DNA from: Candidatus Tiamatella incendiivivens
GTDB taxonomy: Archaea; Thermoproteota; Thermoprotei_A; Sulfolobales; Acidilobaceae
Length of the DNA: 64,000 nt
Direction of reading: 5' to 3'
Assembly: GCA_015522635.1 (NCBI GenBank)
Contig: WALW01000027.1
Location: 1-64,000 of the forward strand
A model generated the notes under the pieces. The model saw only the letters and a program-made list of their open reading frames with translations, was not told the DNA's origin and did no database searches. Positions 1-64,000 of the stretch are shown here, one piece after another. The position numbers and the translations under genes were made by a program. Positions within the stretch are counted from its first letter, which is position 1. Each line of letters begins with the position of its first letter.

Positions 1-2
1 AA

Positions 3-941
3 TACATTGAAAAAATAAACTATAATAAGGAATCCTTTAGTACAATCATCAAAAACTGGGATAATTTTGCCCAAAACATCACAAATAAAATAAATCAAAC
101 CTACACAATACACGGTGCTTATATAGCAAATCTAAGTTTATCATATAACGAATCTAACAACATGATCACTATAACGTTTACAGTAACAAATGAAATGTGG
201 ATCAATGATAATAGAATTGTAGCTGACTTTTTATGGTTCCTTGAGGCCTGGAGGCTAGATTTCATTAATAGTCATTTCATGGAAACCTCTAATGGACTAA
301 TATGGAGAGGAGATGTTGAAAACGTTCCTACTATTATAACAGTTAACGTACCTAAGCAAACGGAACCTTATAAGGCGTGGGGAGAACCTTATGGCCATTG
401 CCACGGGCACATATGGTGGCCCGCAACCAGTCGAGGCCAGTATTACAACGAGACTAGTACCAATTACAATAATATTTTAAGTAAATATCTACTGAAAGCA
501 CGGGAAATTTATCAGGAGTCACTCAAAGGAAATACAAGTGTAAGTGCCCGCATAGAAGGTTTTGCCAAAAATTTAATAGCTAATGCAACATTCGTGGGTG
601 AAAACACTCTAATTATAAATGGAAGTACATACAAGTACAGAGTACTAGAATTATGGTATAATCATGGAGAAATAAACGTATCAAACAAGTCTATCAACGT
701 AGGCAATGTAACTATAGTATTCCTTCCTAAGAACAAGAGCATCACGTATACAGGATGTTCTGTACGGGAGTATATAGCATTTTCTGGATGGAGGTATCGT
801 GTGTTTACAGTTTATTCTTGCCCGACCATTGGGTACTACGATCTCTATGGAGGGTACTGGAAAATCTATGATAACATATACTTGGTACACTTAACTATCG
901 AGGAAGGCAAGGGAGAAGCAATACTAGTCCTCGCAAAGTAA
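3..941 (+). CDS. Partial gene: C-terminal part of an exported, sequon-rich protein
   Basis: The reading frame is open to the left edge of the window, so the gene starts upstream and the ATG at 162 is probably internal. About 312 residues are visible. The protein has many N-X-S/T sequons and aromatic residues, and a short Cys-containing segment near residue 200 of the part after 162, all typical of archaeal exported or cell-surface proteins that are N-glycosylated. No transmembrane anchor is seen at the C-terminal end. I do not recognise a family; an S-layer-associated or pseudomurein-unrelated surface function is only a guess. Confidence 0.6.
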   Translation, partial: YIEKINYNKESFSTIIKNWDNFAQNITNKINQTYTIHGAYIANLSLSYNESNNMITITFTVTNEMWINDNRIVADFLWFLEAWRLDFINSHFMETSNGLIWRGDVENVPTIITVNVPKQTEPYKAWGEPYGHCHGHIWWPATSRGQYYNETSTNYNNILSKYLLKAREIYQESLKGNTSVSARIEGFAKNLIANATFVGENTLIINGSTYKYRVLELWYNHGEINVSNKSINVGNVTIVFLPKNKSITYTGCSVREYIAFSGWRYRVFTVYSCPTIGYYDLYGGYWKIYDNIYLVHLTIEEGKGEAILVLAK

Positions 942-1122
942 TAGAAGACTACTTGTCTATAGAGCTAATTATTCAGCAACCTTCTACTATTCATTGTTTC
1001 CACATATTTGGATGCAATACTGCTCAGTTTTTTTATCGTCTGTTATAAGTTTCAAGCCATCGAACTCTTATGCTAAGAGAAATTAGTGTTAAGTCTGAAG
1101 GACTTATAACATTAATTATTGG

Positions 1123-2139
1123 GTGGATGTAACGGTCAATCTTCAAATGATTGGGAGTGAGAGCCTTGGTGTTAGAGGTCTGTCTTGCTTCATAGAGCAC
1201 CGTGGAGTAAAGGTTCTTATCGATCCTGGTGTTGCATTAGGTTTTACTAGGTGGGGTCTTCATCCTCATCCTATTCAAGCTGTTGCTGGAGACGAGGTTA
1301 GAAACCAGATCAAGGAAGTATGGAGGAGTACTAATTACGTTGTCTTAAGCCACATGCATGGCGATCACGTCCCCTTATATAACGCTAATCCGTTTCAGCT
1401 AAACTTGTATTACCTCGACTATAACGATAAACTGAAAATTATAGCTCCAACTGCTTCTATGTTAAAGAGTAGAGAAAGAAGTCGGCTAGAGAAGATTATT
1501 GAAGTCTATGGTAGTAACGTAATAACCTTTGAACATGGGGGCTTTGAAATGGGGCCTGTAAGCATATATGGCCCATATCCCCATGGTACTTTTTCTAGAA
1601 CTCAAACATACACGTCTCTCATAGATGCTGGAGAAAAAGTAATGCATTTATCTGATACAGAGCTACTATGCGATAAATTGGTTGACTTTGCCCTCCAATT
1701 AAAACCTGATATCATAATCACCGATGGACCGCCTATCTATAGGTTCCTTTATAACCAAAGCATTGTTGAAACCCTACTTAGAAAGGCTAGTAGAAACATA
1801 TCAAGACTATCTAAGATTGCTCACACGATAGTCGTTGATCACCATGTTAATAGATGTAGTATGGGATATCAATGGATTAGGACGATATCCAGGAAACAGA
1901 AAAACGTTAGAATAGTTACAGCAGCAGAATATATAGGTAAAACTCCTCTATTCCTAGAGTCGTGGCGTAGGACGCTCTATAAATACTATCCAGTAGATAA
2001 TAACTGGTTCGAGAAAGAATACAGTAAACTATTGGAGGAGTATCGCCCTATATATCATAAGTTGGATAACTCCATAAATAGGTATAAAGTATCCTCAGAA
2101 AATACATTAGTAAAAGTAATAGAAAACAATCTACACTAA
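1123..2139 (+). CDS. Metallo-beta-lactamase-fold hydrolase, UPF0282 type
   Basis: This is a predicted metal-dependent hydrolase of the metallo-beta-lactamase superfamily. The HxHxDH metal-binding motif is at about residues 77-82 (SHMHGDH). Further conserved positions are an Asp after a Ser in the middle (LSDTE, near 175) and an HH pair near 240. Length (338 aa) and the N-terminal ADPG-type core resemble the archaeal UPF0282 family (COG2248), whose substrate is unknown. The start is GTG, followed at once by the conserved N-terminal beta strand. A TATA-like stretch (ttataagt) lies about 75 bases upstream. The gene stands alone, with long spacers on both sides. Confidence 0.75.
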   Translation: MDVTVNLQMIGSESLGVRGLSCFIEHRGVKVLIDPGVALGFTRWGLHPHPIQAVAGDEVRNQIKEVWRSTNYVVLSHMHGDHVPLYNANPFQLNLYYLDYNDKLKIIAPTASMLKSRERSRLEKIIEVYGSNVITFEHGGFEMGPVSIYGPYPHGTFSRTQTYTSLIDAGEKVMHLSDTELLCDKLVDFALQLKPDIIITDGPPIYRFLYNQSIVETLLRKASRNISRLSKIAHTIVVDHHVNRCSMGYQWIRTISRKQKNVRIVTAAEYIGKTPLFLESWRRTLYKYYPVDNNWFEKEYSKLLEEYRPIYHKLDNSINRYKVSSENTLVKVIENNLH

Positions 2140-2505
2140 ACCGTAAATAAACCTAGTATCCACAAGTAATCAAACACACCTTCCACAGGAATTCTACTCA
2201 GGGAAGAATTACTTCGTACTTTGAGGCTAACCTAAAAACACGTGCTAACAACTAATAACATACAGTGAATAGTTAGATATCGCCCATCTTCTACAATCCC
2301 TTATAATACCAGTCAATCCCTTAGCCACCATATCAATGTTTTTACTCAATATTTTAGCCCTTCTTCTATGACCTTCTAACGCGTTATTCCTAGCTCTTAT
2401 ATCCAACGAATCCTAAGCATAGAATCCAATTTGGCTCCACCGTTTGTATAAGATAATTATTCTAGATGCTCTACCTAATTATTCCCGGTTTATAGGTGGG
2501 GATTC
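2140..2505. other. Gene-poor spacer with a possible gene remnant
   Basis: This 366-base stretch has no convincing gene. On the minus strand, 2245-2406 reads as a 53-codon frame (TTG start) that is rich in Arg and Lys and interrupted by a TAG (2413-2415), beyond which the same frame continues upstream for a few tens of bases. It could be the remains of a decayed gene, perhaps from a mobile element, but I cannot name a family. The last 20 bases carry the AGGTGGGG ribosome binding site (about 2494-2501) of the next gene. Confidence 0.3.
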
Positions 2506-3186
2506 TTGGATACTAGGAGTGATTATCGTATTCTTCTAGCATTGGATGCCTGTGAGAGACTTGAAAGGAGAGTTAGAAACTGGATTCTCCCTTGGTCTAT
2601 TGAGAAGGGTAAGGCGATGAATGCTAGACAAAGCATTCATAAGGATATACTGAAACTTAGGTTTAGTTTCCTTCCTTATAGAATGATACTAAAGTCTTTT
2701 GAGCTGAAAGATACTGTAGATGAGGCAAAACTCCTCTACAATATATTGTTTCCTCTCGAGTCTAAGTCCGTTCATATACCAGCCAAGAGTCTGTATGCCG
2801 CTGCTGAGGTTAAGTATGCGCTTAGTATCCTATTAGGTTTGCCCATGAGGATTAAACTTGGCGAAGAGAACGTTCCGGAGCATGCTATTGATATTGTCGG
2901 TGCTGAGGTAGTGGATATAGAAGATCTCGGTAAAGGGTTAAAGGTGACTAGAGCTTCGACTAGTTCTTTTGCTTTAACTATTGTTACGAATATAATAGAT
3001 ATACGGGAAGGTGAGGTGCGGGCTATAGCTATTCTTCCTCCAGTTGAATTTAATGATATAATTAGCGAAGCTATGTATGCTAGCAATGTAGTATCTAGAG
3101 AGTTAGTTGGGAAGAGAATTGGAGTAGGTTTGGTTGATAGTCATGTTAGGGCAATTATAATGGATATTGCTAAAAATACGAAATGA
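2506..3186 (+). CDS. Unknown protein with a possible tRNA-binding-like (EMAP/OB) domain
   Basis: The protein has 226 aa and a TTG start seven bases after a strong AGGTGGGG site. The N-terminal half is helical and basic. From about residue 125 the pattern (AEVVDIEDLG, then VTNIIDIREGEV, then AILPPVEFNDIISEAM) resembles the end of EMAP/Arc1p-type tRNA-binding OB folds, where a similar LPP..-..SEGM turn occurs. This is a by-eye resemblance, not a firm family call. It stops 14 bases before the convergent MFS transporter gene. The role is unknown; a tRNA- or nucleic-acid-binding function is a tentative inference. Confidence 0.45.
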   Translation: MDTRSDYRILLALDACERLERRVRNWILPWSIEKGKAMNARQSIHKDILKLRFSFLPYRMILKSFELKDTVDEAKLLYNILFPLESKSVHIPAKSLYAAAEVKYALSILLGLPMRIKLGEENVPEHAIDIVGAEVVDIEDLGKGLKVTRASTSSFALTIVTNIIDIREGEVRAIAILPPVEFNDIISEAMYASNVVSRELVGKRIGVGLVDSHVRAIIMDIAKNTK

Positions 3187-3200
3187 TTATTCTTGGCCCG

Positions 3201-4379
3201 TTATTGTTGCTTCTGCTCTTTCAATCCTAGCGCTAACAACAGCATTACTATGATAAGTAGGCTTATTATCGGATAGATTGATATCCAGTTTTTGGTTTCT
3301 CCTATTACTTCGAATACCCATATTAGGAGAAGTGACCCTATTTGCGAGAACTCCCATAGGACTGAGTTAGCTGCTCCCGAATACCGGACGCCTACTGAAA
3401 CTGCACTTAAGTCCAGTGATAATGGTGCCAGTGATAGGAGGAAGAAACCCGCTATGAAGAGGTCTATTGAGACTGCTAGGGTTCCGTTCACAAAATAGGG
3501 TATAATCCATAGGATTACAGCTGTTAGTAGTGCATATATCATTGGTTTCTTTCTTGACCCTATTTTATCTGCTATTCCAGGTATAACTATCGAACCGATA
3601 ATTCCGCCAACCGTAAGTAGACTACCTACCATGCCTGTCCTGTTGAGTGGAACACCCACCGCTTTGACAAGCGGTTCAACCCATGTGGTAAATGCTGTAT
3701 AAGCACCTACTCCTAGGAAGAACAAGGTTGAAAGTATTAGTATGTTTCTATTCTTGAGTACTAGGCTCATTTCCCTTAATCCTATTCCTACTCTTTCTTC
3801 TTTCAACTTGACTTCTGGTTCCTTAACAAGGACATATACTAGAAAGAGAGTCATAATACTGTAGGCTCCGTATGTTAATAGCGTGTATGTTAATCCTATG
3901 TGCGATACTAGGATTGGTGTGAGTGCAAGTGCTATTATTATTCCTAGCATTAGCGAGAGGGTGCCTAATCCTGTTGCTAGAGCAGCTTCCTCTTCAGGGA
4001 ACCATGACCTAACAAGTTTTGAAACACTATTCATAACAAATGGCTGACCTGTACCTGCAATTACTTGGAAAGACAATGCAACAATAAATGATGTTGTTAT
4101 ACTTCGAAATGCGGAAAATACTCCTAGAAATATCATTCCTGTTATCAGTGCTCTTCTGAACCCGTATTTGTCGATGTAGTATCCTACTGGAATGGATATT
4201 ACAAGGTATACTAGTGGGAATACTGCTGCGAATAAACCTACCTCATCGCTGGAAACATGGTAGAACCTTGATGATACTGTTAAGATTGGGGCATAAGTTA
4301 TCCAGATAAGCTGCGAGGCTATGCCTGCTAGTATGTATATAGAAAGCACAATCCACCGATACCCTGGGTTTTCAGTCAA
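3201..4379 (-). CDS. Major facilitator superfamily transporter
   Basis: The 392-aa membrane protein has about twelve hydrophobic segments, the usual length and shape of MFS permeases. The loop after the second segment reads GYYIDKYGFRRA (about residues 67-78), a good match to the G-x3-D-x2-G-R-R/K signature, and a second copy (GIADKIGSRKKP) follows segment eight. The large central loop between segments six and seven is basic. Substrate cannot be told; the overall look recalls the archaeal transporters annotated as nitrate/oxalate or general metabolite permeases. It is transcribed away from the region at 4380-4463, and its stop faces the previous gene. Confidence 0.8.
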   Translation of the reverse strand: MTENPGYRWIVLSIYILAGIASQLIWITYAPILTVSSRFYHVSSDEVGLFAAVFPLVYLVISIPVGYYIDKYGFRRALITGMIFLGVFSAFRSITTSFIVALSFQVIAGTGQPFVMNSVSKLVRSWFPEEEAALATGLGTLSLMLGIIIALALTPILVSHIGLTYTLLTYGAYSIMTLFLVYVLVKEPEVKLKEERVGIGLREMSLVLKNRNILILSTLFFLGVGAYTAFTTWVEPLVKAVGVPLNRTGMVGSLLTVGGIIGSIVIPGIADKIGSRKKPMIYALLTAVILWIIPYFVNGTLAVSIDLFIAGFFLLSLAPLSLDLSAVSVGVRYSGAANSVLWEFSQIGSLLLIWVFEVIGETKNWISIYPIISLLIIVMLLLALGLKEQKQQ

Positions 4380-4463
4380 ATTAAGACACCATAAGGACTC
4401 AGTAAAATGCGGGTGAACTGAGTAATGACATTTACATAGTAGTTATATTAATAATCTACACAT

Positions 4464-5342
4464 TCAACCAGATGCCAATATCACACCGATAACAGCAATA
4501 ATAACAGAAGCAATATGACTTAATCCAGGTTTTTCCCTTAATTCGCTAGATAAGAGCATTGAAAACAATAGAGTATAAATAGGGAATAGTGTTATTAAGA
4601 CAGAAACCCTAGCCACATTGCATACAGAGAAAGCAGTATATCTAAACAATTGGGCAATTGCAACTATAATTGCTGCAGCAATCATATAATGAAAGATCCT
4701 ACCATGACTTGATACTTCTCTTAATGTGTTTTTAGTTAGAAAAGGAGTGAGCAGAATGAGCGCTACACTATACGATATTGCTGCTCCTAATACTGGGTTT
4801 CCACTGCTGTAACCGGCTCCGAATCTTACTAGTAATGATGTCAATGAAAATACTAGAGCGGATGCTAGCCCAGCTAATATGCCTATGGATGATCTGCCTC
4901 CGTGGAATGGTTTACCGCTCGGTTCGTTATAAACTAAATATACCGCGATCATGACTAGAAACACACCGGAGATTTGCAGTTTAGTAAGGGTTTCGCCGAG
5001 TAGAATCCAAGCGAATAATGAAGCGAAAACCACTGTAGGACTTGTAACTATCGAAGCGGTTGTTGCACCTGCATATGAAATGGATAGGTAAAATAAATAT
5101 CGTCCAACTATGAAGTTCAGAATACCTGCGAGAATAAATGAAAAGATTGCATTGAAAGATGGAAGATCGTTCCATGAGAATAAAGATGCTGCCCAGAGTA
5201 TAGGTGTTCCAACGAGGAGGCTTGTTAATAGATTTTGGAATGGTTTGAGTTTTACTGAAGCCGCTCTGACAAGGGTATCACTTAACCCGAAGAATAACCC
5301 TGCTAGAAATGCTGTTATATATCCTAGCTCACTGCAGTTCAC
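4464..5342 (-). CDS. EamA/DMT-superfamily transporter
   Basis: The 292-aa protein has ten hydrophobic segments arranged as two EamA repeats. The first (residues 10-137) ends in FAWILLGETLTKLQ and the second (about 150-290) ends in LLSSELREKPGL. These E-containing turns before the last helix of each half are typical of drug/metabolite transporters. Such proteins move amino acids or other small metabolites across the membrane; the substrate is not predictable here. Start is ATG. It lies between the MFS transporter and the ketopantoate reductase gene on the same strand, with 41 bases to the latter. Confidence 0.8.
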   Translation of the reverse strand: MNCSELGYITAFLAGLFFGLSDTLVRAASVKLKPFQNLLTSLLVGTPILWAASLFSWNDLPSFNAIFSFILAGILNFIVGRYLFYLSISYAGATTASIVTSPTVVFASLFAWILLGETLTKLQISGVFLVMIAVYLVYNEPSGKPFHGGRSSIGILAGLASALVFSLTSLLVRFGAGYSSGNPVLGAAISYSVALILLTPFLTKNTLREVSSHGRIFHYMIAAAIIVAIAQLFRYTAFSVCNVARVSVLITLFPIYTLLFSMLLSSELREKPGLSHIASVIIAVIGVILASG

Positions 5343-5383
5343 GGAATAATTTCACCCTTTTAATCCTCCGAGATTCTTATAGA

Positions 5384-6301
5384 TCAGTTGTCCGTAGATG
5401 TTGTACATTTAAGTTCGAGTGCTTTTATCAGCGACCATAATGCCTGATTCAATGGGGCTTTTAACCCTGCTTTCCTAGCTACCTCTAATATCCTACCATT
5501 TATGTAGTCTATTTCCGTCCTTCTACACCTACTTAAGTCTTGGAGCATCGAGTTATAGTTTTCTCTTGTGCTTTGAAGTGTTTTAACAAGCATTTCTCCT
5601 GGTTTCCCTGGGATATTGACTCCCTGCCTTACAGCTATTCTTCTTCCTTCCCTAACAATATCCAGTGCAAGTTGTTTCAGTACACTTGTCTCCAATATAT
5701 AACCATTCTTAACATGCAACAGTGCACCGATAGGATTTATGGCTGAATTGACTATAGCTTTTAGCCACTTCCATCCTATTATATTATCCGTTGTGATCGT
5801 ATTGAATCCAGCATCAGACAATACTTCCCTTACAGTGTAAACGTAGCTTGGAATACCTGTTGGATATCCCCCTATTATAGAAATCCCCCTCCCTGCCCAC
5901 CTTACTACTCCAGGATTTTCTAATACGGCTGCATAAGTAGTTACTCCCCCTATTACCTTATCTGCATATTTCCTAGCTATCTCTTCGTTCCCCAAGCCGT
6001 TTTGAAGAGTTACAAGTAACGTTTTACTTGTTATCAGGTGTTTTACTGATCTCAAAGCGTCATCAGTAGAGTATGACTTAGTAAAAATGAAAATCACACT
6101 AGGAGGTTTCAAGGGAGGTTTAATAGTGGCCTTGGGATGCATTTCAAATTCTTCTATGCCTGTAACATGTACTCCATTACTATTTATTGTATCTACTTTC
6201 TCCTCGTCTATATCGAGTAACGTTATTTCATAGCCGGCTTTTGCTAGCAACGCTCCATATAATGATCCCATCGCTCCTGCTCCTAGTATTAGTATATTCA
6301 T
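5384..6301 (-). CDS. panE: 2-dehydropantoate 2-reductase (ketopantoate reductase)
   Basis: Reduces 2-dehydropantoate to pantoate with NAD(P)H in coenzyme A synthesis. The N-terminal Rossmann fold shows GAGAMGS at residues 7-13. LQNGLGNEE (99-107) is the conserved substrate/cofactor loop. The catalytic lysine is in the segment NIIGWKWLKAIVNSAINP, about residue 178-181, with the conserved Asn/Ser just after it. The C-terminal helical domain has the E-I-D-Y-I-N-G stretch that contacts substrate. Length 305 aa is normal. The ATG start has a GGTGG site (6309-6313) seven bases upstream. Some archaeal members act as the main pantoate route, which fits a lone gene. Confidence 0.85.
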   Translation of the reverse strand: MNILILGAGAMGSLYGALLAKAGYEITLLDIDEEKVDTINSNGVHVTGIEEFEMHPKATIKPPLKPPSVIFIFTKSYSTDDALRSVKHLITSKTLLVTLQNGLGNEEIARKYADKVIGGVTTYAAVLENPGVVRWAGRGISIIGGYPTGIPSYVYTVREVLSDAGFNTITTDNIIGWKWLKAIVNSAINPIGALLHVKNGYILETSVLKQLALDIVREGRRIAVRQGVNIPGKPGEMLVKTLQSTRENYNSMLQDLSRCRRTEIDYINGRILEVARKAGLKAPLNQALWSLIKALELKCTTSTDN

Positions 6302-6394
6302 TACTAAGCCACCGATAACTTGAGGCAGTTTTCCGTTTGTTTTGCCTTGTTTATTACTTATGTTTAAAAGTGTAGGTTCCCATTATTAGAAACC

Positions 6395-7069
6395 TTGGCT
6401 AGAGAAATGAATATTGATCGCGAGCTGATAGAGTGGGGCAGTAAACATAAAAATATTAAAGTCCTTGTAAATGCAGTCAGAGAACTGGTTAATTGTTGTT
6501 ATTCTGTAAGAATTAGATGCACAGATCCTCCTATCGCCTCCACGGGATTCCTATATAGTCTGGGGTTTCACCAATACCTTATCAGGAGCTTCTGGTCTGG
6601 ATTACCATTAGGCGTATATGATATTCCACTGTACAAATGGCTCAACACGGATTTCTCGTTGGAAATCGAACACTTGATTTCGGGTGTAAATGAGATTAGA
6701 TGCGGTGAACTAGTTATTCCAATAGATGAATTGGATGCTAGAATGAAGAACACTGTTTTCACTCCGAGATCCCACTTGTTATACATAAGAATAAAAGGTA
6801 AAGTAGGGGGAAACGTTATTCGATTAAACGTTATTAGACTAGCAAAGCTTATAGAGACCTATGAGCCGGGGTGGGTCAACTCTCTGTTGGACAGCATCTT
6901 AAAAGCATTCGACGATCCTAGCTTGCTTATAGACTTAGAAAATAAGGTTCTGGAGGAAACTAGAAAACGAGCGCTACTTTTATCGTTTATCCTCCCAAGA
7001 ATACCTAGAAGCGTAGATGACTTGAATAAACTAGTTCCTATTGTTAGACTCATTTCAAGGAGGCAGTGA
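6395..7069 (+). CDS. Hypothetical protein, 224 aa
   Basis: I do not recognise this protein. It is soluble, mixed alpha/beta and has three Cys in a short N-terminal stretch (VNCCYSVRIRC, about residues 32-42). The C-terminal half is helical with a long Lys/Arg-Glu segment (about 175-195). The start is either TTG at 6395 or the ATG at 6407; neither has a clear ribosome binding site, so a leaderless message is possible. It stands alone between the divergent ketopantoate reductase gene and the radical SAM unit. Confidence 0.5.
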   Translation: MAREMNIDRELIEWGSKHKNIKVLVNAVRELVNCCYSVRIRCTDPPIASTGFLYSLGFHQYLIRSFWSGLPLGVYDIPLYKWLNTDFSLEIEHLISGVNEIRCGELVIPIDELDARMKNTVFTPRSHLLYIRIKGKVGGNVIRLNVIRLAKLIETYEPGWVNSLLDSILKAFDDPSLLIDLENKVLEETRKRALLLSFILPRIPRSVDDLNKLVPIVRLISRRQ

Positions 7070-7174
7070 ACTACCCTACAAATTGGAGCAGTTCAACTGT
7101 TTTATTAGGTTTACATGATATACAGATGGATCTAATAGTTTTAATAAGATAAACATGTTATTGGTGAATTAGAC

Positions 7175-8695
7175 GTGAGTAGTAATTATAATACGGCAAA
7201 TGAGAAAAAAGGGGATATTGGGAGATTATTAACTGGAATTAGATTAATTTTCAATAACCCTGTAACCAGAAGTTACCTAAGAGCTGGGACTAGGAGAGTC
7301 GATTGCTGTGAAGAAGATAAGTGCAGGGAACAAACCGTATTGTTTCATGCTCTCTCATCCTTTACAGGTTCACATGTAACAGGTTGCCCTGTAACAGCAA
7401 GATTCCTAAGCTGGATGATCAATGCTACAATAAAAATTGGAGTAAAAGTCCTTAGAGGTGATACTGAAAGTGCGAAAGAGGCTCTCAGGGATCCTGCTGT
7501 TAGGAGAGGAGTATCGCTTGTAGTGGAGGGTCTAGCAAGGTATGGTGTTACTGTTCCACAGAAAATGCCTGCCCCCTTCCTTATAGTTTGGAACTTCACG
7601 AACATGTGTAATTTAAAATGTATACACTGTTATCAAAGGGCTGATAAGCCTTTACCGGATGAACTTACTCTAGAGGAGAAGCTTGAGGCTGTAAGGCAGA
7701 TAGATAAGGCTGGTGTTGCAGCTGTAGCTTTAAGTGGCGGCGAGCCGACGATACACCCACATTTCTACAGGATAGTCAAAGAACTAGCTGACAGGGACAT
7801 ATATATATCTGTGGCTACCAACGGTACATTTTTTGCTAAAATGGAAAACCTCGAGAAAGCGGTCAAAGCTGGTATAAGATACGTGGAGGTTAGCGTTGAT
7901 AGTGCTAAACCTGAAGTTCATGATAGGTTCCGCGGTGTTCCAGGGGCTTGGGAAAAAGCCACAACAGCTCTTAGGAATGCAGTTAAGTTAGGATTAAATA
8001 ATGGAATGGCTACAACTATCACTAAGTTTAACATAAACGAGGTTGAAGAAATACTTGATCTTGCGGAGGAGATTGGTGTAAATAGAGTCATATTCTTTAA
8101 CTTTGTCCCAACAGGTAGAGGCGCCGACTATGCATGGATGGACCTGACACCTGAGGAAAGAGAAGAGTTCCTTAAGACAGTCTATCGGGAAATGAAAAAG
8201 AGAAGCCTGGAAATAGAGTCTACTGCACCCCAGTATGCAAGAGTAGTCCTCGAACAAAGCCATGGAGAAGAGGTGTCACCAACTCACTTTTATGTAGGCA
8301 GTAATAAAATAGTCAATGCTTTAGCAGAATTTGTCGGAGGTTGTGGTGCAGGAAGAATATATGCTGCTCTACAACCAAATGGTGATGTAGCACCATGCGT
8401 ATTCCTACCTATTAAAACTGGAAATATTAGGGAGAAAATGTTCAGGGAAATTTGGGATACCTCAGAAGTCTTCCAGACTCTCAGAAATAGAGAACTCCTC
8501 AAAGGCTACTGCGGCGAATGCCCTTATAAATACGTGTGCGGAGGATGTAGAGCAAGAGCGTATGCATATTTCCATGATATAACTGCACCAGACCCCGGGT
8601 GTATCTTGAATAAAAAAGATTGGGATAATATACCTAAACCTCACGTTACTATAAGACAGTCTTCTAAGTCCAGGGATTCTGGTGGTGGGAAGTGA
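7175..8695 (+). CDS. Radical SAM protein with N-terminal Cys region and SPASM-like C-terminus; tetraether-synthase candidate
   Basis: A 506-aa iron-sulfur enzyme. The radical SAM motif CNLKCIHC gives C145, C149 and C152, followed by SGGEPTIHP. The N-terminal extension has C44, C45, C50 and C71, enough for an extra metal site, and a hydrophobic helix near 77-95. The C-terminus carries a SPASM-like set (GGCGAGR..., GDVAPC..., then YCGECPYKYVCGGC at about 445-458 and a last PGC). GTG start is preceded by GGTGA. Its stop overlaps the next gene by four bases (GTGA), so the two should be translated together. Radical SAM enzymes with extra N- and C-terminal metal sites include the archaeal tetraether lipid synthase Tes. 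That assignment is my inference, not proven; heme or peptide maturases are alternatives. Confidence 0.8.
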   Translation: MSSNYNTANEKKGDIGRLLTGIRLIFNNPVTRSYLRAGTRRVDCCEEDKCREQTVLFHALSSFTGSHVTGCPVTARFLSWMINATIKIGVKVLRGDTESAKEALRDPAVRRGVSLVVEGLARYGVTVPQKMPAPFLIVWNFTNMCNLKCIHCYQRADKPLPDELTLEEKLEAVRQIDKAGVAAVALSGGEPTIHPHFYRIVKELADRDIYISVATNGTFFAKMENLEKAVKAGIRYVEVSVDSAKPEVHDRFRGVPGAWEKATTALRNAVKLGLNNGMATTITKFNINEVEEILDLAEEIGVNRVIFFNFVPTGRGADYAWMDLTPEEREEFLKTVYREMKKRSLEIESTAPQYARVVLEQSHGEEVSPTHFYVGSNKIVNALAEFVGGCGAGRIYAALQPNGDVAPCVFLPIKTGNIREKMFREIWDTSEVFQTLRNRELLKGYCGECPYKYVCGGCRARAYAYFHDITAPDPGCILNKKDWDNIPKPHVTIRQSSKSRDSGGGK

Positions 8696-10158
8696 ATATT
8701 ACTTTAGTTTCCTCTCCTGGGCTTAGAAGACTGGAGATTTATCAGAGTATTGGTGTTAGGGCTCCACCTTTAGGACTAGCTTATATAGCCTCAGTCCTTG
8801 AAGAAGAGGGCCATAAAGTTAGTATAATTGATGCCCCTACGCTAGAGCTTTCAGTAAAAGAAACTGCAAGGGAGGTTTTGTCTAGGCATCCTGATGTTGT
8901 TGGCATATCAGCTGTTACACCTACCGTAAAGGGTGGATATGCTGTTGCTAACCTGTTAAAAGAGAAAGATCCTAGTATTAAGATTGTAATGGGTGGCCCT
9001 CACGTTTCTTTCATGTTTGAGGAAGCATTGGCTAATGGAGCTGATTATGTAGTTATAGGTGAAGGAGAACTTACCTCAAAAGAGCTAATTGAATTTCTAG
9101 AAAAGAGAGATGGCGAGCCACGGAATATTAATGGGTTGGCATATGTTAGTGAAGAAGGGAAGGTCAGAGTCACTCAGCCTAGACCTCTAATTAAAGATAT
9201 CGATAAACTTCCTCCACCAGCTAGGCATTTGCTTCCAATGGATAAGTATACATTATTCGATAAGCCTATAAAGATAATTCATGTGATGGCTAGCCGAGGA
9301 TGCCCTTATGGTTGCATTTATTGTACGACAAGCTATTTCTGGGGTAGACGTTATAGAGTGAGGAGTGTTGAAAAAGTTGTAGATGAAATTGAAGATGCTA
9401 TGGATACATATAAAACTAATATTGTGGTTTTCTCGGATGACGAGCTGACGCTTATCCGTAAATGGGTCTATGATCTTGTAGAAGAAATTAACCGTAGGGG
9501 ATTGGATATCACTTTTACTTGTGGTTCTAGAGTAAGCAGTATTAATCCTGATATGCTTAGGGAACTTCGGAGTGCTGGTTGCACCACTATTTATTATGGA
9601 GTTGAATCCTATAAGGATGAGGACATAGAAAAAATAGGTAAAAAAATAACAATACAACAAGTAGTCAATGCTGTAAAATGGACTAGAGAAGCGGGTATAG
9701 AGAGTGCAGGTAGCTTTATACTAGGATTTCCCTGGCAAACCATTGATGATATGAAAAACACAGTGAAATTCTCGAAGAAACTAGGGGTTGATTATGCCCA
9801 GTTCACTGTTGCCACACCTTATCCTGGAACACCGTTATATTACCAGGTAAAGAAGGATAATTTGATCGAGATAACTGACTGGGATTACTATACTACAATT
9901 TATCCAGTGATGAAGGGATATCACTTCGAGAGAGAAGTCTTATTCAAGTTGCTGAGCTGGGCTTACAGGAGCTTCTACCTGAGACCAGCATTTATACTTC
10001 ATCAGATAAGAAGAGGCCGTTTTAAGACGATGTGGGATATTGCTTCCAGAGCTGTTAAAGGATATGTAAAAAGTAAGCTTTCTAAACAGGAGGAAGAAGA
10101 ATTTTATGAGTTGAAGAAGCCTAAGAAAACGATCAAGGTAACTCTACGAGAACGTTGA
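8692..10158 (+). CDS. B12-binding-type radical SAM protein (COG1032 class)
   Basis: A 488-aa protein with an N-terminal cobalamin-binding-like Rossmann domain (residues 1-140; APPLGLAYIASVLEEEGH, then GGPHVSF and VIGEGE) and a radical SAM core with C204, C208 and C211 in CPYGCIYC. The later part (FILGFPWQT, TPYPGTPLY) is typical of COG1032 enzymes such as methylthiotransferase-like and lipid-modifying members. The C-terminus is basic. GTG start overlaps the stop of the preceding radical SAM gene by four bases. GDGT ring synthases of Sulfolobus are believed to be in this class; with the upstream partner it could act on membrane lipids. That is inference only; anaerobic cyclase or methylase roles remain open. 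Confidence 0.8.
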   Translation: MNITLVSSPGLRRLEIYQSIGVRAPPLGLAYIASVLEEEGHKVSIIDAPTLELSVKETAREVLSRHPDVVGISAVTPTVKGGYAVANLLKEKDPSIKIVMGGPHVSFMFEEALANGADYVVIGEGELTSKELIEFLEKRDGEPRNINGLAYVSEEGKVRVTQPRPLIKDIDKLPPPARHLLPMDKYTLFDKPIKIIHVMASRGCPYGCIYCTTSYFWGRRYRVRSVEKVVDEIEDAMDTYKTNIVVFSDDELTLIRKWVYDLVEEINRRGLDITFTCGSRVSSINPDMLRELRSAGCTTIYYGVESYKDEDIEKIGKKITIQQVVNAVKWTREAGIESAGSFILGFPWQTIDDMKNTVKFSKKLGVDYAQFTVATPYPGTPLYYQVKKDNLIEITDWDYYTTIYPVMKGYHFEREVLFKLLSWAYRSFYLRPAFILHQIRRGRFKTMWDIASRAVKGYVKSKLSKQEEEEFYELKKPKKTIKVTLRER

Positions 10159-10252
10159 CTTCAACAATGATTAGATCACTCTTTAATATAAATTATCTTT
10201 CCAGTTAGGTATAGAGCAGTTTTTGGCGTGGCATCATTCCTAAAACGCCTGA

Positions 10253-10552
10253 TTATACTTGAGTGACTCTCAGTATTGTAAGGCCTCCTGCACTTGGTGG
10301 GAAAATATCTACAGTGTCTTCTTTCTTTAACTCTTCATTCAACCCTCTGTCTAGGAAAACGTTCCGACCGTTAACTAGGATTATAGGATTATAGCCCTTC
10401 TCTACATATCTATCTATTTCTCTCTGTATTTCTGGGATACTCTTGAGTAAACACTTGACTTTCCTACAGTTATCATCTAGTTTTACTAGTTTTTCTTTCT
10501 ATCCTAGAAGCACTCTAAGCCCAGCATATATCCTGACTTTTATAACGGGCAT
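10253..10552 (-). pseudogene. MoaD/ThiS-like protein gene interrupted by an in-frame TAG
   Basis: Reading the minus strand from an ATG at 10552 gives a 99-codon frame that is open except for one TAG (10499-10501) at codon 18. The product would be a beta-grasp sulfur-carrier-like protein: VKVRIYAGLRVLLG at the N-terminus, VNGR (60-63), a VDIFPPSAGG end-motif (81-90), then an unusual nine-residue tail after the GG. The ATG overlaps the end of the radical SAM maturase gene by 13 bases, with a GAGGGA site (10562-10567) nine bases upstream, so it was built to be expressed. No ATG or GTG in the frame after the TAG could restart it. It may be a recent nonsense mutation, a readthrough case or a sequence error. 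Such MoaD-like proteins normally serve pterin cofactor synthesis, fitting the tungsten enzyme next door. Confidence 0.65.
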
Positions 10553-11637
10553 CTTACTATATCCCTCGCGTAAGGGCAACTGGCACAGCTTGGCTGATTT
10601 CCCCAGCAATCCATATCATTGGATAGTGTGAGAGTGCAATAGTCCCGTAACGGGCAATCAGGACAGCTCGGATAGTACATGAAATCTAGGTTGAATTTAT
10701 ATTGCGTATAGTTCTCAGAGTTCCAAATATCCATCAAACTCTTTTTATTGAGGTCTCCGAGTATCACAGGGTTTATTGTTCTCGTTACCTTGTAGAAAGT
10801 ATTTCTCCATCCGTGGGCCATGTATATGCATGGAGCTACTTTGCCGTCCCATCTAACGAACAATGCATTCCTAGAAGCGAAAGGGCACTCTCTTTCGGTC
10901 GACAAGCCCAGCTGAGGTAGGCTTATGAGGATGTTATGGATCATACTTAACCTAGCGAGCCTCCCTACTATCCTAGCCACTTTCTCTTTGCATTTGTCAT
11001 CTATATAGCACGCCAGTGATTTTTCCTGTCCTGGTGTTAATGGAAGAATGTTTGACACAATAAACCTTGTTGCTTTTAGTTTTCCAGCAAGTTCAATGGT
11101 TTTAACTAAATTATCTACATTGAGCTTAGTTAGTGTGAACTGGACGATTATTTCCGGCTTTCTAGCCATTTTCTCCTTTCTATACCTATTTATGTCTTCT
11201 AGCGCTTCAAGGAGCCTCGAAAGATCCCCGCCTTTTCTTATTATAGAGTATAAATTGCTTTCACTGCTATCTATGCTTATATAGAGCTCATCTACTAAAT
11301 CTTTTATCCAACTAGTATTTTCCTTGAGATAGTAACCGTTTGTATTCAAAAGTACCTTGAACCCGAATTCCTTGGCTCTCCTGGCAAAGTCCCCGATTCT
11401 AGGATGAAGTAAAGGTTCTCCCCAACCTGAGAAAGTTATTTTCCCTACACCTGAGTCATATGCTTCTTTTATGATCTTACCATATAATTCTGGACCCATG
11501 AATCCTTCTGGATCCGTCATTAGATTCCTGAAACAATAAATGCATTTATAGTTGCATTTATTCGAGATCTCGATCATTAATTCTCTAGGATGACTGGCCA
11601 TAGAGGGTTTTACCAGCCATTTTTTCACTTTGAACAA
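10540..11637 (-). CDS. Radical SAM/SPASM maturase of the tungsten-cofactor oxidoreductase type
   Basis: A 365-aa protein with the radical SAM motif CNYKCIYC (C28, C32, C35), a GWGEPLLHP stretch near 80, and a C-terminal SPASM domain rich in Cys (CPFASR, CIYM, CPDCPLRDYC, CWGNQPSCASCPY). This architecture and its position beside an aldehyde:ferredoxin oxidoreductase gene fit the family annotated as tungsten cofactor oxidoreductase radical SAM maturase, whose exact reaction is unknown. Start is TTG, with GGTG about nine bases upstream. It is divergent from the oxidoreductase gene, sharing the AT-rich 11638-11741 spacer, and its 3' end overlaps the MoaD-like gene. Confidence 0.75.
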   Translation of the reverse strand: MFKVKKWLVKPSMASHPRELMIEISNKCNYKCIYCFRNLMTDPEGFMGPELYGKIIKEAYDSGVGKITFSGWGEPLLHPRIGDFARRAKEFGFKVLLNTNGYYLKENTSWIKDLVDELYISIDSSESNLYSIIRKGGDLSRLLEALEDINRYRKEKMARKPEIIVQFTLTKLNVDNLVKTIELAGKLKATRFIVSNILPLTPGQEKSLACYIDDKCKEKVARIVGRLARLSMIHNILISLPQLGLSTERECPFASRNALFVRWDGKVAPCIYMAHGWRNTFYKVTRTINPVILGDLNKKSLMDIWNSENYTQYKFNLDFMYYPSCPDCPLRDYCTLTLSNDMDCWGNQPSCASCPYARDIVRCPL

Positions 11638-11741
11638 TCTGTAAACACCAGTTAAGGATTAATTATAACTATTTATATTATCGTTACCAATATATGAAAT
11701 GAGAACAATCTTTTCATGTCTTTTTGACAGGGAGTTGAAGT

Positions 11742-13634
11742 ATGTTGACAGGAGGATATATGGGTAAATTCCTTAGAGTAAATCTCTGGAGCGGGAAACT
11801 GCAAGACGAGGTTTTACCTGATCACATTCTAAGAAAATGGATAGGTGGTAGAGGCCTAGGAGTATATTTAGCGTTAAAGGAGGTAGATCCTAAGGCTGAT
11901 CCTCTTGGTCCTAGGAACAAGGTATTTATACTGACAGGCCCTGCAACGGGCGTGGCGGGAGTAACCGAGTCTGGTAGATGGTGTAGTGTAACAAAAGCGC
12001 CACTAACAGACACTGTACATGACAGTCAAAGTGGCGGAAACTTCGGTCCAGAATTAAAGTTCGCAGGATATGATGGTATATTCATTGAGGACATGTCCGA
12101 GAAGCCTGTTTACCTATGGATCCATGATGGAAAAGCAGAGCTGAGAGATGCAAGTCATTTATGGGGGCTAGATGTTCACTCGACTACAGACAAAATACGA
12201 GAAGAGTTGACGGGCGAGGTAGGTGTGAATGAAGCGAGTAAAATCAAAGTAGCTGCTATAGGTCCTGCAGGTGAGAGGCTAGTTAAATTCGCCGCAATAA
12301 TGAACGATAAGAACAGGGCAGCTGGAAGAGGAGGACACGGAGCTGTCCTTGGTAGTAAAAAACTCAAGGCTATAGCAGTCCTGGGACATCAAGTCCCGAA
12401 GATAGGTAAAATGGATCTATTTAGAGAAGTAGTCAAAGATATAGTGAAAAAACATAAAGAGAATCCTGTCACAAGCGAAGGCCTTCCACAGCTAGGAACA
12501 GCTATACTCGTCAATATAATAAACCAAAACGGATTGCTACCGACCAAGAACTTCCAATCAGGCTATTTCGAGGGAGCCGAGAAAATAAGTGGTGAAACGC
12601 TAGCCGAAACCTACCTAGATAAGAAAAAGAGCATAGAAGAAGCATGCTGGGGCTGTGTAATAACTTGTGCTAGATACTCCCGAGTAGGAAAATCACCCTT
12701 CAGCGGTGAAGGTGGCGGCCCCGAGTATGAAACCGTCTGGGCTTTTGGAGCCCAGACAGGCAATGATAATTTCGAGTCCGTTATAAAGGCTAACTTCTTA
12801 GCCAATGAACTAGGCTTAGACACTATTTCGACGGGCAATACGATTGGAGCCCTCTTTGAGCTCTTGGAAAAAGGCAAATTCCCCAAAGAAAAGCTGAGGG
12901 GGTTGAAAGCAGAGTGGGGTACCCCTGAAGCCGTGGTTGAGCTAACGTGGAGAACAGCGTTTAGAAGCGGAGTAGGGGATGAGCTTGCAGAAGGCTCCTA
13001 TAGGCTGGCAAGCAAATACGGTGCACCAGAACTATCCATGAGTGTTAGGAAACAAGAGCTACCTGCATATGATCCTAGAGGGGCACAAGGCCATGCCTTA
13101 GCATATGCAACAAGCAACAGAGGAGGCTGTCACTTAAGAGCTTATATGATAAGCCCTGAAGTACTGGGAGTACCTATGCTTGTAGACAGGTTTGAGACGA
13201 AAGGCAAACCTGCCCTTGTTAAAGAGTTCCAGGATGTATTCGGTGTAATTGACTCTATGATTCTATGTAAATTCAGTAGTTTTGCCTTATGGGATGAGGA
13301 TTATGCCAAGATACTTTCTGCAGTAACCGGCTGGGATATTAGTAAAGATGAAGTCCATAAAATAGGTGAAATGATATATAATGCTGAGAGGGCATTCAAT
13401 GTGTTAAGCTTCGGAGATGGAGTTGAATATGATACGCTTCCTCCTAGATTCTTGAAAGAACCCATGCCTGAAGGTGCTAGCAAGGGACAGGTGGTAAGGC
13501 TAGATGAAATGCTTCCTGAATACTATAAGCTAAGAGGTTGGCTCAATGGAAGACCAACAAGAGCAAAACTAGAGGAATTAGAGCTTAAATGGATTGCAGA
13601 TAGGTTAGAAGAAGAAAATCTTCTACCGGAATAA
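11742..13634 (+). CDS. aor: Aldehyde:ferredoxin oxidoreductase (tungstopterin enzyme)
   Basis: Oxidises aldehydes to acids in the cytoplasm, passing electrons to ferredoxin, usually in peptide or sugar fermentation. The N-terminal pterin-binding domain has GKFLRVNL and WIGGRGLG (about residues 7-40), and the central domain has AAGRGGHGAVLGSKKLKA. The [4Fe-4S] ligands are C302, C305 and C309 (CWGCVITC) plus C509 (MILCKF), matching the spacing of the Pyrococcus enzyme. Length 630 aa is normal. The first ATG has GGGAG seven bases upstream; a second ATG (11760) also sits behind GGAGG, so either could be used. The region close to 600 (LPEYYKLRGW) matches AOR more than FOR or GAPOR, but the substrate is not fixed. 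Confidence 0.9.
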   Translation: MLTGGYMGKFLRVNLWSGKLQDEVLPDHILRKWIGGRGLGVYLALKEVDPKADPLGPRNKVFILTGPATGVAGVTESGRWCSVTKAPLTDTVHDSQSGGNFGPELKFAGYDGIFIEDMSEKPVYLWIHDGKAELRDASHLWGLDVHSTTDKIREELTGEVGVNEASKIKVAAIGPAGERLVKFAAIMNDKNRAAGRGGHGAVLGSKKLKAIAVLGHQVPKIGKMDLFREVVKDIVKKHKENPVTSEGLPQLGTAILVNIINQNGLLPTKNFQSGYFEGAEKISGETLAETYLDKKKSIEEACWGCVITCARYSRVGKSPFSGEGGGPEYETVWAFGAQTGNDNFESVIKANFLANELGLDTISTGNTIGALFELLEKGKFPKEKLRGLKAEWGTPEAVVELTWRTAFRSGVGDELAEGSYRLASKYGAPELSMSVRKQELPAYDPRGAQGHALAYATSNRGGCHLRAYMISPEVLGVPMLVDRFETKGKPALVKEFQDVFGVIDSMILCKFSSFALWDEDYAKILSAVTGWDISKDEVHKIGEMIYNAERAFNVLSFGDGVEYDTLPPRFLKEPMPEGASKGQVVRLDEMLPEYYKLRGWLNGRPTRAKLEELELKWIADRLEEENLLPE

Positions 13635-13653
13635 GTCCCAACCCCACAATTGT

Positions 13654-15660
13654 CTATTTTTCAATTAACCCCTTCTTATAGGCCTTCATTAACAACTCAA
13701 GCTTCTCCTGATCCAAACCCGTTGAGCCTAACTCAAGCCTTCTCTTCTTAATTCTACTGAGAATTGAATAATCTAGAAATACTATGTACTCGGCTCTTTG
13801 CATATCCCCTTCATCTATAGATACTACCGGTAAACCTTTGCTTTCAACTAAACCGGTAAACGCTGGTATACCAGTTACTATCAAACCCTCGATTCTTCTA
13901 GATAATAGGAGTTCTATAGCTTTCGAATCATACGGGTCATTCTCACCCACGATGATTACAGATCCTTCTGGGATTACTCCATTGATAACTTTTTCAAGGT
14001 TCTTCAACGAATCAATTGTTAGTCTCTCAATATAATATCCAATAGCCTTATCCTTCCTAGCTAAACTAGTTATACTGCGAAGCAAAAGATTTTTCTCTTT
14101 TCTAACTTCGGTTAACAACGACTCTAAGTCAGTTAATCTTTTCTCTAAACTATATATCCTGCCTTTATATTTCTCTACCTGAATTTCCTGTTCTACCTCT
14201 TTCCTTAACTCGCGTACAGCATTCTTCTGAGCTTTCTTAAAATAATCCAGTTCGTTATTCAGCTTTCTTATTTCGTTTTCCAGCTTCCTACGAGTGTATA
14301 ACAAATATTCTAGACGTTCCCTATATTCAGCCAGGGCAATAGTACATGACTCCTCTTGCACTTTTTTCTGAACGTTGGAGGCATTATCTTTTCTGCCTAT
14401 AGATGATAGCTCAACAATACCTATTTTCCTCTCAATCTCATCTTCTACAGCCTCTGCTATAGTTTTACCTTTTACAATAGCTTCTTTGATCTTATCAATA
14501 TCCAAGTTTAGCTTCCTCTTAGAAACATAGACCTCGATCTGCTTGAATTTCTCACTGAGCTCCCTGTAAGCCTTGTATGCGGCTGCAAGGGCATCCCTTT
14601 GATGAGTATCCTCATATTCAGGGTATGTTTGGTCAGCTAGAGATCTTTTCTCAGCGGTCGATAGACTGACAGGTGGAACATATAATTGCGTGTTAAACAT
14701 TGCCGACAGCTTCTTGACAGTGTCAGGTGGAGGATTAACGTCTGTAGCAATCACTACTGGCTTACCTATATCAGATAATATTGAGGCAATTTTTGAGCGA
14801 TCCAAGTTTTTAGAAGAATATAAGTACAATATGTTCCCTGATATATCAAGGACTGCTAGTCCAGTATATATTCCCGGGTCAACGCCAACAATCACGGGTC
14901 TCTGGGAGAGGGTTATATCCCGTTCTCCTATGATGAGTTTCTGGCTATATAGTGGCGTCACCCGGATCCTATAGTCCCGTCCATCATATGGTTTTATTAG
15001 ACCATATATCTTCTCCCTTCCCGCGTAAACTGTAAATATTGCTGATTCCAGCCCTCCCTTACTCCTCCTATAGGATTCATCGTAGTCTAAGCCGCCTTTG
15101 TCAAGAGTCTCTTTTATCTTTTGCGCCACCTGACTGATAATACTATTCAATCTTCTCTGATATCTTCCCTGGCTCCAGCCTCCTTTTGATCCCCCTCTTG
15201 CTTTGGATACCGTTATACGCGTTTTTTCCTCCCTTAACCGGACTTGCCCTCCTATTCCCTTTTCAGCTAAGAGTGCTGCTATGTAGGCTGTTTTCCCTGG
15301 CGATAATTTCCCCGGATGAATGCTTATACCATGCTTTTCAGCTACAGTTTTTATGGGTATGAATCTTCCGTCGTTATATGTTACTTGCATCAGTTTTGTT
15401 TCCGGAGGGAGCAACGATAGTATCTTGGCTATTCCTTGCTCGGTAGGTGCTAGTTCATATACATTGTCGATTCCTATAGATGAAACATTATACTCCCACG
15501 CGAGTCTAATGATCCTGGGTAGAGTAGCTTCCTCGTTCTTATATAATACCCTCTTATCTGAATCGATTACTATGAGAGAATACCTAGGCTTGTATATCGA
15601 TGAGGGACTACTTCCTGCATTTATATCTACACCCATATATGTAGATTTCCTCTCAGACAT
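13654..15660 (-). CDS. DUF460 protein: RNase H/RuvC-fold, long coiled coil
   Basis: A 668-aa archaeal protein of the COG2433 group with predicted nuclease folds. Two RNase-H-like units are visible: MGVDINAG at residues 9-16, and a clearer RuvC-like motif VIVGVDPGIYTGLAVLD near 256-272 followed by VIATDVNPP and the DTHQRDALAAA motif near 350. A coiled coil of Lys/Glu/Leu residues spans about 430-535. The C-terminus (after 560) is a Rossmann-like unit (VIIVGENDPYDS). ATG start is six bases behind GGGAGG, inside the end of the RIO2 gene, overlapping it by eight bases. Function is unknown; coupling to RIO2 hints at RNA or ribosome biology, but that is inference. Confidence 0.8.
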   Translation of the reverse strand: MSERKSTYMGVDINAGSSPSSIYKPRYSLIVIDSDKRVLYKNEEATLPRIIRLAWEYNVSSIGIDNVYELAPTEQGIAKILSLLPPETKLMQVTYNDGRFIPIKTVAEKHGISIHPGKLSPGKTAYIAALLAEKGIGGQVRLREEKTRITVSKARGGSKGGWSQGRYQRRLNSIISQVAQKIKETLDKGGLDYDESYRRSKGGLESAIFTVYAGREKIYGLIKPYDGRDYRIRVTPLYSQKLIIGERDITLSQRPVIVGVDPGIYTGLAVLDISGNILYLYSSKNLDRSKIASILSDIGKPVVIATDVNPPPDTVKKLSAMFNTQLYVPPVSLSTAEKRSLADQTYPEYEDTHQRDALAAAYKAYRELSEKFKQIEVYVSKRKLNLDIDKIKEAIVKGKTIAEAVEDEIERKIGIVELSSIGRKDNASNVQKKVQEESCTIALAEYRERLEYLLYTRRKLENEIRKLNNELDYFKKAQKNAVRELRKEVEQEIQVEKYKGRIYSLEKRLTDLESLLTEVRKEKNLLLRSITSLARKDKAIGYYIERLTIDSLKNLEKVINGVIPEGSVIIVGENDPYDSKAIELLLSRRIEGLIVTGIPAFTGLVESKGLPVVSIDEGDMQRAEYIVFLDYSILSRIKKRRLELGSTGLDQEKLELLMKAYKKGLIEK

Positions 15661-16549
15661 TAGTGCCTCCCTTAATCTCTCTTAGGACCTCTTCCGGATC
15701 CACTCCAACTTTGAATTTCTTGTTGAAGAATCTTATTATGTAATACACATCTCTTTTTAATAATTGATTCGCATTCGGATCTCCTTTGCATACATATTGC
15801 GGCCAATCTATTACATAGGGTTTACCTTCAATGGAAATGAAAATATTGTACTCACTGAGATCACCATGGACTATCCCTGCTTTTTTGTAAGCAATTAGGA
15901 TTGTGTTAATTATATCGGAGAGTAACTCTAGCGGGTTATCTATACTATTACTCGGAAGAGCATATAGTTCTACTCCTTCTATGTATTCTTGCACTACGGC
16001 GTGCCTGTTGTAATCTATTGGTTTGGGAACTAATGCCTCAAGCTTGTATAGAGTGTCCAGGGCCTTGAACTCTCTTTCACCTATCAGTTTGGCTTTGAGT
16101 ATCCATTGCTTTCTTGTAGAATCTGCCATGTATACCCTGGTTTTCCTTACCCTTTTAAATGACCTAGTACCTTCACGGTGAAATTTAAGGACAAGCCTCA
16201 TACCACTAGGGGATAATGCATCATAAACCTCACTCTCTTTGCCTACACCTATCTTGGGCCCTAGTTCCGATACCGTGCCTCTCATTGCTAATGTTCTTAA
16301 GGACAGTAGATCCAAAGCTTGAAATGTTAGAGTATAACCCATGAGCTGATGTTTTCCTTTCTTTATGAGCTTTGATTCAATTAGTCTCTCAAGGGCTTTT
16401 CTAAACCTACCGGGTGGTAATCTGGATCTTTTCTCAACCAGTTCGATCGGTGGGTATTCATATTTTATAAGAAGAGATTCTATTGCTCTTAGAACTCTAA
16501 ACATATCATTATCTGTTTTATTGTAAAGTATGGCTAACTGTGAAACCAT
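15653..16549 (-). CDS. rio2: RIO2-type serine/threonine protein kinase
   Basis: An atypical kinase needed for small-subunit ribosome maturation in archaea and eukaryotes. Residues 1-90 form the winged-helix domain special to RIO2. The kinase core shows GVGKES (101-106), the ATP lysine K122 (LVLKFH), HGDLSEYN (H229, D230, N235) and the metal-binding D248 in VIDWPQ. At 298 aa it matches the family. The downstream gene overlaps by eight bases, so the two are translationally coupled. It is transcribed away from an AT-rich spacer that also holds the ArsR-type regulator promoter. Confidence 0.9.
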   Translation of the reverse strand: MVSQLAILYNKTDNDMFRVLRAIESLLIKYEYPPIELVEKRSRLPPGRFRKALERLIESKLIKKGKHQLMGYTLTFQALDLLSLRTLAMRGTVSELGPKIGVGKESEVYDALSPSGMRLVLKFHREGTRSFKRVRKTRVYMADSTRKQWILKAKLIGEREFKALDTLYKLEALVPKPIDYNRHAVVQEYIEGVELYALPSNSIDNPLELLSDIINTILIAYKKAGIVHGDLSEYNIFISIEGKPYVIDWPQYVCKGDPNANQLLKRDVYYIIRFFNKKFKVGVDPEEVLREIKGGTNV

Positions 16550-16640
16550 TTTTCTTCATCCGGTTTATCTTTGCTTGTATAAGAGTAAAATAAGTTAAAT
16601 GATAATCGATTTCTGTAAAAATTATAAAGAAATAATTAAA

Positions 16641-16649
16641 TATAAAAAG
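16641..16649 (+). promoter_or_regulatory. TATA box of the ArsR-type regulator
   Basis: The stretch TATAAAAAG (plus strand) sits about 25 bases upstream of the first ATG of the regulator gene at 16674, the normal archaeal TBP-site distance for a leaderless message. A GGTGA motif follows it and could instead serve a TTG start at 16686. Confidence 0.5.
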
Positions 16650-16673
16650 TTTAATTGAATAATAATTAATTGG

Positions 16674-17021
16674 ATGGTGAGAAGCTTGAGTAATGAACAA
16701 AACAAAATACCTGTCCCTGAAAAGGAAGGAATCTATGAGAAAGATGGAGTTCTATATGTAAGAGGCTTCAACTACATTGAAAGAGTAGCCGATGCTCTCT
16801 CAGGTGAAACAAGGATCTTGATACTTAAGAAGCTTAGTGAAGGAGAGATGGATGTCGCTGAGCTAGCTGAGGTTTTAAATCATAGTAAAGCGAATATAAG
16901 CAGTCAGATAAGAAAACTCGAGGAAGCTGGGCTTGTCAAATCTGCATATAAACCAGGTAAGAGAGGTATAAAGAAAATTGTTCAAAGAACAATAAAGGAG
17001 ATTAGAATATTTCTCGAATAA
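16674..17021 (+). CDS. ArsR-type winged-helix regulator
   Basis: A 115-aa DNA-binding protein. After a short N-terminal segment, ADALSGETRILILKK (about 38-52) opens a winged helix, with the recognition helix in LNHSKANISSQIRKLEEAGL (about 70-90). The wing ends in a Gly-rich, basic stretch. No metal-binding Cys are seen, so the signal is unknown. Start is uncertain: the ATG at 16674 fits a leaderless message from the TATA at 16641, while a TTG at 16686 has a GGTGA site. It ends four bases before the convergent CTP synthase gene. Confidence 0.75.
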   Translation: MVRSLSNEQNKIPVPEKEGIYEKDGVLYVRGFNYIERVADALSGETRILILKKLSEGEMDVAELAEVLNHSKANISSQIRKLEEAGLVKSAYKPGKRGIKKIVQRTIKEIRIFLE

Positions 17022-17024
17022 ACC

Positions 17025-18668
<1,644 letters not shown>

Positions 18669-18740
18669 TCAAGTGGGGCACGCCCAAGAGAATGTGCCTC
18701 GTATTTGTGATATAACAAGGACCTGAAAAATGTTTCCAAT

Positions 18741-19061
18741 TCACCTTAAAGCTACCCAGAGCTGATATAGCGAGGACCATGTTACGTATAAAAGGGGGTA
18801 ATATGTAAAGCCACCTATTATTAATGCTCTAATTAAATCTCTCCAACCAACTCCTACAATGTTCTTTTTAAGCAATGGAATAATAGCCAAGAATAGCACA
18901 GTTGCCCCAGCAAAGGATAGCTCGAATCCCCATATACTTCCCTGGAAATATTTCGCTCCACTATAAAGTTGCTCTAGAAAGAATAGGAATCCCATAATTA
19001 CGCCTGCAATACTATACAGCTTAAATGCTCTATCACTTAAAGGCGTCTCAAGCATTGACAT
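18741..19061 (-). CDS. Small membrane protein, 106 aa
   Basis: The protein has four hydrophobic segments (about residues 12-30, 45-62, 72-85 and 88-104 by eye) and little else. No family is recognised. It precedes CTP synthase on the same strand, but the 93-base spacer and unrelated job make a shared function unlikely. The divergent gene is the NEMF/RqcH homologue. Confidence 0.55.
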   Translation of the reverse strand: MSMLETPLSDRAFKLYSIAGVIMGFLFFLEQLYSGAKYFQGSIWGFELSFAGATVLFLAIIPLLKKNIVGVGWRDLIRALIIGGFTYYPLLYVTWSSLYQLWVALR

Positions 19062-19125
19062 AGTACTTGCACCGCCCAGCTATTGACATGATTATATTTG
19101 CGGGGTAAATAGTATTCTCCAATAG

Positions 19126-21138
19126 GTGTCTGGATTGGCTAAAGATACGATGTCAGTAATCGATGTAGCAGCATGGGTTAGTACTACAGGTAAAAACATT
19201 GTTGAGACATCAAGACTTGTAAATATTTACAAAATCGATAAACTGTTCTTATTTAAGCTACACACCAAAATAGCTGGTCGTGAAATCCTTGTAATAGAAC
19301 CTGGAAGGCGTATACATTTCTCCAAGAGCACCTCCACCCCTAAAGAGTTCAAGCAAGACAGCGTACTTACAGCACTTAGGAAGTATACCAGAGGAGGAAT
19401 TGTTAGGAATATTCAACAACTAAACAACGATAGAATAGTTACCCTAAACATAAAGGATCATAAGATTATTGTCGAATTAATGAAGAAAGGTATACTGGCA
19501 CTACTTGACAAAGAATCCAAAATCATAGTGGCGACTGAATATAGAAGAATGAAGGACAGAAGGATAAAGCCTAAGGAATTATACATAATGCCGCCCAACA
19601 AAAATCCGCAGATTACCTTGTTATCAACGGAAGAGCTCAAAGGTCATTTAATAAAGGGTCAAGATCTTGTAAGAGGACTTGTAAGAGGACTAGGCCTACC
19701 CGGTGAATTCGCCGAAGAAACCGTTCATCGCGTTGGACTCGATAAAAACATGAAACCGTCTGAACTAGATAGTAGTCAAATCGAATTATTACAAGCCGGA
19801 CTAAAAGAAATATATGAGGAAGCAATTCAAGGTAGGGGTTATGTGGTATATGAAAATGAAACCCCTATTCTTGCTGTTAGCTTTAAACCGACACTGTACC
19901 TGGAGCGTGACTTGAAAGTAGAGTACTATAACACACTAGATGATGCTCTTGATGTTCTATATAGCAAAAGATTGAGAGAGCCTAAAGGGTTAGAGAAGAT
20001 AATGAAGGAAGAAACTGGCAGGGTTCTAGCGAGCATTGAAAAGCACAGAAAGTTAGTCGAAGAATACACTTCTAAATCAGCTGAACTTAGGGAACAAGCA
20101 ATATTTATGTCCCAATATTATGCAGAGTTCGAAAAAATCCTTGGATACATAAAAAAGCTAAAGGAAGAAGAAGGCTGGGATGCTATAAGAAAACTTGGCT
20201 GGGTTGCTTCAGTAGATCCCTCTACTGGAAATATCATAGTATTAATTAAAGATAGAAACATTAAACTTAACATTCAAAAGAAATTGGATGACATTTTAAA
20301 TGATATGTATAAACTTGCAGGTGAGTTAGAAGGAAAAGCTAGACGGGCTCAGAAATCTCTCCAGGACTTGGAGAAAATGTTAACCGATGCAAAAAAGAGG
20401 GCTGTTAGGAGGTTTTTACGGGGTTTTTACAGGAACAGGAGGAGAGCATGGTATGAAAAGTATATTTGGAGTATAACTAGAAACGGCTTCCTAGTTATAG
20501 CCGGTAAAAATGCCGATCAAAACGAGAGTATTGTAAAGAGATACCTTGAGGATAATGATGTTTTCTTACATGCTGAAATACACGGAGCACCAGCCACTAT
20601 AATGAAAACTGGGGGAAAGGAACCAACTGAAAATGATATATGGGATGCATCAATTCTAGCTGCATCCTACAGCAGGGCATGGAAGGCTGGTGCAGGATAT
20701 GTTAATGTTTTTTGGGTAAAGGGTTCGCAGGTGTCTAAGTCTCCTCCAGCAGGAGAATACATCTCAAAAGGAGCCTTCATGATATATGGAAAGAAAAACT
20801 ATGTGCGAGGAGTCAGGCTAACTCTTGCATTTGGTTTGGAGCCTGTGGAGGACTGTTTTCTTAGGGTTTTAATAGGAAGCGAAGAGGCCGTATCAAGGAA
20901 ATCATGGTTATACGTTACTATAGTCCCAGGCGATAATCCTATGGATGAATTCCCAGAGGTTTTTAAGCGGAATACTTCCAAGCTTGTAGGTAATGATTGT
21001 TTGGTCATTGAATCCTATCCTAGCGAAGAATTAACAGAGAGATTACCAGGTAGATTTAGAAAGATAAATGCATCACTAGGGAAAAAGGAGTATAGGCCGC
21101 CTTTTCAAAATAAAGCTCTCACCGATTTGTATATGTAA
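19126..21138 (+). CDS. rqcH: NEMF/RqcH (Rqc2-family) ribosome quality-control protein
   Basis: Homologue of Rqc2/RqcH/NEMF, which binds the stalled large ribosomal subunit with peptidyl-tRNA in ribosome-associated quality control. The N-terminal NFACT-N domain starts with SVIDVAAWV (about 10-18) and carries an EPGRRIHFSK strand. A helix-hairpin-helix-like unit (LGLPGEFAEETVHRVGL, near 190-205) and a long Lys/Glu-rich coiled coil (about 300-425) follow. The NFACT-R domain has the YEKYIWSITRNGFLVIAGKNADQNE stretch (about 440-465) and DIWDASILAASYS. Length 670 aa fits archaeal members. Starts at GTG 19126, TTG 19135 (behind AGGTG) or ATG 19150 are all possible. Confidence 0.9.
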   Translation: MSGLAKDTMSVIDVAAWVSTTGKNIVETSRLVNIYKIDKLFLFKLHTKIAGREILVIEPGRRIHFSKSTSTPKEFKQDSVLTALRKYTRGGIVRNIQQLNNDRIVTLNIKDHKIIVELMKKGILALLDKESKIIVATEYRRMKDRRIKPKELYIMPPNKNPQITLLSTEELKGHLIKGQDLVRGLVRGLGLPGEFAEETVHRVGLDKNMKPSELDSSQIELLQAGLKEIYEEAIQGRGYVVYENETPILAVSFKPTLYLERDLKVEYYNTLDDALDVLYSKRLREPKGLEKIMKEETGRVLASIEKHRKLVEEYTSKSAELREQAIFMSQYYAEFEKILGYIKKLKEEEGWDAIRKLGWVASVDPSTGNIIVLIKDRNIKLNIQKKLDDILNDMYKLAGELEGKARRAQKSLQDLEKMLTDAKKRAVRRFLRGFYRNRRRAWYEKYIWSITRNGFLVIAGKNADQNESIVKRYLEDNDVFLHAEIHGAPATIMKTGGKEPTENDIWDASILAASYSRAWKAGAGYVNVFWVKGSQVSKSPPAGEYISKGAFMIYGKKNYVRGVRLTLAFGLEPVEDCFLRVLIGSEEAVSRKSWLYVTIVPGDNPMDEFPEVFKRNTSKLVGNDCLVIESYPSEELTERLPGRFRKINASLGKKEYRPPFQNKALTDLYM

Positions 21139-21187
21139 ATTTAATCTATTAGCCACACTAATATTATAACTACATGGTGAGGCAAGT

Positions 21188-21661
21188 TTGAGCTATATGG
21201 AGGAAGAACCTATAGGAGACGAGGAAATTCTACTAGTAAAAGACGTAATGAGCACTCCACCTATTACAGTTTCCCTTGATACTACTGCGAAAGAAATAGC
21301 AAGAATAATGAGTGTAAGGGGCATAGGTAGTGTTATTGTTATAGACGGGAAAGGGGAGATAGCTGGAATTATCACTGAAACTGATTTGATTAAGAGAGTA
21401 CTCGCGCCTGGACTTAAGCCTGACGAAACGAAAGCTGAAGACATAATGACTAGGAAAGTGGTAAAAACTTATGCGAGTGATAAGCTAAGCGATGCAGTTT
21501 ATAGAATGAAAGATTATGGTATTGGCCATTTACCAGTAGTAGATATAAAAACCAGAAAATTAGTTGGTTTGATATCTAAAACTGATGTGGCATTATTGTC
21601 CCCTATGTTCATGGAGCTTCTTTATATTTCAACGGGGAGAAAAATAAGGGAAGCGGGTTAA
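21188..21661 (+). CDS. CBS-domain pair protein
   Basis: A 157-aa protein made of one CBS pair (Bateman module): VKDVMSTPPITVSLDTTAKEIARIM (about 18-43) and AEDIMTRKVVKTYASDKLSDAVYRM (about 85-108), each with the usual following helix-sheet and the G-x-I/L-T/S-x-T-D-I/L ends. Such modules bind adenine nucleotides and sense energy state. TTG start is behind GGTGAGG. Another CBS protein gene follows after 59 bases. The partner that it regulates is unknown. Confidence 0.85.
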   Translation: MSYMEEEPIGDEEILLVKDVMSTPPITVSLDTTAKEIARIMSVRGIGSVIVIDGKGEIAGIITETDLIKRVLAPGLKPDETKAEDIMTRKVVKTYASDKLSDAVYRMKDYGIGHLPVVDIKTRKLVGLISKTDVALLSPMFMELLYISTGRKIREAG

Positions 21662-21720
21662 GGCTGTTTAATTTATATGCATAGTTCTTTTTACTAGATT
21701 CTATAGAGTAGGTTTTAGAG

Positions 21721-22575
21721 GTGAAGCCTTTGAATCTAGATAACATTCCAATTAAGGATTTTTCGAGGACTGCTTGTGTGCTATCCAAAGATGAATCACT
21801 GAGTGAAGCACTCAGAGCTATGAAGAAATGTAAAAGTGACAGAATCATACTTAAATCAAAAACAGAAGATATAGCTGGAATAGCAACTAAGTTTGATATA
21901 ACAATGAAACTAGCTACAGAACGAACCAGGAGGACTGAACCATCATCTTGGAGAATCTCAGGTTTTATGAGTTACCCTGTTCTTACAATAGGTCAAAATA
22001 AAAGTGTGCGCGTAGCTGTCGAGATCATGTGGAAGAACAAGTTTTCGAGTTTGCCTATACTGGATAGCGACGTGCAAATATTTGATAAATTCAGCATAGC
22101 AGAGTTATTGGTTGACAATAAAACCAATGTACTTGAAATATCAAGGACGCCGCCAATAACACTAAGATTAAGCGATAGAATCCTACATGCAAGAATGAAA
22201 ATAGCTGAAAGCAATATTAGCTTCCTACCTGCGATAGGCGATGATGGAGATTTTAGGGGAGTTATTGGAATAGATGAAATCCTCGATATTCTAACGGAAT
22301 ACTATGAAACTTCGAGAAAGACCCCCAAGCATCTTACTGAAATTTCATACCTGGTAGTAGGTGACGCAATAAAACAGAGGCCTCCTACAGTGGGAGCAGG
22401 GGATGCTGTAGGTGAAGCGGCAAGTTTAATGCTAAAAAACGGATATCGGGGAGTTGTGGTGTTAGATAACTCTGGAAAACCTGTTGGGTTAATAACAGGT
22501 CAAGAGTTAATAGGATATCTAAGGAGAATGGGGGGAAATCTTATTCCACCTAACTCTATTAACCGACGAGTTTAA
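21721..22575 (+). CDS. Protein with two CBS pairs
   Basis: A 284-aa protein with four CBS repeats. Repeats can be seen near residues 1-70, 80-140 (ISGFMSYPVLTIGQNKSVRVAVEIM), 140-200 (NVLEISRTPPITLRLSDRIL) and 215-280 (VVGDAIKQRPPTVGAGDAVG, then GLITGQELIGYL). It has no other domain. It probably binds adenosine-containing ligands. The start may be GTG 21721 or TTG 21730, since the GAGGTGA site lies over the GTG. It follows the smaller CBS gene, suggesting a duplicated sensor pair. Confidence 0.8.
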   Translation: MKPLNLDNIPIKDFSRTACVLSKDESLSEALRAMKKCKSDRIILKSKTEDIAGIATKFDITMKLATERTRRTEPSSWRISGFMSYPVLTIGQNKSVRVAVEIMWKNKFSSLPILDSDVQIFDKFSIAELLVDNKTNVLEISRTPPITLRLSDRILHARMKIAESNISFLPAIGDDGDFRGVIGIDEILDILTEYYETSRKTPKHLTEISYLVVGDAIKQRPPTVGAGDAVGEAASLMLKNGYRGVVVLDNSGKPVGLITGQELIGYLRRMGGNLIPPNSINRRV

Positions 22576-22600
22576 CTCCAAGATCATGGAGTAGGGAAAA

Positions 22601-23107
22601 TTGCCTGCATCATGTAACAAGAATGCCAAGTTTATTATAGATAGAATGCATGGAGATTTAGCCAGATGGCTTAGAATCCTAGGTTACGATACCCTGTATA
22701 GCCCGAATTTATCAGACTATAGGATAATTCAAATTGCCAGAAGAACCGGGAGGATTATTGTCACAAGGGACAGAGGCCTTGTAGCGTGGGCAAGGAGAAA
22801 AAAGCTAAAAGCTTATATTATTGCAGGAATCGAGCCCGAAGAGAAGTTAAGTGAAATAGCGAAATACACTCATATTTGCCTAGACTTTGACTGGAACAGG
22901 ACAAGGTGCCCTTTATGCAACAACATGCTAGTTAGAATACCGAAAAATGAAGTAAAAGGTAAGGTCCCCCCTAAGGTCTATGAAGAGCACGAAGAATTCT
23001 GGTATTGTAATAGGTGCAATAAAATATATTGGATTGGGTCTCACTGGAAGGATATCCTTTCACGGCTCGAAAAAGCGAAAAGCCTTACATCAAGGGGAAG
23101 CAAATAA
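22601..23107 (+). CDS. Mut7-C RNase-domain protein with zinc ribbon
   Basis: A 168-aa protein of the COG1656 family. The N-terminal two thirds is a PIN-like domain: RMHGDLARWLRILGYDTLY (near 14-33), VTRDRGLVAWARR (near 53-65), the acidic positions expected of a metal-dependent RNase fold. The C-terminus is a zinc ribbon with CPLCNN and CNRCNKIYW, followed by the HWKDI motif typical of this family. Start is TTG. It lies just upstream of the AMMECR1 gene. Substrate RNA is unknown. Confidence 0.8.
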   Translation: MPASCNKNAKFIIDRMHGDLARWLRILGYDTLYSPNLSDYRIIQIARRTGRIIVTRDRGLVAWARRKKLKAYIIAGIEPEEKLSEIAKYTHICLDFDWNRTRCPLCNNMLVRIPKNEVKGKVPPKVYEEHEEFWYCNRCNKIYWIGSHWKDILSRLEKAKSLTSRGSK

Positions 23108-23129
23108 TATTTTGGTAGGGGTGGATTGT

Positions 23130-23795
23130 ATGGAAGCTAGACCTGTAGGCCCAGAGGAGCTCTCTTTCGATGAAGGCGTGTTTCTAGTGAAACTTGCCAG
23201 AAGAACTGTGGAGAAGTACCTTGGAGTAACTAGTGAAGCCTATTCTGAACTTCCAAACGAGAAATTTGGAAGACCTGGTGCTGCTTTTGTTACAATTGAA
23301 ACCTACAACAATGAGTCTAGAAGTTTAAGAGGATGTATAGGCTACATAAAGCCAGTAAAGCCGCTATATCTCACGGTGAAAGAAGTAGCATTACAAGCAG
23401 CATTTAATGACCCTAGGTTCCCTCCTATGAGAAAGGATGAAATCAACAATATAACCTTCGAAGTATCTGTGCTAAGTGAAATGGAAAAGGCGCCCTCGGA
23501 TCGAGAGAATAGGAAGAAGTTTGTGAAGATAGGGAGAGACGGGTTACTTGTCGGTTACGGACTAATTTCCGGTTTACTTCTTCCACAGGTACCAGTTGAA
23601 TACGGTTGGAGCATTGAAGAATTCCTGTCAGAGACCTGTGTTAAGGCTGGATTGCCTTGGGATTGCTGGTTCAACCCAAGAGTAGATGTATACAGGTTTC
23701 GAGCCCGCATATGGAGAGAGGTGAAACCGAAAGGAAGAATAGAAGAGCGAGACCTTCATCAAGAGTGGCTAGAGAAAACAAGTTATCGGGCTTAA
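23130..23795 (+). CDS. AMMECR1-domain protein
   Basis: A 221-aa protein of the AMMECR1/TIGR00296 family, conserved in archaea and animals, function unknown. The motif LRGCIGY (about 69-75), with its Cys in the pocket, and the RFPPMRKDE stretch (about 98-106) are both present. The ATG at 23130 is chosen because GGGGTGG lies five bases upstream; frames extending further upstream overlap the previous gene. The gene precedes secE by about 55 bases. Confidence 0.8.
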   Translation: MEARPVGPEELSFDEGVFLVKLARRTVEKYLGVTSEAYSELPNEKFGRPGAAFVTIETYNNESRSLRGCIGYIKPVKPLYLTVKEVALQAAFNDPRFPPMRKDEINNITFEVSVLSEMEKAPSDRENRKKFVKIGRDGLLVGYGLISGLLLPQVPVEYGWSIEEFLSETCVKAGLPWDCWFNPRVDVYRFRARIWREVKPKGRIEERDLHQEWLEKTSYRA

Positions 23796-23850
23796 ATTCT
23801 TAAAGTTTATGGATACAGGTTATGTAATTCAGGCAAGGGAGGGAAATGAG

Positions 23851-24027
23851 ATGTCTTTATGGGTAAAACTAAAGGAAATGGTTGGCATGTGGAAAACGAT
23901 ATTCCTACTAGCTAAGAAGCCTGATGATGAGGAATTCAAGCTTATATCAAAGCTAACTTTCTTAGGTTTCGGCCTAGTAGGTGGTATAGCTTATATTATA
24001 CATCTAATATTCGTTATAATGTCCTAG
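23851..24027 (+). CDS. secE: Protein translocase subunit SecE (Sec61 gamma)
   Basis: A 58-aa single-pass membrane protein of the Sec channel. An amphipathic N-terminal helix (KLKEMVGMWKTIFLLAKKP) is followed by a Asp/Glu-rich turn, a hydrophobic segment (LGFGLVGGIAYIIHLIFVIM) and the C-terminus. The ATG at 23851 is seven bases after GGGAGGG and gives the normal length; longer upstream frames are not needed. It lies directly before nusG, the standard archaeal order. Confidence 0.85.
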   Translation: MSLWVKLKEMVGMWKTIFLLAKKPDDEEFKLISKLTFLGFGLVGGIAYIIHLIFVIMS

Positions 24028-24098
24028 CCCCAACCTTCGTTTCATCCAATACTATTTAAATGATGAGAAGGAACCTCAATCTTTCCAGGTGTAAGCTG

Positions 24099-24566
24099 GT
24101 GAGCGAGCAGGAGAAACCTATTAGAAGACAGTTTTACGGGATCAGTGTTACTGCTGGAAGAGAAATAGCTGTGGCTCTCATCATAAAACAAAGGGTGACA
24201 ACCATGGAATTACCCGTATACTCGATCATTGTCCCAGACAGAATAAGAGGTATGATTATCCTCGAAGTAGAAGGATTGCATGCACTATATCAAGCAACGC
24301 TAGGCGTCAAACACGTCAAGAGACGGAGGCCTGTGCTAATCAAGGAAAATGAAATTGAGCAATTCGTGGTAGTTAGACCTGTTACAGTACACCTAAAACC
24401 TGGTGACATAGTTACTATAATACGTGGACCGTTAAGAGGAGTTAAAGGCAAGGTTATTAATGTAAATGAAAAAAAAGAGGAGGTTGAGTTAAGCATATTA
24501 GAAACTGATTTCCGTATGACTACGACAGTGCCTCTAGATGATGTGAGGCCTGCCGAGGGTGAGTAA
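24099..24566 (+). CDS. nusG: Transcription elongation factor NusG/Spt5
   Basis: The protein forms the Spt5 half of the Spt4/5 processivity clamp on RNA polymerase. The N-terminal NGN domain includes [15 protein letters not shown] and the [19 protein letters not shown] stretch. The KOW domain at the C-terminus has [21 protein letters not shown]. Archaeal NusG is about 145-155 aa; the GTG at 24099, behind AGGTG, gives 155 aa and fits better than the ATG at 24060. It is followed three bases later by the L11 gene. Confidence 0.9.
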
Positions 24567-24568
24567 AC

Positions 24569-25090
24569 ATGAGTAGTGGAAGAGAGAAAGTATTAACGTT
24601 TCTTGTGGAAGGAGGAAAAGCTAGACCTGGCCCCCCGTTAGGTCCTACACTCTCCTCTGCAGGGTTAAATGTAGGAAAAGTTATCCAAGAGATAAACGAG
24701 AAAACTAAATCCTACGAAGGATTAACAGTTCCTGTGAAAATCATAGTGGATCCGTCAACAAAGAAATATAGAATAGAAGTAGGTATACCTACTACAACAG
24801 CCTTACTGCTCTTAGCTGTAGGAGCAAAGGAGCCTAGTGGTGATCCTATGCACCAGAAGATAGGTGATCTTCCTATTGAGAAGATTGTTGAAATAACATT
24901 ACAGAAGAAACCTCAGTTACTTGCAAAAACATTGAAGCGAGCAGTCGAGACTGTTCTTGGATCAGCGAGAAGCATAGGAATAACTGTTGATGGGAAAGAC
25001 GCTAAAGAGGTCAGTAAAGAGGTTGATGAAGGGAAATACGATGCGCTTCTAGCTAAATATGAAGAAGAATGGGTGGAGGAAGAGGATTAA
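24569..25090 (+). CDS. rpl11: Large-subunit ribosomal protein uL11
   Basis: Binds 23S rRNA at the stalk base. The N-terminal motif [19 protein letters not shown] (about 14-32) is the L11 signature, followed by [19 protein letters not shown] and the C-terminal [22 protein letters not shown] segment. 173 aa is the longer archaeal form with an acidic C-terminal tail. ATG start is two bases after the nusG stop. The downstream L1 gene is 78 bases away. Confidence 0.95.
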
Positions 25091-25168
25091 TAAACCCCTT
25101 TCACAGAGCTTCTAATTACTCCCTAACAATGTGGGGAGGAGGCTAATAGGCCGTTAGAGGTGTGAAAT

Positions 25169-25798
25169 ATGCCTCTGGACATGGATACGGTTAAGAAGAA
25201 AGTTGAAATAGCATTAAAACTAGGTAAAAAAAGAAACTTCCTCGAGTCGGTCGATGCCACAATAGTGCTTAAAGGAATAGACCTAAAAAGTCCTGAAGCT
25301 AGGATAAGGGAAATAGTATACCTACCTAACAAACCCAACAAAGATGTAAAAATTTGTATTGTTGCAGAAGGAGATTTAGCATTAAAGGCAAAGCAATTAG
25401 GCTTAGATGTATACAGTAGACAGGATTTGCAGGGGATAGAGAAAAAAGAAGCAAAACTGATCGCTCAGAGATGTAACTGGGTTTTAGTACAAGTACAGTT
25501 GATGGGTTTAGCAGGAAGGTTTTTGGGACCAGCCCTTGGACCTAGGGGGAAAGTCCCAACACCGTTGCCACCAAATGCCAACCTAGAGGACTATATTGAC
25601 AGATACAAAAAAGCGGCTATGGTTAGGATAAAGGGGCAACCCCAAATAAGTTTAAGGATAGGGACAGCCGATATGAATCCAGATAAACTAGCCGAGAATC
25701 TCCATGCAGTATATAATATAGTCGAACAAAAACTAGGACCTCAATCCATAGCTAAGGTAATTGTTAAAAAGACCATGGGAATACCTGTGGAGGTGTAA
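25169..25798 (+). CDS. rpl1: Large-subunit ribosomal protein uL1
   Basis: Binds 23S rRNA at the L1 stalk and in archaea can control its own operon. Motifs include AKQLGLDVYSRQDL, LGPRGKVPTPLPPNANL (about 122-138) and the IVKKTMGIPVEV C-terminus. 209 aa is normal. ATG start lies behind GAGGTG. The spacer upstream (25091-25168) has a G-rich stretch that could fold, but I cannot show an L1 target there. Confidence 0.95.
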   Translation: MPLDMDTVKKKVEIALKLGKKRNFLESVDATIVLKGIDLKSPEARIREIVYLPNKPNKDVKICIVAEGDLALKAKQLGLDVYSRQDLQGIEKKEAKLIAQRCNWVLVQVQLMGLAGRFLGPALGPRGKVPTPLPPNANLEDYIDRYKKAAMVRIKGQPQISLRIGTADMNPDKLAENLHAVYNIVEQKLGPQSIAKVIVKKTMGIPVEV

Positions 25799-25802
25799 TA
25801 GG

Positions 25803-26840
25803 ATGAGCCAGGTAGTCATTAAGAGAGGTAGACTGGAGGTTCCTGAATGGAAGAAGAAAGCTGTAGGAGAACTAGCTACTGAGATTAAGAAATATAAAGT
25901 AATTGGAGTAGGATCGCTTGAGAGGCTGCCAACTGCTCAGTTCCAGCAAATTAGGAAGAAACTTAGGAATAAAGTGCTGTTTAAGGTAGTTAAGACGAGT
26001 ATAGCGGTTAGAGCTTTAGAGAGAGCTGGAATAGATCTAGAGAAGCTGCAACATTATGTAACAGGTAGCTTGATGGTTGTACTTACTGATATGAACCCCT
26101 TCGAACTAGCTAAGACTCTTGACGAATTAAAAGTCCCGGTCCCAGCAAAGCCTGGTCAAGTGGCTGAAAGCGATATAATTGTTCCAGCAGGAGATACTGG
26201 TATAAAACCTGGACCGCAACTGAGTACCTTCAGCAAACTAAAGATACCTTACCAGATCAAAGGAGGTAGTGTTTGGATCAGTAAAGATACTGTGGTTGCA
26301 AGGAAAGGCAGTGTAATTAGCAGTGATCTAGCAGGGTTCCTCCAAAAAATGGGTATACTTCCATTTGAGGTAAGCGTAAAACTAAGAGCAGTCTATGACG
26401 GGGGAATCGTGATTCCCGGCGATAGATTAAAGCTTGATTTAGAACAGACTACAAGTGAATTGCTAAAGGCTGTTAGATCCGGATTAGAAGTCGGTAGCGA
26501 AATAGTATATCCTGCCAAGGAGGTTATCGAATTAACTCTTACCAAGGCTTATAGAAGAGCAGTCGCTATCGCCTCTGAAGCTGGATACCTGACACCGGAA
26601 ACTGCAGAACAAGTATTCAGATCAGCTATAATGAAAGCAAATGCTATCATCGCGAGTTTTAGTGAAGATATAGCTAAGGAAGTTGGTGTTGAACCTATAG
26701 CGGCGGCACCCGTAGCAGCTGCAACAGCACCAGCAAAGGAAGAGAAGAAGGAAGAGGAAAAGAAGGAAGAAAAAGAAGAGGAAGAAGAAGAACTATCCGA
26801 GGAAGACCTCGCAGCAGGCCTCGGAGCACTATTCGGATAA
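25803..26840 (+). CDS. rpl10: Large-subunit ribosomal protein uL10 (P0)
   Basis: Stalk protein that holds P1 dimers. The N-terminal rRNA-binding domain starts VIKRGRLEVPEWKKKAVGEL; the middle is the archaeal insert (PVPAKPGQVAESDIIVPAGDTG), and the C-terminal helical arm binds P1 dimers. It ends in an Ala-rich hinge and an acidic tail that ends with the LGALFG motif that contacts translation factors. The ATG at 25803 has GGAGGTG about seven bases upstream; the in-frame ATG at 25761 would run into the L1 gene. 345 aa. Confidence 0.95.
   Translation: MSQVVIKRGRLEVPEWKKKAVGELATEIKKYKVIGVGSLERLPTAQFQQIRKKLRNKVLFKVVKTSIAVRALERAGIDLEKLQHYVTGSLMVVLTDMNPFELAKTLDELKVPVPAKPGQVAESDIIVPAGDTGIKPGPQLSTFSKLKIPYQIKGGSVWISKDTVVARKGSVISSDLAGFLQKMGILPFEVSVKLRAVYDGGIVIPGDRLKLDLEQTTSELLKAVRSGLEVGSEIVYPAKEVIELTLTKAYRRAVAIASEAGYLTPETAEQVFRSAIMKANAIIASFSEDIAKEVGVEPIAAAPVAAATAPAKEEKKEEEKKEEKEEEEEELSEEDLAAGLGALFG
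26694..26840 (+). repeat. P0/P1 tail repeat, copy 1
   Basis: The 147 bases encoding the Ala-rich hinge, Lys/Glu-rich tail and final LGALFG of uL10. It matches copy 2 at 27093-27239 at 146 of 147 positions by eye, including the stop codon; the one difference changes a Lys to a Glu. Confidence 0.9.
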
Positions 26841-26912
26841 TGAATCTTTTTAACCCTCTTATACATTAAACCCAGCTTAGGATTCACTGCATGATGTGTG
26901 GAGGTGTCTGAT

Positions 26913-27239
26913 ATGGAATATATATATGCGGCTCTGGTTCTCCATTATGCAGGTAAGGAGATCACAGAGGAAAATGTGAAGAAAATACTTGAGGCTGCAG
27001 GTGTTGAAGTAGACGATGTAAGAGTGAAAGCCCTAGTAGCTGGTCTTAAGTCGATAGATATTGAAGAAGTTATAAAGAACGCTATGGCCTCTCCTATAGC
27101 GGCGGCACCCGTAGCAGCTGCAACAGCACCAGCAAAGGAAGAGAAGAAGGAAGAGGAAAAGGAGGAAGAAAAAGAAGAGGAAGAAGAAGAACTATCCGAG
27201 GAAGACCTCGCAGCAGGCCTCGGAGCACTATTCGGATAA
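26913..27239 (+). CDS. rpl12: Ribosomal protein P1 (L12e)
   Basis: Archaeal stalk protein that dimerises and binds uL10. The N-terminal helical dimer domain runs from [20 protein letters not shown] (residues 1-20) through the [19 protein letters not shown] segment. It ends in an Ala-rich hinge and the acidic tail with [17 protein letters not shown]. 108 aa is normal. The ATG at 26913 is behind GGAGGTG. This is the usual last gene of the L11-L1-L10-P1 series. Confidence 0.95.
27093..27239 (+). repeat. P0/P1 tail repeat, copy 2
   Basis: The end of the P1 gene, 146/147 identical to the end of the uL10 gene (26694-26840). It begins exactly where the two proteins become alike ([10 protein letters not shown]) and ends at the stop codon. 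Confidence 0.9.
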
Positions 27240-27360
27240 ACTCTGCCTCTTCTGTTTTTGCAATATTCATCCTTACTCATTCAAAGAATATCTATCCATT
27301 CGTCTCTGATGTTCTATTATATTCTCAAGATGCCTCCATTAATTCACTTGGGGATGAGTT

Positions 27361-30099
27361 TTGGAGGGTGAAGCAAGCGAGAAGGAATACGCGTTGAAGT
27401 TCTTCAAAGACAATGGGTTCAAACGCTACAAATGTAAAGTTGGGAAAGAGTATTTTTGGTCCTTAGGAGAACATGAAACATGCCAAGATGCTCCATGTAC
27501 TGAATATTGGTTTGACAAAATACCTTCTATCAGAAGGCTTAGTGTTAAGGAAGCTAGAGAACTCTTTCTAGGGTTCTTCGAAAGAAACAGTCACACAAGG
27601 CTTGAGCCGAGGCCAGTTGTTGCTAGATGGAGAGACGATCTCTTCCTTACAATTGCTTCTATAGTTGTTTTCCAACCTCATGTTACTGGAGGCCTAGTTC
27701 CTCCTCCTGCCAATCCGTTAGTAATTTCACAACCCTCTATCAGGCTTGAAGATATAGATAATGTAGGCTTGACTATCGGTAGGCATTTGACTAGCTTTGA
27801 AATGGCTGCACACCATGCTTTCAACTATCCTGACAAGATGATATACTGGAAGGAAAAAACTGTCGAGTATGCTTACCAGTTCTTCACTGAAGAAATGAGA
27901 ATACCTAGAGAATTAATCACTTTCAAAGAATCCTGGTGGGAAGGTGGAGGGAACGCTGGACCGTCATTCGAGGTCGCCGTAGGCGGATTGGAGCTAGCGA
28001 CACTAGTGTTCATGAAATATAAAATAACAGACAAAGGATACGAAGAAATACCGATTAAAATAGTTGACACAGGATATGGAGTAGAAAGATTATCTTGGTT
28101 TACCGCGAAAACACCCACCGCCTTCCATGCTATTTACGGCGAGCTACTAGCAAAATTCAGGAACAATCTAGCAATAGAAGAACCAGATGAGTCTATATTA
28201 TGGAAAGCCTATAAAGCAGCGGGGAGACTGGATCCTGAGAACCCTCAAAGCATTAAACAGTATTTCAAGCGGATTTCGAAGGAGACTGGACTTAGTATTG
28301 AGCATATTAAAGAGAACTTAGATAGAGAAAGAGCCCTATATAGCATCTTAGATCACACGAAGACGATTGTATTAATGCTTGGAGATGGAATTGTACCAAG
28401 TAACACTGGAGAGGGTTACTTAGCTAGACTTGTCGTTAGACGTGCCCTTAGGCAATTATGGAAAATAAAAGCAGAGAATTCTCTGCAAGAACTCATTGAA
28501 ATGCAGATAGATTACTGGAAAAACAGTTTCCCTCGATTAATAGGGTCGAGAGACTATATACTCGATGCTGTGGCTTATGAAGAAAATAAATATAGAGAGA
28601 CACTAAGGAAAGGAATATCCATAGCATTAAAGATTGTCCAGAAAAGTAAGAGAATAACAATAGAAGATTTAATTAAGCTATATGAAAGCAATGGAATCCC
28701 TCCTGACTTAATAGCAGAAGAAGCAAAGAAGAATAACCTAGAAATAGATGTTCCAGAAAACTTTTACAGCATAGTCGCATCTAGACATGAGTCACAAACC
28801 AAACTAGGAAAGAAATCCGGAGAAGATAAAGGGCAACTACCTGGTAACATAATAGATTGGGCTTCACAATTTCCTGCAACAAAAAGACTCTTCCACGAAG
28901 ACTCCTATCGAAGAGAATTTTATGGAAAACCAATAGGATACAACGGAGTATACCTCATACTAGACCAAACCGCCTTTTATCCTATCGGAGGAGGCCAAGA
29001 CTATGATACAGGTACCATAACTACGGAATCGGGACAATACGAAGTTAAAGGAGCCTACAAAACCCGAGGAGATGTAATAATCCATGTCCTCGATAAGCCA
29101 TTTAAACCTGCCAATCTCGTTCACGGCAAAATCGACTGGATCAGAAGATACAGATTAATGCGGCATCACACTGCCACTCACGTCGTGCTTGGGGCAGCTA
29201 GAAGGGTTCTAGGCAAACATGTATGGCAGGCAGGAGCTGAAAAAACCGTCGAGAAGGCACGCCTAGATATAACTCATCATAAACCGTTGAACCAAGAACA
29301 AATTAGTGAGATTGAAAGGCTGGCAAATTATATTGTTGACTGCCGAAAGAAAGTTTCAACATTCATTTTCGATAGGAATACGGCCGAAGAAAAATACGGT
29401 TTCGGGTTGTATCAAGGTGGAGTACCCAGAACACCATATATTCGTGTGGTAGACATTGACGGCTGGGATACTCAGGCATGTTTCGGAACTCACTTACAAA
29501 ACACGGGAGAAATCGGTGGAATAAAAATCGTAAATGTAGAAAGACTAGCAGACGGCATTATAAGGTTAGAATATGTAGCGGGAACTAGAGTAGCAGAAAA
29601 AGCCGGTGAGTATGATAAAGTTCTCTCCAGCGTCGGCGAGTTACTCAAATCAGACAAAGAGAACCTTCCCATTAGAGTTAGAAAACTCATAGAATACGAG
29701 AGGATGCTTGAATCTAGCCTGAATAAATACCGTAAAGTATACGTGGATTTCCTTACAAGATCAGTAATTGAGATAAAAAGCGTGGAGCTACTCGTCTTTG
29801 AGCCGCTGGAAAAAGAACAAAAGGCTGTCCAGGATATTCTAAAACAGGTGACAAGTTCGAGGGAGAGACTTGTTGCTCTGGCTATACTAAATATAGGGGA
29901 TTCCCATCAGATATTCATAGCTTTAAGCGGCAAGGCTGCAAGAACCATCACTGCAAAAGAGATTGCTAGGAAGCTCCTCGAATTAATCCCTGGAAAAGGT
30001 GGAGGTGGCAAAACTTTCGCGTCAATTCGGATTCAAGAACAGATGGAAAAGAGAGATCTGGAGGAAATTGTGAGGAACTTGTTAGAAAATGCAAGCTAA
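27361..30099 (+). CDS. alaS: Alanyl-tRNA synthetase
   Basis: Charges tRNA-Ala. The archaeal N-terminal extension (FKDNGFKRYKCKV, CQDAPC) is present, then the class II catalytic core (EARELFLGFFERNSHTRLEPRPV, with motifs 2 and 3 around FNYPDKMIYWKE and GYGVERLSW). The editing domain holds RHHTATHVVLGAARR (about 601) and the CFGTHL Cys-His pair (about 706). The C-terminal oligomerisation part ends in GKGGGGKTFASIR. 912 aa fits archaeal AlaRS. TTG start has GGGGATG upstream. An overlapping frame, perhaps the next gene, begins inside its last codons. Confidence 0.95.
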   Translation: MEGEASEKEYALKFFKDNGFKRYKCKVGKEYFWSLGEHETCQDAPCTEYWFDKIPSIRRLSVKEARELFLGFFERNSHTRLEPRPVVARWRDDLFLTIASIVVFQPHVTGGLVPPPANPLVISQPSIRLEDIDNVGLTIGRHLTSFEMAAHHAFNYPDKMIYWKEKTVEYAYQFFTEEMRIPRELITFKESWWEGGGNAGPSFEVAVGGLELATLVFMKYKITDKGYEEIPIKIVDTGYGVERLSWFTAKTPTAFHAIYGELLAKFRNNLAIEEPDESILWKAYKAAGRLDPENPQSIKQYFKRISKETGLSIEHIKENLDRERALYSILDHTKTIVLMLGDGIVPSNTGEGYLARLVVRRALRQLWKIKAENSLQELIEMQIDYWKNSFPRLIGSRDYILDAVAYEENKYRETLRKGISIALKIVQKSKRITIEDLIKLYESNGIPPDLIAEEAKKNNLEIDVPENFYSIVASRHESQTKLGKKSGEDKGQLPGNIIDWASQFPATKRLFHEDSYRREFYGKPIGYNGVYLILDQTAFYPIGGGQDYDTGTITTESGQYEVKGAYKTRGDVIIHVLDKPFKPANLVHGKIDWIRRYRLMRHHTATHVVLGAARRVLGKHVWQAGAEKTVEKARLDITHHKPLNQEQISEIERLANYIVDCRKKVSTFIFDRNTAEEKYGFGLYQGGVPRTPYIRVVDIDGWDTQACFGTHLQNTGEIGGIKIVNVERLADGIIRLEYVAGTRVAEKAGEYDKVLSSVGELLKSDKENLPIRVRKLIEYERMLESSLNKYRKVYVDFLTRSVIEIKSVELLVFEPLEKEQKAVQDILKQVTSSRERLVALAILNIGDSHQIFIALSGKAARTITAKEIARKLLELIPGKGGGGKTFASIRIQEQMEKRDLEEIVRNLLENAS

Positions 30100-30191
30100 A
30101 CAGAACAGTACCTCTCCTTCAGATTTTATTAGACAATAACTATCCGAGAATAGCCAGTATCAACCTAGTAAATGGGGTCTCCGATCAATCC

Positions 30192-30776
30192 TTGTTAAAA
30201 GAGTGCAAGAACATACTGTATAGATGTGTTCACAGTAAAGAATTCTCTACACTAATAAACTCGCGGAAAACGAAAGAAGTGCTTAACAGTAAACTAGCTA
30301 TAGATCTACTGAATACATTATCCACTATTTACGCTATAGAAAAAGGGTACCCTGTATTAAAATGTACTGATGGATTCACGAGAGACATCCTTTCATCTCG
30401 TCTTAAAATAAGGAATCTAGAGTCTGAACTCGAGGAAATGCTACCTATTATAGGCAAAATCATAGGCATCCTAAAACCCAGTGAGGTTGTAATGATTATA
30501 GATAGACCAATACCCTGGAGCAGGAGACTAGCACAAAAGATAGAAGGGTTCAACTGGACATCTCCAGTTAAAGTTATGGTCGGGAAATGCGATAGTCTAC
30601 TAATAAAACTTGGGGTAAAGGACTACTATATAGCCTCTAGTGACGTGATCGTCTTACAATCCATAAAAAAGGCGATAGACTTACCAGAACTTTATGTAAA
30701 GATATTCAAGGATGGCCTAGCTGCTACTTGTGATTTAGAGAAGATGACTCCAAGGTGGATGGGAGAAATATGCTAA
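30192..30776 (+). CDS. DUF434/DUF5616-type protein, start unclear
   Basis: A conserved archaeal protein of unknown function (COG2454-like). The recognisable part includes ECKNILYRCVHS, the CTDGFTRD strand and EVVMIIDRPIPWSRRLAQKIEGF, then VGKCDSLLIKL. The frame continues open upstream of the TTG at 30192 into the end of alaS and still reads as DUF434 (VPLLQILLDNNYPRIASINLV), yet has no ATG, GTG or TTG there. An ATG in another frame (30089) overlaps the alaS stop and would need one frame shift. The listed start is a placeholder. The C-terminal half looks normal. Confidence 0.6.
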   Translation: MLKECKNILYRCVHSKEFSTLINSRKTKEVLNSKLAIDLLNTLSTIYAIEKGYPVLKCTDGFTRDILSSRLKIRNLESELEEMLPIIGKIIGILKPSEVVMIIDRPIPWSRRLAQKIEGFNWTSPVKVMVGKCDSLLIKLGVKDYYIASSDVIVLQSIKKAIDLPELYVKIFKDGLAATCDLEKMTPRWMGEIC

Positions 30777-30833
30777 ATATCCTCTCTCCAATACCAACCT
30801 AAATGATAATATAGTAAATTCAGTGGGAATCGA

Positions 30834-30840
30834 TTTATAA
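30834..30840 (+). promoter_or_regulatory. TATA box of tRNA-Arg
   Basis: TTTATAA with a preceding purine-rich stretch lies 33 bases before the tRNA-Arg gene, at a suitable distance for a short leader. Confidence 0.55.
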
Positions 30841-30873
30841 GCCCAAACTATTCTAAATATTCAATCCCCGGAT

Positions 30874-30987
30874 GGGCCCGTGGCCTAGCCAGGATAGGGC
30901 GCCGGCCTTCTAAGCCCTGTTCCGGAGGATCTACCTGCGTGGGGGAAACGCCGGTGGTCCGGGGTTCAAATCCCCGCGGGCCCACCA
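30874..30987 (+). tRNA. tRNA-Arg (TCT anticodon) with a 36-base intron
   Basis: The gene starts with the acceptor strand GGGCCCG and ends with CGGGCCC-A-CCA, so CCA is encoded. D-arm GCCTAGCCAGGATAGGGC, anticodon stem CCGGC/GCCGG with loop start CTTCTA, and T-arm CGGGGTTCAAATCCCCG all fit. The anticodon (30909-30911) reads TCT. Between the 5' and 3' halves of the anticodon arm there are 36 extra bases (about 30913-30948), placed at the usual 37/38 site; the exact splice points are not proven because flanking bases repeat. The spliced RNA would be 78 bases. Confidence 0.9.
30913..30948 (+). other. tRNA-Arg intron
   Basis: Insertion in the anticodon loop just after position 37. A GCC at either end allows the boundaries to slide by up to three bases. 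I could not draw a strict bulge-helix-bulge by hand. Confidence 0.6.
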
Positions 30988-30995
30988 TTCGCTGT

Positions 30996-31448
30996 CTAAA
31001 TAGTATAAAGGCCTCTCTGCGAGTCTTCCTTCTCCTTCCTCTCTTGTTGCGTTGTTAGAATTATGTCCCGTAGGAGGTTGACTAGAGGATTGACGCTTCC
31101 TTTTGAAATGTTCTCTCTTATAAGCTTAGCCATATCCGAAGTATGCTTAATATCTAACTTTACAAGAGTTTTGAACGACTCATATGTCTCCCCCCAAACA
31201 TAGAGGAGGTATTCCCTTGGCATTTGACTCGTTATAAAAGGATCCTGTAACCATGTATCGAATGCCTTTAGTGTTCTCATCATGTTTTGGAAGAGTGTTC
31301 TAATCGAAAGGATTAACTCTAATCTATCGAATTCTTCTACTTGATCTTTGGTCTTATCTACTATATCTATGAGTTTCTTTTGTAGCATTACCCACCGTTC
31401 AAGACTAGCTGAAAAATCTAGTGCTGATCCGGGGTCAGTGTGTTCCAA
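30996..31448 (-). CDS. DUF2153-type protein
   Basis: A 150-aa all-helical crenarchaeal protein. The segment LEERWVMLQKKL at the N-terminus (approximately), then DRLELILSIRTLFQNMMRTLKAFDTWLQDP (about 41-70) and KLDIKHTSDMAKLI match what I recall of DUF2153, whose function is unknown. It has no Cys and no membrane part. It lies 16 bases from the Trm112-like gene upstream on the same strand, and its stop is eight bases from tRNA-Arg. Confidence 0.55.
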   Translation of the reverse strand: MEHTDPGSALDFSASLERWVMLQKKLIDIVDKTKDQVEEFDRLELILSIRTLFQNMMRTLKAFDTWLQDPFITSQMPREYLLYVWGETYESFKTLVKLDIKHTSDMAKLIRENISKGSVNPLVNLLRDIILTTQQERKEKEDSQRGLYTI

Positions 31449-31464
31449 GTTCTATTCACCGTTT

Positions 31465-31854
31465 TCATGTTAGGCCGTTTTCCTTATAGCTTTTTATCTT
31501 ATCCCACACCTCCTTCGGGATCTTATCACCATATTGTTGAAGGAATCTGCCTATAGTTTTTTCACGCTCTTTTTTTGATGCAAACATCACCGGTATACCA
31601 TTAGATATAGGGTACCACATTCCACAATTAGGGCAGATGAGTATACCTAGTTTTACTTCTTTCTTTATACATTCCTCGCAAGGATACTCTTTACCTTCCT
31701 TAATTTCCTCTTTCAGATATCCGCAATAGTATGAACACAACGGTTTAGTGTTACTAATTTCTCTACCAATCTCTTCTTCCTCTATTACTATGAGGTCTAG
31801 GGGGGAATGCTTACAATTTGGGCATGCAAGTAAGTCAAGTGTCCTATAAAGCAT
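31465..31854 (-). CDS. Trm112-like zinc-binding protein
   Basis: A 129-aa protein with four CxxC-type pairs: LLACPNCKHSPL at 8-19, CSYYC near 42-46, PCEEC near 59-63 and LICPNCGMWYPI near 72-83. It then has SNGIPVMF, a turn typical of Trm112 proteins. Trm112 activates methyltransferases that modify tRNA, rRNA or release factors. The extra Cys pairs in the middle are longer than in the basic fold. It is next to the phosphohexomutase gene, with 17 bases between, and the helical DUF2153-type gene follows. Confidence 0.7.
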   Translation of the reverse strand: MLYRTLDLLACPNCKHSPLDLIVIEEEEIGREISNTKPLCSYYCGYLKEEIKEGKEYPCEECIKKEVKLGILICPNCGMWYPISNGIPVMFASKKEREKTIGRFLQQYGDKIPKEVWDKIKSYKENGLT

Positions 31855-31871
31855 TCAATATACACCTCTCA

Positions 31872-33239
31872 CTAAATCATAGTTCGAATATTTTCCTTTA
31901 GATCTCCGAGTAGTTTCTTAGCCTTTTCGAGTGATTTTGCTTCCAACATTATTCTTAGAACAGGTTCTGTTCCACTAGGCCTGACAAGGAACCAGTAGTC
32001 TTCGCCGAATACCTTTAATCCATCTATACTTACAGTCTTTAAGCCCGAATATTTCTCTCGTAACCTTTCAACTACCATTTTTGCTTTATCTCGACTCATC
32101 GGTATTTTAGTTTTAATCGGATAATAACGTGGAAGAAGAGAAAATAATTCACTAGCCTTCAGCCCAGTTTCAGCCATCATTTCTAGGAACAAAGCTGTTT
32201 TCATAGCACCATCACGGACAATTTGATGCGAAGGATGTATATACCCTCCGTTTTCTTCGAAGCCTGCTATTGCTCCACCTTCTTTTAGTATCATGTGTGA
32301 TATAATCACGCTTCCAACAGGAGTCCATCGAACCTCTATTCCCTTTGACCCTAAGTATTCCTCTACCAGTATGGAGCTAGAAACTCCTGTATACACTCTT
32401 CTGGGAAGACCGGGTTTCCTATCGGCTATATATCCTGCTATAAGTGAGCCGCTTCTATCTCCCCACCATATATTACCCCTCTCGTCTACTAGTATAGCCC
32501 TATCTGCATCACCATCATGTCCTACACCAAGATCTGCTCCTGCTTCTACAACCATCCTGGATAGTTCTTTGAGGGAATCAACAGTAGGCTCTGGTTCTCT
32601 TCCGGGAAAGAAGGGATCCAGATGACCGTTAATTGTATATACTTTTACACCCAATTCCCTCAGAACAACGGGAGTTACTAAAGCGCCAACACTGTTGGCT
32701 GGATCTACTACTACTTTGAAGTTCTTGGAAGATATTAGTTTCGAGTCTATGTGATGTAATATGCCTTCAACGTATTCTTCTATTGCACCATCATGCAATC
32801 TTACATCGTTAATTATATCATTCCACTGAACCTGTCTAAACTTTCCTTCAAAGTATATTTCCTCTATCTCTCTTTCAGCTTCTCTACTCATTTCAACACC
32901 TTGGGATGACAGTACTTTTATTCCGTTGTATTGAGGAGGATTATGGCTAGCTGTAATCATTATGCCTGCATCATATTCGCTGTGGGTCTTCAATATGTAT
33001 TGTAGACCTGGCGTAGGAATATAACCAACATAGTAAACTTTTACTCCCTGAGACTGTAACCCTGAAACAACTGCATGAAAAATCATGTCTCCTCCTGCTC
33101 TTACATCCCTCCCTATTAGGATTCTTGAACCTTGTTGAAGATAAGCGCCAACTGCTTGTCCCATTCTTAAAGCTTTTTCTGGTGTAAGCTCAAAATTTAC
33201 TACTCCTCTAACCCCATCCGTTCCAAACAAGACTCCCAT
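31872..33239 (-). CDS. Phosphoglucomutase/phosphomannomutase family enzyme
   Basis: Converts hexose (or hexosamine) 6-phosphate and 1-phosphate. The N-terminus is MGVLFGTDGVRGV. The phosphoserine motif is in ITASHNPPQYNGIK (about 94-107), the metal-binding loop is GHDGDADRAI (near 238), and the phosphate-binding end is RPSGTEPVLRIM. 455 aa. The ATG at 33239 is seven bases after GGTGGT; a GTG at 33254 is also possible. It could be a GlmM-type enzyme for N-glycan or cell-surface sugar synthesis; the substrate cannot be told. Confidence 0.9.
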   Translation of the reverse strand: MGVLFGTDGVRGVVNFELTPEKALRMGQAVGAYLQQGSRILIGRDVRAGGDMIFHAVVSGLQSQGVKVYYVGYIPTPGLQYILKTHSEYDAGIMITASHNPPQYNGIKVLSSQGVEMSREAEREIEEIYFEGKFRQVQWNDIINDVRLHDGAIEEYVEGILHHIDSKLISSKNFKVVVDPANSVGALVTPVVLRELGVKVYTINGHLDPFFPGREPEPTVDSLKELSRMVVEAGADLGVGHDGDADRAILVDERGNIWWGDRSGSLIAGYIADRKPGLPRRVYTGVSSSILVEEYLGSKGIEVRWTPVGSVIISHMILKEGGAIAGFEENGGYIHPSHQIVRDGAMKTALFLEMMAETGLKASELFSLLPRYYPIKTKIPMSRDKAKMVVERLREKYSGLKTVSIDGLKVFGEDYWFLVRPSGTEPVLRIMLEAKSLEKAKKLLGDLKENIRTMI

Positions 33240-33299
33240 GCGTTTGACCACCACAAATATTTCTTTGATAAGGTAAGGTATAAATTGTGGTCTTGAAGG

Positions 33300-33506
33300 T
33301 TGAGTGTGGAAATGATTTTGAATAACATTTTATGGGTAGCTGTAATAATTTCAGCTTCAAGTATATTCCCTATTCTTAGCAGGCAAAACAAGGATAAGTC
33401 TCTTAGGATTGCTACTAAGTTACTAGTCTTCTCAGGGTTGTTAACTATCCTATGGATGATACTGTTTGTTTCTTATAGGATTCTAAGCTATCTTGAGGTT
33501 AGCTAG
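33300..33506 (+). CDS. Small two-helix membrane protein
   Basis: A 68-aa frame with two hydrophobic segments (about 8-24 and 40-62) joined by a Lys/Arg loop. No family is recognised. The start could be TTG 33300, GTG 33306 or ATG 33312. It precedes the DUF354 gene by eight bases and could be part of the same transcript. It lies across the promoter region of the divergent phosphohexomutase. Confidence 0.45.
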   Translation: MSVEMILNNILWVAVIISASSIFPILSRQNKDKSLRIATKLLVFSGLLTILWMILFVSYRILSYLEVS

Positions 33507-33514
33507 GAGGGAGG

Positions 33515-34561
33515 ATGTCGATGAACAAGGTATGGATTGATGTTAGAACTCCAAAGCAGGCACTGATAGCATCTATTATAATGAAAGAACTATCGGAAAA
33601 AGGGTATGAAACCTTAGTTACGACAAGGAAATACGATTACACCATATCTAATTTAGAGAGAAACGGAATACGACCTATAGTTATCGGAGGATACGGAGAT
33701 TCTTTGTATGAGAAATTATTAGTTGAACTAGAGAGAGGAGTAAAGCTTGCTGAAATCGTCAAAAAAGAGAAGCCTTGTGTATTGGTATCTTATCCTTCTC
33801 CCAGCGCTGCTAGAGTAGCCTTTGGTTTAGGAATTAGGCATATAGCACTATGTGATACTTCTCACGCTTTCGCTGCTAATAGACTTGACTTTCCTTTCGC
33901 AGATATCGCCATTTATAGCTCCTTTATAGCAGACGAAATGATATGGCATATTCTCGAAAAATTCACTACGATTGTTACCTATAAGGGAGTAGACGAGCTT
34001 ATGTGGATAAAGGGGTTTAAACCTAATAGGAAAGTACTAAATGACCTAGGCTTGGAAGAGTACAGATATGTTATTGTGAGGCCTGAAGAATTCAAAGCCC
34101 ATTACTACACTGAAGATCGTCCATTTGTATTAAAGTTAGTTGATCTTATCCGTAAGAAGGAGCTCAAGCCAGTTGTTCTTCCACGTTATGAAGACCAATT
34201 GGTAATTGTTAAGAACATTGAAAACATTATTGTTCCTAAAAAAGCTGTTGACGGGCCTAGTCTTGAAAAATATGCAGCATTAGTCATTACCGGAGGAGGA
34301 ACTATGGCAAGGGAGGCTGCGCTTCAAGGTACTCCGGGAATTTCCCTCTTCCCGAGGCAGATAAAACAGGATATTATCCTTAGGAAAATAGGGTTCCCTA
34401 TATACAACTTGAATACAAAAGAAAACTCCTTAGCCATTATAAACTCGATGCTAGATGATCCCATAAAGTTTCGAGTTGATACAAGTAATCTATTAGGAAG
34501 ACTAGAGTCGCCTCTTCCCTATATTAGTGAATGGGTTGCGAGACTTTGCCGACATTATTAG
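33515..34561 (+). CDS. DUF354 glycosyltransferase-like protein
   Basis: A 348-aa protein of the COG1817 family, related to GT-B glycosyltransferases. It begins MNKVWIDVRTPKQALIA (first strand and ligand loop), has the LVSYPSPSAARVAFGLGIRHIAL region and the second-domain signature LVITGGGTMAREAALQGTPGISL near residue 260. No sugar substrate is known. ATG 33515 or the one at 33521 may be used; both sit on a GGAGGGAGG site. Neighbouring phosphohexomutase suggests surface glycan synthesis. Confidence 0.75.
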   Translation: MSMNKVWIDVRTPKQALIASIIMKELSEKGYETLVTTRKYDYTISNLERNGIRPIVIGGYGDSLYEKLLVELERGVKLAEIVKKEKPCVLVSYPSPSAARVAFGLGIRHIALCDTSHAFAANRLDFPFADIAIYSSFIADEMIWHILEKFTTIVTYKGVDELMWIKGFKPNRKVLNDLGLEEYRYVIVRPEEFKAHYYTEDRPFVLKLVDLIRKKELKPVVLPRYEDQLVIVKNIENIIVPKKAVDGPSLEKYAALVITGGGTMAREAALQGTPGISLFPRQIKQDIILRKIGFPIYNLNTKENSLAIINSMLDDPIKFRVDTSNLLGRLESPLPYISEWVARLCRHY

Positions 34562-34574
34562 GAGGGGGGAGCAA

Positions 34575-35261
34575 TTGCCTGGAAACTGTTATCAAATCGG
34601 CGTTGATGAAGCTGGAAGAGGTAGTCTTATCGGTGAAATGATCGTTGGAATAGCTGCCGTTCCTTGTGAAATTATTAGTTTTATAGGAGAACTGGGGGTA
34701 AGAGACAGCAAGGAACTATCTCCTAGGTCAAGGATGAAACTATACTACCTTCTATACCGAGAGATCCCCTTTGTAACTGTACCTGTAAAACCCGCCTTGA
34801 TAGACTCAGATAATCTCGGCGTTATCACAAAGAAAGCCATTCTTCAAGGTTTACAATTACTATCTAAACGAATCAATCCGCTATCAGTTAAAGCTATAAC
34901 GATTGATAGATTCGGGAAAGAGAGAAACATACGATCCGGTATTAGAAAACTAGGCTACAAGAATGCAGAGATAAAGATAGAAGAGAAAGCAGATAAAAAG
35001 TATCCGGAGGTTTCATTGGCTAGTATAATTGCCAAGCATATCAGAGATAAGAGGATTACTGTGATTAATAATCTTCTTAATCTTAGCGGGTCTGGTTATC
35101 CATCGGATGGGGAAACTATGCTTAGTCTTGCAAAGAAAGTATCGACTAACAAGCTAAAGGAGCTGAATGGTTACATAAGACTCTCATGGAGTACAGTGGA
35201 AAAGTTAGGCTTAGAACAGATTAAGAAAAAGAAAAGTAAGACGCTAGAAGACTATTTCTAA
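34575..35261 (+). CDS. rnhB: Ribonuclease HII
   Basis: Removes RNA from RNA-DNA hybrids. Catalytic residues: D and E of VDEAGRGSLIG (about 11-12), the SKELSP strand (about 50), D near 118 (TIDRFGKE) and the KYPEVSLASIIAK helix. TTG start at 34575 lies behind GGAGGGGGG and gives 228 aa; a longer frame from 34527 overlaps the DUF354 gene. The C-terminus ends in a KTLEDYF-like peptide, a hydrophobic tail reminiscent of PCNA-binding motifs. Confidence 0.9.
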   Translation: MPGNCYQIGVDEAGRGSLIGEMIVGIAAVPCEIISFIGELGVRDSKELSPRSRMKLYYLLYREIPFVTVPVKPALIDSDNLGVITKKAILQGLQLLSKRINPLSVKAITIDRFGKERNIRSGIRKLGYKNAEIKIEEKADKKYPEVSLASIIAKHIRDKRITVINNLLNLSGSGYPSDGETMLSLAKKVSTNKLKELNGYIRLSWSTVEKLGLEQIKKKKSKTLEDYF

Positions 35262-35287
35262 TACCATGAAATATCAGGGGTTCATAA

Positions 35288-36343
35288 ATGCTTCCATACG
35301 AGAAAAGCCTCATCGAATTTGCATGCAAACAAGGTATTTATGATTTACTTGTTTCCACCTACCCGGTATTACCTGGTGAAAGATTTGTTCAAAGTGCTTT
35401 TTTAGATATGATGATTAATAGGAAGGATATCTGCTACTCTAGAAAAGGAAGATCTTCGATGAAAATAGGTAGTTTCCAATGCAGTGAATGTAACAATGAG
35501 ATCTCCCTATACATAAAAGGCGGTGATAGAAAAGTTAACTATTTCATAGGTTATTGCACTGAAGAACCCGTTATTAGCCACTCATACATAAGACAACACA
35601 TACTGAATAACCGTATTCAACCACTATTTGTGTTTGATATGTCATTGCTAAACTTCTTTGGCACAAAAAACGAGTTGGGAGAAGCCGTTTTAGTTATAGC
35701 TCATGCTCTCCAGATAACAAGGAGATTTTTGTATGATAGAAATTTAGCAGTCACCAGTATAAATGAAGCTCTTACCGAGGAGTTGAAGCGAGTTGTTTTC
35801 GACCACGATATGATAGTATCAGATAAGACAAGCGCAGACTTGTTATGGACTAGTGAAATAGAGGATTCTGTTCTAATATCACCACTGGCAAGGAAACCTC
35901 TTGCAAAAGAAGATCTTGAAAACACTCAAGGAATAGTAATTCCGCTAGTCTTCTATTGGGATAGGAGAATGGAGAAATACGTAAATAACCTTGTTCCATG
36001 GGCGAAGGTAAGACACTTAGAGTTACATGGTAGTGTTGTAGGAGTTCCACATAGACCTACAAGAATACTTGAGATTATCCTAGATGTTCTTTATAACAAC
36101 ATGGACCTAGATATAGCAATTATCCATAACATGAACAGAAAGAACCTATTTCATAGAGTTAAGTTCGAAATCAGCAAGATGATCGCGGAAGGAGTTGACA
36201 GTCTAGATGAGCTATTAACCCGTGTTTCATGGCTAGTTTCCGACAATAACCTTGTAAAGAAAGTGTTTAGGGACTTGGTATCCAGTAATAGTCACGAGAA
36301 GGAGTTATTTTACAATATTTCCAGTAAAACTCGAACTACGTAA
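35288..36343 (+). CDS. Trm10-like SPOUT tRNA methyltransferase
   Basis: Archaeal Trm10 methylates N1 of a purine at position 9 of tRNA. The C-terminal half resembles this family: a hydrophobic strand and helix (LFVFDMSLLNF, then HALQITRRFLYDRNLAVT, about 115-155), a VIPLVFYWDRRMEKYV segment and the SAM-pocket stretch HLELHGSVVGVPHRPTRILEIIL (about 240-263). The N-terminal half includes a CSEC pair. The match is by eye. The next gene is Nep1, another SPOUT enzyme. 351 aa is longer than the usual archaeal Trm10, mainly in the N-terminal part. Confidence 0.65.
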   Translation: MLPYEKSLIEFACKQGIYDLLVSTYPVLPGERFVQSAFLDMMINRKDICYSRKGRSSMKIGSFQCSECNNEISLYIKGGDRKVNYFIGYCTEEPVISHSYIRQHILNNRIQPLFVFDMSLLNFFGTKNELGEAVLVIAHALQITRRFLYDRNLAVTSINEALTEELKRVVFDHDMIVSDKTSADLLWTSEIEDSVLISPLARKPLAKEDLENTQGIVIPLVFYWDRRMEKYVNNLVPWAKVRHLELHGSVVGVPHRPTRILEIILDVLYNNMDLDIAIIHNMNRKNLFHRVKFEISKMIAEGVDSLDELLTRVSWLVSDNNLVKKVFRDLVSSNSHEKELFYNISSKTRTT

Positions 36344-36356
36344 TAGGTGAAATCAA

Positions 36357-37055
36357 ATGCCTGGAAAATACGGGTTCATAGTCCTAGAAGGGAGCCTAGA
36401 ACTTATTCCAGAAGTACTCTATGATCATCCCTCTGTAATTTCTACATCGAACAGAAGGAGAAAAGATCCGAGTAGTATTATACTTGATAAAAGCCTACAT
36501 TATAAAGCAATGAAAAAAGCTAATCTACCTCAAATCGAAAAGCGGGGGAGGCCTGATATCGTACACTATCTGTTACTTAGCATACTCGAGTCCCCCCTGA
36601 ACAAACTTGGTTACATTTCTTCTCTATATCTTCATACAATAAATGGAGAGATCCTAAGAATTGAACCTACAACACGGTTACCGAAAAACTATAACAGGTT
36701 CATAGGATTAATGGAACAAGTGTTAGAAAACGGTAAAGTCCCTCCCAACTCATCCCAACCTCTCATAATGAAAATCGGAGGATCCTTAGAAGATATTGTA
36801 GGAAAATACCATCGTTTTCTAGTTTTTGAATACGGATGCAATAGGATCGATGAAAAATGCGGAAGAGAGCTTTCGAAAAATGGCATACTATTAGGCATAG
36901 GGGGTTTCCCTCACGGTAGAATTAGTAATGATATATTGAAACTCGCTAATAATTGTTACTCGCTTTTGAATATATCTGTCGACGCAGTAAGCGCTCTTCA
37001 TATGATCCTATGTTTAGCTGAGAACAAGACAATCGGTCTATACTGTTTGCAATAA
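36357..37055 (+). CDS. nep1: 16S rRNA pseudouridine N1-methyltransferase Nep1
   Basis: SPOUT-class enzyme that methylates a pseudouridine in helix 35 of 16S rRNA; also needed for small-subunit assembly. Motifs: KRGRPDIVHYLLLSILESPLNK (about 61-82), IEPTTRLPKNYNRFIGLMEQV, and the cofactor loop LLGIGGFPHGRIS (about 179-191). 232 aa is normal. ATG start with GGTGA six bases upstream. It lies downstream of the Trm10-like gene and converges with L2. Confidence 0.9.
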   Translation: MPGKYGFIVLEGSLELIPEVLYDHPSVISTSNRRRKDPSSIILDKSLHYKAMKKANLPQIEKRGRPDIVHYLLLSILESPLNKLGYISSLYLHTINGEILRIEPTTRLPKNYNRFIGLMEQVLENGKVPPNSSQPLIMKIGGSLEDIVGKYHRFLVFEYGCNRIDEKCGRELSKNGILLGIGGFPHGRISNDILKLANNCYSLLNISVDAVSALHMILCLAENKTIGLYCLQ

Positions 37056-37089
37056 AATATGCATATAAGAATAGGGGTGAAAGGAAAAG

Positions 37090-37806
37090 TTATCTTTTCC
37101 TTCTTCCCGTACGCCTTGCAGCTATATGACCAACCTTTCTTCCAGGAGGAGTATTCCGGGCAACAGTAGTCGGATGTCCTTCACTCTGATGAGAGCCGCC
37201 TCCATGCGGGTGGGTTGCTGCATACATTGCAACTCCCCTCACTTTAGGCCATTTCTTTGCTTTTCTCTTCCATTTATGATACGCGTTGCCGGCCTTCAAT
37301 ACGGGCTTCTCTATTCTTCCCCCACCAGCAGGTATCCCTATTGTGGCTCTCGCCGTACTAAGTACGGATTTCTGCCTACCACTAGGCAGCTTCACTATAG
37401 TTTCCTTACCTGTTCTCCCTACAACTAAGGCATAAGAGCCTGACTGCCTAGCTAGTCTGCCACCGTCTCCGGGCCTTAGTTCTACGTTGAATACCTGAGT
37501 CCCCTCAGGGATCTTACCTAGAGGAAGTATGTTTCCGTTAGAAGCCTCTGCATCAGGACCAATTTTTATGACTTGACCTACATAAGTTCCTTCGGCTGCT
37601 GGCGTCAAGAACTTTGCACCGTTCTCTAATACAATCTTAGCTAGAGGTACGTATCTTCCGGGATCGTGAATTAATTCAATAACTCTACCCTTTAACGTGG
37701 ACTCAGATATGGAAGGATATCTTCCTGGACCTGGATGTATATGCTTACGGCTTCTAAACGTTGATGTGCCCCTGCCAGCCCTCTGTTGTATTAATCGCTT
37801 ACCCAC
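37090..37806 (-). CDS. rpl2: Large-subunit ribosomal protein uL2
   Basis: A core protein of the peptidyl-transferase centre. Signature stretches: YVPLAKIVLENGAKFLTPAAEG, RPGDGGRLARQSGSYALVV, and the PHGGGSHQSEGHPTTV motif near residues 200-215. 238 aa is the archaeal length. GTG start sits behind a GATGGGGG stretch. In most archaea L2 is inside the S10 operon between L23 and S19; here it stands alone, with a 148-base spacer upstream and Nep1 converging downstream. Confidence 0.95.
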   Translation of the reverse strand: MGKRLIQQRAGRGTSTFRSRKHIHPGPGRYPSISESTLKGRVIELIHDPGRYVPLAKIVLENGAKFLTPAAEGTYVGQVIKIGPDAEASNGNILPLGKIPEGTQVFNVELRPGDGGRLARQSGSYALVVGRTGKETIVKLPSGRQKSVLSTARATIGIPAGGGRIEKPVLKAGNAYHKWKRKAKKWPKVRGVAMYAATHPHGGGSHQSEGHPTTVARNTPPGRKVGHIAARRTGRRKR

Positions 37807-37954
37807 TTTATATCCCCCATCAACACGTCAGATATACCAACAGGATAAGAGGTGGGTTATAAGGCTTGCTTCTCTTTTGACATCAGAGTCTCCCACTTCT
37901 TCATTCGCTACGAGAGCGTCAGACCTGCTAAACTTCGTCATCCATTAATTTAGT

Positions 37955-38689
37955 TTAGAGCTCTACGTACCATCCTCCTTCTACGGAATCATAGTACGTG
38001 TGACCAGAATCGACTAACAACCTAAATAATCTTGCTTCTTGAGGACGTAAGAGCCTTTCTACAGCTTCAGCTTCAGGAATGTTGATTTCTTTTAACTTAG
38101 CCTTTAATTCCTCAAAGAATTGAGGGTCAATTGCAACTCTCTCCTCCCCTGATTCAATTACTATAGCTCCCTCTCTCTCAAGCTTAGAGAAGAACAAGTC
38201 TGGTCGTTTAAGCCATCCAAGATCACTTTCGAAAACAGCACCTTCTTCCTTTAATCTCTCGATAGCGCTCTTCCTTTGCACAGGAGGGGGTTCTCTTCTA
38301 TAAGAAACTAGTGGTTTCCTCTGTTCGGTTTCGACTTTATACTCTCTTGACTGCGCTTGCGATACCTCAGCTTGAGTTTGTAATCGAGCTTGCTCGATTT
38401 CCTCCTTAAGTTCGTTGAGTAGAACAATCATTCTATCTATCTTTCCAGTATAGGGGTTAAGTAAGTCTGCCACCAGTCTTTCAATTCTCGAAATTTTCTT
38501 ATCCAAAATAACATCGATTTCTTTTGCCAGACCAGGTAAGCCAACAGTATTCTCAGATTCTCCAAGGTCGGAATCTATTAGGTTTCTTAAATAATCTGAG
38601 ATCAGCCTATATCCTTTCAATTCAGCCCTCTTTTTGAGAAGCTTATATGTTTCTTCATCCACGGCTGTTGAAATTATTTTTCTTTTCAA
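37955..38689 (-). CDS. Ribbon-helix-helix/coiled-coil protein with C-terminal module shared with 56736-57302
   Basis: A 244-aa protein. Residues 1-43 look like a ribbon-helix-helix (CopG-type) unit: KRKIISTAVDEETYKLLKKRAELKGYRLISDYLRNLID. A long helical/coiled-coil part follows (about 55-115), then a Pro/Arg linker (about 125-140). The last 100 residues form a module (AIERLKEEGA..., LEREGAIVIESGEERV, ...LFRLLVDSGHTYYD...GWYV) also seen at the end of the protein at 56736-57302. I infer a chromatin- or DNA-associated role. The TATA-like stretch at 38741-38750 lies between this and the divergent small gene. Confidence 0.6.
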   Translation of the reverse strand: MKRKIISTAVDEETYKLLKKRAELKGYRLISDYLRNLIDSDLGESENTVGLPGLAKEIDVILDKKISRIERLVADLLNPYTGKIDRMIVLLNELKEEIEQARLQTQAEVSQAQSREYKVETEQRKPLVSYRREPPPVQRKSAIERLKEEGAVFESDLGWLKRPDLFFSKLEREGAIVIESGEERVAIDPQFFEELKAKLKEINIPEAEAVERLLRPQEARLFRLLVDSGHTYYDSVEGGWYVEL

Positions 38690-38740
38690 AAAGCATCATC
38701 CCTCTAAGATTATCCTTTCTTTGAGTATTCCCAAATATAG

Positions 38741-38750
38741 TTTATATATG
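38741..38750 (+). promoter_or_regulatory. TATA-like element between divergent genes
   Basis: TTTATATATG lies 35 bases before the ATG at 38785 on the plus strand and about 50 before the divergent start at 38689. Either gene could use it. Confidence 0.35.
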
Positions 38751-38784
38751 ATAGTAATCGTATAGTATATTAGGTGACTTCTCA

Positions 38785-38991
38785 ATGATTTCTTTTCAAT
38801 CTAATGAAGAGATAATTATTGATAGGTATATAGTGAGGCCCATCGTTGTTGGAGGAGAAGTCTCAGGCTTACTTATATCTGGACCTAGGATTAAGACCAT
38901 CTATGTGCCGTTGAAGGGGAGTGTCAAGATAGAGAAACTTCCAAAGAAGGTTAAGAAGTATGTAATGAAAACATATGGAATTGAAATCTAA
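38785..38991 (+). CDS. Small conserved-looking basic protein, 68 aa
   Basis: I do not recognise it. It has beta-type alternation in its first half (IIIDRYIVRPIVVGGEVSG) and a Lys-rich C-terminus. The ATG is behind TTAGGTGA, and a TATA-like stretch lies upstream. Its stop is seven bases before the end of the convergent GTP cyclohydrolase gene. Confidence 0.55.
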   Translation: MISFQSNEEIIIDRYIVRPIVVGGEVSGLLISGPRIKTIYVPLKGSVKIEKLPKKVKKYVMKTYGIEI

Positions 38992-38998
38992 ACAGAAC

Positions 38999-39706
38999 TC
39001 ATTCTTCAAGTAAATTTATTCCTGATGTAACACCTTGTCTGATTTCATCTAGAGCCCTCGTAGCTAGCTCCATACTTTTTCTTGCAAATCTAGCTCTGCC
39101 ACCACCAACTTTGACCCATTCGAAAATCAGCTTCTTAGATGCTTCTCTCCAAGAATCAGGTGGGAAAACGATTATTATATTGTCCCCACCTAGATACTGG
39201 GTTATTCCCCCGTATAGACTGCTTAGTTTAACCAAATCATATAAAATCTCCATGGTTTTCTCATATGCATCTAAAACGCCGTGATCGAGAGTATATTTGG
39301 TAACAGAGTTTATGTCGACATGAGATACTGCCGTATACTCGTCTGATGAGAGTTCATCCACATGATAGGTGTTATCGCTAATTTCTAATATCTTCCTAAA
39401 TGCCTTGTTTAATGCATTTCTAGGCGTGCGATCTATTACACTTGCCATCCTTACAGAAACAGGGCTCTCTTCTACTATTGTTTTAAAGAGCTGTACATGC
39501 TCGGAACTTTCGAGGGATGACGTCAATGCTACAATGAAGTCATATCTAAGCGGAAGAATATAGCCTCCCACTTTCGATGCTGTATTTTGTAGTTTATAAT
39601 ATATTTTGGATTGAGTTACTTGTATTTTCCATTCTCTATCGTAACCTAGGCTTTCCGTCCATTCCCTGTACCCATGTAATTCTATTAAAGTAATTCTAGT
39701 CTTCAA
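38999..39706 (-). CDS. arfA: GTP cyclohydrolase III (archaeal, IIa type)
   Basis: First step of archaeal riboflavin and F420 synthesis: GTP to the 2-amino-5-formylamino-pyrimidinone ribotide. The N-terminus (MKTRITLIELHGYREWTESLG) and the two-fold GGD-like fold (LQNTASKVGGYILPLRYDFIVALT and LSSLYGGITQYLGGDNIIIVFP, about 185-205) match the family. 235 aa is normal. It is the last gene of the riboflavin set, 30 bases after ribH. Metal ligands are the Asp residues in RYDF and GGDN. Confidence 0.85.
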   Translation of the reverse strand: MKTRITLIELHGYREWTESLGYDREWKIQVTQSKIYYKLQNTASKVGGYILPLRYDFIVALTSSLESSEHVQLFKTIVEESPVSVRMASVIDRTPRNALNKAFRKILEISDNTYHVDELSSDEYTAVSHVDINSVTKYTLDHGVLDAYEKTMEILYDLVKLSSLYGGITQYLGGDNIIIVFPPDSWREASKKLIFEWVKVGGGRARFARKSMELATRALDEIRQGVTSGINLLEE

Positions 39707-39736
39707 ACTTTATCACTTGGAAATACGCTGGAAGAG

Positions 39737-40195
39737 TTATTCTATAACATTCCTTTCTTCCTGTGTATATGCTACTTCGAATTTCTTCTTTCTTTTGACC
39801 ATCTTAACCAAGGATTCAACTGCTCTGGCACTATATTCCTCTGCCCTCTCTACTGCTTGCATTCTTGATGCTCCCGGCCCTATGATTCCGAGTGTAACAG
39901 GTTTGTTATAATCCAACCCTAGGTCCAGCAGTTTACGTGCTGCTTGGTGAGCAACCACTTCATCATGCTCTGTTTCTCCTTCAATAACTGCTCCAATAAC
40001 AGCAACTCCATCAATGTTTTCTTTTTCAAGAACTTGCTTAACCGCAAAAGGAGTGTCATAGGCTCCAGGAACTTTATAGACTACTTCAACTACAGCTCCG
40101 AGAAAACTGGCGTGACTTAATGCTTTTTCAAGCATTATCCTAGTTATATCGTAGTTAAACTCGGAGACCACTATCCCTATATGAGGCTGATCCAC
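39737..40195 (-). CDS. ribH: 6,7-dimethyl-8-ribityllumazine synthase
   Basis: Joins the pyrimidine and dihydroxybutanone phosphate to lumazine. The N-terminus [17 protein letters not shown] (about 6-22) holds the aromatic stack; [11 protein letters not shown] (about 44-54) and [22 protein letters not shown] (about 72-93, with the catalytic His) are both present. 152 aa is normal. 52 bases separate it from the riboflavin synthase gene upstream. Confidence 0.9.
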
Positions 40196-40247
40196 CTAAA
40201 CCACCCTGCATCTAATCGATGGTGGAATTATCGGTAATAAAATATCT

Positions 40248-40712
40248 TCACGTAATAGGGCCCGCATTTGGATATCCCTGTCTAATACCTTTTCCAGCTT
40301 TCTTGGTGAGAACTTCAGGCTTCTTCAGCATGTATGATAGGTTCAATGCATGGTCTTTGGCTCTATCTAGAGCTATCTTCTTTAGATCTTCAAGGTTTTC
40401 AGCTTCATCTTCATGAACTGTAACGTCGATAATTATTTTTCCCGTTAGCACACTTAGCATCACTAAACCCATACTTGAAACGAGGTATGTAATTCTATCG
40501 GCTTCCCTCTTACCTATCCACCCTAGGGTGATCACGCCTTCACATCCTTTGTCTATTGCTCTTCTAGCTGCTCCAGGCAGATCCTTTGCTCCTGGTACAG
40601 TAAATCTCTCAATTTTATATGAGGGAAGCTCTTCTCTTAACGTTTCATAAGCAACAGATCCCATATCAACCCTTGAGAACATCGTATCTATAACCGCTAT
40701 GCATTTACCCAT
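40248..40712 (-). CDS. ribC: Riboflavin synthase, archaeal type
   Basis: Dismutates two lumazine molecules to riboflavin. Archaeal enzymes are unrelated to bacterial RibE but are similar to lumazine synthase. Here IAVIDTMFSRVDMG (about 5-18), FTVPGAKDLPGAARRAI and the VHEDEAENLEDL turn (about 98-109) fit. 154 aa. The ATG overlaps ribB by 16 bases, so translation is coupled. Confidence 0.85.
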   Translation of the reverse strand: MGKCIAVIDTMFSRVDMGSVAYETLREELPSYKIERFTVPGAKDLPGAARRAIDKGCEGVITLGWIGKREADRITYLVSSMGLVMLSVLTGKIIIDVTVHEDEAENLEDLKKIALDRAKDHALNLSYMLKKPEVLTKKAGKGIRQGYPNAGPIT

Positions 40713-41380
40713 TTTCTATACGCCTCTATAATATCAGTTCCTTCAATGAATAAGAATCCATTCTTTTCCGCGACATTCCTAGCCTTTTCTACAGGTAACC
40801 TATCACCGTAATCAAGCATTTCGATGAATGCCACACTAGGGACAACTTCACCCATAATCGCTAAGGCCAAGCTTAGCTCTGTGTGACCTCTCCTTTTTTC
40901 TAATCCTCTCCCTGCTAGGAGTGGAACATGGCCCGGGGCCTGGAATTCGCTTCTAAACATCTTTTTTGCACTTTCAATATTCCCTTCAAGAATTTTTGTT
41001 GATACCTCATGCAACTTAGAGATTGTTAGTGCTCTATCCTTGTCCCGTATTCCAGTTATGGCATCTTTGTGATTTACCCAAACGGTAAATGCTGGTCTAT
41101 CACCATAAGAAAGCCTCTTTTCTGTCAAAGGCTTAAGAGTCTCTATTAGTGCATAGATTTCGTCTGCAAATGGTATACCCATACTTCTTGTTACTTCCTC
41201 AGTAGTAGCATAACAGAGAAGACCCCCGCCGAGAGTTCTCATGATGTATATTTTCTCTGCATCTATCTTCCCAGCATATATAACAATATCTGTTTCATCT
41301 TCCCTGCTGGAACTATCATGTATTAATACCGGGATTCCTTCAATAAACCTCTCAATAATCATGCCCATATTTCTAGCCAA
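40697..41380 (-). CDS. ribB: 3,4-dihydroxy-2-butanone 4-phosphate synthase
   Basis: Makes the four-carbon unit of riboflavin from ribulose 5-phosphate. The active-site stretch HDSSSREDETDIV (about 17-29) has the acidic metal ligands, and the C-terminal part includes GHVPLLAGRGLEKRRGHTELSLAL (about 150-175, with the catalytic His). 227 aa is normal. Overlaps the upstream membrane-protein gene by eight bases and the next gene by 16. Confidence 0.9.
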   Translation of the reverse strand: MARNMGMIIERFIEGIPVLIHDSSSREDETDIVIYAGKIDAEKIYIMRTLGGGLLCYATTEEVTRSMGIPFADEIYALIETLKPLTEKRLSYGDRPAFTVWVNHKDAITGIRDKDRALTISKLHEVSTKILEGNIESAKKMFRSEFQAPGHVPLLAGRGLEKRRGHTELSLALAIMGEVVPSVAFIEMLDYGDRLPVEKARNVAEKNGFLFIEGTDIIEAYRKWVNA

Positions 41381-42146
41381 GTTTTCTCACCGTCACCAGG
41401 TAGTATAGAAGTATAATAAGGGATACAATTAATGTTATAGCATATAACAATGACCTATTCAAGCTGCTTAGATTAACAGGGTACATAGAATTATTTTTAG
41501 ATGTTAGATTCCATTGGCTTAACGATTCATTTATTAGAGTTTTTGAGGTTTCATTGGTTCCATAGGCAGTTGATATAGTGTTTTCACGGTTCTTTTCGAG
41601 TGGATATATAACCAGGTCAACAACACTTTTTTCCACTTCTATTCTCATATACATCCCGTTCTTGACGAGGCTTTTAGCTATGGTGATATTGTTTAATGGA
41701 ACTGTAACTAGGTTCCGCCTTACTAGAATTAGTGTATTATTCAAATAATCAACATCTCTCTTGTGAAAGGATAAACCATCAATACTTATCTCCTCTAATG
41801 TATAATTTTTCATCAAGACGACCTCTAATTCACCGTTCTGAAATCTTCTTAGCTCAATGCTATTCAAATTCGAGGCGTTGGCTGAAGCTATTAAATACTC
41901 GTGAGGATAGCACTTAAAGAAATAAGGTGACGTTATATTAAGTTGATATATTGTCCCTTTTACAGAATATGCCCCTTTAGATATATTATCAAGCTCAAAA
42001 ATACTATTTGAAATGATTACATAATCAATATGATATACTTTTGACTCAATTATGCAGCTGTCATTCAAATAACTCGTCTGAGCCCCATAAATCTGAGTCA
42101 GTAAACCTGGAGAGTAGCTGAAAAGAATTATCACTATTACCGTCAT
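41373..42146 (-). CDS. Type I membrane protein leading into the riboflavin genes
   Basis: A 257-aa protein with a hydrophobic N-terminal signal (about 1-22), an exported middle with at least ten N-X-S/T sequons, and a C-terminal hydrophobic anchor (about 231-252) with a short basic tail (TVRKLG). No family is recognised. It sits 13 bases after the SpoIIM-like gene, and its stop overlaps the ribB start by eight bases, so it should be made with the riboflavin enzymes. A role in flavin export or in anchoring the upstream membrane protein is only a guess. Confidence 0.65.
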   Translation of the reverse strand: MTVIVIILFSYSPGLLTQIYGAQTSYLNDSCIIESKVYHIDYVIISNSIFELDNISKGAYSVKGTIYQLNITSPYFFKCYPHEYLIASANASNLNSIELRRFQNGELEVVLMKNYTLEEISIDGLSFHKRDVDYLNNTLILVRRNLVTVPLNNITIAKSLVKNGMYMRIEVEKSVVDLVIYPLEKNRENTISTAYGTNETSKTLINESLSQWNLTSKNNSMYPVNLSSLNRSLLYAITLIVSLIILLYYLVTVRKLG

Positions 42147-42159
42147 TAAAAGTATAGAC

Positions 42160-42792
42160 CTAATATAGCATTGAAACTGCAGCTTCGATCACCTTGGAAA
42201 ACAATGCATCAACTATAGCTATTCCCGGAGTTATGAATGTTTCGACTATAGCTAATGTAAGAAGAGTATAGAGAACTACTTTGAGGGCTCCAAAAAGGGT
42301 ATTTCTGTCCAGTTTACCCCTAGTCAACATGTAATATGCTGGGATTGCTCCTGAGAACGATATAGTTGGAATTTCTAGACAACCATGAGGTATCAATAGA
42401 GCTACTACAGACTGGCCGAAGAATTCAGACGCATTTAATCCTATAGATACTACCAAACCTGTAATTAATCCGTTGTACAAAAGAATAAGTATAGGGCCTA
42501 GGATAGTGAATCCTAGAAGAAAAGTTATAACTGAAGCTACTAGATTATTTACAAAGATTATTATTGGTATGAACAGTAGAGTCTCCTTAGAAAACGAGAA
42601 CTTCTCTCTTATACTATTTTCAAGCTCTTTTTTAGATAATCCCGCCCAGCTTAAAGAGTTAAGGATATCACTATAAAATACTAGCCCTACAGTGAAAAAC
42701 AGCAAGAATAATAGAATTAAAGCATAAACCTTCCTGTTAGAAATTAGCATAAAAGCCTCATGTAACACTTTCATCTCACCTAAAACAGTCAT
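42160..42792 (-). CDS. SpoIIM/DUF95-type multi-pass membrane protein
   Basis: A 210-aa protein with about five membrane segments. The pattern FSKETLLFIPIIIFVNNLVAS, GPILILLYNGLITGLVVS and the PHGCLEIPTISFSGAIPAYYML stretch (about 135-155) match the DUF95 family of archaea, related to stage II sporulation protein M. Its function in archaea is unknown. It is the first gene of the riboflavin transcript, 13 bases from the type I membrane protein. Start ATG at 42792; another at about 42774 follows AGGTGAG immediately. Confidence 0.7.
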   Translation of the reverse strand: MTVLGEMKVLHEAFMLISNRKVYALILLFLLFFTVGLVFYSDILNSLSWAGLSKKELENSIREKFSFSKETLLFIPIIIFVNNLVASVITFLLGFTILGPILILLYNGLITGLVVSIGLNASEFFGQSVVALLIPHGCLEIPTISFSGAIPAYYMLTRGKLDRNTLFGALKVVLYTLLTLAIVETFITPGIAIVDALFSKVIEAAVSMLY

Positions 42793-42901
42793 ACCTGCAC
42801 TGTTTAACTGTACTCTATCACACGTACTAAGTCTCTATCAACGTTTTATGATTGTGTTTTATATTCCATAATAAAGTGGTTACATTCAAAGGGGATTAAA
42901 G

Positions 42902-43630
42902 GTGGAGAATAATAGGAAGCAAGGAAACAACACTAGAAGAAGGATATCGATATTAACAGATCTTTGGGGCCTCATTCTCGATGAATACAAGGAGAGCATC
43001 AATTCTAGGGAAGATGTTATCTCTGTTTTAGAAAAGAGATATCGTATGGAAGGCCTCTCACCTATAAAAGGAAAGGCAACACCTCCAGATATCTATGAAA
43101 AAGAGCTCGTAGCCTTATACGTTGTAGGGAAATACGGTATGCACCTTGATGAGGAGTTTCCAGAGATTTTTGAGGATTTATTTGAATTTGAGTTAAAACT
43201 GGATAGAACCCTAGAATATCTCCTCACCAAAAGTTCAAATGAGGCTAGAGAATTCATTGAGAAAACTTTCGATGAGGTATCAATGAACCTATTATCCAAG
43301 ATCTTCAGAGTTGCAGTTGTAAAGGAACTATTTGGTATGGCGGCAGAGGAAGAAGTTGCTAAGGCTTTTAAGAATGCTGTTACGGCATTTCCTGAACTCG
43401 AACCTTCTATTAGGAAGTACCTTAGATTTTACATTGCAATAAGAGTTGCCGACGCGATATCTGAAGGAGAGATAAGAGATAGATTAACTAAAGAGGCGTA
43501 TAAGCAGGCTCTCGCTGTTAGATTAGGCTGGGATAAAACTGTTATACCTGATGATGCTTATGTCGGCCACATCGCACTTGAAGTTTTTAATGTTCCCAAG
43601 AAGATAGTTTCCTATTTTTTGAGAGCCTAG
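42902..43630 (+). CDS. DUF2192-type helical protein
   Basis: A 242-aa soluble helical protein of a crenarchaeal family of unknown function. It starts with RRRISILTDLWGLILDEYKE (about 12-31) and has KGKATPPDIYEKELVALYVVGKYGM (about 56-80) and the C-terminal LRFYIAIRVADAISEGEIRDRLTKEA segment. GTG start. It is separated from the CBS regulator by 80 bases, which include a small palindrome. Confidence 0.6.
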   Translation: MENNRKQGNNTRRRISILTDLWGLILDEYKESINSREDVISVLEKRYRMEGLSPIKGKATPPDIYEKELVALYVVGKYGMHLDEEFPEIFEDLFEFELKLDRTLEYLLTKSSNEAREFIEKTFDEVSMNLLSKIFRVAVVKELFGMAAEEEVAKAFKNAVTAFPELEPSIRKYLRFYIAIRVADAISEGEIRDRLTKEAYKQALAVRLGWDKTVIPDDAYVGHIALEVFNVPKKIVSYFLRA

Positions 43631-43643
43631 AGATCCCCTATAT

Positions 43644-43660
43644 TTCTAAATTATTTAGAA
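43644..43660. promoter_or_regulatory. Palindrome upstream of the CBS-HTH regulator
   Basis: TTCTAAA-tta-TTTAGAA, a perfect seven-base inverted repeat with a three-base spacer. It sits about 20 bases before the TATA-like CATATATAAT (43677-43687) of the regulator gene, in the right place for a regulator site. Confidence 0.4.
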
Positions 43661-43676
43661 TATTCTTATTAATCTG

Positions 43677-43687
43677 CATATATAATT
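43677..43687 (+). promoter_or_regulatory. TATA box of the CBS-HTH regulator
   Basis: A TATATAAT-type element about 27 bases before the TTG start at 43711, which is also preceded by GGTGG at 43700-43704. Confidence 0.45.
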
Positions 43688-43710
43688 AGTGGATCAGCCG
43701 GTGGAATTTA

Positions 43711-44607
43711 TTGGTAGAACTCACTATGACACAGCGACAAGTACTTGAAACACTTGTGAACTTGTATGAAGAGAAAAAGGGGATGATAAAGAGTAAGGAA
43801 GTGGCAAGCATATTGGGTAAAGACGAAGGAACTGTTAGAAATATTATTGTATGGTTGAAAAATGTTGGATTAGTTGAATCAAGAACTGGACCGCTTGGAG
43901 GATACATACCAACACTAAAAGCAAAAGAGCTCTTAAAAAGATCTTATGGCCATCCCATAGCATACGGAGTTGTAAAGCTAGGTGAGAGACGCGAGCACTT
44001 GCTTAATATAATCTCGATGGAGATTCTTAACCTATTTTCACAGGAGCCGGGTAAAGCATTCATAAAGGTTTTGGGAGATACTTCTTTCATCGATAGGGGA
44101 ATGAAAGCTAGGATTGAGAGCATACCCAAACCTAGATTCATTGCAGAAGGATACGTGGAAAAAATAGATAACGCTGTCCGGCAAATTCTAGTCAGGTTAA
44201 TAAACATCATTAGCATCCCAGAGATAAAAGTAGGGGAAATAGCTAAAAGAAACGTAATATACCTAGATGCAAATCAGACATTATTGGAAGCAGCAACAAT
44301 AATATCTAGACACGGTATAAGAGGAGCACCAGTTAGAGATGAAGACTATAGGCTTGTCGGGTTCTTTACAGCTTCCGACCTTGCTAGAGCAATAGCCCGA
44401 GGATTTAAACCTTCCGATAAAGTACATGAGGCTCTGACTAGGAGAGATGTTATAACCATAAGTGAACATGCAGACATATTCGATGCCATAAGTCTAATGG
44501 AATCCCATGGAATAGGTAGGCTTATTCTCGTAGATTCTAACAATAATCCTAACGGTATAATAACAAGGACAGATATACTCAAATTAATGGCAGGTTTAAG
44601 GAGGTGA
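43711..44607 (+). CDS. Winged-helix regulator with a CBS pair
   Basis: A 298-aa regulator. The N-terminal winged helix includes TQRQVLETLVNLYEEKKGMIKSKEVASILG and EGTVRNIIVWLKNVGLVESR (about 6-60), followed by a wing (GPLGGYIPTLKAKELL). The middle is a helical linker. CBS repeats are VGEIAKRNVIYLDANQTLLEAATII (about 172-196) and VHEALTRRDVITISEHADIFDAIS (about 232-255), ending GIITRTDILKLM. Ligand is likely an adenine nucleotide. TTG start. The PPC-domain gene follows after three bases. Confidence 0.8.
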   Translation: MVELTMTQRQVLETLVNLYEEKKGMIKSKEVASILGKDEGTVRNIIVWLKNVGLVESRTGPLGGYIPTLKAKELLKRSYGHPIAYGVVKLGERREHLLNIISMEILNLFSQEPGKAFIKVLGDTSFIDRGMKARIESIPKPRFIAEGYVEKIDNAVRQILVRLINIISIPEIKVGEIAKRNVIYLDANQTLLEAATIISRHGIRGAPVRDEDYRLVGFFTASDLARAIARGFKPSDKVHEALTRRDVITISEHADIFDAISLMESHGIGRLILVDSNNNPNGIITRTDILKLMAGLRR

Positions 44608-44610
44608 TTT

Positions 44611-45048
44611 ATGATGGAGAAATCTTTTACCAGAATTGGGAGAGTATTCTTCTTAAAACTAAATGAAGGGGACCACCCTCACCGCGGAATAGAAGAACTC
44701 CTAGAATCCCAAGGAATAGAATCTGCCTGGATTAACGGTATAGGCGGGTTTTCCTGGGCTCGTATAGGAGTGTTCGATCCTGATAGAAAAACCTATGATA
44801 CTGTTAATGTTGAACCCGAACCCGGACATGTTCTAGAAGTAGTATCTCTACTAGGTAACAGTGTACTAGGTGATGATGGTAAGTATTATACGCATTTACA
44901 TGTCAACGTAGCAAGAAACCCTACCACTCCATTTACTGGTCACCTGGTCGACGCTATCGTAACACCGTTTCTCGAAGTAATGGTAGCCGAGCTAGTTGGA
45001 GATATGAAAAGTATAAGAGATATATTTAAACATAGATGGGCATTGTAA
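44611..45048 (+). CDS. PPC/DUF296-domain protein
   Basis: A 145-aa protein of the PCC/DUF296 family, which in plants occurs with AT-hook DNA-binding motifs and in archaea is often a stand-alone trimer. It has the GDHPHRGIEELLESQGI and GIGGFSWARIGVFDPDRKTY segments, and the YYTHLHVNVARNP stretch (about 90-102) with conserved His residues that can bind metal. It directly follows the CBS regulator gene. Confidence 0.75.
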   Translation: MMEKSFTRIGRVFFLKLNEGDHPHRGIEELLESQGIESAWINGIGGFSWARIGVFDPDRKTYDTVNVEPEPGHVLEVVSLLGNSVLGDDGKYYTHLHVNVARNPTTPFTGHLVDAIVTPFLEVMVAELVGDMKSIRDIFKHRWAL

Positions 45049-45064
45049 AAGAGGAGGCCCTTCG

Positions 45065-46171
45065 TTATCTCTCTCTTTTACCTTCAATGAACTCGTTAAA
45101 CCATATGTAGGCTATTTCATCACTTGGTGCTTGAATTGGAGGGTGCTTGAAGAAGGGAGCTGAAACGCTCGGTATGATACCACCTATTCTTCTGTCTAAT
45201 GCGATCTTGGTTCCCCTAATGACATCAATCATTGCACCAGCAAACATACTCTTATCATCCACTTGGAGTTTGGCTTCAATTACTACTGGAAATCCTGCGA
45301 AGCTAGTTCCCTTTAGGTGAAAGTACGCTATTTTTGTATTACCTAGAAATGGGACATAATCACTCGGACCTATTCTCACCTTACCTTCTTTAGCTAGCTC
45401 GTCACCGTATGGAAGGATGCTAGTAACTGCTGATGTTTTGGATATTCTTTTGCTTCTCAGCCTTTCTTCTACTAACATGTTTTCAAAATCAGTGTTTCCC
45501 CCTATGTTAAGCTGGTAAGTTTCTTCGATTTTTACACCTCTCATATGCATAAGTCTTACGAGCGTTCTATGGAACACCGTAGCACCTAGCTGTCCTTTAA
45601 CATCGTCTCCAACTAAGGGTATCCCTTTCTCTCTGAACCTCTTATCCCAATCACTGACAGGATCACTGGCTATGAATACTGGCATACCATTAATGAATGC
45701 TACACCAGCTTCGAGAGCAGCTTTAGCATATAACCTAGTTGCTTCTTCACTTCCAACTGGCAAGAAGTTAATGACTATCTCAGCACCGCTGTTTTTCAAT
45801 GTATTCACTACATCCTCGAAGCTTGCATCATGCTCGATGGGGTTGAATCTTTCCTTCATATGAGGAGCGACTCCGTCGAGCACGACACCTGGAGAGACCT
45901 CTACTCCTAGTTTCTCTGGAAGATCTGCAAACTTCGGTGTCAAATTCGGAGGCTGAAATATTGCTTCAGATAAATCCCTACCTACTTTATATTTAGAGAT
46001 GTCTATCGCTGCTACCCATTCGATGCCACCTATATGGTAACCTCCTAGTTTTACTTTAGATACGCCAGGAACAAACTCATCTTCAGCTACATCTTCATAG
46101 TAAAATGTTCCTTGTATAAGTGCAGATGCACAATTTCCTACTCCTATTACAGCTGCCTTTATTTTGGCCAC
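45065..46171 (-). CDS. ino1: Inositol-1-phosphate synthase
   Basis: Makes inositol 1-phosphate from glucose 6-phosphate, for archaeal inositol lipids and the heat-protective di-myo-inositol phosphate. The NAD site is in [17 protein letters not shown] (about 4-20). The active-site stretches [18 protein letters not shown] and [13 protein letters not shown] are present, and the C-terminus has [21 protein letters not shown]. The GTG at 46171, behind GGTGGTAG, gives 368 aa; longer upstream frames would cross the promoter. A PadR regulator is transcribed divergently. Confidence 0.9.
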
Positions 46172-46210
46172 GTCTACCACCACATATTTATCGTTACAAA
46201 TATTAATTAC

Positions 46211-46224
46211 TATAAAATATAAAA
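46211..46224. promoter_or_regulatory. Shared TATA region between ino1 and the PadR gene
   Basis: TATAAAATATAAAA can serve the plus strand gene (start about 46240) and, as its complement TTTTATATTTTATA, also the minus strand ino1. The 62-base gap holds no other clear element. Confidence 0.4.
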
Positions 46225-46239
46225 GGTTTACCGGTGCAT

Positions 46240-46557
46240 GTGAGATTGAATCACAGTGAAACCGAGGCATTGAAACGATTGAAAAGGAAAATGACCATAG
46301 AAACACTATGGATCTATGTAATAGCTGTCCTTAAGAAAAGGGGGGCTCAGCATGGTTATGGAGTCAAAAAGGCGATCCAACAAGAATTCAATTTCAATCC
46401 GGCAACTATAACTACCTACACTGTCCTTTATAGGATGGAGAAAGAAGGGCTTATAAGAAAAGACAGTACAAATCGGTATCACCCTACAGAAAAGGGGTTG
46501 AAAGCATTTGATGAAGCGATTAATGTTCTGAAGGAAACAATTGAAAAACTAGTATGA
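46240..46557 (+). CDS. PadR-family winged-helix regulator
   Basis: About 105 aa. The winged helix shows [35 protein letters not shown] (about 33-67) with the usual [11 protein letters not shown] strand and terminal helix for dimerisation. Start could be GTG 46234, GTG 46240 or TTG 46246; a TATA ending at 46224 favours 46240 or 46246 as a leaderless or near-leaderless start. Regulation of ino1 from the shared promoter is an inference. Confidence 0.75.
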
Positions 46558-46582
46558 GCAAGTTAGTAGCTAGGGAGGAAAA

Positions 46583-47080
46583 ATGAATGGCAAAAAACAA
46601 ACCATAGTTCTAATTTTCATTCTAGGATTGCTAGTCGGTATACTAGGAGGATACGACTTCGGTTACATGCAGGGGACACAGCATGAAAGAACTTCTCTTC
46701 AATCCAAAGTGACAGAACTAGGAAATAATTATAGGATGCTACTTCTAATAGAAAAACTTTCTACTATAGATAAACTAGAGACAATAATTATAAAACAAAT
46801 CTCAAGTATCAATCAAAACACTACACTTGATGTAAATTTAACTAAAAACATAACATTGGAAGCAACCACATTAGCTAGAGAAGCTTCAAACATGGCTGAT
46901 AATATAACCTGCCCTGGAAAAGTCGGAGAATTACTAAAAACAAAAACAGAAGTACTAGAAAATTTAACGGAGGAAATGACCTTCTACCTCAATAAACAAG
47001 ACTATCTAGATATGGTTAGCACTTACCGAGAAATAATGATAACGATAAAAGATATTGCAGAGATTATCAACACCTGCTAG
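46583..47080 (+). CDS. Membrane-anchored or exported helical protein
   Basis: A 165-aa protein with one N-terminal hydrophobic segment (IVLIFILGLLVGILGG, about 8-23) then an all-helical exported part with sequons (NQNTT, NLTK, NLTEE) and two Cys. It ends in CYS-free helices followed by NTC. The ATG is behind GGGAGG. No family is recognised. It follows the PadR gene by 25 bases. Confidence 0.6.
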   Translation: MNGKKQTIVLIFILGLLVGILGGYDFGYMQGTQHERTSLQSKVTELGNNYRMLLLIEKLSTIDKLETIIIKQISSINQNTTLDVNLTKNITLEATTLAREASNMADNITCPGKVGELLKTKTEVLENLTEEMTFYLNKQDYLDMVSTYREIMITIKDIAEIINTC

Positions 47081-47170
47081 ACTAGGCTTGCTATAACCAC
47101 CGATTACACATCACAATGATCGCAACTTACATTTAATTTGAACCAAGAAAAACCATTAGAAGACAGAAAT

Positions 47171-47265
47171 TGGAGCCGCCGGCGGGACTTGAACCCGCGA
47201 CCACCGGCTTACAAGGCCGGCGCTTACGGCCCCGCGCAGGGGTCTACCGGCTGAGCTACGGCGGC
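47171..47265 (-). tRNA. tRNA-Thr (TGT anticodon) with a possible D-arm intron
   Basis: On the minus strand the gene starts GCCGCCG and ends CGGCGGC-T-CCA, so CCA is encoded. The anticodon arm CCGGC-CTTGTAA-GCCGG gives TGT, and the T-arm is GCGGGTTCAAGTCCCGC. The D-arm reads GCTCAGCCGGTAGA and then 19 extra bases before GCG. With those bases removed the D stem is GCTC/GAGC and the RNA is 76 bases. The insertion is at 47224-47242. Boundaries can slide by one base, and a strict splicing motif is not clear by hand. Confidence 0.85.
47224..47242 (-). other. Putative D-arm intron of tRNA-Thr
   Basis: The 19 bases (minus strand CCCCTGCGCGGGGCCGTAA) break the 3' strand of the D stem between GA and GC. 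They contain a CCCC/GGGG hairpin. Confidence 0.65.
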
Positions 47266-47355
47266 ACCGTCTAGTATTTTCTCTAGAGGTAGAGATTTAA
47301 GGATTACTGTTTTATTGATTCTAACACATTATCTCCATTCCCACGGTGTTGCTAT

Positions 47356-47637
47356 TTGGACCTGGCTATCTTGCTTGTTCTAGCCGTTATCTTAGGGTAT
47401 ATAGGCTCTTCAAAATATAAGGGTAATGAAAAATTGTACGAAATCATTGACCTGGTTTTGTCTGCTAGCACCCTAGTCATAGTTTTCACTATAGGTATTA
47501 GAGCTGGATTCATACTAAGGAGTTCAGGTAGTTGGGGCTTTCTCGTCGAAGCTAGCGCATTGTTTAGCATTGCTGGAATATTGCTTAGTTTGCTGTCCGG
47601 TTTTATTATAAGCAAGACAGGTGATAGAGACTGGTGA
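47356..47637 (+). CDS. N-terminal half of a LysO-type exporter
   Basis: A 93-aa protein with three membrane segments. LysO proteins export lysine and its analogues, and are normally one chain of about 300 aa. Here ILGYIGSSKYKGN and the VIVFTIGIRAGFILRS stretch correspond to the N-terminal part. TTG start behind GGTG. Its stop overlaps the GTG of the next gene (GTGA), so the two halves are translated together. Confidence 0.7.
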   Translation: MDLAILLVLAVILGYIGSSKYKGNEKLYEIIDLVLSASTLVIVFTIGIRAGFILRSSGSWGFLVEASALFSIAGILLSLLSGFIISKTGDRDW

Positions 47638-48224
47638 AGCTTCCATTCAGTTTATATACTGTTTCAGTATTAATTACTGGATTCTTCCTTGGTTACCATG
47701 GGATAGACATCCCTTCTAACACTATGATATATACGTTATACTTACTAGTTTTAGCTGCGGGATATTTGATAGGAGACGAATTAACAAGACTTGGCAGGAA
47801 TGCTGGTAAAGCATTCGCTACCGGGGGATTTCTCGCTTTCTCCACCATTTTATCGAGCATTATTGGAGGTATACTTGTATCTGAGATTCTAGGTATTGAC
47901 ACACGGTTGGGTGCAGTAATCGGAGGGGGTTCCGGATGGTATAGTCTTGTTGGGCCTATGATTTCGCAGATTGATCCGCTAATGGGTCTCGTAGGGTTTC
48001 TTGCTAACTTGCTTCGAGAGATCATACATATATTGATATATCCTGTTTTAGCTAGATGTTGCTGGCTTCCAGGCATAGCTGTCGGAGGTGCAACCACTAT
48101 GGATACGGGGTTGCCTGTTATTGCGATGTATGGAGGTAGAAAAGCTTCTATAATAGCAATGATCAATGGAGGTTTGATAACGTTGAGTGTTCCATTCGTC
48201 TTATCTTTTCTACTAGGATACTAA
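47634..48224 (+). CDS. C-terminal half of a LysO-type exporter
   Basis: A 196-aa membrane protein with about six segments. The conserved core is present: AVIGGGSGWYSLVGPMI (about 98-114), FLANLLREIIHILIYPVLAR and the VGGATTMDTGLPVIA stretch (about 153-167), all typical of the DUF340/LysO family. With the preceding 93-aa gene it makes a full-length exporter. It ends close to the 3' side of tRNA-Met. Confidence 0.75.
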   Translation: MKLPFSLYTVSVLITGFFLGYHGIDIPSNTMIYTLYLLVLAAGYLIGDELTRLGRNAGKAFATGGFLAFSTILSSIIGGILVSEILGIDTRLGAVIGGGSGWYSLVGPMISQIDPLMGLVGFLANLLREIIHILIYPVLARCCWLPGIAVGGATTMDTGLPVIAMYGGRKASIIAMINGGLITLSVPFVLSFLLGY

Positions 48225-48261
48225 GGATCTATGTTTGTTGGAGACCTGGGAGAGCTTTTTG

Positions 48262-48396
48262 TGGTGCCGCCGCCGGGATTTGAACCCGGGACTTCCGGAT
48301 CTCCCAGGACCCCTGTATTTCGAATAGGGCTTGACCTTCGGTTCTACTACTACCCGTATGAGTCCGGCGCTCTGCCATAGGCTGAGCTACGGCGGC
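48262..48396 (-). tRNA. tRNA with CAT anticodon (Met, or Ile2), 56-base intron
   Basis: The minus strand begins GCCGCCGTAGCTCAGCC and ends CGGCGGC-A-CCA. Anticodon stem is CCGGA/TCCGG, anticodon CAT (48358-48360), T-arm CCGGGTTCAAATCCCGG. The D-arm (GCTC, AGCCTATGGCA, GAGC) is normal. A 56-base insertion lies after position 37 (48301-48356); the spliced RNA is 79 bases. It lacks the initiator signature of three GC pairs in the anticodon stem, so it is an elongator Met or the lysidine/agmatidine-type Ile tRNA; I favour Met. Confidence 0.88.
48301..48356 (-). other. tRNA-Met intron
   Basis: Insertion at the usual 37/38 site. The first bases of the intron (CGGG) can pair with the 3' strand of the anticodon stem (TCCG, with one G-U), as expected for the bulge-helix-bulge core. 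Confidence 0.7.
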
Positions 48397-48449
48397 TTCC
48401 TGTTCTATTTGGGTTTAACGTTTTGTGTTTAAAAGGATTATTCCTAGTG

Positions 48450-49238
48450 TTATTTGCTGAGATCGAGTTTTAGAAGTGTAACATGTGCCGGTATGAGAGC
48501 TGTTGCACCTCCTTGTGGAACATTGACCATTTCAATTTGTAATGCTACAAGGAGTCCATCCATTTTCGTTAAAGTTATATTATATTCCGTTTGATCCCAT
48601 GTCGTTCTAGCGAATTGTAGTCCTATTTCAGTAGGTCTTAACCCTATTTGAAGAGCATAGACCTTCTTATCTTCGAATGTTACTGTTACTAATTTGGATG
48701 AGGCTAGTTCTACGTAACTTTTAGTTTGATTAAAGGATACATGAGGCATATATATTACATATACAGGGAATAGGGTTTCAGGGGGGAGTAAAGTTAACCC
48801 TGGAGCTACTTGTGTAGAGTATGCTTTCCCAGTGAGTCTGCTAACGAGTTCTGTCTCGTTTAGGGTTCTGCTTGCTCTAGGCTTTCCAGTCGTTGTATTG
48901 AATACTGTTTCTACCGGATTAATTATTGCATCATCCTTTAACTGGAATTTTATTTCATCTAGCAACGAATTATTATAAAATATTTTTATAGAGTAGTTAC
49001 CACCTGTTCCTTCTATAACAGTATCAGTTGTTAAGTTTCTCCAAGTGACAGCAAATTCCATGTACCTTATCTTTGAAAGAATTGTTATTATGTCTGGCGG
49101 GTTACCTTGTGTCTGCTGGAGATCTTTAAACACATATGTTTCAAACGATACTTTAGGATACTCGATATAGACTCCTATTCCAGCCGATATTACCGATAAC
49201 AAGAATATTATTGTTAATAGCATTTTCACTGAAACCAC
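48450..49238 (-). CDS. Exported protein with N-terminal anchor, 262 aa
   Basis: The N-terminus is a hydrophobic signal/anchor (MLLTIIFLLSVISAGIGVYIE, about 5-25). The rest is beta-rich and has several sequons (WRNLT, GNYS, FNTT, LNETE, FNQT and YNIT). No catalytic motif or family is recognised. The plus-strand spacer upstream holds the start of the zinc-ribbon gene, and the tRNA-Met gene lies downstream. Confidence 0.6.
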   Translation of the reverse strand: MVSVKMLLTIIFLLSVISAGIGVYIEYPKVSFETYVFKDLQQTQGNPPDIITILSKIRYMEFAVTWRNLTTDTVIEGTGGNYSIKIFYNNSLLDEIKFQLKDDAIINPVETVFNTTTGKPRASRTLNETELVSRLTGKAYSTQVAPGLTLLPPETLFPVYVIYMPHVSFNQTKSYVELASSKLVTVTFEDKKVYALQIGLRPTEIGLQFARTTWDQTEYNITLTKMDGLLVALQIEMVNVPQGGATALIPAHVTLLKLDLSK

Positions 49239-49355
49239 TCTTTATCACCTAAACATTTCCGCCCCTAACTCCGATGCTGGAATGGTGTATTTTATGGATA
49301 ATCTATTTAACTGCTTTCCCTAAACCCCCTTTAGGCGGTATAGGGTTAAGGTGAG

Positions 49356-49592
49356 ATGCATATGACTATAGGGAAAGTCAGAGGTCTCAACACATCGGGG
49401 CATAAAGGATGGTTTACTGTCTATTGTAGAATTTGTGGTAAACCATTAGATTTAACAAAGGATGTTGTTTACGCTTGCCCTAACTGTAAAGATAAATACG
49501 AAGCATACTTCTGCAGTGCAGACGCTAGACGTGTTGGTTATAAATGCCCATTCTGTGGTAAACCACTCGAAATCGTCAGTGTTATTAAGTGA
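49356..49592 (+). CDS. Small double zinc-ribbon protein
   Basis: A 78-aa protein with three Cys pairs: CRICGK (about 24-29), CPNCKD (about 41-46) and CPFCGK (about 64-69), plus a CSAD-type single Cys near 52. The arrangement suits two zinc sites, as in short archaeal zinc-ribbon proteins of unknown role. Start ATG 49356 or 49362, with no strong site. It lies upstream of the AsnRS gene with 57 bases to a small gene in between. Confidence 0.7.
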   Translation: MHMTIGKVRGLNTSGHKGWFTVYCRICGKPLDLTKDVVYACPNCKDKYEAYFCSADARRVGYKCPFCGKPLEIVSVIK

Positions 49593-49649
49593 ACTACATA
49601 AGTCTTTGTATTATCCTTTATTACACAAATTACACATTAAGGGTATGCA

Positions 49650-49949
49650 GTGATGGTTGTAGTTGAGGAGGAATTCGTCAATAAACATACTAGAAAAATA
49701 ATCATAAAGACAGATGCAGGGAACATTCTCAAAAAAGATGTTTACTGCAGTATTACTAAAAGCGAGGCGGAGAAAGGGGAGCATATTCTGTCTGAGGAAA
49801 TGTCAGGTTCCTCAGTAGATCTATACGATATAGAAATAAATGAAAATACTATGGGTTTAGTGCTATGCGTTAATAATGACTGCAAGATGATTGATGTATT
49901 AATAGAAAATGAAAGCTTTGAGGATTTAGAAGGTTTTGATTGTAGGTGA
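49650..49949 (+). CDS. Small acidic protein upstream of AsnRS
   Basis: A 99-aa acidic protein with two Cys in VLCVNNDCKMID near 77-86 and single Cys in DVYCSI and FDCR. No family is known to me. Its stop overlaps the GTG of asnS by four bases, so translation is probably coupled. Confidence 0.6.
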   Translation: MMVVVEEEFVNKHTRKIIIKTDAGNILKKDVYCSITKSEAEKGEHILSEEMSGSSVDLYDIEINENTMGLVLCVNNDCKMIDVLIENESFEDLEGFDCR

Positions 49950-51253
49950 GAGATATGCAATCCTATCATAGTATCTCCTATGTATTACAAAACTCTAATG
50001 AAGGAGATCCTGTTAATTTAAGAGGCTGGATCTATAGATTAAGATGGCTTGGCGGAAAGGTTTTCATCGTATTACGTGATCAAAGCGGCATAATTCAATG
50101 CGTTATAGATAAAGAGATGACTGAGAAGCTTGAGAAGGAGATATCGGAAATAGGTATTGAAGCCTCTGTGATAGCTAGTGGTACAGTAAGGTTCGATAGA
50201 AGAGCTCCCGGGGGAAAAGAAATCAATATAAGCAGGCTGAAAGTGATTGGCGTATCAAACAACTTTCCAATAAAAGGAGGAGAGGGTATTGAGTATCTTC
50301 TGGACAATAGGCATTTATGGATACGAAGCAGGCGATTAACAAGTATATTTAAAATAAAACACACATTACTAGAAGGTTTGAGAGAATATTTCAATAGCAA
50401 TGGGTGGTGGGAAGTTACTCCACCAATACTGACTATGTCTGCTGTAGAAGGTGGAGCTACTCTATTTCCTGTTGATTTCTTCGGTAAAAAGGCGTATCTG
50501 AGCCAAAGCGCTCAATTCTACTTGGAAACTCTTATATTTAGCCTTGTAAAAGTATGGTCTATCACTACTAGTTTTAGAGCAGAAAGAAGCAGGACTAGGA
50601 GGCATTTGTATGAGTATACCCATCTTGAAGCCGAGGCGGCTTGGATGGATATGAAAGACATGATGAATATTGTTGAAGACATGGCAAAAGCTGGAGTGAA
50701 AAAAGTTCTGAATGAGAGACTTGAAGAGTTAGAACTGATTAAGAGGGATGCTGGAAAATTGGAGCAGGTTTTATCAGATAAATTCCCTATTATTACCTAT
50801 AATGAAGCTGTTGAGATCCTGAAGAAGAGGGGTGTCAAAATTGAATGGGGAGACGATTTTGGTGCAGACGAGGAAAGGGTGCTCACACTACAATTTGATG
50901 TACCTGTATTTGTGACAATGTTCCCAAGGAAGATAAAATCCTTTTACATGAAGATTTCAAAAGAAAACCCAGACCTTGTTTACGGTTTTGATTTACTAGC
51001 TCCAGAGGGTTATGGAGAGATTGTTGGTGGAAGCGTCAGAGAGGATGACTATAACGTTCTACTAAACAGAATCAGAGAGGAAGGATTGAACCCAAAAGAT
51101 TATGAATGGTATCTAGATTTAAGAAAATACGGTAGTGTTCCACATAGCGGTTTTGGTCTGGGAATAGAAAGGATGGCTATGTGGATCGGTGGTTTAGATC
51201 ATATAAGAGATGCAACCCCTTATCCTAGATTCAGAGACCGGCTTTACCCGTGA
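49946..51253 (+). CDS. asnS: Asparaginyl-tRNA synthetase
   Basis: Charges tRNA-Asn. The N-terminal OB anticodon domain includes VNLRGWIYRLRWLGGKVFIVLRD (about 22-45). The class II core has the SFRAERSRTRRHLYEYTHLEAEAAW motif 2 (about 209-233), the GYGEIVGGSVREDDY stretch and the SVPHSGFGLGIERMAMWIGGLDHIRDA motif 3. These are AsnRS, not AspRS, signatures. Start is GTG 49946, overlapping the small gene by four bases, or ATG 49955. The Dph6 gene overlaps its end by four bases. Confidence 0.9.
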   Translation: MRDMQSYHSISYVLQNSNEGDPVNLRGWIYRLRWLGGKVFIVLRDQSGIIQCVIDKEMTEKLEKEISEIGIEASVIASGTVRFDRRAPGGKEINISRLKVIGVSNNFPIKGGEGIEYLLDNRHLWIRSRRLTSIFKIKHTLLEGLREYFNSNGWWEVTPPILTMSAVEGGATLFPVDFFGKKAYLSQSAQFYLETLIFSLVKVWSITTSFRAERSRTRRHLYEYTHLEAEAAWMDMKDMMNIVEDMAKAGVKKVLNERLEELELIKRDAGKLEQVLSDKFPIITYNEAVEILKKRGVKIEWGDDFGADEERVLTLQFDVPVFVTMFPRKIKSFYMKISKENPDLVYGFDLLAPEGYGEIVGGSVREDDYNVLLNRIREEGLNPKDYEWYLDLRKYGSVPHSGFGLGIERMAMWIGGLDHIRDATPYPRFRDRLYP

Positions 51254-51972
51254 GATCCATGAATTTTTGCTCACTTCTATCAAGCGGTAAGGACAGTAGC
51301 TATGCTCTCCTCTGGGCTACTACACACGGCTTTACACCTAAATGCATTATCACTTTCAATTCCATTAGAACCGACTCATACATGTTGCAAACAATTAATA
51401 CTGAGTTATCCGAATTACAAGCCAAAGCCATGGGCCTAAAATACTATTCCTTCAGAGTTTCAGGGGTTAAGGAGAAAGAGGTTGCTGAAATAAAAGATTA
51501 CCTAGAATACTTATTGGAGAAAGAGAACTTCTCTTACATTACAACCGGGGCATTGAAAAGCGACTACCAGAGGATAAGATTTTATAACATGTTCGATGAA
51601 CTAGGCATCAAGCCTATAAGCCCTCTATGGTGGTGTGATCAGAAGAAGTATTTAAGAGAACTAATAAGAAGGAACATAGAGTTCATAATAACGCGAATAG
51701 CAGCACATGGCTTGCCTATCGAAATAATGGGCAAAATAGTTGATGAGAAGATTATTGATACTATTATTGCAAAGAGTGAGAAATACGGTTTCAACCCGGC
51801 TTTTGAAGGAGGAGAAGCTGAAACGTTGGTCGTTTATTCACCTCTCTTTAACAGCAGAATTTGCATTGAGGGAGAAATTGTTTCAAAAGGAGTAAATGCA
51901 GAGCTTATTATTAGAAGAGCATGGTTAGAAAATAGGAAAGCAAGGGAATGCCTTAAAATTCGCGTCTTGTAG
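51250..51972 (+). CDS. dph6: Diphthine-ammonia ligase (Dph6)
   Basis: Last step of diphthamide formation on elongation factor 2. The ATP-binding PP-loop SSGKDSSYALLWA (about 9-21) is clear, as are the FRVSG and GGEAETLV stretches (about 187-194). 240 aa. The GTG overlaps asnS by four bases (GTGA) and an ATG follows at 51259. Pairing with AsnRS gives a small translation-linked operon. Confidence 0.85.
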   Translation: MRSMNFCSLLSSGKDSSYALLWATTHGFTPKCIITFNSIRTDSYMLQTINTELSELQAKAMGLKYYSFRVSGVKEKEVAEIKDYLEYLLEKENFSYITTGALKSDYQRIRFYNMFDELGIKPISPLWWCDQKKYLRELIRRNIEFIITRIAAHGLPIEIMGKIVDEKIIDTIIAKSEKYGFNPAFEGGEAETLVVYSPLFNSRICIEGEIVSKGVNAELIIRRAWLENRKARECLKIRVL

Positions 51973-52267
51973 CACAATCACTATATAGAACCTTTAAACC
52001 ATAGTGAAGCATATCAACATTTCTCTTTAATCCGTTTAGAATCTCCTGAGTGGATGCCATTTCGCTCTCGATATTATTTAATCTCTCAGCAATAGAATTC
52101 GTTATGTCAACTAGGTTGTTCAAAACCTCATTTAACTCTATTTGAACCAGATCTATCCCACTAAAATTCTGTGGTACTCCATTCTCCTTTATCTTGTCAA
52201 TCGCTTTTAGTAGCTCGAATAGAAGTTGTTCGTGTAAACTATTAAGAGAGTGAGGATTGTCATCCAA
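51953..52267 (-). CDS. Helical, coiled-coil protein, 104 aa
   Basis: An all-helical small protein with heptad-like Leu/Ile/Val and many Asn. The stretch NEVLNNLVDITNSIAERLNNIESEM (about 47-71) is probably a coiled coil. No family is seen. Its 3' end overlaps the end of the convergent dph6 gene by 20 bases. Confidence is moderate because the frame is short and has no known match. Confidence 0.45.
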   Translation of the reverse strand: MDDNPHSLNSLHEQLLFELLKAIDKIKENGVPQNFSGIDLVQIELNEVLNNLVDITNSIAERLNNIESEMASTQEILNGLKRNVDMLHYGLKVLYSDCATRREF

Positions 52268-52335
52268 GGCTGTTCTCCAATAAAATTGTCCAAGTAATTA
52301 ATGAGGCTTGCCCGCCTCTATTCCATATTTGCCTG

Positions 52336-52944
52336 CTACTCTACTTCAATAAGAGGATTCAACCTTGAGAGAATTTCTAAGTTAAACCATTCAGCACCAT
52401 TTTTAGCTTCATGATATGCGCCATCTAACGCCTTGTATAGCGCTTCTAACGGGTCGTAACCTTCTTCTAATATGAGCTTATGCAATCTATCGTAGTGCTC
52501 TTTGAGTTCCGTTTGATATCTCTTGAGAAACACCAGGTTAACCTTTACTTTAGAGCCTTCACCCACCCCTGGGCATTTCTCATCTATGTATATTGTTTGA
52601 GAAGACGGCGACATTATAATGTATGGATACAACCTACATTTCATAGGTCTAGCATTATATATCACGCAATATGTTTTATCTTCCGGGTCAAACCGTAGGA
52701 AAGGGCACCTACCTTTCCCTATTCCCGAGAGCTTCATAAAAGGGAAAACATCAGCTATAATTACATCTATATATATCTCAAGGAACTGTCTCCAGTGTAT
52801 ATTAACATATGATGCCATCCTGATAACATCAAATATCGTGAGCGATACATTAGGACCAGTCCCACAGCATATATCACAGCGTACGCAGCTAAACCTAATA
52901 CTGGTTCTTGGGTAGACCTTCCTAAACACCGGGCCAGCACTCAT
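52336..52944 (-). CDS. YkgJ-type cysteine-cluster protein
   Basis: A 202-aa protein of the zinc/iron-chelating YkgJ-like family: CVRCDICCGTGPNVSL (about 18-33), RCPFLRFDPEDKTYCVIYNARPMKCRLYPY (about 80-108) hold the eight-Cys pattern. The family is thought to bind a metal cluster; substrates are unknown. It is encoded away from the GSA-aminotransferase-type gene. Confidence 0.8.
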   Translation of the reverse strand: MSAGPVFRKVYPRTSIRFSCVRCDICCGTGPNVSLTIFDVIRMASYVNIHWRQFLEIYIDVIIADVFPFMKLSGIGKGRCPFLRFDPEDKTYCVIYNARPMKCRLYPYIIMSPSSQTIYIDEKCPGVGEGSKVKVNLVFLKRYQTELKEHYDRLHKLILEEGYDPLEALYKALDGAYHEAKNGAEWFNLEILSRLNPLIEVE

Positions 52945-53028
52945 ATTTGAAAACCATCATTGGATGAATTGGATATATTATTTAATTAGTTTTGCAGATG
53001 GTTCATGACTCGAGGGTGTACTTAGAAT

Positions 53029-54384
53029 ATGATTGATAAGTCATGCTCAAATATCTCCAAACTACTAATTAAATACACTGAGATATACAGGCAAAGAACT
53101 CCTAGAAGCAAACAATTCTATGAAAAAGCTAGATCAATTTTACCTGGCGGTGTTACATATAAAATCAGAGACTTTCACCCATACCCGCCATATATAATAA
53201 GAGGGATGGGGGGAAAGGTCATTGATATTGATGGAAAAGAATATACAGACTACTGGATGGGTCATGGAGCGTTAATTCTAGGTCATAGCAACCCTGAAAT
53301 AGTAAGAATGATTAAGTTGCAAACCGAAATAGGTACACATTATGGATATGAGCATCCTTTAGCTGTTAAGTGGGCTGAAGCTATCAAAAGAAATTATCCT
53401 TCAATGGAGATGATAAGGTTTACTAACAGTGGAACTGAAGCAAACAGCTATGCAATACGGCTGGCAAGAGCCTACACTAAAAAGAAGAAAATTGTAAAAA
53501 TACAAGGAGGATGGCATGGCAGCTATAATGGTCTACACGTTAATGTTCACCCCCCATTTACAGGAAAACCGGAGAGCCCAGGAATACCCGGAGAGTTTTC
53601 TGAATACACTATTACCGTCGAATTGAATAACATATTAGACCTAAAAGAAAAAATTTCTGAAAATAGGAATGATATCGCTGCATTAATCATGGAACCCGTC
53701 TTGGGTGCAGGAGGAGGAGTCCCTTCAAGCAGGGAATTCGCTGAAGAAGCTAGAGAGCTATGTAACAGGTATAACTGCCTTCTGATTTTCGACGAGGTTA
53801 TCACAGGATTTAGAATAGGCCTAGGAGGAGGAGCTGAATACCTTAACGTCGAACCCGATCTATCGGTTATGGGTAAAATAATTGGTGGAGGACTTCCAGC
53901 TGGAGCCTTTGGAGGAAAACGAGAAATAATGAAGCTACTAGATCATAGAGAAGTAGAAAAGCATGTATTCCAAGGAGGAACATTCACAGGCAATCCCTTA
54001 ACAGCATCTGCCGGTATAACAGCAATTAACTTCTTAGAAAGGAACAGGGAGATCTATGAGCACCTTGGAGAAATACACTCTTCTGTCGAAACAGAGGTAA
54101 ATAAGATTTCCAGGGAGGTAAACATGCCATTACATGTTACCGGTACAAGAGGCATAACGGGAATACACTTTACAAGTAAAAAACCTTCAAACGCTAGAGA
54201 AGTATTCGAGTATAGATACTGCGAAGACCTTTACCAGCTCATCAATTTATACATGCGAATAAATGGTATACTATACGTTAGTGAGTCTATAATGCATCTA
54301 CTGCCTTCGATACATCATACGCTGGAGGACGTGGGGAAACTTATGTCGACCCTACGTCATATCCTTCTAGAAACAATACAATAA
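53029..54384 (+). CDS. Glutamate-1-semialdehyde aminomutase-family aminotransferase
   Basis: A 451-aa class III PLP enzyme. N-terminal motif ARSILPGGVTYKIRDF (about 31-46), PLP-binding FTNSGTEANSYAIRLARAY (about 131-149), the DEVITGFR loop and the Schiff-base lysine in MGKIIGGGLPAGAFGGKRE (about 281-299) are present. It resembles HemL, but there are no heme genes in the neighbourhood, so a substrate other than glutamate semialdehyde is possible. The Taw3 gene converges eight bases downstream. Confidence 0.75.
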   Translation: MIDKSCSNISKLLIKYTEIYRQRTPRSKQFYEKARSILPGGVTYKIRDFHPYPPYIIRGMGGKVIDIDGKEYTDYWMGHGALILGHSNPEIVRMIKLQTEIGTHYGYEHPLAVKWAEAIKRNYPSMEMIRFTNSGTEANSYAIRLARAYTKKKKIVKIQGGWHGSYNGLHVNVHPPFTGKPESPGIPGEFSEYTITVELNNILDLKEKISENRNDIAALIMEPVLGAGGGVPSSREFAEEARELCNRYNCLLIFDEVITGFRIGLGGGAEYLNVEPDLSVMGKIIGGGLPAGAFGGKREIMKLLDHREVEKHVFQGGTFTGNPLTASAGITAINFLERNREIYEHLGEIHSSVETEVNKISREVNMPLHVTGTRGITGIHFTSKKPSNAREVFEYRYCEDLYQLINLYMRINGILYVSESIMHLLPSIHHTLEDVGKLMSTLRHILLETIQ

Positions 54385-54391
54385 TAAGACC

Positions 54392-55003
54392 TCACATACA
54401 TTTATGTTTCTTTGAGATACCTAGAGCATAATCCATCCAAGAGTGAAATCTTTTCTTATATTCAACCAATATTTTAGCCATAGACCCAACGACCTTACAG
54501 TCTGGTGGCCAGTCAAAGTAGTAAATAGATTTATCCCCTGATTTCACCTCTAGCTGCCATCCTTGTTTAGAGCCTCTGAGACATGACCGCCTCATACCTA
54601 ATTTAACAGCTGTATTAAGTAATTCCATTAACAGATCAAGTAAAGGTGAAACAATGTGAAGTATGGGAGGCTGAAGCGATAACCACACCATACCGGATAT
54701 ATTAGAAGCATGTTCATCGGTAAATAGACGTATACTATGCTCACATAACTCGCTATATCCTTGAGATGGATTATGCCAAGATCTAATAAGTGCAGAGCTC
54801 TTTTTATCGAGAGGGTTAGATCCCATATGGAGGGTTAACCGGCCACTACAACTACTAGTCGTGACTAAACATTTGTTTTGGTTAAAAATAATAAGCCATT
54901 CTATAAGTTCTAAGTCAACTTGTCTGTTTTTTATATTCTGCTCTAATATTTTTATCCTATTGAGACGATAACTTTGAAAGTCAAGGTATAAATCTGAATT
55001 CAA
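54392..55003 (-). CDS. taw3: tRNA wybutosine-synthesis protein Taw3
   Basis: Methylates the tricyclic base at position 37 of tRNA-Phe. The family signature TTSSCSGRLTLH (about 49-60) and the ERRY-free acidic middle match archaeal TYW3; later RRSCLRG (about 138-144) and the LEV-strand also fit. 203 aa is normal. Its start overlaps the stop of the nucleoside phosphorylase gene by four bases. Confidence 0.85.
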   Translation of the reverse strand: MNSDLYLDFQSYRLNRIKILEQNIKNRQVDLELIEWLIIFNQNKCLVTTSSCSGRLTLHMGSNPLDKKSSALIRSWHNPSQGYSELCEHSIRLFTDEHASNISGMVWLSLQPPILHIVSPLLDLLMELLNTAVKLGMRRSCLRGSKQGWQLEVKSGDKSIYYFDWPPDCKVVGSMAKILVEYKKRFHSWMDYALGISKKHKCM

Positions 55004-55716
55004 TTCTCCGTCATAACCTCTAATGCTGATTCTGTTACTTTCAAGAACTCCTCCTTGAGAGCCATAGAATCGAGATGTCCCCTTTCAAGATGTATTAACT
55101 CATCTGAAATAACGAGCGCACATGCATTATCTAATCTTCTAACAAGACCTAGATATGCTAATGTTGAACATTCCATTTCCACAGCTACAACGTTTCTAGA
55201 GCACCAGTACGAGGCAAAACCTTCGTCTTCTACATAAAAAGCATCACTACTAACAACAGGAGCTAAAAGAGAATTCAATCCCTTTGACTTAACTTTACTA
55301 TACAATCCCAAAACAATTTCAGGTGAATGATAAAGTGGGGGTAACCCTTGAGGCGAATACTGTCTTAATAATCCACCATCACTCGCATGACCAGAAGCTG
55401 GGGGTATAACAACATCTCCAAGCTTTACACCCTCGCATAGAGAGCCCGCTGTACCTATTCTGACAACTTTCTTAGCACCTATCATAGCCAGTTCCTCTAC
55501 GAAAACTGCAGTCGTGGGACCCCCTACATAGTGAACACCAATACCTGTTTCAAAACCCTTAAATTCGCCAGAATAAATAAGGTACCCTCTTTTCCTGTTT
55601 ATTACTACAGGATTATCTAGTAACTCTTCAGATAAATACTTCGCTCGATCTGGATCTCCAACTATTAACATGCTCTCAGGAACTCTTCTAGCCTCCAAGT
55701 GAACCGGTTGCCTCAT
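55000..55716 (-). CDS. Nucleoside phosphorylase (uridine/purine, archaeal)
   Basis: Phosphorolysis of nucleosides to base plus ribose 1-phosphate. The N-terminal GDPDRAKYLSEEL phosphate loop (about 21-33), YSGEFKGFETGIGVHYVGGPTTAVFVEEL and the RIGTAGSLCEGVKLGDVVIP stretch (about 93-112) are all typical of the PNP/UDP family. VEMECSTLAYLG near 180 binds the ribose. ATG 55716, behind GTGGGG, gives 238 aa; a longer frame would run into the divergent gene. Substrate base is not fixed. Confidence 0.85.
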   Translation of the reverse strand: MRQPVHLEARRVPESMLIVGDPDRAKYLSEELLDNPVVINRKRGYLIYSGEFKGFETGIGVHYVGGPTTAVFVEELAMIGAKKVVRIGTAGSLCEGVKLGDVVIPPASGHASDGGLLRQYSPQGLPPLYHSPEIVLGLYSKVKSKGLNSLLAPVVSSDAFYVEDEGFASYWCSRNVVAVEMECSTLAYLGLVRRLDNACALVISDELIHLERGHLDSMALKEEFLKVTESALEVMTEN

Positions 55717-55777
55717 CAATATCCCCACGTATAAATTCCCCTGAAAACCAGTTATAATACATAAGGTGAAACCTCTA

Positions 55778-56749
55778 ATGTCACTTGATAGTATTAGGAT
55801 AATTACACCTAATGAAATTGAAAAAGTGAATAAAATTGAATTAGTTAATAGGATGGCTAAGGCATATACAATGTTTTCTGAAGGAGATGCTATAAATCCC
55901 CCTAGACAAGTTTTCTGGGTCAAGGGAAATTGGTGGGGAGTTATGAGTGCTAGTCTCCCCGATACAGGGGTCTCAGTTAAGATCGTGGGTATTATCCCAG
56001 AAAATCCCAGTAGAGACCTGCCAACGATAAATGGAATAGTAGTCTATCTGGACCCCGAAACCGGTAGTCCACTAGCAGTCATTGATGCCCCCATACTCAC
56101 AGCCTATAGAACAGCTGCTGGAAGTATGGCTTCCTCTAGGCTGTTGTCACCTCTGGAACCGAAGGTTCTATCTATAATCGGAACAGGATACCAAGCTTCA
56201 GTTCACCTGAAGTTTTTCAAAGAAATACACCCAACTCTTAATAGAGTCAAAGTATTCGATATAAACAAAAATAAGGTAAGCAAATTTATTGTGGAAGCAG
56301 GTAAATTATTTGATAGAGTTGAAGCCGTAAGAGATTCCTGTAATGCAGTAAAGGATGCTGACATCGTTTTACTTGCTACAACAGCAAAGGAACCTGCGAT
56401 AAATGGTGAATGCCTATCAGCTCCTGTACATGTAATAAGCATAGGTGTAATGGGTCCAGATTACCGTGAATTAGACGATGAAACTGTTAGAAGAGCAGAA
56501 CTTATAGCTGTAGACAGTATAGAGGCTGTGATGAGGGAAGTGGGTGACTTCTCCATACCTATGAAAAAAGGTTTAATAGGAAAAGGGGAAATTGTAGAAA
56601 TAGGTAAGCTTTTAAAGGAAAGCAGTACTTCTAGAGCAAGAGCCAGTGGAATAACAGTATTTAAGAGTGTTGGAATTGCCGTACAGGACACTGCTATATC
56701 AGATCAATTGTATAGCAAAGCATATCGAATGAGTCTTAATCGGGACTAA
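55778..56749 (+). CDS. Ornithine cyclodeaminase/mu-crystallin family dehydrogenase
   Basis: A 323-aa NAD(P)-binding enzyme. The family includes ornithine cyclodeaminase and archaeal alanine dehydrogenase. The stretch TAAGSMASSRLLSPLEPKVLSIIGTGYQASVHLKFFKE (about 108-147) holds the GTGxQA dinucleotide motif, and ISIGVMGPDYRELDD follows. The ATG at 55778 is eight bases after AGGTGA; GTG 55766 is also possible. It converges with the small wHTH gene, overlapping by 14 bases. Confidence 0.8.
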   Translation: MSLDSIRIITPNEIEKVNKIELVNRMAKAYTMFSEGDAINPPRQVFWVKGNWWGVMSASLPDTGVSVKIVGIIPENPSRDLPTINGIVVYLDPETGSPLAVIDAPILTAYRTAAGSMASSRLLSPLEPKVLSIIGTGYQASVHLKFFKEIHPTLNRVKVFDINKNKVSKFIVEAGKLFDRVEAVRDSCNAVKDADIVLLATTAKEPAINGECLSAPVHVISIGVMGPDYRELDDETVRRAELIAVDSIEAVMREVGDFSIPMKKGLIGKGEIVEIGKLLKESSTSRARASGITVFKSVGIAVQDTAISDQLYSKAYRMSLNRD

Positions 56750-57302
56750 CTTTCCATCCTTTTATTCGTGCATCATAATATACCATTCCATACCGTCTGA
56801 GAACCTCAAATAACTCGGATAGGTTCTCTGCCTTCTTGATTGCCTCATTGACATCTGTTGAGTGGAGATGAGACAACCTGTTTTCTAGTTCTATAAGTGT
56901 ACCTATTGATGTTATAATGTAATCTCCCCCAGATTCTATAATCTTAAAACCCTTGTTCCTAGCTAGATACACCACCTGCCTGGGTTTGATTTTAAAGTGA
57001 TTAAAGACGTTAGATGCCATTATGTATCCCTGGCTATTTACTTTTTCTTTAATAAACTCTAGAACAGCTTCTCCATGCTTGTCCTTACTCCTTACGGGTA
57101 ACTGAGATTTACCCAATGCAATGCGGCTTTGTTGAGTTTTCGCACATTGAGATTCTATAACGTCAAGTTTCTTTCTTATATCTTCTATATTTTCTTGGAC
57201 CGCTTTTACGGACAATGCTATCATATTCTCGAGCTTCCTTAATTCATCAATGACTTTACTACAGTCATTACTATCTATATACTCTTCAAGGCGTCTGCTC
57301 AA
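56736..57302 (-). CDS. Coiled-coil plus winged-helix protein; shares C-terminal module with 37955-38689
   Basis: A 188-aa protein. Residues 1-50 form a coiled coil. A basic linker (about 60-75) leads to a winged-helix-like unit (AVLEFIKEKVNSQGYIMASNVFNHFKIKPRQVVYLARNKGFKIIESGGDYIIT, about 78-130), then a helical piece and the end LFEVLRRYGMVYYDARIKGWKVS. The last 100 residues match, by eye, the end of the protein at 37955-38689. No function is known. Confidence 0.6.
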   Translation of the reverse strand: MSRRLEEYIDSNDCSKVIDELRKLENMIALSVKAVQENIEDIRKKLDVIESQCAKTQQSRIALGKSQLPVRSKDKHGEAVLEFIKEKVNSQGYIMASNVFNHFKIKPRQVVYLARNKGFKIIESGGDYIITSIGTLIELENRLSHLHSTDVNEAIKKAENLSELFEVLRRYGMVYYDARIKGWKVSPD

Positions 57303-57382
57303 TACAAGCTCCCATCACTACATAAAATCTAATGGAAGTAAAATAAGATAGCATTCCAAGTAGGAGGAAAAAGGGAAGGTTA

Positions 57383-60224
<2,842 letters not shown>

Positions 60225-60227
60225 TTT

Positions 60228-60545
60228 TCACTCCACCGAATACAACTCTTCTTTAACTTCGGGTTCTAGGTAAGGCATTGGGTAGAGACGGTGCCCTCGT
60301 TTTAAATGGTCTATATAGTCTTCTGGTGTGACTCTAGTTCTGCATGTTGCACACCAGTAGAATCCTGGCTTATCTATTTTAATCTGCTCGAAGTGTTCAC
60401 ACGAATCATCATCGAAAGTCATCTTCCAAGGCCAAGCGTATGTGCATACACCAATACCTTCGTAAAACAAGTGAGGTCTCCAATATTTACAGTTACTGCA
60501 TACCCTTTTTATAGAGGTTTCAGCACTGTCTCTACCCAAATCCAT
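60228..60545 (-). CDS. Small zinc-binding protein upstream of the 2-oxoacid oxidoreductase
   Basis: A 105-aa protein. It has two likely zinc sites: CSNCKYW at about 16-22 with later C in GVCTYAWPW and SCEHF, and a C-x2-C-x11-H-x4-H set in CATCRTRVTPEDYIDHLKRGH (about 65-85). No family is recognised. The stop is three bases before the start of the oxidoreductase alpha gene, so co-expression is likely. A role in enzyme assembly or regulation is possible but unproven. Confidence 0.6.
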   Translation of the reverse strand: MDLGRDSAETSIKRVCSNCKYWRPHLFYEGIGVCTYAWPWKMTFDDDSCEHFEQIKIDKPGFYWCATCRTRVTPEDYIDHLKRGHRLYPMPYLEPEVKEELYSVE

Positions 60546-60633
60546 CGCCCTTTTATATATCTAGGTATTCAAGTCGGGTTCGTCACTAATATGTATATAA
60601 AAACGTTGTCACCTTTAGTACGGTATTAAAAGG

Positions 60634-61977
60634 CTAATATTCTACTTTATCTATAAGGTCTAGAGACTTCTCTAGCCATGAAAGAGGAATGGCCTCTAAA
60701 CCTGTACCGTATATTGACTCGTAGAAGAATTCGTATGTGGCTCTTTCAATGGACCAAAACAGTAATGCTTGTTTAGAATAATTGTATTGGAGAAGGCAAC
60801 TCCTGGTCCTTGTTTCATAGTTTTCTAGTATATTCTTATATGTCCTGTCTATCCATGAATACATTATATCTGGGAGTGATGCTGATGCTTCTTTTATCCC
60901 TAATCCTTTCTGAATAGAATATGAAATAACTGCTATGTAGTGGAGACTTCTATATATTACAGCAAGGTCTCTTATTGGGGGTTCTTTTTCGCTTTGAGTT
61001 GCCGGCAATCTATCTGGTTCCCCTTCGTAATCAACCAACATTAAATCTCCATTATCTGTAATAATGAACTGGTACAGGTGAGGGTCACTATGCGTTCTCA
61101 TCTTAGTGGACGGTATATTGTATCTTGATAAAATGGTCATTACATCAGAGTAATCTGATAATCTCATTGCTATCTCTTTGACGTAAGGATTAGAGTGTCT
61201 TTTCATCTGCTCTGTCCTCCAATTTACTCTGAAAATCCATCTAGACAAGTCGTCTTCAGTTACTGGCTGGGGGGTACACCATTCATAATTGCATTGCGAC
61301 AATACGCAATGGAATTTCCCTATCAAGTCACCTATCTTAGCTGATGATTCGGGTATTGAAACCTTATTCGTCTCTAGTGTTCTTAAGGCTTCCCTCACAA
61401 AGTGAGAGACAACAGGTTCTCCTTCGAATCTTTCCGTTACTATATGCGTGAAATATCCAGAGAATTCTATGAACCCTGATAGTCGGGGAGAGAAATCAGA
61501 ATTGCTATCTCTGAGATATGCTAAAACTAGTGGCTCCATATTATTATCTTCGAGGACACGATAAGCTTTCACATGAAACGACTTTCCATTTGTCGTTGTG
61601 ATTCTAAAGTTTAGGCTACTCCTACCTGGTGGTTCGATATCAACATCCTCTACGTCACCCATGGGATCGAGAAATGTTGCATTTAATCCTCGAATCATAT
61701 TACTAGTTACCAGTTTATAGAATAACTTGTCAGATTCGCCTGGAATTATAATAGGTCTTCCATGTTGTTCAGTTGGGATGTATGAAGCTAAGAATTTTTT
61801 TCCACAGGCAGATCCGTAAGTCAATACTAATGCATCTATTTCCACACAATACTCTATTTGAGGATTATCTTTACAGTTGGGTGGGTACCAATGTTCTCTG
61901 GGAATATCTTTCTCCAGGATTTCTACATAATTACAATCCAAAGAAGAGTCCTCTTTATTCAGCAATCTCTCACCCAA
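60634..61977 (-). CDS. Maltokinase-like protein kinase-fold sugar kinase
   Basis: A 447-aa protein with an aminoglycoside-phosphotransferase-type kinase domain. The catalytic segment RTHSDPHLYQFIITDNGDLMLVDYEGEPDRLP (about 299-330) closely follows the maltokinase pattern, with Ser in the usual Gly position before Asp, and the PIRDLAVIYRSLHYIA stretch after it. The N-terminal cap of bacterial maltokinases also fits roughly. Maltokinase makes maltose 1-phosphate in alpha-glucan synthesis. Start is uncertain (TTG 61977 or 61965). It stands alone, with no glycogen genes near. Confidence 0.7.
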   Translation of the reverse strand: MGERLLNKEDSSLDCNYVEILEKDIPREHWYPPNCKDNPQIEYCVEIDALVLTYGSACGKKFLASYIPTEQHGRPIIIPGESDKLFYKLVTSNMIRGLNATFLDPMGDVEDVDIEPPGRSSLNFRITTTNGKSFHVKAYRVLEDNNMEPLVLAYLRDSNSDFSPRLSGFIEFSGYFTHIVTERFEGEPVVSHFVREALRTLETNKVSIPESSAKIGDLIGKFHCVLSQCNYEWCTPQPVTEDDLSRWIFRVNWRTEQMKRHSNPYVKEIAMRLSDYSDVMTILSRYNIPSTKMRTHSDPHLYQFIITDNGDLMLVDYEGEPDRLPATQSEKEPPIRDLAVIYRSLHYIAVISYSIQKGLGIKEASASLPDIMYSWIDRTYKNILENYETRTRSCLLQYNYSKQALLFWSIERATYEFFYESIYGTGLEAIPLSWLEKSLDLIDKVEY

Positions 61978-61987
61978 GGAATATGAG

Positions 61988-61996
61988 TTATATAAG
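61988..61996. promoter_or_regulatory. TATA element between the kinase and GNAT genes
   Basis: TTATATAAG is nearly symmetric and may serve either strand. It lies about 40 bases before the GNAT gene start and just upstream of the kinase start. Confidence 0.35.
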
Positions 61997-62031
61997 CCTC
62001 CCGTTAAATACTAAGTTTAGGTAGCATTATT

Positions 62032-62556
62032 ATGAAGCCTAATATTGAAACGGAAGACTGTAGAATCCTGTATAAGGGACCTTCTAGAGACGGCACTATC
62101 ATAGTTATAAGAAGAGCTTGCAAGGAAGACAGAGGAAGACTGATTGAGTTCTATCAAAGATTGTCTACAGAATGTATATATAACAGGTTCATGGGCATTA
62201 TTAGGTATTTCGACCCGTATGTTGATCGTTTGTTGAAAGGTAGAGCTATAGTTGTGGTGGCGGAAACCGAGAATGGAAAAATTATTGGTGTTGCAGAAGC
62301 TGTTTTCGATGAAGAGGGAAGGGCAGAATCCGGAATCGCCGTGTTAGATGACTATCAAGGAGCGGGTATAGGATCTCTTCTGGGAAAGTATATTCTCAGC
62401 GAGGCTCGTAGAGCGGGTATAAAGAAAATGTATGCTTATATAATGTCGTCAAACATAAAAGCATTAAATATGGCTTTAAAATACGGAGCAAGAATAGAGA
62501 AGAAGTACAGTGGTATGACCTATATAATATTTGATCTAGCAGAATCAAAGCGATGA
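62032..62556 (+). CDS. GNAT-family acetyltransferase
   Basis: A 174-aa acetyl-CoA-dependent transferase. Motif A is VLDDYQGAGIGSLLGKYILSEARRAG (about 104-129), and later SSNIKALNMALKYGARIEKKYSG follows the usual fold. The N-terminal region has RRACKEDRGRLIEFYQRLS. Substrate is unknown, possibly a protein N-terminus or amine. It lies eight bases upstream of the nucleotidyltransferase gene. Confidence 0.8.
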   Translation: MKPNIETEDCRILYKGPSRDGTIIVIRRACKEDRGRLIEFYQRLSTECIYNRFMGIIRYFDPYVDRLLKGRAIVVVAETENGKIIGVAEAVFDEEGRAESGIAVLDDYQGAGIGSLLGKYILSEARRAGIKKMYAYIMSSNIKALNMALKYGARIEKKYSGMTYIIFDLAESKR

Positions 62557-62563
62557 TGAAGAA

Positions 62564-63271
62564 TTGAGTGTAGCTGGAGGGAAAAATTACAGGAGAATAG
62601 TATATACCGAAAAGCACTGGGAAATCCTCCGCAAACTTAGGAGTAGGGCATTGGAGATCCTTGAATGTTTGTCTCACAAGAACATCTATGCAATAGTCCA
62701 TGGAAGTATTGCCAGAGGAGATGTTCATAAGGATAGTGATATTGACATCTTCATACCTCATCCTATAGGTTATCCTATAGTTATTGAAGCACTTTACTCC
62801 TGTGGTTTGAGAGTCTATGAAACTCGTATCATTCAAGCCACGCCTACTTATGTTCCGAAGGTTTATTTAGTAATGAATCCTCTTGAAACAGAGGTTGTGT
62901 CGTTTCCATTAGGCTCTCTTTCTAAAAGCGAACGAGAGTTTTACAAATGGGGAGGGGAATTAGATTACAAAGAGTTAAAGGAAAAACGTCGTGTAGCAGG
63001 TGTTAACAAAGATCTCTTACTCGTTTTACCTGTGACAGATGGGCATATGGAAATCCCTGTAATTGGGAACGAGAGATATGCATCTAAAACTGTTGGTATT
63101 GATATATCTACCGTTGATGAACGGATTAGGGTCTTATCGAGCCGGCGGGAGAAAGGAAGGACTGGGCTGTTTCTAGAGATTGTTTTGCCTGGAGAGACAG
63201 ATCTGCCGGGGATAGTTAAAAGGATAGCTGATAAAAACCCTTATTTCAGGAAGAGGGTAGGTGTTTTGTAA
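62564..63271 (+). CDS. Nucleotidyltransferase-domain protein
   Basis: A 235-aa protein with a Pol-beta-type nucleotidyltransferase core: AIVHGSIARGDVHKDSDIDIFIPHP (about 44-68) has the GS-x-ARGD and DxD active-site pattern. The C-terminal half (about 130-235) has the MEIPVIGNERYASKTVGI stretch seen in archaeal predicted nucleotidyltransferases. Start is TTG 62564. The following radical SAM gene starts immediately after its stop. Confidence 0.75.
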   Translation: MSVAGGKNYRRIVYTEKHWEILRKLRSRALEILECLSHKNIYAIVHGSIARGDVHKDSDIDIFIPHPIGYPIVIEALYSCGLRVYETRIIQATPTYVPKVYLVMNPLETEVVSFPLGSLSKSEREFYKWGGELDYKELKEKRRVAGVNKDLLLVLPVTDGHMEIPVIGNERYASKTVGIDISTVDERIRVLSSRREKGRTGLFLEIVLPGETDLPGIVKRIADKNPYFRKRVGVL

Positions 63272-64000
63272 TTGGCTGACACCGTACTTGGTGACCCCGA
63301 AAAAGCGTTGCTAAGCAAGCCCTGGTTACCCGTTGGATGTAACTACTGCTTTACAGGATGCAAAGCAGTGATCTTCGTTACCGGATTATGTGATGATGGA
63401 TGCTATTATTGTCCGGTTAGTAGAGATAGACTAGGAAAAGATGTGTTTTTCGTAAATGAGGAAAGGATAGATCTAAGGGAGTTGGAACTGGAGATAGAGC
63501 GTACCGATGCGGAAGGGGCTAGTTTGACCGGAGGCGATCCTCTAGTAGTGCCTGAGAGAACTATTGGAATAATAAGGAGGCTGAAATCCTCATTCGGATT
63601 TGGTTTTCATATTCACCTCTACACTAGTGGAAGGTATGCTACTCCAGAAATCCTTTGGAGACTGTATTCGAGCGGTTTGGATGAAATGCGATTACATCCT
63701 ACAAGAGATCTTTTTCTAAATAGAATTGATTGGGCGGCTGAGATTGAAGGTTGGAGTGTTGGTGTAGAGATTCCTATATCTAAAAACTTAGACTCATGGG
63801 CGAGGAAAGTGATAGAGCATGCTGACAAAGCCGGAGCTAGTTTTGTTAACCTGAATGAGATGGAGGTTTCTCCCGCAAATATAACTGAATTAAAAGCAAG
63901 AGGACTCAAACCCTCTTTAAGAAAACCAGTAGTGGAATCAGCCTTTGAGACAGGTGTAAAACTTGTAGCTTGGGCTAAGAAAAAGGAATTAAGAATAAAC
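63272..64000 (+). CDS. Partial gene: radical SAM protein (COG2108-like)
   Basis: The frame starts at a TTG one base after the previous stop and runs to the right edge, 243 codons visible. CNYCFTGCKAVIF is followed by the radical SAM motif GLCDDGCYYCPVS (about 47-57), then LTGGDPLVVPE and the HIHLYTSGRYATPE strand (about 108-121). It resembles the archaeal group related to pyruvate formate-lyase activases. It seems co-transcribed with the nucleotidyltransferase. The C-terminal part is missing. Confidence 0.7.
   Translation, partial: MADTVLGDPEKALLSKPWLPVGCNYCFTGCKAVIFVTGLCDDGCYYCPVSRDRLGKDVFFVNEERIDLRELELEIERTDAEGASLTGGDPLVVPERTIGIIRRLKSSFGFGFHIHLYTSGRYATPEILWRLYSSGLDEMRLHPTRDLFLNRIDWAAEIEGWSVGVEIPISKNLDSWARKVIEHADKAGASFVNLNEMEVSPANITELKARGLKPSLRKPVVESAFETGVKLVAWAKKKELRIN

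Follow-up and report, generated by a model that had tools for sequence, protein, structure and literature searches.

What is to be made of a gene that appears to encode a small sulfur carrier, but that has a stop codon close to its start and extra residues beyond the glycine pair at its expected mature end? The frame in question occupies positions 10253-10552 on the minus strand of the window, the whole 64,000-nucleotide stretch of DNA that was analysed, and is predicted to encode a MoaD/ThiS protein of the UblC type in 99 codons followed by TAA. Read from 10552 down to 10253, it gives MPVIKVRIYAGLRVLLG, an in-frame TAG at codon 18 (10499-10501), and then KEKLVKL...DIFPPSAGGLTILRVTQV before the terminator. 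The codons for Gly89 and Gly90, the expected mature C-terminus, lie at 10283-10288, and are followed by a nine-residue tail, LTILRVTQV (10256-10282). Re-reading of the minus strand agrees with the original prediction on all of these points: the frame is intact, codon 18 is its sole interruption, and nine residues lie beyond the glycine pair.

The profile evidence indicates that this is not a chance frame. With the stop codon entered as X, it scores 30.6 bits against the Pfam ThiS family PF02597 (cut-off 22.5, residues 6-90) and 50.9 bits against the NCBIfam model TIGR01687 moaD_arch (cut-off 49.5, residues 4-90), both above the curated cut-offs, so the MoaD-like identity proposed from the letters alone is borne out. 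Profile matches to the solved structures 2g1e, 2m19, 2l52 and 1vjk were also found. As in TIGR01687 and PF02597, the FPP-x-x-GG pattern is conserved; unlike the usual members, which have uninterrupted reading frames and normally end in Gly-Gly, the host frame is broken by the TAG at codon 18 and runs on for nine codons after its glycines at 89-90.

The neighbourhood is also that of a UblC-type gene. Adjoining the frame on the same strand is an intact gene (10540-11637) for a tungsten cofactor oxidoreductase radical SAM/SPASM maturase, TIGR04317 (386.6 bits, cut-off 380), and nearby, on the plus strand and divergent from the maturase-MoaD pair, is an intact aldehyde ferredoxin oxidoreductase (AOR) gene with AFOR_N and AFOR_C domains (11742-13634). 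By its maturase, the closest named relative of the host is the metagenome-assembled genome Candidatus Tiamatella sp. S016_46, at 82% identity. Judged by sequence and gene order, the frame is a UblC-type MoaD/ThiS sulfur carrier, predicted kin of Thermococcus TK1065.

Other genes in the vicinity may be recorded here. A 224-aa gene at 6395-7069 (plus strand) has no significant Pfam or NCBIfam match, and adjoins an AhbD/NirJ-like radical-SAM gene (7175-8695), after which comes a BchE-like B12-binding radical-SAM gene (8692-10158). On the same contig beyond the window (G000:C27:170793-171554, G000 being the host genome), a single 254-aa frame combines a ThiS/Urm1-like N-terminal domain, ending ISHGG, with a phosphoribosyltransferase; the N-terminal part scores 16.8 bits for Urm1 and 15.5 for ThiS, both below cut-off, and Pribosyltran scores 84.4 bits. 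A frame of equal length is found in the genus mate G001 (contig C155).

The junction with the maturase has been kept. The end of the maturase gene (RCPL and its stop) and the MoaD ATG overlap by 13 bases at 10540-10552, as had been claimed, and this arrangement is retained in both genus mates of the host; in G056, which belongs to a different family, the maturase/MoaD junction sequence is very similar. The ribosome binding site of the earlier reading corresponds to GAGGG at 10563-10567 on the minus strand, within the maturase gene and approximately 10 nt 5' of the MoaD ATG, and is best described as a possible Shine-Dalgarno sequence. Between the TAG and codon 71 there is no in-frame ATG, GTG or TTG, and an internal start therefore cannot rescue the MoaD fold.

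Comparison with relatives gives the likely origin of the stop. Tryptophan occupies the codon 18 column in 25 of 32 aligned homologues, including both genus mates, where it is encoded by TGG, so that the host TAG is one substitution away. When 214 genomes of the order were searched with a profile, the host gene was the only one with an internal stop among the matches listed (approximately 150 MoaD-like sequences). A set of seemingly interrupted homologues was rejected, as these loci show terminal stops within over-extended alignments, and the profile search agrees. Frameshifts in related strains, which the original prediction had taken as the sign of a plain pseudogene, were not found in the two genus mates; both genes are intact.

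Nor does the rest of the gene look like the product of long decay. Identity to the two intact genus mates is 57/91 and 51/91, and the former value equals the identity between the mates themselves. Values of dN are 0.26-0.34 against dS of 1.3 to saturated, and the host gene has 12 unique residues where the mates have 12 and 6; the low dN/dS ratio and the lack of excess unique residues both argue against prolonged relaxation. The strongly conserved columns L12, G17, N61, G62, P85, P86, G89 and G90 are all retained, codons 31 and 78 differ from the family majority, and there is neither an indel nor a second stop across the 99 codons. In simulations of neutral drift, sequences that had accumulated 0.2-0.65 substitutions per site still showed no more than one stop in approximately 15-50% of cases. 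The lack of a second stop thus limits the age of the lesion only weakly; the conserved motifs and the absence of indels are the better argument.

The explanation that we favour, and consider probable, is that a dispensable UblC-type MoaD paralogue has very recently acquired a nonsense mutation. An AOR-linked gene of a thermophilic archaeon would have been working until very recently, when a single change of the Trp18 codon from TGG to TAG would have caused translation to halt after 17 residues, yielding neither the beta-grasp domain nor the C-terminal Gly-Gly. What is known of the family and of T. kodakarensis suggests that in intact relatives the protein would hold sulfur as a thiocarboxylate at its C-terminus, for delivery to molybdopterin and hence to the AOR tungsten cofactor. 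Such a loss may well be tolerable, because the host genome retains an intact MoaD-MoaE fusion (on G000:C23; 231 aa, with the MoaE domain at 79 bits) and because TK1065 (ublC) can be deleted in T. kodakarensis. The host genome contains four AOR genes. Several of its other genes have decayed by comparison with the genus mate G002, which indicates that gene loss is under way: frames at G000:C19:313024-313782 and G000:C8:39311-39713 have several lesions each, and one at G000:C19:176583-177039 has a frame break and deletions. Against a recent nonsense mutation, a consensus error or a minority-strain variant would leave the same trace, one substitution and no further lesion; the drift simulation is weak; and the maturase and AOR both appear fully functional, as would be slightly more expected if MoaD were still needed.

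The main rival, rather unlikely but deserving serious consideration, is that the stop is an error of sequencing or assembly, or a variant of a minority strain that became fixed in the consensus, and that the true gene is intact and ordinary. The substitution is isolated in an otherwise conserved gene whose relatives are intact, and the host genome is a draft of 27 contigs with 95.8% completeness. Consensus errors are conceivable in this assembly, given a possible homopolymer frameshift in a different gene (C10:107973-107978, an AAAAAA run). Substitution errors, however, seem to be uncommon: in a non-overlapping set of 327 genes, comprising approximately 97,000 codons aligned between the host and G002, the TAG in MoaD is the only clean mid-gene nonsense codon, and the remaining hits are over-extended starts, antisense frames and multi-lesion pseudogenes. 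The genuine multi-lesion decay of several other host genes likewise speaks against a mere error here.

Readthrough or recoding, in which the TAG would be read as tryptophan or another residue by a suppressor tRNA or by programmed readthrough to give a low level of full-length MoaD, is very improbable. In its favour, the frame is open and conserved past the TAG, and the maturase overlap and ribosome-binding site are retained. However, TAG terminates 288 of the 1140 ORFs of at least 150 aa in the host genome (approximately 25%), and this stop usage, together with the gene comparison with the genus mate, rules out a genome-wide reassignment. The suppressor tRNA with a CTA anticodon that the original prediction suggested seeking was absent from the 43-44 tRNAs found by ARAGORN (introns included), a T-arm/acceptor scan and the Rfam tRNA model, which together covered 1,453,960 of 1,454,292 bases. 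These scans also missed tRNA-Trp and the initiator tRNA, probably on account of introns or gaps, and a multi-intron tRNA could escape them, so the test is strong, yet not absolute. Pyrrolysine recoding was rejected, since no PylS match above cut-off occurs in the host genome. The sequence 3' of the TAG contains no stable RNA structure, folding no better than shuffled sequence (z 0.64), and no relative among the matches listed from the 214 genomes has a stop at codon 18. Recoding or readthrough of this codon is unsupported.

Several tRNA genes needed closer reading. A candidate reported as 'tRNA-Stop(tta)' at C10:21852-21960 proves to be tRNA-Gln(TTG) when the intron is set at the canonical position 37/38, and its body is nearly identical to that of the tRNA-Gln(CTG) on C5. 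In the window, the minus-strand gene at 47171-47265 is a tRNA-Thr(TGT) whose D-arm region contains additional sequence, a non-canonical intron, and which ARAGORN labels tRNA-??? by default. Another minus-strand tRNA gene, at 48266-48396, carries a long insertion within its anticodon loop; it is called Ser(cga) by ARAGORN, but the loop CTCATA resembles a CAT anticodon.

A pseudogene of greater age, under neutral drift from an early point in the divergence of the genus, would account for the stop and for the departures from the family majority at codons 31 and 78, but is scarcely credible beside 99 codons without an indel or second stop, intact motifs and an identity to one genus mate as high as that between the two intact mates. 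Similarly far-fetched is a compound model in which low-level readthrough of the TAG and subsequent trimming by a JAMM protease would limit the supply of UblC twice, at termination and again at proteolysis. The four possibilities with which the locus was originally left can accordingly be sorted: a recent pseudogene and a sequence error both survive, readthrough does not gain support, and a precursor that needs trimming is plausible, but as a question apart from the stop.

The tail is indeed a separate matter from the TAG. Within the genus its length is nine residues in the host, three in one mate (GGLTQ) and zero in the other; a segment that varies in this way is not a conserved feature of the gene, nor is it part of the damage. 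In another genus of the host family, the tailed forms end in GGLTLYSVS, GGYLTLSGLG and GGYLTLPGLG, and other members end in Gly-Gly. The motif (Y)LT directly after the glycines is common to the tails of the two genera (loci L010, L222, L252 and L005, and 10256-10282 of the window; GGLTILRVTQV and GGLTQ are included), which suggests an old tail that may have been lost several times.

A tail beyond Gly-Gly would be part of the intact form of the gene, and an active product would need trimming, most plausibly by a JAMM/Prok-JAB protease. One such protein is encoded in the host genome at G000:C1:35965-36252 (HTHIYGPPEPSLKD), and its HxHx7SxxD motif is intact. A stand-alone MoaD was found in 77 genomes, in 15 of which it has a tail of 1-9 residues; Prok-JAB/JAMM proteins are encoded in 12 of these 15 as against 19 of the 62 untailed genomes (Fisher p 0.0008). 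Outside the host's own family the association has p 0.024; it disappears when permuted within families (family-stratified permutation, p 0.57), so that shared ancestry explains it equally well. The recurrence of short Gly-Gly tails in the stand-alone MoaD proteins of the host family, with a JAMM protein nearly always encoded, nonetheless offers a small testable lead.

Two sets of known JAMM substrates provide a point of comparison. In Deinococcus, the JAMM protease DRJAMM cleaves MoaD-MoaE fusions (PMC8832034), and in Caldiarchaeum the JAMM protein CsRpn11 cleaves the ubiquitin precursor CsUb (PMC6043591). As in those JAMM-cut ubiquitin-like proteins (Ubls), removal of the tail would be needed to expose the glycine, and the host genome has a JAMM/Prok-JAB protein; unlike them, the host tail is short, variable and missing in one genus mate. 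By analogy, JAMM trimming of the tailed, intact MoaD relatives is plausible.

The closest known counterpart of the locus is in Thermococcus kodakarensis, where tk1066 (AOR), tk1065 (ublC, MoaD family) and tk1064 (radical SAM) form a cluster (PMC11323500). TK1065 is an intact gene that is reported to belong to the Ubls with a C-terminal Gly-Gly (PMC11323500). The host locus resembles it in family and in the grouping of AOR, MoaD and radical-SAM maturase genes, with MoaD probably in an operon with the maturase; it differs in the TAG at codon 18 and the nine-residue tail, and in gene order, the host MoaD lying downstream of the maturase and ublC lying between the AOR and radical-SAM genes. The delta-ublC strain is viable and in pyruvate medium retains approximately 54% of AOR activity, with FOR activity undetected; in maltodextrin medium, GOR activity was near normal (PMC11323500). 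Sulfur transfer to tungstopterin is known only from the Ubls of T. kodakarensis (PMC11323500). The three Ubls of T. kodakarensis are redundant in tungsten-cofactor synthesis, with the exception of GOR (PMC11323500), and a comparable redundancy may apply to the host. If the stop is real, the host would be a natural ublC-null that has kept its maturase and AOR, a counterpart from the field to the T. kodakarensis deletion, and would support the view that sulfur carriers are redundant in the synthesis of the tungsten cofactor.
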